Both the position numbers and the translations under genes were made by a program. A DNA stretch of 28,652 nucleotides from a virus, in IMG/VR virus record IMGVR_UViG_3300025141_000550, positions 1 through 28,652 of that record; one strand, given 5' to 3'. The first letter of the stretch is position 1. Each line of letters opens with the position of its first letter. The notes under the pieces are model-generated. The model searched no databases, was not told the DNA's origin, and saw only the letters and a list, made by a program, of their open reading frames with translations. Below, piece after piece: positions 1 through 28,652 of this stretch.

Positions 1-292
1 TCACAGGTCTATGTCCAAAATGCGGAAGTATGTCTTTATCCATACAAGCCACCACGTCAATATAAGTCCTTAACGCTCTATTTTTATTCAGCCACTCCAT
101 GTACTCAGGATAGATATTGAGGATAGTGGGGTTGGTAGGGGTCTGGGTGATATGTAGCTGTTTGGTAGCCCTCTCAATCTGCTGCGCCTCCTTGAGTGTA
201 CCTTTAAAGATACGCTGCACCCTCTTGCCATCTCTCCCAGAGGGGTAGTAGTCAATGATATACTTATCTTTCCCTTTTTGCCTTATCGACAT
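1..292 (-). CDS. int: Tyrosine-recombinase integrase, N-terminal part (cut by window edge)
   Basis: The 97 visible codons start MSIRQKGKDKYIIDYYP and continue with GRDGKRVQRIFKGTLKEA, a typical arm-binding AP2-like N-terminus of phage integrases. The start of a SAM-like core-binding domain follows (YPEYMEWLNKNRALRTYIDVV). The catalytic R-H-R-Y domain lies outside the window, so the assignment rests on the N-terminus and on context. The enzyme would catalyse site-specific recombination between phage and host attachment sites. The start overlaps the end of the upstream XRE gene by 29 nt, so the two are probably co-transcribed leftward and translationally coupled. No attachment site can be seen here; it would be expected past the left edge. 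Confidence 0.85.
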   Translation of the reverse strand, partial: MSIRQKGKDKYIIDYYPSGRDGKRVQRIFKGTLKEAQQIERATKQLHITQTPTNPTILNIYPEYMEWLNKNRALRTYIDVVACMDKDILPHFGHRPV

Positions 293-560
293 TGTCCATA
301 AACCTTTTTAAGTCAGTAAAATTGATTTCCTCATCCCTTTTTTTGCAACCGTCAATGATTTCATCTACAGATATTCTGTACTCGGTGTGCAGAAATTCCA
401 GCAGCCTAAATGAGATTCTTACCCTTCCAGCCTTCATTTCAGTCAATTCTGACTCAGATATACCCATTTTTTTTGCAACTTCTTTCTGGCGTAACCCTTT
501 ATCTTTTATAGACTTAAAGATTCTTGCAATTATTTCTTCAGATATTTTGTATTTTTCCAT
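264..560 (-). CDS. XRE-family helix-turn-helix regulator, probable phage repressor
   Basis: A 98-aa protein starting MEKYKISEEIIARIFKSI. The segment LRQKEVAKKMGISESELTEMKAGR (about residues 22-45) is a Cro/C1-type helix-turn-helix, and a short charged tail follows. There is no peptidase (LexA/CI S24) domain, so any induction would need an antirepressor or another route. The open frame extends upstream to 677, but that part reads as hydrophobic AT-rich non-coding sequence and lacks a ribosome site, so the internal ATG at 560 is preferred. The gene is divergent from the early genes and overlaps the integrase start, which suits a lysogeny repressor acting on the 561-666 interval. A plain DNA-binding regulator of integrase is the alternative. 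Confidence 0.8.
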   Translation of the reverse strand: MEKYKISEEIIARIFKSIKDKGLRQKEVAKKMGISESELTEMKAGRVRISFRLLEFLHTEYRISVDEIIDGCKKRDEEINFTDLKRFMDNVDKAKRER

Positions 561-666
561 TGATATAATCCAGATACTCTGTACAATCACACTAAATAAA
601 GATTGATTTGTAACAATTATAACATTTATTTTTAAAAAAAGGTTCACAAAAAAAGGAGAGAGAAAA
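561..666. promoter_or_regulatory. Divergent control region between repressor and early genes
   Basis: An AT-rich interval between divergent genes. On the minus strand a perfect TATAAT with an upstream TGT (extended -10; 616-621 in plus coordinates) is well placed for the repressor-integrase transcript. On the plus strand a weaker candidate is TTGATT (603-608) with TTATTT 17 nt later. Two short palindromes could be operator half-sites: TTGTAACAA at 608-616 and TGTACA at 580-585. The ribosome site of the first early gene (AGGAGAG) lies at 653-659. Operator identity is a guess. Confidence 0.45.
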
Positions 667-885
667 ATGAAAAACATATTAAGGGAAAAGAGGGTTGGTC
701 GAGGGGGTCTTTCAAGTTATCAAGTCGAAAATTTAAAAAGAAGATTTAAAAATGTAGAGCAGGTAAAACCTCTGTTTATGGCAAAGGGGTACACTGAAGA
801 ATATTTCAGTGACACCATAGCACCACAAATCTTGGTGTCTGGGAAAGATAAAGTCCTTAGTGAATATGCACACATAATTCTTTAG
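667..885 (+). CDS. Small early protein of unknown function (72 aa)
   Basis: The first rightward gene opposite the repressor, with a clear AGGAGAG ribosome site 7 nt before the ATG. The N-terminus is very basic (MKNILREKRVGRGG, then QVENLKRRFKN), and the rest is mixed with no cysteines and no membrane segment. The position is that of cro in lambdoid phages, but I cannot recognise a confident helix-turn-helix. It may be a small DNA-binding or host-takeover protein. A hairpin with a T-run follows the stop, so this gene may form a short transcript or lie ahead of an early attenuator. Confidence 0.6.
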   Translation: MKNILREKRVGRGGLSSYQVENLKRRFKNVEQVKPLFMAKGYTEEYFSDTIAPQILVSGKDKVLSEYAHIIL

Positions 886-892
886 AAAGCCT

Positions 893-937
893 CCAACACC
901 TCTCTCTACGGAGGGAGAGGTTGGCAGTTTTTATATT
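893..937 (+). terminator. Rho-independent terminator-like hairpin after first early gene
   Basis: ACCTCTCTC (898-906) pairs with GGGAGAGGT (913-921) around a 6-nt loop, with one G-U pair. A five-T run (928-932) and a further AT-rich stretch follow. Its position near the start of the early operon suggests an attenuator or antitermination control point rather than an operon end, because the next gene starts within 70 nt. Confidence 0.6.
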
Positions 938-962
938 TTTAACACAGTAAAAGGAGATGAAA

Positions 963-1184
963 ATGCGACCATCACACGCAGCAAGAAATAATTTATTAAG
1001 CAAGCACAAGACGGAGTTCATCGAGGAATTCGGTGAATGTCCAAAAAGGAACCATAAAGCGTGGTTTACATATAACACACCCGAAAGTGGCTATAAATAC
1101 TTCGGGGTATCAACTTATGGAAAACCCTTCGAGGTTTTCAAGGCTAAAGATGCCTTGGAGCAAATTGGGCTAAAAAGTGAATAA
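963..1184 (+). CDS. Small early protein of unknown function (73 aa)
   Basis: I do not recognise this family. It begins MRPSHAARNNLLSKHK and contains an aromatic stretch (HKAWFTYNTPESGYKYFGV) followed by PFEVFKAKDALEQIG. An in-frame ATG lies 6 nt upstream at 957, but the AAGGAG ribosome site (951-956) touches it, so the ATG at 963 with 6-nt spacing is the likely start. It is soluble and mixed-charge, with no cysteine pair that would bind metal. It sits in a run of very small early genes that differ between related phages and often counter host defences; that role is not shown here. Confidence 0.55.
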   Translation: MRPSHAARNNLLSKHKTEFIEEFGECPKRNHKAWFTYNTPESGYKYFGVSTYGKPFEVFKAKDALEQIGLKSE

Positions 1185-1213
1185 TTTTTTGTTATAAAAA
1201 AAAGGGAGATGCG

Positions 1214-1441
1214 ATGAATAAAACCAGAAGGCATTTTGATAAGGACTACAAGCCGAAGTGCTACAAGTGTGGGAAGGTGATTAAAGAGCTTGTGGAATTT
1301 AATTGGTATCGGGAAAACCTAAAACACTCGGCATCGTATTTTGATGCTGCGAAAAAAGCAAACAATAAAGTGGTCAGAGTTGGTGCTGAATTGTACCGAC
1401 ACAATCGAGAGAGGTGCGAGCCTCTCTGGGAGAGGAGGTGA
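1214..1441 (+). CDS. Small basic CxxC protein, possible zinc ribbon (75 aa)
   Basis: Function unknown. The N-terminal part is strongly basic (MNKTRRHFDKDYKPK) and carries a C16-x2-C19 knuckle (CYKCGK). H63 and C68 (RHNRERCEP) could complete a zinc site. It has an AAAGGGAG ribosome site upstream. Its 3' end supplies the ribosome site (AGGAGGTGA, up to 1441) of the next gene, so the two genes are coupled. The residue pattern suggests a small nucleic-acid-binding protein, but this is inference only. Confidence 0.6.
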   Translation: MNKTRRHFDKDYKPKCYKCGKVIKELVEFNWYRENLKHSASYFDAAKKANNKVVRVGAELYRHNRERCEPLWERR

Positions 1442-1442
1442 A

Positions 1443-1631
1443 ATGAAAAAGACAAAGCTGAACAGCCTGTTATATCAGCGAGGTATGACAGGCAAAGAGT
1501 TGGCATACGCTATCGGGGTCAAAAAATCCCGATACTATGCAGTAGCATCAGGGCATGAGACTACTCGGTGGATTAGGGAGTCGATTGCAGAATATCTGGA
1601 TGTAAAACCAGAGAAGTTATGGAGGGATTAA
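1443..1631 (+). CDS. Small helix-turn-helix protein (62 aa), Ner/Cro-like regulator
   Basis: The protein starts MKKTKLNSLLYQRGMTGKEL. MTGKELAYAIGVKKSRYYAVASG (about residues 15-37) fits a helix-turn-helix, and the closing helix SIAEYLDVKPEKLW is typical of Cro/Ner-like phage regulators. The open frame begins at 1341, but a near-perfect AGGAGGTGA site 6 nt upstream points to the ATG at 1443. It would bind an operator and control early or lysogenic transcription, and is a better Cro-equivalent candidate than the gene at 667. The target site is not known. Confidence 0.7.
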   Translation: MKKTKLNSLLYQRGMTGKELAYAIGVKKSRYYAVASGHETTRWIRESIAEYLDVKPEKLWRD

Positions 1632-1632
1632 A

Positions 1633-1806
1633 ATGAAATTGATAATTAGTTTTCTGAGCATCGCTTTGATAGTAGCGGTGTATTTTAATGTCGTAGGCTA
1701 CTGGTGCGCCATTGAGAGTGAGCCTGTTGTAGTTGTGGCTCAAGAGTTTGAGCTGAGTGAGTGTTTAATTGGTGGGAAGGTTTTTCACATAGTGGAGAGA
1801 TACTGA
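1633..1806 (+). CDS. Tiny membrane-anchored protein (57 aa)
   Basis: The start MKLIISFLSIALIVAVYFNV is one hydrophobic helix, an N-terminal membrane anchor or signal sequence. A short acidic soluble part with two cysteines (C25, C44) follows. The ribosome site GGAGGGA lies inside the end of the preceding gene. The stop overlaps the next start as TGATG, which supports real translation of this very short frame. The anchor would place it in the inner membrane with the tail probably outside. A superinfection-exclusion or host-envelope role would suit such a protein, but nothing in the sequence proves it. Confidence 0.6.
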   Translation: MKLIISFLSIALIVAVYFNVVGYWCAIESEPVVVVAQEFELSECLIGGKVFHIVERY

Positions 1807-1991
1807 TGGATGATTTTGAATACATTGATGATAAGAAAAGAGAGGCATACAAGGTGTATCTGGAATGGCAGTCAAAGGGTGACTTGATTGGGAATTATTT
1901 CAAGACCCTGACCAAAGAGGAATTAATTGTAATTATAACAGATGCAGACCCTCTTGGCGATGAGGACTGCTGTTTTGAAGGGAGTGATTGA
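1806..1991 (+). CDS. Small acidic early protein, function unknown (61 aa)
   Basis: It starts MDDFEYIDDKKREAYKVYLEW, and the start codon shares one base with the previous stop, implying translational coupling. The protein is strongly acidic (TDADPLGDEDCCFEGSD at the C-terminus), with a helical middle part (FKTLTKEELIVIIT). Small acidic phage proteins sometimes mimic DNA or inhibit host enzymes. I cannot assign a family, so that role is only a thought. The open frame extends upstream to 1761, but the overlapping-stop start at 1806 is better supported. Confidence 0.6.
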   Translation: MDDFEYIDDKKREAYKVYLEWQSKGDLIGNYFKTLTKEELIVIITDADPLGDEDCCFEGSD

Positions 1992-1992
1992 T

Positions 1993-2226
1993 ATGAAGTA
2001 CATCTACACACAGGCGAATTGTCCGAAATGCGAGAGCCTTAAATCTGGACTAATAAAACAGGGAATCCTTTTTAAAGAGAGGTCAGCCGAAAGGCTACAA
2101 AATCGGACTGACCAAATAGATGTAGATGGATTTATAAAACTACAGATGCAGAACTTGACACTGCCTGTAGAGGTAGACATTTTGACCGCTGATGACCAAC
2201 AAGTCGATGAATCATGGGATGCTTAA
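1993..2226 (+). CDS. Glutaredoxin-like (NrdH-type) thioredoxin-fold protein
   Basis: A 77-aa protein. MKYIYTQANCPKCESLKSGL gives a beta strand followed by the redox motif C10-P-K-C13. TLPVEVDI supplies the expected cis-proline (P58) before the third strand. Length and order match glutaredoxin/NrdH-like proteins, which reduce disulphides, often those of ribonucleotide reductase. No reductase gene is in the window, so the partner is probably a host enzyme or a protein outside this region. A GGGAG site at about 1980 and the adjoining upstream stop (1989-1991) support the ATG at 1993. The long insert between the active site and cis-Pro is divergent, so function is likely but not certain. Confidence 0.75.
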   Translation: MKYIYTQANCPKCESLKSGLIKQGILFKERSAERLQNRTDQIDVDGFIKLQMQNLTLPVEVDILTADDQQVDESWDA

Positions 2227-2241
2227 ATAAATAAAAACAGA

Positions 2242-2312
2242 GAGAGAGGGGGAGGTATTTTTTCTTCAACGCATATTATATATGCGTATCTCCTTTAGCC
2301 TCTCCCTCTCTC
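2242..2312. repeat. Nested inverted repeat (double stem-loop) between early genes
   Basis: The outer arms GAGAGAGGGGGAGG (2242-2255) and CCTCTCCCTCTCTC (2299-2312) pair over 14 bp with one G-U. Within the loop, ACGCATAT (2269-2276) and ATATGCGT (2280-2287) form a perfect 8-bp stem with a 3-nt loop. It fills the 107-nt gap between two early genes. Read leftward, the outer stem is followed by a T-rich run (bases 2226-2240 complemented), so it could stop antisense transcription. Read rightward there is no T-run. Confidence 0.7.
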
Positions 2313-2333
2313 ATAATTAATTGGAGGATGTAG

Positions 2334-2870
2334 ATGGATTTTGTACTGGTGCAGAGGGAGCGCAAAACGGCAGCAAAGAAAAAATGTAAACATTGTGGGA
2401 GTGAGTTAAAGAATTGGAATAAGGCTGGCTATTGTACCTCTGGAGATAGAAGTAAACCAACTGCCTGTCAGATAATTGAGAAGAAAAAGAGGCAAGTTGA
2501 AAAGCCTAACAGGGTAAAACAGGAAGTTAAAAAGTGTGTGTATTGCGGCAATACAATAAAGGTGAGAGGTAATTGCGTGAGGAATTACTGCTCATCTGGA
2601 ATTGTAGGTTTAAGGTCAGCGTGTGAGATGCTGCATCGAAATAAAATTATCAAAGAGAGGGCAGAGAGGAATGGAAAGCCTCTGCGCTCATTTGAAGTCG
2701 ATGAAATTGCAACCAATGAATACATCTCCAGATTTCAACTGCCAAAGAAAAAGGTGAGATGTCTGGGATATCTACATATTCATAAGGATTTTTATTTTGT
2801 CGGTGACACTAATAATAGAATCTGTCCAGCTTGTAAGCAGGATAGAATTGTCAGGGTGAAGGGAGATTAA
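2334..2870 (+). CDS. Cysteine-rich protein with repeated zinc knuckles (178 aa)
   Basis: Three cysteine clusters can be seen. CKHCGSEL (from residue 18) is followed by a YCTSG motif. CVYCGNTI (near residue 69) is followed by a similar YCSSG motif, so modules one and two look like a duplication. A C-terminal ribbon runs from RCLGYLHIHKDF to RICPACKQ. The pattern suggests two tandem zinc ribbons plus a C-terminal C-H-H/C-C site in a basic, probably nucleic-acid-binding protein. The start follows a GGAGG site (2323-2327), which places it just after the nested hairpin. The next gene begins on the base after this stop. The precise role is unknown. Confidence 0.65.
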   Translation: MDFVLVQRERKTAAKKKCKHCGSELKNWNKAGYCTSGDRSKPTACQIIEKKKRQVEKPNRVKQEVKKCVYCGNTIKVRGNCVRNYCSSGIVGLRSACEMLHRNKIIKERAERNGKPLRSFEVDEIATNEYISRFQLPKKKVRCLGYLHIHKDFYFVGDTNNRICPACKQDRIVRVKGD

Positions 2871-3032
2871 ATGGCATACCGTTATAAAAAATCATTAATC
2901 GGCAGACTCTTTGGCAAAATACTATGCCTCATCGGGTTACACCAGTGGTGGAGACTAGGCTTTACAAGCTATGTCTGCGCTCGGTGTGGTAAGCGGTTTG
3001 GTCGAAGGTGGGAGGACAGCGATGGAGTATAA
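2871..3032 (+). CDS. Small zinc-ribbon protein (53 aa), DUF1660-like
   Basis: The sequence runs MAYRYKKSLIGRLFGKIL, then CLIGLHQW (C19, H24), then YVCARCGKRF (C36, C39). A C-x4-H...C-x2-C arrangement with a conserved W after the H resembles the short phage zinc-ribbon family DUF1660. The start directly abuts the previous stop and the upstream GGGAG (2861-2865) serves as its ribosome site. Its 3' end contains the GGAGGA ribosome site and start of the nuclease-like gene. It is very short, so translation is supported mainly by the Cys/His pattern and the tight spacing. Confidence 0.6.
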   Translation: MAYRYKKSLIGRLFGKILCLIGLHQWWRLGFTSYVCARCGKRFGRRWEDSDGV

Positions 3033-3507
3033 GATAAAGGCTCATAAGACATACTACAAAGATGTGATGTTTAGGTCTCGGCTTGAGGCAAGGTGGGCTG
3101 CTTTTTTTGACCTTGCTGGCTGGCAGTGGGAGTATGAGCCAGTTGACCTTGTGTGGTGGAGTCCAGATTTTAAAATCGACATACCATGCCTAGAGAGTTG
3201 CGGAGGGAAACACACAGCATTGATTGAGATTAAGCCTTATTATGATATGAATGAGTTCTATCATCATCCTGTGGCTTATTATAAATATGGAAATGGGAGA
3301 GATGATTTTCCTCTTGACGCACTCCCCGTTGACACTGTCGCTGGCTTTGGAGTTAATCCAGATATCGCTTTTCTGGATATAACCCATGAAGATAGTGGGG
3401 GGATGTACACACCTAGCGAATTAATACCCAATGCCTCATCAAAATGGAAAGAGGCAGGGAATATTGTTCAATATCAATACAAAAAAAGGGAGAGCAATGT
3501 CAATTAG
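3022..3507 (+). CDS. PD-(D/E)XK nuclease-like phage protein (161 aa)
   Basis: SRLEARWAAFFDLAGWQWEY (19-38) carries the conserved glutamate E22. WWSPDFKIDI gives D49 and ALIEIKPY gives E69-x-K71. Together these make the E...D...ExK core of restriction-like PD-(D/E)XK endonucleases, in an arrangement widespread in phage early regions. It would cut or process DNA in the cytoplasm; the substrate is unknown. The open frame reaches back to 2971, but the GGAGGA site at 3011-3016 fits the ATG at 3022, which overlaps the zinc-ribbon gene by 11 nt. The 3' end overlaps the RusA gene. Confidence 0.7.
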   Translation: MEYKIKAHKTYYKDVMFRSRLEARWAAFFDLAGWQWEYEPVDLVWWSPDFKIDIPCLESCGGKHTALIEIKPYYDMNEFYHHPVAYYKYGNGRDDFPLDALPVDTVAGFGVNPDIAFLDITHEDSGGMYTPSELIPNASSKWKEAGNIVQYQYKKRESNVN

Positions 3508-3838
3508 AATTAAGATTAAGCCATTATCGAGCAATGCGTGTTGGCAGGGTAGGAGGTTTAAGAATAAGAAATATAAGGATTTTGAAAAACTACTCATCAG
3601 CCTACTCCCTGACTCTCTAAAAATTCCAAAGAATAGAAAACTGGAGATTAAGATTGAGTGGGGCTTGAGTTCTAAGCTGGCAGATGTTGATAATTTCTGC
3701 AAACCTTTCCTTGATGGTTTACAAAAAAAATACCAATCATTTAATGACAAGTGGGTATACAAGATGACGGTGCAGAAGAAGATTGTTAAAAAAGGAGAGG
3801 AATATATTGAGTTTCAGATGGAGGGATACGATGAATGA
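3497..3838 (+). CDS. rusA: RusA-family Holliday junction resolvase
   Basis: A 113-aa protein, the usual RusA length. The hallmark ADVDNFCKPFLDGLQ (62-76) supplies the acidic catalytic residues D63, D65 and D73 with K69, and SFNDKWVYKM (81-90, D84) matches the following conserved block. RusA dimers cut four-way DNA junctions symmetrically, and in phages they resolve recombination or replication intermediates before packaging. The start is the ATG at 3497 after AAAGGGAG and overlaps the nuclease-like gene by 11 nt. The stop overlaps the helicase start by 8 nt, which puts it in one replication/recombination operon. Confidence 0.9.
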   Translation: MSIRIKIKPLSSNACWQGRRFKNKKYKDFEKLLISLLPDSLKIPKNRKLEIKIEWGLSSKLADVDNFCKPFLDGLQKKYQSFNDKWVYKMTVQKKIVKKGEEYIEFQMEGYDE

Positions 3839-5054
3839 GCTAAGAAACTACCAGAGGGAGGATGCTGAGACAATGGCATCAAAGAGGTTCTTTCTCAATG
3901 CCAGTGAGCTTGGCACTGGAAAGACAGCAACGAGCCTGACGGCTGCCACCCTCACAGGCGCAAAGAGGGTCTTGATAATATGTCCATCATCTCTCAAATT
4001 ACAATGGGAGAGGGAGATTTGTAAGTGGGTAGAACCTCCTCATTCAATCCAGATTGTATACAATGGAAAGACGATTATTGAGCCATTTGGAGATGCTACC
4101 TACTACGTCATTATCAATTATGAATTAATTATAAAAGAGAGGATGCTTGATGAGTTAAAAAAGACAAAGTGGGATGTGATAATCTGCGATGAATCACATC
4201 GCCTTAAATCTTTAAAGGCTAAGAGAACAAAGAGTGTCCTTTCAAAGAATGGGCTGATACATCACACAGAGAGAATGTATCTGCTGACAGGCACACCTGT
4301 CCTTAATAGACCGATAGAATTGTATCCGATGCTCTCGGTACTTGCTCCAGATTTATTATATCCATACGATACATGGCACAAGTACGTCTACCAGTTCTGC
4401 GGTGCGTGGATAGACAGGTTCAAGGTAATACACACAGATGGTGCGAGTAATTTACTAGACCTTAGAGACAGGCTTGAGCGATTTATGGTGCGGAGGCTGG
4501 CTGATGACACACTCCCAGAGGTAACGTATCAGGATATTGAGTTCGCTGCTACAAAACACATTGAGTACGATGAGCCACTGGCAACGGTCAGGCGAGAGAC
4601 TGCACTTGCCAAAGTGCCTGACTGCGCCTCTTTCCTTAAGGACACGCTTGAGGAGGTAGATAAGGTGGTTGTTTACTATTACCACAGACATGTTGCCACA
4701 GAGCTAATGTGTCTATTAGAAAAGTACAATCCACTCATCATTATCGGAGGTATGACAGCACAGGAAAAGCAGAGAGAGATTGATAATTTTAGCAAGAAAA
4801 AACATAAGGTGTTCTTACTTCAACTTAACTGTGCAGAAGGGATAAATGGACTCCAAGACCATAGCCATGTCGGGGTATTTGTGGAACAGGAGTGGTCACC
4901 AAGCGTTGTCAAACAAGCTGTAGGTAGGCTCAGCAGACATGGGCAGAAACACCCTGTCTTGATTTATAATCTTGTGACACAGGATAGCATTGAGGAACGA
5001 ATTGAAGAAGTCCTCAAGAGAAAGAGAGAAATTATAGGAGAGCTTGTTATATGA
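3831..5054 (+). CDS. SNF2-family superfamily 2 DNA helicase/translocase
   Basis: The 407 aa contain ordered helicase motifs: a Q-like motif (LRNYQREDAETM), Walker A SELGTGKT (25-32), Ia (LIICPSSLKLQW), II CDESH (119-123), III LLTGTP (151-156), and a C-terminal RecA domain with GINGLQ and motif VI QAVGRLSRHGQ (362-372). This order is that of SNF2/RapA-like phage helicases next to DUF2800 and DUF2815 genes. It would use ATP to move on duplex DNA during phage replication or recombination. The internal ATG at 3831 overlaps RusA and is preferred over the upstream 3783 start. The next gene overlaps by 4 nt (ATGA). Confidence 0.92.
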   Translation: MNELRNYQREDAETMASKRFFLNASELGTGKTATSLTAATLTGAKRVLIICPSSLKLQWEREICKWVEPPHSIQIVYNGKTIIEPFGDATYYVIINYELIIKERMLDELKKTKWDVIICDESHRLKSLKAKRTKSVLSKNGLIHHTERMYLLTGTPVLNRPIELYPMLSVLAPDLLYPYDTWHKYVYQFCGAWIDRFKVIHTDGASNLLDLRDRLERFMVRRLADDTLPEVTYQDIEFAATKHIEYDEPLATVRRETALAKVPDCASFLKDTLEEVDKVVVYYYHRHVATELMCLLEKYNPLIIIGGMTAQEKQREIDNFSKKKHKVFLLQLNCAEGINGLQDHSHVGVFVEQEWSPSVVKQAVGRLSRHGQKHPVLIYNLVTQDSIEERIEEVLKRKREIIGELVI

Positions 5055-5377
5055 ATAAAGTCTGGACAGACGGATACAAGGTCATGATGAAACTGGACAG
5101 CGAGGAGAGGGAGCGAAGTGTGGGCTTTTACAGAGGCAGAACCTACTCCAAGAACTGCTACCACTTATTCAGAAAGTACAAGGCTTTCGGATTTTCTCAC
5201 TCAGTCATTGAAATGCTTAACCCTGATTACATTGAGGTTAAATATGAGGGTAATAAATACACAATTAACAGAGAGACTTTTGCCGAGAATGCAATCCCTG
5301 AGAAGTTTAAAGGGTTTGAGCTACAGCAATTTGTACCAGTTAAATTTTTTACAAAAAAAAGAGAGGAGAATAAATAA
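5051..5377 (+). CDS. Conserved-context protein of unknown function (108 aa)
   Basis: It begins MNKVWTDGYKVMMKLDSEER. I do not recognise the fold: the protein is basic and mixed, with a C-terminal beta-rich part (YIEVKYEGNKYTINRETF). There is no cysteine cluster or membrane segment. AGGAG lies 8-10 nt before the start, which overlaps the helicase stop as ATGA. The stop overlaps the DUF2800 start as TAATG. This tight placement between helicase and nuclease suggests an accessory replication role, possibly as a partner of one of them. Confidence 0.65.
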   Translation: MNKVWTDGYKVMMKLDSEERERSVGFYRGRTYSKNCYHLFRKYKAFGFSHSVIEMLNPDYIEVKYEGNKYTINRETFAENAIPEKFKGFELQQFVPVKFFTKKREENK

Positions 5378-6531
5378 TGCAGAGATATGACATATCTGGG
5401 TCAGGGTGTGAGAGGACTATAAAATGCACTGGCTCACTTGAGCTAAAGAAGAAGGCAAATGTCAAAAAGAGTGTGGGAAATGCTGCAAAGGAGGGAACGG
5501 CGGTACACGCACTGGCTGAGAAATCTTTAAAAGAGGGCAAACATCCACGAATATATCTACACACTGTCATGGAGGGTGTGGAGATAACTACCGAGATGGT
5601 AGACGGTGCAATGGTATATATCAATACTATCAAGAATGACCTAAAGAAATATAAGCTTAAGAGAGAGGATTTACATATCGAGGAAACATTTGGAGAGGTC
5701 AATCATAAAAGCGGTATTACTCTGGGCGGTACTCCTGACTGTTATATCCTGACTCCCGACAATGGGATAATAATATACGACCTTAAATACGGTAAGCATA
5801 CGGTGGTTGAGGCAAAGGAGAGCTATCAGTTGCTCTTTTATACAGCCCTAATTTTAAAGAGCCTTAATACGCAAGTTGAGTATGCAGAGCATTGCATAGT
5901 CCAGCCCAGAGCTTATCACCCTGATGGTGTTATCAGGAGGGCTATTGTTGACGTAGATACCCTTAATAAATGGACAGAGATGCTATCGGGGAGTGTTAAA
6001 AAGATACGCTCTGGGGATACGAGTTTGTGTACAGGAGACCACTGTCAGTATTGCGAGGGAATTGTTATATGTCCAGAGGTCAGGAAGGATACCATTGTTA
6101 TTGCCAAGAAGGATTTCGTACCTGAGAAACTCAGTCCGAAACAGATAAGCAGGGTGCTGTCTAAGAAAAAGGCAGTCTTACAATTCCTAAAAGATGTTGA
6201 GGAGACGGCTATTGACATGGCTAAGGAGGGAGATGTTATCCCAGATTTTAAACTGGTCGAGAAAAAAGGCATCAGGCAATGGAATGATAAAAAAGATGTG
6301 ATTAATAGATTCATAGAATCATTTGGAGCAAAGATATACAAGGAGGAGGATTTGCTGTCTCCCACCCAGCTTGAGAAGGTAGTGGGCAAAGGTAAGGTAG
6401 ATGAGTTTGTGACCAGAAAGGAGGGGTTTACGCTTGTGCCTGACACAGATAGCAAACAGGGTTTGATAGGTTTTGAGACAAAAAAGAAAGGAAAGACAAA
6501 AACAAAGAGAGAGGAGGTCATGGCAGGTTAA
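5377..6531 (+). CDS. DUF2800 Cas4/RecB-like nuclease
   Basis: The 384 aa contain H44 (TAVHALAE), D121 (GGTPDCYI), D135-x-K137 (IIIYDLKYGK) and Q151-x3-Y155 (QLLFY). These are the H-D-(D/E)xK-QxxxY signatures of the Cas4/RecB/AddB PD-(D/E)XK clade. Cysteines C11 and C17 near the N-terminus and C223, C226, C232 after the core could hold an iron-sulphur cluster, as in AddB and Cas4. It matches the phage DUF2800 family and probably processes DNA ends in replication-linked recombination. The ribosome site AGAGAGGAG precedes the ATG, and the start shares one base with the previous stop. The Fe-S cluster is inferred from the cysteine pattern only. Confidence 0.85.
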   Translation: MQRYDISGSGCERTIKCTGSLELKKKANVKKSVGNAAKEGTAVHALAEKSLKEGKHPRIYLHTVMEGVEITTEMVDGAMVYINTIKNDLKKYKLKREDLHIEETFGEVNHKSGITLGGTPDCYILTPDNGIIIYDLKYGKHTVVEAKESYQLLFYTALILKSLNTQVEYAEHCIVQPRAYHPDGVIRRAIVDVDTLNKWTEMLSGSVKKIRSGDTSLCTGDHCQYCEGIVICPEVRKDTIVIAKKDFVPEKLSPKQISRVLSKKKAVLQFLKDVEETAIDMAKEGDVIPDFKLVEKKGIRQWNDKKDVINRFIESFGAKIYKEEDLLSPTQLEKVVGKGKVDEFVTRKEGFTLVPDTDSKQGLIGFETKKKGKTKTKREEVMAG

Positions 6532-6579
6532 TCGGGAAATCTAATTTTATGTTTAATTTTAATTATGGAGAATAAGATT

Positions 6580-7134
6580 ATGGGAAAAAAAATAATGACA
6601 CCAGAGTTCAAGGTTGCGTTTAATCATTTGTTTGAGGCAAAGGAGAATCTGAGCGGAAAGCTCAAGTACTCTGTCACAATGCTCTTTGATAAGACAAGTG
6701 CAGACCTGAGTGAAGTTAAGAAGATTATTAAAGAGACGGCAAAGGACAGATGGGGTAGTAAGCTCCCGAAAGACTTGAAATCTCCAATCTCTGACGGAGA
6801 CGAGAAAGAGTATAAGGGTTTTGAAAATTCTTGGTACATTAATGCTAGCTCAGATTTTAAGGCTGGGGTTGTGGATGCTGAGTGTCAGGAAATAATAGAC
6901 CCTTCTGAGCTATATGCTGGCTGCTACGCACGAGCAACTATAAACGCTTATGCGTGGGAGAATATGGGGAGAAAAGGTGTGAGCGTGAGTGTGCAGAATA
7001 TTCAGAAGCTAAGAGATTGTGAACCAGAGGAGAGGCTTGACGGTAGAAGTGACGCTGCCTCAGACTTCGAGCCTGTCGGTGCGGTGGCAAGCACTACCTC
7101 AGATGATGCTGATTCTGACGATATCTTTGCATAA
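6580..7134 (+). CDS. DUF2815 single-stranded DNA-binding protein
   Basis: About 184 aa. MGKKIMTPEFKVAFNHLF, YSVTMLFDKTSADLSEVK and GCYARATINAYAWEN are typical of DUF2815 phage proteins, relatives of T7 gp2.5-type OB-fold ssDNA-binding proteins. The C-terminal tail is acidic (TTSDDADSDDIFA) and ends in an aromatic, the usual protein-interaction tip of ssDNA-binding proteins. It would coat single strands at forks and recruit the helicase/primase. An earlier in-frame ATG at 6565 lacks a ribosome site; GGAG at 6567-6570 serves the ATG at 6580, so the shorter form is preferred. It follows the DUF2800 gene in the common order. Confidence 0.88.
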   Translation: MGKKIMTPEFKVAFNHLFEAKENLSGKLKYSVTMLFDKTSADLSEVKKIIKETAKDRWGSKLPKDLKSPISDGDEKEYKGFENSWYINASSDFKAGVVDAECQEIIDPSELYAGCYARATINAYAWENMGRKGVSVSVQNIQKLRDCEPEERLDGRSDAASDFEPVGAVASTTSDDADSDDIFA

Positions 7135-7157
7135 ACCCTTTTTTTTAACCCACTACA

Positions 7158-7189
7158 GAGGCACAGTATGAATATTCATACTGTGTCTC
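7158..7189. promoter_or_regulatory. Long palindrome over the ribosome site and start codon of the primase-helicase gene
   Basis: CACAGTATGAAT (7162-7173) is followed at once by its exact reverse complement ATTCATACTGTG (7174-7185). The pairing extends outward through GAGG (7158-7161) and TCTC (7186-7189) with one G-U, for 16 bp in all. The AGAGG Shine-Dalgarno (7157-7161) and the ATG at 7168 both fall in the 5' arm. As RNA it could hide the start; as DNA it is a candidate operator or cruciform. Confidence 0.75.
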
Positions 7190-9483
7190 ACTCTTTATTA
7201 TATATGGAAAAAATAAACAGTTATAGAAATGCAATAAATACAGAGGGAGGCACTACCACTGTCAGCACTTTTCTGGAGAGTATAAAAAATGAGAAGTTTA
7301 AGGATAAAATTGAATATCTGAGGTCTTTAAAAAATAAAGATGACAAGCGTAGATACAAGACCTCTTTGCCTTGCGTTACAATATCAGGTTTATTCAGCGA
7401 GCGCAAAGAGAACTGCGTCATAAAATACACATATCTGATTTGTCTTGATTTTGACGATATTGCCGACACTAAATACACAAGACAATTATTACAGTCTGAC
7501 GTATATTCCTATTGTGTCTCACTCTCAGCATCAGGGAACGGTTTCTTTGTTATTGTCAAACTGGAGAGCGAAGGAGCTGTGCTTTGCACACCAGATGAGA
7601 TTAGGCAATATCACACCGAGCAATTCCATAAGCTCCAGATATATTACAAAGATAAATATGACCTTGCTATTGATAAGAGCTGTAAGAATCTCTCCAGACT
7701 CCGCTTTGTTTCATCAGATAAGGATATACACATAAATCCACAATCAAGGGCATTTAAAGTGCCTGTATCGCCTCCTGAGCCACGCAGGGCAGTGGGTAGG
7801 GGTATAGACATACCTCTCCAGATTGATGAGCAGTTAGAGGGTGAAATAGAGGGTATTGTGGAAGAAATCAAGAGAGACAGGGTTGTCATAGGGTCAGATG
7901 ATTATGACGACTGGCTAAAACTTGCCTTTGCCTTATCGGACTCGCTGGGTGAGCGTGGGAGGTCTTATTTTCATGAGATATCAAAGCAGTCGGATAAATA
8001 CGAGCCAGATGATTGTGACAGGCAGTATGATGTGGTATTAGAGAGACCAAAGCGGTTTGACGGCATCACAATATCAACTTTTTTTGATTACGCTAAAAAA
8101 AGTGGTATCGGCAATAATGGTCATGTGGAGGTTGATGACCATGACAATGATGTCATTCCTCTTTATAGCCATATACCAAGTTCAGAGGAGTTTCCGATAA
8201 AGGCTCTGCCTCTAATAGCACAGGAATACATCAGGGAGGTGGCAAGGACAAATCAAGTTGACATAGCTCTTGCAGCTAATGGATATCTAGCAACACTCTC
8301 AGTGGCTCTCACAGGAAAATGTAGCGTTAATACTGGCACAATAGAGGAACCACTAAACTTATATATATGCTCAATATTACCATCTGGAGAGCGTAAAAGC
8401 TCCACGCTCAAGAAAATCATCGAGCCAATAAGTATATACGAGTCAGAGATGGACACACAACTACTGGCTGACGATGTGACAACCGAATCTCTGGGAGCGG
8501 TATTAAAGAAGAATGATGAGAGGATAGGTATTGTCTCGGCAGAAGGCGGTATCTTTGACACTATTGCTGGTAGAAAATACTCTGCCAGTGGAGTTGCTAA
8601 TCTGGACTTATGGCTTAAAGGGTATATGGGAGAGACATCCAGAGCGCATAGAAAAACCTCAGATGATATTCTACTCAACAATCCACTCATCTCATTATAT
8701 CTCTCAGTACAGCCAAGAACGATAGAGACTATATCTCATAATCCTGATTTTCATGGCAGAGGTTTTATAGCAAGGTTCCTGTTCTCCGAGTGCCAGCCTA
8801 AAGCTGGTAAGAGAGTGAGGCAAGATATTCCAATCAGTCAGGAGCTTATACAGAGATATTACGCTCATATCCTAGAGATGCTGCACACGGAAACCCAGAT
8901 GTATACATCTTATACTGCAACGAGGAGAGGTAATTCTGCACAGGATATGCTGGCACGATATAACCAGAAGAAAAATATCCCGATTTTAACCCTGTCTCCA
9001 GATGCACAGGCTTTATGGAATAGACTGGCTGATGATATTGAAGGTGAACTGGCAGAGGGAGGTGTGCTGTCTGAGTTAAAAGAGTGGGGTCAAAGGGTGG
9101 CTGGCAACACAGCGAGGCTCTCAGGGTTGCTCCACATGGCTACAATAGGTATAGGAGAGCCTGTAATCGAGGTCGATACAATGGAACAAGCTATTGAGAT
9201 AATCGAATACTACAAAGGTCATAGTGTAAATGTATTAAAGAGTATGATGGCGGTTACAACACCGGACCAGAAATACGCACAGACGATTATTGATTGCTGG
9301 AAGAAAAAAGGATTGAAGAAGGGTGATATCTTTACCGGCAGGGATATCCTGAGAACTAACCATAGAAGGTTTAACGGCATGAAAAGTGTCCATGATGGGC
9401 TTAATGTCTTGGGGGAGCATGGGTATATCAAGAGGAAGAACAAAGAATTTAAGATAGTGGCTACAGAGGAAATTGGAAAGTGA
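7168..9483 (+). CDS. VirE_N / PriCT-2 / DUF3987 primase-helicase-like replication protein
   Basis: The 771 aa form three blocks. The N-terminal 1-200 is VirE_N/BT4734-like, with the acidic LDFDD (93-97), SASGNGFF (119-126) and KDKYDLAID followed by LRFVSSD; this is a primase-like fold. About 245-315 (DDYDDWLKLAFAL to TISTFFDYAKKSG) is a PriCT-2 domain. About 345-700 is DUF3987, with the Walker A-like PSGERKSS (405-412). The protein would prime and/or unwind DNA at the phage origin. The start at 7168 has an AGAGG site but both lie in a long palindrome; an ATG at 7204 is the fallback. The stop lies inside a perfect 12-bp hairpin, and the iteron cluster follows directly. Confidence 0.87.
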   Translation: MNIHTVSHSLLYMEKINSYRNAINTEGGTTTVSTFLESIKNEKFKDKIEYLRSLKNKDDKRRYKTSLPCVTISGLFSERKENCVIKYTYLICLDFDDIADTKYTRQLLQSDVYSYCVSLSASGNGFFVIVKLESEGAVLCTPDEIRQYHTEQFHKLQIYYKDKYDLAIDKSCKNLSRLRFVSSDKDIHINPQSRAFKVPVSPPEPRRAVGRGIDIPLQIDEQLEGEIEGIVEEIKRDRVVIGSDDYDDWLKLAFALSDSLGERGRSYFHEISKQSDKYEPDDCDRQYDVVLERPKRFDGITISTFFDYAKKSGIGNNGHVEVDDHDNDVIPLYSHIPSSEEFPIKALPLIAQEYIREVARTNQVDIALAANGYLATLSVALTGKCSVNTGTIEEPLNLYICSILPSGERKSSTLKKIIEPISIYESEMDTQLLADDVTTESLGAVLKKNDERIGIVSAEGGIFDTIAGRKYSASGVANLDLWLKGYMGETSRAHRKTSDDILLNNPLISLYLSVQPRTIETISHNPDFHGRGFIARFLFSECQPKAGKRVRQDIPISQELIQRYYAHILEMLHTETQMYTSYTATRRGNSAQDMLARYNQKKNIPILTLSPDAQALWNRLADDIEGELAEGGVLSELKEWGQRVAGNTARLSGLLHMATIGIGEPVIEVDTMEQAIEIIEYYKGHSVNVLKSMMAVTTPDQKYAQTIIDCWKKKGLKKGDIFTGRDILRTNHRRFNGMKSVHDGLNVLGEHGYIKRKNKEFKIVATEEIGK

Positions 9484-9508
9484 TAAGGTTGAGGTTTCAA
9501 CCTTATCA
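9481..9508. repeat. Perfect hairpin at the end of the primase-helicase gene
   Basis: TGATAAGGTTGA (9481-9492) and TCAACCTTATCA (9497-9508) form a 12-bp perfect stem with a GGTT loop. The first three bases are the gene's stop codon. No T-run follows, so it is not a classical terminator. It may protect the 3' end of the message or belong to the origin region that starts here. Confidence 0.75.
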
Positions 9509-9528
9509 GTATGAGGTGTGAAAGTCAA

Positions 9529-9550
9529 GCTAATTGTGGTCATAATTAGC
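9529..9550. repeat. Second hairpin at left edge of putative origin
   Basis: GCTAATTGTG (9529-9538) pairs with CATAATTAGC (9541-9550), with one G-U and a very tight loop, so as DNA it is a near-palindrome. It lies between the primase-gene hairpin and the first GGTGACA repeat. Confidence 0.6.
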
Positions 9551-9596
9551 CACTACAAACCACATCTTGTATAGCAAGTACAGGGGATTGAGGTTT

Positions 9597-9839
9597 TGTC
9601 ACCAGAATAGGTAAAAGAAAAAAGAAAAAAGTGGTGACAATGGTGACAAATAGGTTTTTAAAAAGTTAAGTATATATATACACTGTATTTAACTACCAAA
9701 AAAGTGTCACCAAATAGCGGTGACAATTGTCACCAAATGGTGACAGAATGGGTGATTGTACACACAATATTGCCTATTTATTGTGATTATTGTGGGTTTT
9801 GCCTTATTTTGTCACCATTTGTCACCAGAGGCGGTGACA
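9597..9839. repeat. Cluster of ten GGTGACA iterons in both orientations, putative replication origin
   Basis: The 7-mer GGTGACA occurs on the plus strand at 9633, 9642, 9719, 9739 and 9833. Its complement TGTCACC begins at 9597, 9705, 9728, 9810 and 9820. Two copies meet as a perfect 16-bp palindrome, GGTGACAATTGTCACC (9719-9734). Between repeats 3 and 4 lies an AT-only run (TATATATATA, 9671-9680) flanked by AGTTAA (9664-9669) and TTAACT (9689-9694), as expected for a DNA-unwinding element. The cluster sits next to the primase-helicase gene. Repeats plus AT-rich DNA plus a replication gene is the usual origin layout, but initiator binding is inferred. Confidence 0.75.
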
Positions 9840-9856
9840 CTTTTACTATACAAGAT

Positions 9857-10075
9857 ATGGATAAACAAAATAGAATAAATTCCCTGATTGAGGTGCTTTT
9901 GAATGTTGGCTCTGGCTTCTTGCTATCGTGGCTGACCACGCTCATTATTATTCCGATTATCCTGCCAGTCAAACACATCACCGCTCAGGACGGCTTATCT
10001 ATAACGATTACATTTACCGTCATATCGCTCATCAGGAGCTATGCGTGGAGGCGGTACTTCAACAACAGGCATTAA
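9857..10075 (+). CDS. Small two-helix membrane protein (72 aa), DUF7220-like
   Basis: It runs MDKQNRINSLIEVLLNVGSG, then a first hydrophobic helix (about 15-37), a short loop, a second helix (about 47-61) and a basic end RSYAWRRYFNN. SLIEVLLNVGSGF together with RSYAWRRYFN is a signature I recall from a widespread small phage/plasmid membrane family (DUF7220 type), whose function is unknown. The open frame goes back to 9704, but that part is only a translation of the GGTGACA repeats, so the ATG at 9857 is chosen. No clear ribosome site precedes it. The stop lies inside the first hairpin of the 39-bp tandem repeat. Confidence 0.75.
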   Translation: MDKQNRINSLIEVLLNVGSGFLLSWLTTLIIIPIILPVKHITAQDGLSITITFTVISLIRSYAWRRYFNNRH

Positions 10076-10161
10076 GCCTGTTGCGTAATGGATTAATCCA
10101 TTAACAGGCACTAAGCCTGTTGCGTAATGGATTAATCCATTAACAGGCACTAACAGGCACT
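10064..10161. repeat. 39-bp tandem repeat built of two palindromes
   Basis: Units start at 10064, 10103 and 10142 (period 39), and the third is cut short and followed by a 10-nt partial copy. Each full unit has a stem AACAGGC / GCCTGTT (10064-10082; 10103-10121) and a perfect 18-bp palindrome, TAATGGATTAATCCATTA (10086-10103; 10125-10142). The two complete copies differ by one base. It begins at the stop of the DUF7220-like gene. The multiple hairpins resemble mobile intergenic palindromes or a protein-binding array. Confidence 0.8.
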
Positions 10162-10367
10162 AAGGCAGCATAAACACATCAAATAAGGGCATACAACACA
10201 CACCCGAACAGATTGAGGCAAATTAATAAAAGTAGTATAGATTGTAATGATAACATCTTAGATTTTAAGGCACAGAGGTAGGTGAGGGCGCGCGAGCCAC
10301 ACACTTCTTTTTTTTTGCCCAGACCTTCCGGACCAGCACCTCCTCCACATACACCAGAACATCATAG

Positions 10368-10387
10368 GTGCAATAAAAATACTGCAC
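10368..10387. promoter_or_regulatory. Palindromic operator-like site, copy 1
   Basis: GTGCAATA (10368-10375) and TACTGCAC (10380-10387) form an 8-bp inverted repeat with one mismatch around AAAA. It lies 7 bp upstream of a TTGACA (10395-10400) and about 40 bp upstream of the TATAAT at 10428. A near-identical copy occurs at 10630-10649, and the similarity extends a few bases beyond the arms on both sides. A repressor or activator binding site is the simplest reading. Confidence 0.6.
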
Positions 10388-10394
10388 TTATAGC

Positions 10395-10433
10395 TTGACA
10401 TACAAACCTTGTTGTGATACAGGGTGTTATAAT
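10395..10433 (+). promoter_or_regulatory. Candidate late promoter (extended -10)
   Basis: A perfect TATAAT (10428-10433) preceded by TGT (10425-10427) gives a strong extended -10 element, with a start expected near 10440. A perfect TTGACA lies at 10395-10400, but it is 27 nt away, too far for a standard sigma-70 -35. Either it is not used or it belongs to a weaker overlapping promoter. No better -35 is seen at 16-18 nt. The site lies between the two palindrome copies and points into the methyltransferase and packaging genes. Confidence 0.55.
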
Positions 10434-10466
10434 GTAGTGGGGAAGAATCTTGCATAGAGGTATCAA

Positions 10467-10526
10467 ATGGAGAAGGACATCTATATACAGGCTCAAAGTG
10501 GGGAGAATCCTCAACAGAGACCTTAA
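10467..10526 (+). CDS. Possible 19-codon leader peptide
   Basis: ATG at 10467 has an AGAGG ribosome site (10456-10460) at 6-nt spacing and encodes MEKDIYIQAQSGENPQQRP before TAA. It would be the first frame on a transcript from the 10428 promoter. It is too short to judge by composition and could be chance. If translated, it may be a regulatory leader for the methyltransferase message. Confidence 0.25.
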   Translation: MEKDIYIQAQSGENPQQRP

Positions 10527-10629
10527 ATAAATTACCCACTACCCAAGAAGTCATAAGTCTTTATTTTACGTTCACTGAACATAACATAATAATTCTTATA
10601 CGACTGGTTTAAATTATTAAACAGTAGAG

Positions 10630-10649
10630 GTGCAGTAAATATACTGCAC
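10630..10649. promoter_or_regulatory. Palindrome copy 2, between ribosome site and methyltransferase start
   Basis: GTGCAGTA (10630-10637) and TACTGCAC (10642-10649) form a perfect 8-bp stem with an AATA loop. An AGAG(G) Shine-Dalgarno (10626-10630) lies just before it and the ATG follows 8 nt after it. Folded as RNA, the hairpin would bring the ribosome site to a normal distance from the start. The repeat of the same sequence at 10368 suggests it is also, or instead, a DNA-binding site. Confidence 0.65.
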
Positions 10650-10657
10650 TAAATATA

Positions 10658-11935
10658 ATGAATAAAGCGACAGAACTAGAGCCACTTATTTGGCACAATG
10701 AGCGTAGACGTATTGACGAGCTTATCCCTTATGATAAGAATCCCAGACGGCTCACCAAGCAGCAAAGGTCTGACCTTAAGGACTCGATATCACGTTTTCA
10801 TTTGGTAGAAGTGCCAGCTATTAACACCGACAATACGATTGTGTCGGGGCATATGCGACTTAAAGTATTATCTGGTATTGAGGGCAGGGATTATGAGGTT
10901 GACGTGCGTGTGCCAAGCAGAACGCTCACAGAGCAAGAGTTTAAAGAATACAATATCCGAGCCAATAAGAACACAGGTGAGTTTGATTTCGATATCCTAA
11001 GCTCGGCTTTTGAGTACGATGACTTACAGGACTGGGGATTTAGTGATGACGAGCTTACGGACTTCACCGTTGACCTTATTGATGATGACAGCGATGCCGA
11101 TGACGTTGCACCAGATAAGCCTGAGAAGGCTCGGTCTCAGTTGGGCGATATATACGAGCTTGGCAATCATCGTGTTATGTGTGGCGATAGTACAGATAAG
11201 GAGGTAGTCGCTGCTTTAATGAATGGCGATAAGGCTGACATTTGTTTTACATCACCACCGTATAACACTGGAAACAACAATCTAGGTGGCAACTCAAATA
11301 TGAAGTCGTCAAAATATTTGAATAGTAGTGATAATAAAAAAGATAACGAGTGGCTTGCCCTTATCAGTGCAGTCCTTTTAAATATGCAAAAGGTCACGGT
11401 TAATCAATGTTTTAATATTCAGCAGTTATCAAACAATAAAAGAGAGTTGATTGAGTTTTTGTATAAGTTCCGTAGCTATCTGGTTGACACTTCAATCTGG
11501 AATAAGGGAGGGGGTCAACCAACTATGGCAGATAGTGTAATGAACTCAAGATTTGAGTATGTTTTTATTTTTCAGTCAGGTTCAGATGCTAAAAGAAAGA
11601 TAGATTCTAAATTCTTTAGAAATGTCTCAAATGTATTTGATTACAACCCATCAGGGAAAAATGACCATTCAAATATACACGCAGCAGTGTTTCCGCTTTT
11701 ATTTGTTGAGCATTATATAGGGTTTTTGTCGAGGAGGAGTGTTGTTGACCCTTTTCTAGGGTCGGGAACCACATTAATCGCTTGTGAAAAGACAAAGAGA
11801 AGGTGTTACGGTATGGAGTTAGACCCTCAATATATGGATGTAATCGTGCAGCGATATGTGGATTATACAGGCAATAATAATATAAGACTAAACGGTGAGG
11901 ATATAGAGTGGGGTGATAATGGGCAAAACACCTGA
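10658..11935 (+). CDS. ParB-domain-fused DNA methyltransferase (N4-C/N6-A type)
   Basis: The 425 aa form two parts. Residues 12-105 are ParB/sulfiredoxin-like (IDELIPYDKNPRRLT, then VSGHMRLKV with the GHxR box at 64-67). Residues 160-410 are a class-beta methyltransferase, with catalytic motif IV TSPPY (198-202) before the SAM-binding motif I DPFLGSGTT (364-372). It transfers methyl groups to exocyclic amino groups of adenine or cytosine in DNA, probably to shield phage DNA from host restriction or to mark it for packaging. The target sequence is unknown and no restriction enzyme partner is present. The middle region is divergent, so specificity may be unusual. There is no ribosome site at normal distance. 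The 3' end overlaps the small terminase start by 17 nt. Confidence 0.9.
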   Translation: MNKATELEPLIWHNERRRIDELIPYDKNPRRLTKQQRSDLKDSISRFHLVEVPAINTDNTIVSGHMRLKVLSGIEGRDYEVDVRVPSRTLTEQEFKEYNIRANKNTGEFDFDILSSAFEYDDLQDWGFSDDELTDFTVDLIDDDSDADDVAPDKPEKARSQLGDIYELGNHRVMCGDSTDKEVVAALMNGDKADICFTSPPYNTGNNNLGGNSNMKSSKYLNSSDNKKDNEWLALISAVLLNMQKVTVNQCFNIQQLSNNKRELIEFLYKFRSYLVDTSIWNKGGGQPTMADSVMNSRFEYVFIFQSGSDAKRKIDSKFFRNVSNVFDYNPSGKNDHSNIHAAVFPLLFVEHYIGFLSRRSVVDPFLGSGTTLIACEKTKRRCYGMELDPQYMDVIVQRYVDYTGNNNIRLNGEDIEWGDNGQNT

Positions 11936-12446
11936 TAAAAAAGAGGACATTGAGACAGAGGTTATTGAGTACGGAATAGGTGGCAGAAAGACTGTCATCA
12001 AGCCTAAGAAGAAAATACTCGGCAGATGGGATAAGAGGTTTGCGCCTGTTAATAGAGGTAGGATATTAAAGGTATGGGAGATAGCACAGGTGCTGGCAGA
12101 TTGTAAGGGGCTTGTGGCTCTTACAGCTAAGAGGCTGGGAGTTGCATCAGCCACTGTCCGCAGTCGTATATCTAAGTCTCCAGAGTTACAGCGTGTCCAG
12201 ATGGAGAGCCTTGAGACAGTTGTGGATTTTGCTGAGTCAAAATTACTTAAGAAAATAGAGGATGGAGACCTTACAGCCACCATGTTCTTCCTTAAGAGCA
12301 AGGGAAAAGAGCGTGGATATGGAGATAAGGTTGACAACTCCAGCGTGAATATCTCTGTTGCGCCTCAGAAAACAATAGTTTTCCAAGATATTGATGATGT
12401 CAAACCAATTAAAATCGAAGAATGTAGAAAAAAAGAAGAAGAATAA
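11919..12446 (+). CDS. terS: Terminase small subunit
   Basis: A 175-aa protein. An N-terminal basic part is followed by a helix-turn-helix-like stretch (VALTAKRLGVASATVRSRIS, about 64-83) and then TATMFFLKSKGKERGYGDKV, a phrase typical of phage small terminases and related HTH DNA-recognition proteins. It would bind the packaging site and load the large subunit onto phage DNA. A GTG at 11913 is possible, but GGGG at 11910-11913 suits the ATG at 11919. It lies directly before the large subunit, whose possible upstream start overlaps it in another frame. Confidence 0.82.
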   Translation: MGKTPDKKEDIETEVIEYGIGGRKTVIKPKKKILGRWDKRFAPVNRGRILKVWEIAQVLADCKGLVALTAKRLGVASATVRSRISKSPELQRVQMESLETVVDFAESKLLKKIEDGDLTATMFFLKSKGKERGYGDKVDNSSVNISVAPQKTIVFQDIDDVKPIKIEECRKKEEE

Positions 12447-12486
12447 GGGCGGTAGACCGAGAAAGAAATTGACGCAAGAGGCTTAT

Positions 12487-13656
12487 ATGCCACTCAAAGC
12501 ACAGAGGGTGATAAGTTCTCAGGCTCGTTTTAAGGTCTTATATGGGGGCAGAGGGAGTGCTAAGAGCTATTCTTTTGCAGATGCACTCTTGGTTAAAGCC
12601 TTGTATACACCCTTACGTATCTTGTGTGTGAGAGAGATACAGCGTTCCATAAAGGACAGTGTACACAAGTTGCTCTCAGACAGAATTGATGCACTTGGAT
12701 TATCGCATCAGTTCAGTATCGGCAGGGATTTGATTACATCTAGGTGTGGCTCACAGATAATATTCAAAGGTCTTAAACATAATATTTCAGAGGTCAAGAG
12801 TACGGAGGGAATTGACCTGTGTTGGGTGGAGGAGGCAGAGCGTGTAAGTGCTGACAGTTGGGATGTCTTAATTCCTACAATACGGAAAGAGGGTAGTGAG
12901 ATATGGATATCATTTAACCCAGAGAATGAACACTCAGCAACCTATGACAGATTTGTTGTTAATCCACCTCCTCACTGTATGAGCGCACACATTACATACA
13001 GGGATAATAAGATGTGTCCAGATGTGTTAGTGCGAGAGGCTGAGTATGATTTGGATGTTGACCCAGATAAGTACGAGCATATCTGGGAGGGTAAGGTCAA
13101 GCGTTACCACGATGCTCTTATTTTTGGCAATAAGATTGTGATTGATGAGGACATCAAGGCTGCGCCTGATACAGATTTCTTATTTGGCTGCGATTGGGGC
13201 TACTCTAATGACCCTCTTGTGTTGGTCAGGATGTATATTAAGGACAAGAGCCTCTATATAGACAGGGAGTTTTACAGCGTTGGAGTGGAGTTAGGTGAAC
13301 ACGCAGCAGCTTTTGATAGTGTTCCTCTATCTAGGGAGCATAGAATCAGGGCTGATAACTCAAGACCTGAGACAATATCATACATGAATAGTCAGGGCTT
13401 TAACGTAATTGGAGCGAAAAAAGGTGCAGGGAGTATTGCGGAAGGCATTACTTTCTTGCGTTCTTTTAAAAATATTTTTATTCATCCTAGATGCACAGGG
13501 AGTATTGATGACTTTACAAACTATAGATGGAAACAAGATAGCCTGACGAGGGAGGTATTACCACTCCCAGTGGACAAGGCTAACCATGTACCCGATGCAG
13601 TCAGGTACGCACTTGAGCCATTGATAACACGCAAAAAGAGTTGGGGAGCAGTTTAA
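12487..13656 (+). CDS. terL: Terminase large subunit (packaging ATPase/nuclease)
   Basis: With the start at 12487 the protein has 389 aa. Walker A is GGRGSAKS (20-27) and Walker B is LCWVEEAE (111-118). The RNase H-like nuclease has D236 (GCDWG), D290 (RADNSRPE) and D370 (NHVPDAVRYAL). It pumps DNA into the prohead and cuts it. The open frame extends upstream to ATG 12394/12397 and encodes a basic GGRPRKK stretch, but no ribosome site is seen there. AAGAGG at 12476-12481 fits the ATG at 12487. The upstream start with overlap into the small subunit remains possible because the basic stretch looks coding. Confidence 0.93.
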   Translation: MPLKAQRVISSQARFKVLYGGRGSAKSYSFADALLVKALYTPLRILCVREIQRSIKDSVHKLLSDRIDALGLSHQFSIGRDLITSRCGSQIIFKGLKHNISEVKSTEGIDLCWVEEAERVSADSWDVLIPTIRKEGSEIWISFNPENEHSATYDRFVVNPPPHCMSAHITYRDNKMCPDVLVREAEYDLDVDPDKYEHIWEGKVKRYHDALIFGNKIVIDEDIKAAPDTDFLFGCDWGYSNDPLVLVRMYIKDKSLYIDREFYSVGVELGEHAAAFDSVPLSREHRIRADNSRPETISYMNSQGFNVIGAKKGAGSIAEGITFLRSFKNIFIHPRCTGSIDDFTNYRWKQDSLTREVLPLPVDKANHVPDAVRYALEPLITRKKSWGAV

Positions 13657-13658
13657 AT

Positions 13659-14873
13659 ATGTTCAAATTCTTAAAGAAGGTTGCTGAGAATAATGCAGTC
13701 CATCCGTCTGCCTCTTGGCTGTCCTTAGATATTCCAAGAACGGATTACGATTATAGTAAAGAGGTCGGCACTGGGCTGGGCAGTTCAGTTATTATGTCTC
13801 CTGTCCAGTGGGTGATGAGGACTTTCCCAGAGTCTCCAGTGTGTATGGAGAGGGTTGTGGGTGATGAGAGGGAGAAGGTTATTGACCACCCTTGTATCAA
13901 GTTACTTGAGACACCGAATCCTTTTTATAATTACGAAACATTAATGATGGCAACATTGTTATCATGGAACATATCAGGGAACGCATACTGGCTGAAGGTG
14001 CGGAGCAAGATGGGTGAGGTGGTGGAGTTGTGGTACATACCACACTGGATGATGACTCCTAAGGGGTCTGACTCTGACGCATCAGTATTTATAGACCATT
14101 ATATATACAATCCCAATGGGATTCCGTACAGGATAGAGGCAGAGGACATTGTGCATTTCCGCTTTGGACTGAATCCAGAGAATATACGGATGGGGTTATC
14201 TCCTCTTGATTCGGTTATCAGGGAGGTCTTTACAGATATGGAGGCAGCTAATTACAGCGCATCTATACTCAGGAATATGGGAGTTCCGAGTGTCATTATA
14301 TCACCATCAAGTAATGATGTAGATATTTCTCAAGAGCAAGCGAAAGTTATAAAGGAGAAATTCACGCAGTCTTTTAGTGGTGATAATCGCGGTCAGGCAC
14401 TCGTGATGACAGGGAGTACAAGGGTTGATACTTTTGGATTTGACCCAAAACAGTTGAGCCTCTCTGATATCAGGAATATATCTGAGGAGAGGGTGTGTGC
14501 CTGTCTGGGTATACCGGCAGCCGTTGTTGGCTTTGGCTCTGGTCTGGAGTCTACAAAGGTCGGAGCTACCATGTCCGCTATGATTAAGCTGGCATGGACA
14601 GGCAATATATTACCGTCTCAGAGAATAATTGCACAGGTTATTACCAAGCAGTTGCTCCCAGACTTTGATAACGATACGGCACTTGATATCTTATTTGATA
14701 ACTCAAGGATTGTCGCACTACAAGAGGATAAGAGTGAAAAAATACGGAGGCTTACAGAAGGAGTTAAGAGTGGTTGGGTTAAAATCTCAGAGGTCAGACA
14801 GGCAGAGGGATTGCCTGTAGATGAGGGTGATGAGATATATTTAAGACCACTGAATTTAATAGAAATAGAATAG
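13659..14873 (+). CDS. HK97-type portal protein
   Basis: The 404 aa include ASWLSLDIPRTDYDYSKE, HPCIKLLETPNPFYNYETLM, SWNISGNAYWLKVRS, EDIVHFRFGLNPEN and RICACLG-like ERVCACLGIPAAVVGF. These are ordered landmarks of the HK97/Caudo phage portal family. Twelve copies would form the ring at one head vertex that DNA passes through and to which the terminase and connectors bind. The ATG at 13659 follows GGGGAG (13643-13648) inside the end of the terminase gene region, 3 nt after its stop. The gene is of usual family size and looks intact. Confidence 0.92.
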   Translation: MFKFLKKVAENNAVHPSASWLSLDIPRTDYDYSKEVGTGLGSSVIMSPVQWVMRTFPESPVCMERVVGDEREKVIDHPCIKLLETPNPFYNYETLMMATLLSWNISGNAYWLKVRSKMGEVVELWYIPHWMMTPKGSDSDASVFIDHYIYNPNGIPYRIEAEDIVHFRFGLNPENIRMGLSPLDSVIREVFTDMEAANYSASILRNMGVPSVIISPSSNDVDISQEQAKVIKEKFTQSFSGDNRGQALVMTGSTRVDTFGFDPKQLSLSDIRNISEERVCACLGIPAAVVGFGSGLESTKVGATMSAMIKLAWTGNILPSQRIIAQVITKQLLPDFDNDTALDILFDNSRIVALQEDKSEKIRRLTEGVKSGWVKISEVRQAEGLPVDEGDEIYLRPLNLIEIE

Positions 14874-14884
14874 GGAGGATAAGA

Positions 14885-15058
14885 ATGTTAAGCGGTTACA
14901 AATCATTGATAGGTATTGGACTTGGAGTCATTGGTGCAGGGTTATATATAACAGGTCTGCCAGTGTATGCAGAAATATTATGGGTAGTGTCAGGTGGCTT
15001 TGTGTCAACAGGGGTCGCACACAAACTCGATAAGATAAAAGATGCTCTTAAAAACTGA
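14885..15058 (+). CDS. Small hydrophobic protein (57 aa), possible holin-like
   Basis: It has a strong ribosome site (AGGGAGGA, 14873-14880). It starts MLSGYKSLIGIGLGVIGAGL and has two hydrophobic helices (about 8-26 and 29-46) and a basic/amphipathic end (HKLDKIKDALKN). Size and topology fit a small holin or other inner-membrane phage protein. Its position between portal and head-morphogenesis genes is unusual for lysis, and no endolysin is seen in the window. It may equally be a membrane protein acting in head assembly. Confidence 0.65.
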   Translation: MLSGYKSLIGIGLGVIGAGLYITGLPVYAEILWVVSGGFVSTGVAHKLDKIKDALKN

Positions 15059-15067
15059 GGACAAAAA

Positions 15068-15889
15068 TTGTCAATATTATCCGAGAGAGTAATTGAGCAA
15101 TCACCGAAAAGGAGACCAACGAGAAAGCAAGTCAGGCTGGCTCGTGAGTTTGATATTGACATTGTCAAGCATGAGCGTGGTTTTAGGGTCGGCATCTTAA
15201 AGGTGCTTAAAAGTTTTGGTGATAAGATTGGTGATGTAGCTCTTGAGGTTTTAAGTGACGAGAAGAATTTAAAAAAGAATGCTGGTCGAGATGCGATGCT
15301 GGCTGGTGAAATTGCTGCTCGGCTTGATATCGCAGGTTTTGAAACTGATATGGGTGTTGTGTATCAGAAAAATTATATACGCATCATGAAGGCGACCCAG
15401 AAAAGAATCAACGCCACGATGGATTTGGGTATCAGCATACTTGACACAAATGAGGCTCGTATACTTGCAGAGGGTGGTAAAAGGGTCGGGATGCTTGACA
15501 TGGGGGCATCGGCAAGGAAAAGGGTATATGAGGAACTGGCAACAGGTAGGGAAGAAGGTGAGGCAGTTGCTCAACTTGCGAGACGCTTAAGGGATAAGAT
15601 ACCAGCTGGGAGATTCAAGAGACCACAAACCAGAGCCACCCTGATAGCAAGAACAGAAACAACATACGCTCAAAGGATGGCGGCTGCTGACTCTTACCGT
15701 CAGGGTGGTGTCACAGAAGTAATGATAATGGACTCACGCAAAGGTTCATTTGACGAGGAATGTGACAATATGGTAGGGAGGGTTGTCAGTCTCCAAGAGG
15801 GAGAGGCGTTGATGGAGGGTGAACATCCTAACTGCACAAGGATGATGGTGGCGATGCCAAAACCTATCGAGGAAGATATAGGACAGTGA
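15068..15889 (+). CDS. Minor head / head morphogenesis protein (MuF/SPP1 gp7-like)
   Basis: 273 aa. The start is TTG at 15068, chosen because GAGG (15057-15060) lies 7 nt before it and no better ATG exists; the first residues are MSILSERVIEQSPKRRPTRK. The C-terminal half carries ATLIARTETTYAQRMAAADS and ends with HPNCTRMMV (253-261), the conserved pair of blocks of the phage Mu F/SPP1 gp7 family. Such proteins attach to the portal, enter the head in a few copies and help DNA delivery. The N-terminal half is basic and helical and is more divergent. The GAGG overlaps the stop of the 57-aa gene. Confidence 0.85.
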   Translation: MSILSERVIEQSPKRRPTRKQVRLAREFDIDIVKHERGFRVGILKVLKSFGDKIGDVALEVLSDEKNLKKNAGRDAMLAGEIAARLDIAGFETDMGVVYQKNYIRIMKATQKRINATMDLGISILDTNEARILAEGGKRVGMLDMGASARKRVYEELATGREEGEAVAQLARRLRDKIPAGRFKRPQTRATLIARTETTYAQRMAAADSYRQGGVTEVMIMDSRKGSFDEECDNMVGRVVSLQEGEALMEGEHPNCTRMMVAMPKPIEEDIGQ

Positions 15890-15919
15890 TATATATTATT
15901 TATTGAGGGAGGGATAACA

Positions 15920-16663
15920 ATGGAGCAGAAACTTTTTAAGCTCAAAGAGATGGATGGCAGCAAGGGTGAGGGTACTGCTATCATTGCCGAGCTTAATACG
16001 ATTGACCATGATGGAGATATAACTACTGAGGGAGCTTTCGGGGAGCAGCACGTAAATTTGCTGGGAGCGCATGAGTTCCATTCTCCGAGATTGGGCAAGG
16101 CTATACTGAAGGAGGAGGGCAACTTTGCCGTGGCTGATTTTAAATTTAACCTTGATGACGATGCTGTCAGGGCTAAGGAGTGGTATTCGGCACTCAAGTT
16201 TGACCTTGATAACGGAGAGCCTCTACAAGAGTGGTCATACGGTTATGACGTTATTGACAGCGAGGAGGGTATCGTGGATGGAAAAAAAGTCAGATACCTC
16301 AAGAGTTTAAAGGTGCATGAAGTATCACCAGTGATTCGAGGCGCAGGGATAGGAACTGGCACTCTGGAACTTAAATCATCAGCGAACATGACATTTAAAG
16401 AGGAAATGGACAGAGCTTTAACATTGCTTACCGATGTCAAGGCTTTTATTAATCGAGCTGAGTCGCTTGCAGAACTCAGAGCGAAGGAAGGAAGGAAACT
16501 TTCAGCAGCTAATACACAAGGGCTTATTACATTTAAAACTCTGCTTACAGAGTTGGAAAATGAAATAAGTGTGCTTGTTGATAGTGATGAGGGTTGTGAT
16601 ATGGACAGGCTGAGACTTGCATATCAGAGAATCGTATTTGAGAATAAAAAACATTTAAAATAA
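15920..16663 (+). CDS. HK97-family prohead protease (possible scaffold fusion)
   Basis: Of 247 aa, residues 1-150 carry the protease core: AHEFH (50-54), EWSYGYD with the probable catalytic serine S106, and VHEVSPV (132-138). These match the H-S-(E/D) triad pattern of HK97 prohead proteases. It would cut the capsid delta domain and itself during maturation. Residues about 160-247 are a charged, helical extension (EEMDRALTLLTDVKAFINRA) that could act as a scaffold. GAGGGAGGGA precedes the ATG. The capsid gene follows 14 nt later, the usual order. Confidence 0.87.
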   Translation: MEQKLFKLKEMDGSKGEGTAIIAELNTIDHDGDITTEGAFGEQHVNLLGAHEFHSPRLGKAILKEEGNFAVADFKFNLDDDAVRAKEWYSALKFDLDNGEPLQEWSYGYDVIDSEEGIVDGKKVRYLKSLKVHEVSPVIRGAGIGTGTLELKSSANMTFKEEMDRALTLLTDVKAFINRAESLAELRAKEGRKLSAANTQGLITFKTLLTELENEISVLVDSDEGCDMDRLRLAYQRIVFENKKHLK

Positions 16664-16677
16664 TAGGGGGTAGCAAA

Positions 16678-17919
16678 ATGAACAAGCTACAGGGATTAAG
16701 AGAAGAACTGAAAGTCAAGAATGACAAACTGGCTAAAGTTTTTGAGGAGGCTGGCAAAGATATCGACATGGACAAGGTGACTTGTCTGGGAGATGGTGTC
16801 AGTACGTCAAGAGAAAAAGCAAAGAAGGTCGAGGAGATGAATCTTGAGCTTAATGATTTAGGCAAAGAAATAGATGCTCTTGTTAAATCTGAAAAGATTG
16901 CACAGGAAACAAAGAAAAGAGAGAGCGAGCTTGAGGCTAAGAGCAGTATCGTTCTTCCGTCAGGTGTCAAGGCGAGTGGCGAGCTTGCTTATGATAAAAC
17001 TTTCGGCGAGCTTTTTGTTGAGTCAAAGGCTTATAAAAACAGGGCGCAGAGAGCGGTTGACACCATTGACATGGGTGTTAAGACTTTATTCCAGACAAGT
17101 GCAGGGTGGTCTCCAGAGAGTACAAGGACAGGGAGAGTTGTTTATGATGCTCAAAGGGCAGCACCGAAGGTAGTGGATATTGTGCCAATCGGAAATACAG
17201 GTCAGAATAGTGTTGTCTATATGGAAGAAACAACATTCACAAACAATGCAGCAGAGGCAGCAGAGGGCGCAAGCTATGGCGAGGCAGCGTTGGTGTACAC
17301 TGAACAGACTTCTAATGTCCGCAAGATAGCTGTATTTATTCCAACGACAGATGAGCAGCTTGAGGATGAGGCTCGTATCTCATCTCTGCTGGATAATCGT
17401 TTGCGTTTCATGATTCAGCAAAGGCTTGACCTCCAGTTATTGGTCGGTGATGGCACTGCTCCGAATCTCGAAGGTATAAACAGCGTGACAGGCATACAGA
17501 CTCAGGCACTTGGTTCTGATAGTGAACAGGATGCAATTTATAAGGCGATGACTCTTGTGCGTACAGGCACAGGGAGAGCCGAGCCGAGTGCAGTTGTAAT
17601 GCACCCGAATGACTGGCAGACTATCCGATTACAGACCACCACAGATGGTATCTATTTGTGGGGTTCACCATCTGATACTGGTGCGGACAGAATCTTTGGA
17701 GTGCCAGTGATTCAGAGTACGGCACAGACTGAAAATACAGCACTTGTTGGCGACTTTGCCAACTTCTGCGAGCTAGTTGTCCGTAAAGGTGTTGAGGTTC
17801 AAGTGTCTGACAGCCATGATGATTATTTCATCAAGGGTAAGAAGGCAATCAGGGCGCAGATGCGATGTGCGTTCCCTGTTTACAGACCAGCAGCATTCTG
17901 TACAGTGACAGGTATATAA
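16678..17919 (+). CDS. HK97-type major capsid protein
   Basis: The 413 aa begin with an N-terminal coiled-coil delta domain (about 1-85, LREELKVKNDKLAKVFEEAG and repeated E/K heptads). A linker (SSIVLPSGVKASGELAY) and the HK97 fold follow, with VVDIVPIGNTGQNSVVYMEE, KIAVFIPTTDEQLEDEARI, HPNDWQTIRLQTTTDGIYLW and VPVIQSTAQTENTALVGDF. It forms the icosahedral shell after protease removal of the coiled coil, probably near residues 90-105 (inferred). The ribosome site GGGGGT lies just upstream. A strong terminator follows the gene, consistent with separate high expression. Confidence 0.95.
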   Translation: MNKLQGLREELKVKNDKLAKVFEEAGKDIDMDKVTCLGDGVSTSREKAKKVEEMNLELNDLGKEIDALVKSEKIAQETKKRESELEAKSSIVLPSGVKASGELAYDKTFGELFVESKAYKNRAQRAVDTIDMGVKTLFQTSAGWSPESTRTGRVVYDAQRAAPKVVDIVPIGNTGQNSVVYMEETTFTNNAAEAAEGASYGEAALVYTEQTSNVRKIAVFIPTTDEQLEDEARISSLLDNRLRFMIQQRLDLQLLVGDGTAPNLEGINSVTGIQTQALGSDSEQDAIYKAMTLVRTGTGRAEPSAVVMHPNDWQTIRLQTTTDGIYLWGSPSDTGADRIFGVPVIQSTAQTENTALVGDFANFCELVVRKGVEVQVSDSHDDYFIKGKKAIRAQMRCAFPVYRPAAFCTVTGI

Positions 17920-17942
17920 GGTAGTGGGGAGGTAGTGGAGAG

Positions 17943-17986
17943 AGTGGCAGGGTATAAAAATCCTGTCACTCCTCTATCTTTTTTTT
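17943..17986 (+). terminator. Rho-independent terminator after the major capsid gene
   Basis: AGTGGCAGGG (17943-17952) pairs with TCCTGTCACT (17961-17970) over 10 bp including two G-U pairs, with an 8-nt loop. Eight T's (17979-17986) follow after a short spacer. It lies in a 99-nt gap between the capsid and connector genes. With no clear promoter before the next gene, partial readthrough is likely. Confidence 0.85.
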
Positions 17987-18018
17987 ATCATTTTAATGAA
18001 AAATAAAAAGGGATTCCA

Positions 18019-18249
18019 ATGATAGCAACAGAAAGGTTATATCTCACATCAGATTGCAAGAAGGTGGTCAAAGAGGGAGACATTAAGGCAGCGTTTTTAT
18101 TATGCGCTAAAGGTCGGCAAATCCCTTCAAAATATGAGCACCTAATGAGTGAAAAAGAAAAAGAAAAAGACAGGGGAAGTAATAAGGAAGTGACATTTGA
18201 AAATAAGGCAAAGACAACGAAAAAGAAAACCGTTAAGTTCGGGGGTTAA
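18019..18249 (+). CDS. Small head-region protein after the capsid (76 aa)
   Basis: MIATERLYLTSDCKKVVKEGDIKAAFLLCAKGRQIP resembles a short protein often found directly after the major capsid gene (TERLYLTxD...EGDxxAAFLLxxxGxxIP). Its role is not settled; a head decoration or connector-accessory role is possible. The C-terminal third is a low-complexity lysine/glutamate tail (EKEKEKDRG, KAKTTKKKTVKFGG). AAAGGGA gives a ribosome site. It is the first gene after the capsid terminator and is 3 nt from the connector gene. Confidence 0.7.
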   Translation: MIATERLYLTSDCKKVVKEGDIKAAFLLCAKGRQIPSKYEHLMSEKEKEKDRGSNKEVTFENKAKTTKKKTVKFGG

Positions 18250-18252
18250 TAT

Positions 18253-18765
18253 ATGGCACTATTAACATCAACAGAAGTCCGTACCCATGTGGAGACAGGG
18301 CTTGCAGACGCAGCCCTTGAGCGGATAATGGATGCAGCAGAACAGGATATTGACCAGAAGTTCGGAGCAGTTAGCTCTCAGGTTGATGACATTAAGGGCG
18401 GTGTTAAATCCGTATGGGCAACCAGACCCATCTCCAGTATCACGAGTATTGTGGAGACTCTGGGAACTGCTGACACGACTTTGGCATCTGATGACTATGC
18501 ACAGAGACATGGTATGCAGCTCGACAGGCTTACAGACGGCACGAACGGTAGGAGGTTGTGGGGTGACAGGTTAAAAATCACTTATACTCCAATAGATACG
18601 ACAGACAGGAGAGTTGCAGTATATATAAGATTAATTAAGCTGGACATTGAGTATAAAGGGCTGGTGAGTGAGAGGGCTGGTGATTACAACTCAGCCTCCT
18701 TTGATTACACGAGGGAGAGAGAGAAGATATTGTCAGGGCTAAGAAATGAGGGCTTATTTGTATGA
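18253..18765 (+). CDS. Head-tail connector protein (gp6-like adaptor)
   Basis: A 170-aa protein. MALLTSTEVRTHVETGLADA and LERIMDAAEQDIDQKFG give the helical N-terminal part, followed by SVWATRPISSITSIVETLG and a C-terminal EREKILSGLRNEG helix. This fits the gp6/gp15-like adaptor family that forms the ring below the portal. Its place after the capsid and before the stopper-like gene is the usual one. The stop overlaps the next start by 4 nt (ATGA). Confidence 0.78.
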   Translation: MALLTSTEVRTHVETGLADAALERIMDAAEQDIDQKFGAVSSQVDDIKGGVKSVWATRPISSITSIVETLGTADTTLASDDYAQRHGMQLDRLTDGTNGRRLWGDRLKITYTPIDTTDRRVAVYIRLIKLDIEYKGLVSERAGDYNSASFDYTREREKILSGLRNEGLFV

Positions 18766-19100
18766 GGTCTGCAATGATTTACAGGGCTACGGTTGAACGG
18801 AACACTGAAACAGGAGTAGACTCATATGGCAACCCACTCCCACCTGACTGGGGTTCTCACCTGACACTCCCATGTAGGGTATATAATGACGGTAAGACAA
18901 TGATTGTTGATGGTGGCAAGACGGCAACAGTTGAGGTATTGAGAATGTCATTCCCTCTTGATGAAGATGTTACAGAGGATGACAGGATAACGGCTATCAC
19001 AGATAAAAAAGGTACATCATTATACTCAGGTAATTTTGAGATAAAAGAAAAGACGAGAAAATATACACATTATGAGGCTGACTTAAAGGTGGTTGAGTGA
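18762..19100 (+). CDS. Head-tail stopper/joining protein
   Basis: A 112-aa, beta-rich protein: MRSAMIYRATVERNTETGVD, GNPLPPDWGSHLTLPCRVY, MSFPLDEDVTEDDRITAIT and YSGNFEIKEKTRKYTHYEADLKVV. The order 'ATVER...G...P.W...LPCRVY...ED.RI' is that of phage head-tail joining (gp16/FII-like) proteins, which plug the connector after DNA packaging. The call relies on pattern and on position between adaptor and tail-completion genes. The start overlaps the adaptor stop, and the 3' end overlaps a GTG start. Confidence 0.72.
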   Translation: MRSAMIYRATVERNTETGVDSYGNPLPPDWGSHLTLPCRVYNDGKTMIVDGGKTATVEVLRMSFPLDEDVTEDDRITAITDKKGTSLYSGNFEIKEKTRKYTHYEADLKVVE

Positions 19101-19447
19101 CGGTTAAATGGTATGGAAATGATTTAAGGAAGAAAATAAAGGCGGTAACAGCCTACGCAATAAATGAGACGGTGAAAGACACTATTGTTCATGCTCTTAA
19201 TAATCATCCAGAGTGGAAATACAGGACCGGAGTGGCAGAGGGCAGCATCCGTCAAAAAGAATTTGCAACATCTAAGAGCTTGAGGGCATTGTGGGGGAGT
19301 ATATGGACACACCCTGAGGGCAATTATGTTTACTGGCTTGAGTTTAAGCGTGGTTCTTTTTTGCGAAAAGCAGCAGATGTTGTCTACCCATCTTTAAAAA
19401 AGAATATCAAAAAGAAGATGTTATCAGAGAAAAAGAGGAAAAGGTAA
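19097..19447 (+). CDS. Neck/tail-completion protein (HK97 gp10-like)
   Basis: 116 aa. The start is GTG at 19097, overlapping the previous TGA as GTGA, with AAAGGTGG upstream. KKIKAVTAYAINETVKDTIVHALN, TGVAEGSIRQKEF, GSIWTHPEGNYVYWLEFKRG and FLRKAADVVYPSLKKNIKKK fit the HK97 gp10-like family, helical at both ends with a central YWLEFKRG/P-rich part. Such proteins join the neck to the tail terminator. The C-terminus is extremely basic. The call is moderate and helped by position. Confidence 0.68.
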   Translation: MTVKWYGNDLRKKIKAVTAYAINETVKDTIVHALNNHPEWKYRTGVAEGSIRQKEFATSKSLRALWGSIWTHPEGNYVYWLEFKRGSFLRKAADVVYPSLKKNIKKKMLSEKKRKR

Positions 19448-19450
19448 AAA

Positions 19451-19870
19451 ATGGCAATACAGGATGGCTTGGCAGCACTCATCACATATTTGAAAGCTCA
19501 GTCAGCTATTTCCAGTGCGTTAGGCACTAGGGTTTTTGGGTTGGAATTACCTGAGAGCGAAACAGATGATATGCCGAGAAAGGCAATAGTGTGCAACCTT
19601 GCTGGAGGTGTAGGCTATGCGAGTTACCTTGATATGTATAAGCTTAGAGTTGATTTTTACTGTTACGGTGAGACACCTTATGAGGCGAGTGAGGTATGGA
19701 GAACGCTCAAGCCTGTCTTGAGAGACATGGAGAGGAATGTAACATCGTCAACTTGCCTGACGAGTGCAGAGCATTCTGGGGGTGCAACTTTTACGAGGGA
19801 GAGTGTAACTGAGTGGTCGGTTGTAATCGACACATGGTTGATTGGATTTAAAGAGACAATTATATCATAA
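19451..19870 (+). CDS. Tail terminator/completion protein (DUF3168-like)
   Basis: 139 aa: MAIQDGLAALITYLKAQSAI, then LGTRVFGLELPESE, KLRVDFYCYGETPYEASEVW and FTRESVTEWSVVIDTWLIGF. The pattern of a short helix, then 'RVF...P...P...', then a strand with 'D..CYG.T..EA', matches the DUF3168/gpU-like tail-terminator group that caps the tail tube and joins it to the neck. It lies directly before the tail tube gene, the expected place. Spacing to the upstream stop is 3 nt. Confidence 0.72.
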   Translation: MAIQDGLAALITYLKAQSAISSALGTRVFGLELPESETDDMPRKAIVCNLAGGVGYASYLDMYKLRVDFYCYGETPYEASEVWRTLKPVLRDMERNVTSSTCLTSAEHSGGATFTRESVTEWSVVIDTWLIGFKETIIS

Positions 19871-19913
19871 GCAATTTTTTTTATTAATATTTTTAAAATG
19901 GGAGGGCTTTAAA

Positions 19914-20516
19914 ATGGGCATTGAAATTATTAACGGAGCTTTTGACGTTTACATGGCTCCTGTGGATGAGACTTACACAGATTTAAGTCAGACTCCAGCA
20001 GGGAACTGGGCGAAGATAGGCTCAAGTGGTAAGCGACATTATGGTGAGGATGGTGTAGTGATATCACTGACACAGGAAAATGAAAATCACGCTTTTGCTG
20101 GCGGTACTGAGATTTTGAAAGTGTCAAGAACGCTTGAGGAAATGTCTGTATCATTTACATTGTACGACTTAACCTCTGCTGAAATTATCAAGGCTTTTAA
20201 TTTAGGAACTACGACCACAGACACTGCATCAGGCTCATCAGTTGGAGGCTCACAGAGCTTTAACCTCTTGAGAGGTTTGTCTATGACAAGCAAGGCTCTT
20301 TTAATTAGAGGTGAGGATAAATCATCAGACCTATCTACAGAAAATATTCAAATTGAGGTACCTGCTTGTGTTCAGACGGGTTCACTGGAGCTTGTCTTTA
20401 ACAAGTCAGAGAATGTCGGTGTTAAGTTTGACCTGAAAGCAATCGCAGATTATACATATAATTCTGGTAACTCTCCTTACGGCAGAATGTTTATAGGAGA
20501 TGCGGCAGCGTCATAA
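19914..20516 (+). CDS. Major tail tube protein
   Basis: About 200 aa with the start at 19914 after GGGAGGG (19901-19907); the frame reaches back to 19842 but only through non-coding-like sequence. The protein is beta-rich with few charged helices (GAFDVYMAPVDETYTDLS, GEDGVVISLTQENENHAF, SVSFTLYDLTSAEIIKAFN, SLELVFNKSENVGVKFDLKAIADYT), as in long-tailed phage tube proteins. Position between the terminator protein and the tail chaperones, and its own strong ribosome site, support high expression. It would form the stacked rings through which DNA passes. Confidence 0.82.
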   Translation: MGIEIINGAFDVYMAPVDETYTDLSQTPAGNWAKIGSSGKRHYGEDGVVISLTQENENHAFAGGTEILKVSRTLEEMSVSFTLYDLTSAEIIKAFNLGTTTTDTASGSSVGGSQSFNLLRGLSMTSKALLIRGEDKSSDLSTENIQIEVPACVQTGSLELVFNKSENVGVKFDLKAIADYTYNSGNSPYGRMFIGDAAAS

Positions 20517-20517
20517 T

Positions 20518-20856
20518 ATGAATAACGAAAAAGAATTATTACTGGATTTGTCAACGGATTCCGTTAAGGCACACATCAAGATTGATGGTGTGCCTTACGG
20601 ACTCTGCGGACTTGACGACCTAAGTATTACAAGCAGACAGAAACTCAATGAGCTTGGCACACAGTTATCCAGTGTGGGAGAGATTAACACAGTTGATGAC
20701 GAGGAGAGATATAATGCAATTCTGCAATCACTCCTCTCCCTTGTCATTGTTGAAATTAATCCAGAGGTTCTACAGAAACTCTCCATCACCAAAAAGATTG
20801 AGATTGTAAATGCTTACATGGAAGTCAATGGTCTTTTAAAAAAAAAGACGGAGTAA
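20518..20856 (+). CDS. Tail assembly chaperone, short form (lambda G-like)
   Basis: 112 aa, acidic and helical (MNNEKELLLDLSTDSVKAHI, LGTQLSSVGEINTVDDEERY). It is located exactly where long-tailed phages encode G, between tail tube and tape measure. The frame ends with a lysine run coded by nine A's and a stop at 20854-20856. A slip site A AAA AAG (20841-20847) near the end leads to an alternative product with the next frame. The short form would keep the tape measure soluble before tube polymerisation. There is no good ribosome site at this ATG, so coupling to the tube gene stop two bases upstream is likely. Confidence 0.8.
   Translation: MNNEKELLLDLSTDSVKAHIKIDGVPYGLCGLDDLSITSRQKLNELGTQLSSVGEINTVDDEERYNAILQSLLSLVIVEINPEVLQKLSITKKIEIVNAYMEVNGLLKKKTE
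20841..20847 (+). promoter_or_regulatory. Programmed -1 ribosomal frameshift site (A AAA AAG)
   Basis: In the G-like frame the codons are AAA (20842-20844) and AAG (20845-20847) with an A before them, the strongest known bacterial slip heptamer. After a -1 shift the reading continues GAC GGA GTA AAT and stays open to 21209. A GGAG...TGGGGTA / TACCCA...CTCC imperfect stem at about 20877-20908 lies downstream but further away than usual stimulators. Confidence 0.85.
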
Positions 20857-21209
20857 ATACCGAGAGTCATAGCGTGGAGGATTGGGGTACTATTCTACCC
20901 AGACTCCAGCGATTTTACGGTGGCAATATTACCGATTGGCTCAACATCCCATTTAAGTTGTTAAATGCTTATGCAACGATGTTACCCATCATCGAGGCAG
21001 AGGAGTCATTAAGCACTATCACTACACATGCAGTAGCGTCAGGCAGTATCAAAGCAGACGAAAGCAAGCGCATTATGAATAAACTTCAAAAACAAACAGA
21101 GTTGAAAACTAAATCCCAGAAAAAAAGTAATAATAAAAATGCTCATAAAGCTAAAGCAATGGTGCTTACGGCAATGGGGATTGAAGTCGTTGACGAGCGA
21201 GGTAAATAA
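20847..21209 (+). CDS. Tail assembly chaperone, frameshift extension (lambda T-like)
   Basis: It is read by a -1 shift from the G-like gene, giving a fused protein of about 230 aa. The extension begins DGVNTESHSVEDWGTILPRL. The last part is highly charged (NKLQKQTELKTKSQKKSNNK). There is no ATG with a ribosome site; only a GTG at 20874 could start it on its own, which supports the fused route. In lambda the equivalent GT protein binds the tape measure and recruits tube subunits. The gene ends 3 nt before the tape measure start, as expected. Confidence 0.82.
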   Translation, partial: DGVNTESHSVEDWGTILPRLQRFYGGNITDWLNIPFKLLNAYATMLPIIEAEESLSTITTHAVASGSIKADESKRIMNKLQKQTELKTKSQKKSNNKNAHKAKAMVLTAMGIEVVDERGK

Positions 21210-21212
21210 AAA

Positions 21213-22940
21213 ATGGCTGAAAAAATTGGCGATGCAATACTTGAGTTAAAAACAGACTCAAAGAAATTTGACAGGGGCATCAAGAAGGCTGGCAAACAAA
21301 CCCAGAAACTCGAAAAGAAGATGAAAAGAGCTGGGCTGGCTGCACAGATGTTAAAGTCAAGGATGATGCAGATAGGTGCTGCTCTCATCGCTGGCTATGC
21401 ACTCACAAAGGCAATAAAAGGTGTCACTGACTTGGGTGATAAGATAGCTAAGATGTCAGCGAGGACCGGTGTGGCTACTGAAACTCTATCGGCATTCAGA
21501 CTTGTTATGAATTTAGGAGGTGCAAGCATTGACTCCTTTGCTAAAGGCATGAAAACAGTGTCTAAAATGATGTTTGATATAAAGGGGGGTGCTGGGGCAG
21601 AGGCTAAAAAGGCATTTGATGATATAGATGTGAGCATTAAAAACCTTGATGGCTCTCTGCGTGACCCACTTGCTGTCTTTTATGATATCTCTGATGCCTT
21701 TGCTAAGATGGAAGATGGTGCAAGAAAGTCAGCAGTCGCACAGACCGTATTGGGAAGGGCTGGAATTGATTTAATACCAACCATCAATCAGGGTTCTGAT
21801 GCTATAAAAAAACAAGTAGAGCTTGCAGAAAAGATGGGCTATACATTCAGTAAGCTTGAAGGGCAGCAGATGGAGGAGTTCACCGATGCGATTGAGAAGA
21901 TGGAGACATCTTTTAAATCTCTCTGGGAGAATGCGGTCATTAAGTTGACACCATCGCTGACTAAGATGGCTGATGCTATTACAGATATTGTAACTGGTGC
22001 AAAGGCTATGAATGCCGAGATGATAAAGGCAGATGAGGTTAGTGGTGCTATGGCAATTCACGCTACTAGGGGTGGAAAGTTTGCATGGGAAGTTGAAGGA
22101 ACTCCAGCGTATGAAAGATTACAGGCACAGAAAAAAATTAAAGAGCTAGAGGGTTATCTTGCATTCGTGCAAGAGGGTCGCAGATATGGCGGTGAGTCAA
22201 TGAAGGGTCTTTCTTTACCAGAGACAGGGGGTTTTATTCCAGAACAGGCTGGAGAAAAAATTAAAGCTATCAGTGGAGAACTGGAGCAACTTGGTGTGGT
22301 CTATGGTAACACCTTTAGTGAGATGGAGGATAAAGGGGTCTCAACTTTTGAGCGAGTCCAGAATGCAGTTGAGGGTTGGGCGAGTGGGTTCTCAGGCACT
22401 TTAAACGATATGTTATGGGGTGCAGAGACAACATTCACAGGGATACTTCAGTCATTCGGCAAGATGATAACACAAATGATTATCCAGACACAGATTATTG
22501 AACCTTTGATATCTAATATGTTTAAAGGTGGGAGTCTATTTGGCATTGGTAAAGTAGACCAAGCGACTGTAGGTATGATGTCACCGCTTGATATGTCAGG
22601 GGGGTGGGATAGTTCTTGGGATAGCGGTTTCACATACGGAAGTAACGCAAAAGGGGGGATTGTTAATAAGCCAACTTTCTCCATGCTTGCCGAGCGTGAG
22701 CCTGAGATTGTAGCACCTCTAAGCCAGCTCGCAGGGATGGGGGGGAGTAATGTTGAGGTCAATATTATTGGCGCACCAGAAGGAACTAAGACGGAGGAGA
22801 GTACTACGTCTGGAGGCATGAGAAAAATTGACGTTATCCTAGACGAGAAGATGGCAAATAATATACGCTCAGGCAGTAAGACATTCACTGCGATGACAAA
22901 AGCCTTTTCAAATTTGAGTCCACAATTAGCAGGGAGATAA
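21213..22940 (+). CDS. Tail tape measure protein
   Basis: The 575 aa begin with a coiled-coil N-terminus (AILELKTDSKKFDRGIKKAG, QTQKLEKKMKRAGLAAQML). A hydrophobic helix follows at about 50-75 (MQIGAALIAGYALTKAIKGV), then long helical repeats (AKMSARTGVATETLSAF, DAIEKMETSFKSLWENAVIK). The GGIVNKPTFSMLAEREPEIV segment near the C-terminus is a known end-block of lambda-type tape measures. It sets tail length during assembly and is ejected ahead of DNA. At about 0.15 nm per residue it predicts a tail near 85 nm, shorter than lambda's. It sits directly after the chaperone pair. Confidence 0.92.
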   Translation: MAEKIGDAILELKTDSKKFDRGIKKAGKQTQKLEKKMKRAGLAAQMLKSRMMQIGAALIAGYALTKAIKGVTDLGDKIAKMSARTGVATETLSAFRLVMNLGGASIDSFAKGMKTVSKMMFDIKGGAGAEAKKAFDDIDVSIKNLDGSLRDPLAVFYDISDAFAKMEDGARKSAVAQTVLGRAGIDLIPTINQGSDAIKKQVELAEKMGYTFSKLEGQQMEEFTDAIEKMETSFKSLWENAVIKLTPSLTKMADAITDIVTGAKAMNAEMIKADEVSGAMAIHATRGGKFAWEVEGTPAYERLQAQKKIKELEGYLAFVQEGRRYGGESMKGLSLPETGGFIPEQAGEKIKAISGELEQLGVVYGNTFSEMEDKGVSTFERVQNAVEGWASGFSGTLNDMLWGAETTFTGILQSFGKMITQMIIQTQIIEPLISNMFKGGSLFGIGKVDQATVGMMSPLDMSGGWDSSWDSGFTYGSNAKGGIVNKPTFSMLAEREPEIVAPLSQLAGMGGSNVEVNIIGAPEGTKTEESTTSGGMRKIDVILDEKMANNIRSGSKTFTAMTKAFSNLSPQLAGR

Positions 22941-22946
22941 TATAAA

Positions 22947-23297
22947 ATGCCTGAGACATATCCAGCGAGTTTACCGCAGAAACATTTTAGAGGTGTTACA
23001 GAGGAGAGGCAGACAGCCACTCTCAGGTCGCAGATGGACACTGGCGCACCTAAAGTGAGGAAACAATTCACAGCAGCTGTAAGGAATATTGATATCCCTA
23101 TGGTATTTACGGCAGCGCAGAGAGCAACTTTTGACACTTTTTTTATCACAACATTGAATGAAGGGGCAAGCTCTTTTACATGGGTTGACCCTGTTGATGA
23201 CAGCACTAATATTACATATAGATTTAAAAAACCACCGAAGATGACAAAGGTAGCTGGAGAATGGAAGTGTGTTTTCAATCTTGAGGTACTACCATAA
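22947..23297 (+). CDS. Minor tail protein (lambda M-like position)
   Basis: 116 aa: MPETYPASLPQKHFRGVTEE, RQTATLRSQMDTGAPKVRKQ, TAAQRATFDTFFITTLNEGA and SFTWVDPVDDSTNITYRF, with an all-beta ending FNLEVLP. It has the short length and location of lambda gpM, which joins the tape-measure tip to the rest of the tail-tip complex. I recognise the general DUF-type phage tail pattern ('P..LPQ....G......D..R.S.MD.G..KVR...') rather than a named family. The 3' end overlaps the DUF1833 start by one base. Confidence 0.75.
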   Translation: MPETYPASLPQKHFRGVTEERQTATLRSQMDTGAPKVRKQFTAAVRNIDIPMVFTAAQRATFDTFFITTLNEGASSFTWVDPVDDSTNITYRFKKPPKMTKVAGEWKCVFNLEVLP

Positions 23298-23767
23298 TGG
23301 CAATAACTAATTCATTTAAGGAGGCAGCGTATTTACAGGAGACAGATGACGTTTTTCTTGTGTTGCTCACCATCACCCATGATGATATCACTCCCATCAG
23401 GGTTGTTAATAATAATGAAAATATCACAAGTGATGGTAATTTATTTGTCGCATATCCATTTGAAATAACTCTCCCAGACTCAACTGGAGACGGCACACCA
23501 TCAGCGCAGTTAGTGATTGACAACGTATCAAGGGAGATTGCTGAGAGTATAAGAAATATATCAACAGCACCGAAGGTCACAATTTCAGTAATAAGAGCAG
23601 CAGACCCAGACACGATTGAGATAACATTTGCGCCTTTTACATTAAGAAATGTCAAATGGGATATGACGAAAGTCTCAGGCGATTTATCAATGGAGGATAT
23701 TGCTCTTGAGCCTTTCCCGATTGGTCAATTTTCACCAGCACAATTTCAAGGATTATTTGCAATATGA
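23297..23767 (+). CDS. DUF1833 minor tail protein (lambda L-like position)
   Basis: 156 aa. FKEAAYLQETDDVFLVLLTI, HDDITPIRVVNNNENITSDG, YPFEITLPDSTGDGTPSAQL and IDNVSREIAESIRNISTAPK are the landmarks of DUF1833 phage proteins found just before an NlpC/P60 peptidase in siphovirus tail tips. It ends with QFSPAQFQGLF, also typical. It would form part of the tail-tip ring between the tube and TipJ. The start overlaps the previous stop and the stop overlaps the peptidase start (4 nt). Confidence 0.85.
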   Translation: MAITNSFKEAAYLQETDDVFLVLLTITHDDITPIRVVNNNENITSDGNLFVAYPFEITLPDSTGDGTPSAQLVIDNVSREIAESIRNISTAPKVTISVIRAADPDTIEITFAPFTLRNVKWDMTKVSGDLSMEDIALEPFPIGQFSPAQFQGLFAI

Positions 23768-24156
23768 ATATCAATGAATTTTGTCGGAAAGCGGTGGGAG
23801 TACCTTTTAAGCCTCATGGCAGAACGTGGGAGAGTTGGGATTGTTGGGGTTTAATTTGTGTAGCATATTATGAATTATTTGACATTGAGTTACCATCATA
23901 CACAGACGATTACACAAGCACAAAAGACAGGGAGTTACTGGCAGAGCTTTATTTAAAAGGTCGGGAGTTGTCTTGGCATAAAGTTGATAAACCTGAGATG
24001 GGCGATATCGCTTTTCTTTATATGTATGGAAGGATGTGTCATGTCGGGCTGGTTGTAACTGATGAAAAAATACTTCACGTTGAACATGGAATTAATACTT
24101 GCCTACAAAGAATGAAAGATTTTAGGGTCGAGGGGATATATAGATATGGTTGCTAA
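23764..24156 (+). CDS. NlpC/P60 tail-tip peptidase (lambda K-like)
   Basis: 130 aa with the catalytic cysteine C27 in ESWDCWGLICVAYYE and a histidine in MCHVGLVV (H93). A second conserved region, LHVEHGINT (H105/H108), follows. This gives the Cys-His core of NlpC/P60 peptidases, which cut peptide bonds in peptidoglycan during DNA entry. Lambda K has an extra metal-dependent JAB/Mov34 domain that is absent here. It is a bacterial-wall-cutting tail protein, not the lysis endolysin. It overlaps both neighbours (4 nt and 11 nt). Confidence 0.88.
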   Translation: MNINEFCRKAVGVPFKPHGRTWESWDCWGLICVAYYELFDIELPSYTDDYTSTKDRELLAELYLKGRELSWHKVDKPEMGDIAFLYMYGRMCHVGLVVTDEKILHVEHGINTCLQRMKDFRVEGIYRYGC

Positions 24157-27100
24157 AAATGAACTGGTCAAATCAGAAGGGATAAGAGTTGTGGCTGCTC
24201 CACACCCATTTAAGGTACAGAGGGTGGACATGGTTGTGGCTGATAATAACTCTCTTGGCGATATACTTGCACTGGCTCAGCCTGATACAGTTTTACGCAG
24301 ACACGCTCACATAGTCCTAAATGATAAAATAATACCGAGAAGTGAGTGGGAGGCTGTATATCCAAAAATGAATGACCTTGTCACTATCAGGGTTGTGCCT
24401 ATGGGTGGTGGAGGTGGTGGTAAGAATCCTCTAAGAACTATTATGACAGTGGCGATTATAGCAGCGGCTTTTATTGCTCCGTATGCCATTAATGCTTATC
24501 TCGGAACGCTTGGAACTATTGGAGGTATGACATCAGCGTCAGGCTTTGCCTTAACAGCATTCGGAACGGCAGTTGTTAAAGGTGCAGTAATGGGTATAGG
24601 TATGTTAGCGATGAACGCTCTAGCACCGCCAAAGACACCATCTGCACCAAGCATGGGTATGCTATCGGGTACATCAGGGCTGAGAGATTCACCCACATTA
24701 TTTATAGAAGGTGCTAAAAACAGACCGAACCCATTTGGAATTATACCTGTTGTTCTTGGTGTTCACAAAAGTGTGCCTCCTCTGGGCGCTGGCACTTACA
24801 CCGAGATTGTAGGCGATGACCAGCACTTAAGAATGCTGCTTGTCTTTGGATATGGCAGACTAAAGGTAGAAGATATTAAAATAGGTAATACACCCATCGG
24901 TGAATTTGATGACATTGAATATGAGGTTATGGAGGGTGTGAGTGGAGACCCTGACATCACTATCTTTCCTGATACAGTTGGGCAGGAGGACTTTTCTGCT
25001 CTTTTAAAACAGGAAGACGATTGGACAACAAGAACCTCTGGACTGGATGCCGATGAGTTAATTGTTGACGTTGTGTTTCCGAGAGGTTTGGTTAATTTTA
25101 ATGATAATGGCGACAGGGAGAACAGAACAGTTAACCTTGAGATGCAGTACAGGGAGACAGATACGGCTGGCGATTGGTTAAATCCTAATTTATCGGTCAG
25201 TAATTCAAAGTTGAATGCAGTCACGACTTTGGTTGAGTCTGGTTATCAAACCACAGGAACAAGGAGGGTTCATAAGCCACACCATAGGCGAGGGTATAAA
25301 TGGGTGTGGGAAGAATATGACTATACGGCATGGACAAAGGTACATGATGCCATTACAGACACAACCTCCACTCAGGTAATTACAAGCGGATTAAATGCAC
25401 TACCAGAGCCGTCTACAATTAGAGCCACCTCTGGAGGTTTAGTTGCGGAGATAGATGCAGTCCAAGTAATCGTGGAAGGTACAGACACAAGTGATGTTTT
25501 CCAGACAGAAACTCTCCCAGCGTTTACAGCAGGGTCAGCCACGTCGGTCACAGGCTCAAAAGTATTTAAGACAATTACAAAAATAACTGCTCCCTCTCAT
25601 GGTGGTAGTTATCTCTCACTCACAATGACAGACAACTCATCAAGTGCGGTGAGATATGGCTACCAGTGGAAAACACCATCAAGGGGTCAATATGATATCA
25701 GGCTAAGAAGAACAACGGCAGACACAGACTCGTCAAGGATATTTGATTTGATGCACTGGTCGGCAACCAAGACAGTGACAGACGAAGAACCTATTGACTT
25801 TCCATTTCCACTTGCAAAGATGGCTTTAAAAGTCAGGGCAACAAATCAACTATCGGGAATTATAGATAATCTGAGTGCAAAGGTGAGCAGTTATATGCTT
25901 GATTGGAATGGCTCTACATGGGTAGAGGGAGTATCAAGTAACCCAGCGTCAATCTTTAGACATGTACTACAAAGTGACGCAATGGCATCGCCACTGGCTG
26001 ACAGTAGGATTGACCTATCATCTCTCCAGACATGGCACACTCACTGTGCAAGTGAGGGGTATGAGTTTAATATGGTCAGGGATTTTCAGAGTAGTGTCTG
26101 GGAGTTGTTATCAGATATTTCTATTGCAGGTCGAGCCACACCAGTGCAGATAGACGGCAAATGGGGAGTGGCTATTGATAAGGAACAAACCATTCCTGTG
26201 CAGCATTTTACACCTAGAAATTCATCCAATTTTGAGGCAGAGAAAGACTTTGTTGATGTGCCTCACGCACTCAGAATGCGATTTGCAAATAAGGATACTG
26301 ACTACAAACAAGATGAACGCATAGTCTACGATGATGGATATGACGCAGGGAGCGCAACCGTATTTGAACAGCTAGACTCCATCGGGATGACAGACGCAGA
26401 CCATATCTGGAAACATGGCAGATTCAATCTTGCTCAAATGCGTTTAAGGCCTGAGCGGTGGACACTCAATGTGGACTTTGAATATCTGGTAGCAAGACGT
26501 GGAGACCTTGTACTCGTCACTCACGATGTACTACTGGTAGGGTTAAAGGCTGGAAGGATAACGGCAGTCCAAGTTGACGGCTCTGGAGATTGCACAGGGG
26601 TGACAGTTGACGAGACACTTACGATGGAGAGTGGTAAGAGTTACGGCTTGAGTATCAGGACAAGAGATAATGCAGGGCTAACAAGAGGGATAACGCTTGA
26701 CGTAGGAGACCAGACAACTGTCGTTTTTGACTCGGTAATTGATTCGGCTGATATACCAGTGGTGGGTGATATTTTTGGATTCGGCTTGGCGGACTCAGAG
26801 ACTATAAAAGGTTTGTTGTTGACCGTTGAGCCTCTGGGAGACCTACAGGCAAGGCTGACAATCGTTCCATACTCTGACGGTATTTATACAGCAGACACGA
26901 CAACCCTCCCTGATTTTGACTCTAAGGTAACTCCACAAGCCTTAATCCCAGAAGTGACTGTTCTTGAAACAAGGACAGATGAGAGTGTTTTAAAACTGGG
27001 TGCTGGCAATACTCTTATACCAAGAATTGCGATTTCTTACGGAACAATAAATGGATTTCCTGACGCAGTCGTAGAGGCACAGATAAGGGTGACAGGGAGC

Positions 27101-28108
27101 GAACAGGATTTTAAACCAGTTGTATTGTCATCACAGACTGACAGTGAGATAATAATTGAGGATGTGGAGAATCGTGGCACATATGATATTAGATTACATT
27201 GGGTTGATAAGGCGAGATTGCGACCCACAGGAGATTGGTCGTACAGTAATGCAATTTATGTTATAGGACAGACAAGCGCACCAAGCCCTTTGAGCAATTT
27301 AAATATAAATACATTTGGTGCGTCAGTATTATTAAGGTGGGATGCACTGGAAGATTTAGATGTAAGATTTGGCGGTTCTGTAAAATTCAGACATAGCAAG
27401 GAGACTACGACTGCTGATGCCTCATGGGGGGAGTCGGTAGGTATTGGTGAGGCAAGTAAGGGAACTGACCTGAGCGCGTTACTGCCTTTAAAGGTTGGCA
27501 CATATTTAGCAAAAGTATTTGATAAAGGACAGAGAGCGAGTACGGTTGTCAAGGTGTCCACAAAGCAAGCCAGTGTATTGTCCTTTGCGAATGTGGACAC
27601 TGTAACGGAGAGTACCACATACACTGGCACTCACACCAATACAATAGCTGTTGATAGTATTTTGAAACTGGCATCGGCTGGATTATTTGATGATATAACC
27701 TCTCTTGACACTGTTAGCAGTGTTGATTATTACGGTGGAAGTGAGCCAACAGGAACTTATGACTTTGCAACTGGTTTTGATTTTGGGTCAGTAGAGAAGA
27801 TTAGAATCACAACGGATATCGGTGTTACCGTTTTTAATCCACTTGATAATCTCGATGACAGAACAAGTAGTATTGACGTATGGGAGGACTTTGACGGCAC
27901 TGATTCAACCTCTTGTGATGCGAGGGTGCAGGAGAGGCACACGGATGATGACACGAGCGGAACTCCCACATGGACTGATTGGCAAAATATAGAAAGTGCT
28001 GAGTTTGAGGCAAGGGGTTTTGATTTTAGAGTTAATTTAACATCTGATGACAATGCTTTTAATATAAAAGTAGATACGTTAGTTATCGAGGCAGAGGAGG
28101 TTGTATAA
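24146..28108 (+). CDS. TipJ-like host-specificity protein with N-terminal lambda I-like domain
   Basis: The 1320 aa start at ATG 24146 after GAGGGG. Residues 1-90 (ubiquitin-like, ending in the glycine run 87-92) and two hydrophobic stretches (about 98-118 and 133-160) look like lambda tail protein I fused to the J core. The next part, GAKNRPNPFGIIPVVLGVHK and LRMLLVFGYGRLKVEDIKIG, begins the TipJ family ring. Beta-rich and fibronectin-like segments follow to the C-terminus (SAPSPLSNLNINTFGASVLL). It forms the central tail tip and contacts the host receptor. A separate gene for I is absent, which supports the fusion. The C-terminal third, probably the receptor part, is the least recognisable. 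Confidence 0.88.
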   Translation: MVAKNELVKSEGIRVVAAPHPFKVQRVDMVVADNNSLGDILALAQPDTVLRRHAHIVLNDKIIPRSEWEAVYPKMNDLVTIRVVPMGGGGGGKNPLRTIMTVAIIAAAFIAPYAINAYLGTLGTIGGMTSASGFALTAFGTAVVKGAVMGIGMLAMNALAPPKTPSAPSMGMLSGTSGLRDSPTLFIEGAKNRPNPFGIIPVVLGVHKSVPPLGAGTYTEIVGDDQHLRMLLVFGYGRLKVEDIKIGNTPIGEFDDIEYEVMEGVSGDPDITIFPDTVGQEDFSALLKQEDDWTTRTSGLDADELIVDVVFPRGLVNFNDNGDRENRTVNLEMQYRETDTAGDWLNPNLSVSNSKLNAVTTLVESGYQTTGTRRVHKPHHRRGYKWVWEEYDYTAWTKVHDAITDTTSTQVITSGLNALPEPSTIRATSGGLVAEIDAVQVIVEGTDTSDVFQTETLPAFTAGSATSVTGSKVFKTITKITAPSHGGSYLSLTMTDNSSSAVRYGYQWKTPSRGQYDIRLRRTTADTDSSRIFDLMHWSATKTVTDEEPIDFPFPLAKMALKVRATNQLSGIIDNLSAKVSSYMLDWNGSTWVEGVSSNPASIFRHVLQSDAMASPLADSRIDLSSLQTWHTHCASEGYEFNMVRDFQSSVWELLSDISIAGRATPVQIDGKWGVAIDKEQTIPVQHFTPRNSSNFEAEKDFVDVPHALRMRFANKDTDYKQDERIVYDDGYDAGSATVFEQLDSIGMTDADHIWKHGRFNLAQMRLRPERWTLNVDFEYLVARRGDLVLVTHDVLLVGLKAGRITAVQVDGSGDCTGVTVDETLTMESGKSYGLSIRTRDNAGLTRGITLDVGDQTTVVFDSVIDSADIPVVGDIFGFGLADSETIKGLLLTVEPLGDLQARLTIVPYSDGIYTADTTTLPDFDSKVTPQALIPEVTVLETRTDESVLKLGAGNTLIPRIAISYGTINGFPDAVVEAQIRVTGSEQDFKPVVLSSQTDSEIIIEDVENRGTYDIRLHWVDKARLRPTGDWSYSNAIYVIGQTSAPSPLSNLNINTFGASVLLRWDALEDLDVRFGGSVKFRHSKETTTADASWGESVGIGEASKGTDLSALLPLKVGTYLAKVFDKGQRASTVVKVSTKQASVLSFANVDTVTESTTYTGTHTNTIAVDSILKLASAGLFDDITSLDTVSSVDYYGGSEPTGTYDFATGFDFGSVEKIRITTDIGVTVFNPLDNLDDRTSSIDVWEDFDGTDSTSCDARVQERHTDDDTSGTPTWTDWQNIESAEFEARGFDFRVNLTSDDNAFNIKVDTLVIEAEEVV

Positions 28109-28477
28109 ATGAAAATAGCAATTTTAGATAAGAATAAAGTGTTGATAGGGTTTTCTGCAATTAACTCTAAAGGATACGATGAGAGTGGAAACTCAGTAGA
28201 AGGACAAGTTAAAGTTCCTGACGATTGTGATTTAGCTTTAAACAAATATAGATGGACAGGAAGTACCTTTATGCCACTCGGATTTGGTCATGGTAGGCCA
28301 TCTCCGAAGCCTGAAGGAGTAGACAAGGACAATGTGTTTTATTTACTTATGAAAGCACTTGTTAATGATAAGCCTATACCATCCGAGTGCAAGGAGTGGG
28401 TCAGGTGGTATGAGCAGTCCATTAAAAGAAAGATAAACGATGAATTAAAATTAGGAGGAAAGCAAAATGCAACATGA
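28109..28477 (+). CDS. Tail-tip associated small protein, unknown (122 aa)
   Basis: It follows TipJ with no gap (previous stop ends at 28108). The protein starts MKIAILDKNKVLIGFSAINS and has a central beta part (VKVPDDCDLALNKYRWTGST, FMPLG) and a helical end (SECKEWVRWYEQSIKRKIND). A tail-fibre attachment or chaperone role would suit the place between TipJ and the fibre gene, but the family is not recognised. Its last 11 nt overlap the fibre start, and AGGAGG near its end serves as that gene's ribosome site. Confidence 0.65.
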   Translation: MKIAILDKNKVLIGFSAINSKGYDESGNSVEGQVKVPDDCDLALNKYRWTGSTFMPLGFGHGRPSPKPEGVDKDNVFYLLMKALVNDKPIPSECKEWVRWYEQSIKRKINDELKLGGKQNAT

Positions 28478-28652
28478 CTATAACATAGCTAACAGTGACG
28501 GAGCTACGGTCAGAGCAGATATCAACTCTGCTCTCCAATCACTTGCAGAGTGCAGTAGTGGTGCAACAGCACCCTCAACCACTTTTGCATATCAATGGTG
28601 GGCTGATACAGGAAATGATTTACTAAAACAGAGGAACGCTGCCAACTCAGGA
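28467..28652 (+). CDS. Tail fibre protein, N-terminal part (cut by window edge)
   Basis: The 62 visible codons begin MQHDYNIANSDGATVRADIN and go on SGATAPSTTFAYQWWADTGN. This is a very common N-terminal anchor of phage tail fibres and related host-binding proteins ('HDYNIAN..G...R.D.N.AL', 'WWAD...'). The rest, including the receptor-binding tip, is outside the window. AGGAGG (28453-28458) lies 8 nt before the ATG. It overlaps the 122-aa gene by 11 nt, so it belongs to the same late operon. Confidence 0.85.
   Translation, partial: MQHDYNIANSDGATVRADINSALQSLAECSSGATAPSTTFAYQWWADTGNDLLKQRNAANSG

Follow-up and report, generated by a model that had tools for sequence, protein, structure and literature searches.

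A mirrored array of GGTGACA boxes 3' of a phage primase-helicase gene as a probable replication origin of the P4/PICI type

In a complete IMG/VR record of 28,652 bp, analysed here as one window, ten copies of the heptamer GGTGACA are crowded behind a gene encoding a primase-helicase, which raises the question of what these repeats do and which protein reads them. We consider it very probable that the array is a phage replication origin, or an essential cis element, of the type known from phage P4 and the PICIs, and that it is recognised by the primase-helicase encoded just upstream. This reading is based on the reality and uniqueness of the array, its recurrence beside DUF3987 genes, the constancy of the upstream partner, a winged helix predicted in that partner, and the precedents of P4, PICIs and NrS-1. 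The array comprises the following elements:

9633, 9642, 9719, 9739 and 9833, plus strand: GGTGACA iterons
9597, 9705, 9728, 9810 and 9820, minus strand: GGTGACA iterons
9719-9734: central 16-bp palindrome GGTGACAATTGTCACC, formed by a pair of opposed boxes with 2 bp between them and located close to the array's centre of dyad symmetry
9649-9704: AT-rich spacer, candidate melting site, 80% A+T, containing TATATATATA
9746-9809: second AT-rich spacer, between the central and right-hand boxes, 67% A+T
9560-9577, plus strand: left arm of the inverted repeat, CCACATCTTGTATAGCAA
9843-9860, minus strand: right arm of the inverted repeat, TTACTATACAAGATATGG, overlapping the start codon of the next gene (DUF7220)

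Exact matching in the window places ten GGTGACA within 9597-9839, five on each strand in 243 bp, as the initial annotation had counted, and the longer consensus of the box is T-GGTGACA-A-(A/T). Only five more copies occur in the remaining 28.4 kb, and no other heptamer of the window clusters in this manner. In a look-elsewhere control, in which any heptamer was allowed in a 250-bp window, the top clustered word reached 10 copies in the real sequence versus 3-5 in 200 dinucleotide-preserving shuffles. One-mismatch copies are absent from 9480-9900, and the boxes thus seem strictly preserved. The order and orientation of the ten sites, -++-+-+--+, read the same after reverse complementation. About position 9727, eight sites are matched to within 6 bp by a mirror partner of opposite orientation, and the whole is enclosed by an 18-nt inverted repeat (89%; 9560-9577 / 9843-9860). 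The palindrome had been described as two touching copies and the spacer as an AT-only run; the palindrome is real but its copies are separated by 2 bp, and the spacer at 9649-9704 is AT-rich, not AT-only, and the window has a 50-bp stretch with an even higher A+T content. Since the boxes are opposed, the array folds well as single-stranded DNA (z -4.3), and an Rfam search returned no match.

A coding-repeat explanation was rejected for this array: the frame open across the repeats is not a gene, as had been suspected, and the DUF7220 gene begins at the ATG at 9857. Promoter-like and terminator-like matches overlap the boxes, as would suit an operator or promoter array for the DUF7220 gene or a late operon. 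Nevertheless, these matches follow from the repeated word itself, given that GTGACA resembles a -35 hexamer and that opposed boxes form hairpins, and ten sites in 243 bp in mirrored order exceed a usual operator. Such a regulatory role, to which we return below, is in our judgement very improbable.

The genes surrounding the array and bearing on its function are:

6565-7134, plus strand: Enc34-type ssDNA-binding protein of the replication module, just upstream of the primase-helicase
7168-9483, plus strand: primase-helicase of 771 aa, with BT4734-like_N (aa 63-187), PriCT_2 (243-309) and DUF3987 helicase (best stretch 431-690)
9223-9480, plus strand: predicted C-terminal winged-helix domain (aa 686-771) of the same protein, proposed reader of the boxes
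9857-10075, plus strand: DUF7220 small protein, first gene past the array

The array begins 113 bp past the stop codon (9483) of the primase-helicase gene, which it had been said to follow, and genes for a DUF2800 exonuclease and a SNF2-type helicase also lie upstream of the latter. Just past the DUF7220 gene, six AACAGGC in both orientations were observed at 10064-10165 in a near-duplicated unit, AACAGGCACTAAGCCTGTTGCGTAATGGATTAATCCATT, and a gene for a ParB-like/N6-N4 DNA methylase fusion (10658-11935) is located between the array and the terminase genes. The latter lie about 2 kb downstream of the array and include a terminase large subunit (phrog_3717) that is closest to the one of Nitratiruptor phage NrS-1, with about 50% identity. 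By reading, further long downstream frames resemble portal, head and tail genes, the profile scan having covered the terminase. The enclosing inverted repeat and the nearby terminase genes could alternatively point to an unrelated DNA feature, be it a set of integrase arm sites, a packaging site or a short insert bounded by the 18-nt repeat. However, about 9 kb separate the array from the likely integrase gene, no target duplication was seen adjoining the inverted repeat, and similar arrays adjoin primase-helicases of unrelated phages and chromosomal elements, so that we give this explanation hardly any credence.

A single-protein search found no close relatives of the window primase in IMG/VR or GTDB, no DNA match was present among phages, and no close relative of the phage spanning the array region was found. 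Terminase identity is 90-93% for contigs L002 and L003. The recurrence of the array was approached from two sides. In a DNA-first sampling, viral contigs were scanned for one 17-mer of the array, which yielded 28 contigs; 20 of these carry at least four GGTGACA within 400 bp, in both orientations in 16 of the 20. Large neighbouring genes tested by Pfam encode DUF3987 (L038), Toprim plus VapE (L033, L050), D5/DUF5906 (L036, L054) or PriCT_2 plus DUF5906 (L057), while in the motif-selected L037 group, L041 and L056 the array has no recognised primase-helicase adjoining it. The array of L037 (3515-3726), with counterparts in the related contigs L040, L045, L051 and L053, precedes a small ORF and a terminase gene, and none of its neighbours was recognised as a primase-helicase. 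One further candidate, L043 (1781-2048), was rejected as an iteron array, its 20 same-strand GGTGACA lying inside an ORF with a repetitive translation and thus representing a coding repeat.

The protein-first sampling collected 71 viral and 80 genome loci by protein similarity alone; 67 of their DUF3987 genes, non-redundant and with sufficient sequence on the 3' side, were scored for the top mixed-orientation heptamer in 400 bp around the gene end. The mean score was 3.70 at the DUF3987 3' ends, versus 2.27 at 420 other ORF ends and 2.42 on the 5' side, and at least five copies were present at 22.4% of the DUF3987 3' ends, versus 0.5% and 1.7%, respectively. The enrichment over other ORF ends is highly significant (Fisher p 3e-12 for at least five copies; Mann-Whitney p 2e-17). 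These 3' arrays are of mixed orientation and have a TGACA/GGACA core. In the summed profile of [GT]GACA[AG]A boxes, 72 on the minus strand fall at 0-100 bp past the gene and 59+26 (85) on the plus strand at 100-300 bp, with mostly single digits per bin elsewhere; from these strand-wise peaks we deduce a family layout of a left (minus) arm, an AT-rich core and a right (plus) arm. GGTGACA clusters by DUF3987 genes, for which the initial annotation had proposed a search, are seen in contig L038 and in a locus of Nocardia brasiliensis (L216, 3989-4276) in which 12 exact GGTGACA in both orientations follow a DUF3987 gene; across the helicase part, the product of this gene shares 31% identity with the window protein. 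The Nocardia box is thus the same as in the window, in a distant host. Relatives that keep the gene and lack the repeats, which had been named as evidence against an origin, do exist in part: by exact-heptamer counting about half of the DUF3987 loci have no clear array, and none was found 3' of the primase of the Bacteroidetes phages phi46:1 and P12024S (L062, L063).

The ORFs downstream of the 31 loci with at least five boxes belong to 21 families, and because this neighbour varies, the upstream primase-helicase gene is the constant partner. That arrays recur by the same protein family despite so many different downstream genes is a further argument against an operator. Recurrence at the same place beside the same gene family supports the original proposal of an origin-type iteron array and, along with the change of downstream gene and the winged helix described below, that of the primase-helicase as its best partner.

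Likewise, in the VapE-Toprim family the best mixed array lies on the 3' side in 18 of the 19 non-redundant loci with a scored array, mostly with 7-12 boxes of the TGGTGAC, GTGGGAC or TTGGGAC type; many of the arrays begin or lie around +50 to +300 bp, others at a distance of 1-3 kb. In four loci (L235, L279, L296, L297) the box 3' of the VapE gene is GTGGGAC/TTGGGAC in place of TGGTGAC, with a similar layout, and such natural variants lend themselves to deducing box specificity from the protein. A D5/DUF5906 family displays smaller arrays on the 5' side, no more than about 200 bp from the gene in 14 of the 16 loci scored. Both scans are less independent than the DUF3987 test, since their seeds were proteins found beside arrays by the DNA search. 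Among named phages, a mixed GGTTACA/AAGTGTA array of NrS-1 (L026, 17061-17362) starts 10 bp after the PrimPol gene and contains the only TTTGGTTA of the record, the published recognition octamer, of which two copies in the genome are given in PMC7102993; this array extends over the position annotated as the start of the hypothetical gene NRS1_29. In phi1422, ten GGTAACA in 300 bp start about 10 bp after the primase, and in Flavobacterium phage mumin6-4 eight AGGTAAC lie one gene downstream of it. NrS-3, which has an NrS-1-like terminase and no annotated PrimPol, has no comparable array, as expected.

A model of the C-terminal 86 aa of the primase-helicase, built on a 68-sequence alignment (pLDDT 80), displays the H-E-H-H-E-E order of a winged helix, and its fold matches include a GntR protein (Z 9.3) and BusR bound to its promoter (Z 9.2). 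The P4 alpha domain, 1KA8, is not among the fold matches listed for this model, and a sequence search of solved structures found no relative. The full protein model has a mean pLDDT of 65, with about 90 in the helicase part, and best matches MCM helicases (E 7e-6), a likeness that, the TM-scores being low, we take as a lead. By prediction, therefore, the protein combines a helicase domain with a C-terminal winged helix as expected of such an initiator. Another phage or host protein might instead read the boxes at the origin and recruit the primase-helicase; small HTH proteins are encoded in the early region (264-677, minus strand; 1341-1631, plus strand), and a one-mismatch DnaA-like box is found at 9856-9864. 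This is quite improbable in view of the predicted winged helix of the window protein itself, of relatives in which the array stays with the primase-helicase gene and the downstream gene changes, and of SCCmec Cch2, which binds iterons via its own C-terminal domain (PMC7581432).

Among the aligned residues of the protein, the one that best tracks the box base preceding GACA (G or T) is residue 733, in the helix-turn-helix, which is Arg in 32 of 33 GGACA loci versus 4 of 12 TGACA loci. A tree-aware covariation test of this pair found only four supported independent pairs and was not significant, and the C-terminal columns as a set are not above the helicase columns (p 0.10); covariation is for these reasons not claimed, and the alignment suggests that a G in the box may go with an Arg at position 733. 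We further entertain, tentatively and with more doubt than confidence, that many winged-helix-tailed primase-helicases of mobile elements (DUF3987 MCM-like, VapE-Toprim, D5/NrS-1 and P4) share an ancestral origin code, namely a box resembling GGTNACA / KGACAAA in mirrored arrays that load two opposed rings. Were this true, the box would be predictable from recognition-helix residues, for example GGACA boxes from an Arg at aligned position 733.

By analogy with P4 alpha, PICI origins (PMC6092414) and Cch2 (PMC7581432), we hypothesize that the C-terminal winged helix would bind the GGTGACA boxes as duplex DNA, that boxes facing both ways around the AT-rich spacers would assemble two opposed helicase rings, that the DUF3987 AAA+ domain would melt the AT-rich DNA, and that the N-terminal BT4734-like/PriCT_2 primase would make the first primers. 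Dimeric binding of the boxes is possible by the same analogy, the P4 alpha domain being a regulated dimer according to the title of Yeo 2002 as cited in PMC4234260. Primer synthesis by the NrS-1 polymerase begins at TTTGGTTA and at GTGA/GTGG motifs (PMC8718748), and every GGTGACA includes GTGA; one may speculate that the boxes double as duplex binding sites and priming sites.

The array is not of a new kind, since mixed orientation and a position 3' of the initiator are already known for P4 and PICIs. As far as a literature search shows, the novelty lies in its assignment to DUF3987 and VapE phage proteins, in the recurrence of a core resembling TGAC and in the connection with the NrS-1 site; no mapped origin for either class of primase-helicase turned up in that search. 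These arrays are at odds with the 2018 statement that no other known replicon has its origin organised as in PICIs (PMC6092414), and with the proposal, in the pRN1 paper, that AEP-helicase-winged-helix proteins use stem-loops without iterons (PMC4234260). Likely origins can be placed in numerous phages and integrated elements encoding DUF3987 or VapE primase-helicases, the P4/PICI layout is extended to tailed phages, and a candidate duplex-binding array is offered for the NrS-1 polymerase, whose origin had only been guessed from one octamer (PMC7102993). Compact, testable origin-plus-initiator pairs are thereby supplied.

Compared with known systems, the five plus and five minus sites of the window set it apart from classical iteron plasmid origins of the RepE/TrfA/pi type, with their direct repeats in one orientation. 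In pRN1, ORF904 likewise joins an AEP primase, a helicase and a C-terminal winged helix with an origin just 3' of the gene, but this origin is a 100-nt stem-loop reported without iterons (PMC4234260), in contrast to the ten exact iterons found here. In SCCmec Cch2, a helicase, the C-terminal domain recognises short repeats located just past the gene that encodes it (PMC7581432), as we propose for the window protein, although Cch2 has three direct AAGTG iterons, is of the D5 type and has its primase as a separate protein. NrS-1 shares with the window, besides the related terminase, a mixed array just 3' of the gene for its PrimPol (gp28), but this protein carries a DUF5906 helicase along with head, HBD and tail Pfam domains of its own, whereas the window protein has BT4734-like_N, PriCT_2 and DUF3987, and the NrS-1 octamer was defined as a single-strand priming site, not a duplex iteron (PMC8718748).

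The closest precedents are PICIs and P4. The origin of PICI/SaPI elements is located immediately 3' of rep, and rep plus ori replicate a plasmid (PMC6092414, PMC7581432). Differently from the window, these elements are satellites, and the SaPI Rep helicases are of the DUF927 or D5 type (PMC7581432); a PICI lacks packaging and structural genes of its own, whereas the window encodes a terminase large subunit. PICI origins consist of two iteron sets flanking an AT-rich region (PMC6092414), which, as with P4, lends no support to the premise of the initial annotation that initiators use mainly direct repeats and that a mixed orientation is noteworthy. In P4, ten type-1 repeats annotated in both orientations make up crr, directly 3' of alpha, and those of ori1 are also mixed. 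The existence of these two clusters several kb apart leaves room for the array being required in cis without being the start site: bound by the primase-helicase, it would serve in loading, copy control or handcuffing, with strand opening elsewhere. We regard this as unlikely, for the window has a single cluster with AT-rich spacers inside, and a PICI rep-ori segment of this layout suffices for plasmid replication (PMC6092414). The preferred reading, an origin recognised by the adjacent primase-helicase, is in accordance with both precedents, since the array lies immediately 3' of the presumed initiator gene, at the same place in relatives, and its ten 7-bp boxes flank AT-rich spacers. P4 alpha, from a satellite phage that has two cis elements, differs from the window protein in its Toprim primase (PMC4234260); the window protein combines a BT4734-like/PriCT_2 primase with a DUF3987 helicase, and its phage encodes a terminase of its own. 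Nevertheless, P4 alpha binds its repeats via a C-terminal winged helix, as stated in PMC4234260 citing Yeo 2002, the P4 boxes are GGTGAACAG-like and have GGTGA in common with the GGTGACA of the window, and crr/alpha resembles the window in that a primase-helicase gene is directly followed by short G-rich iterons of both orientations.
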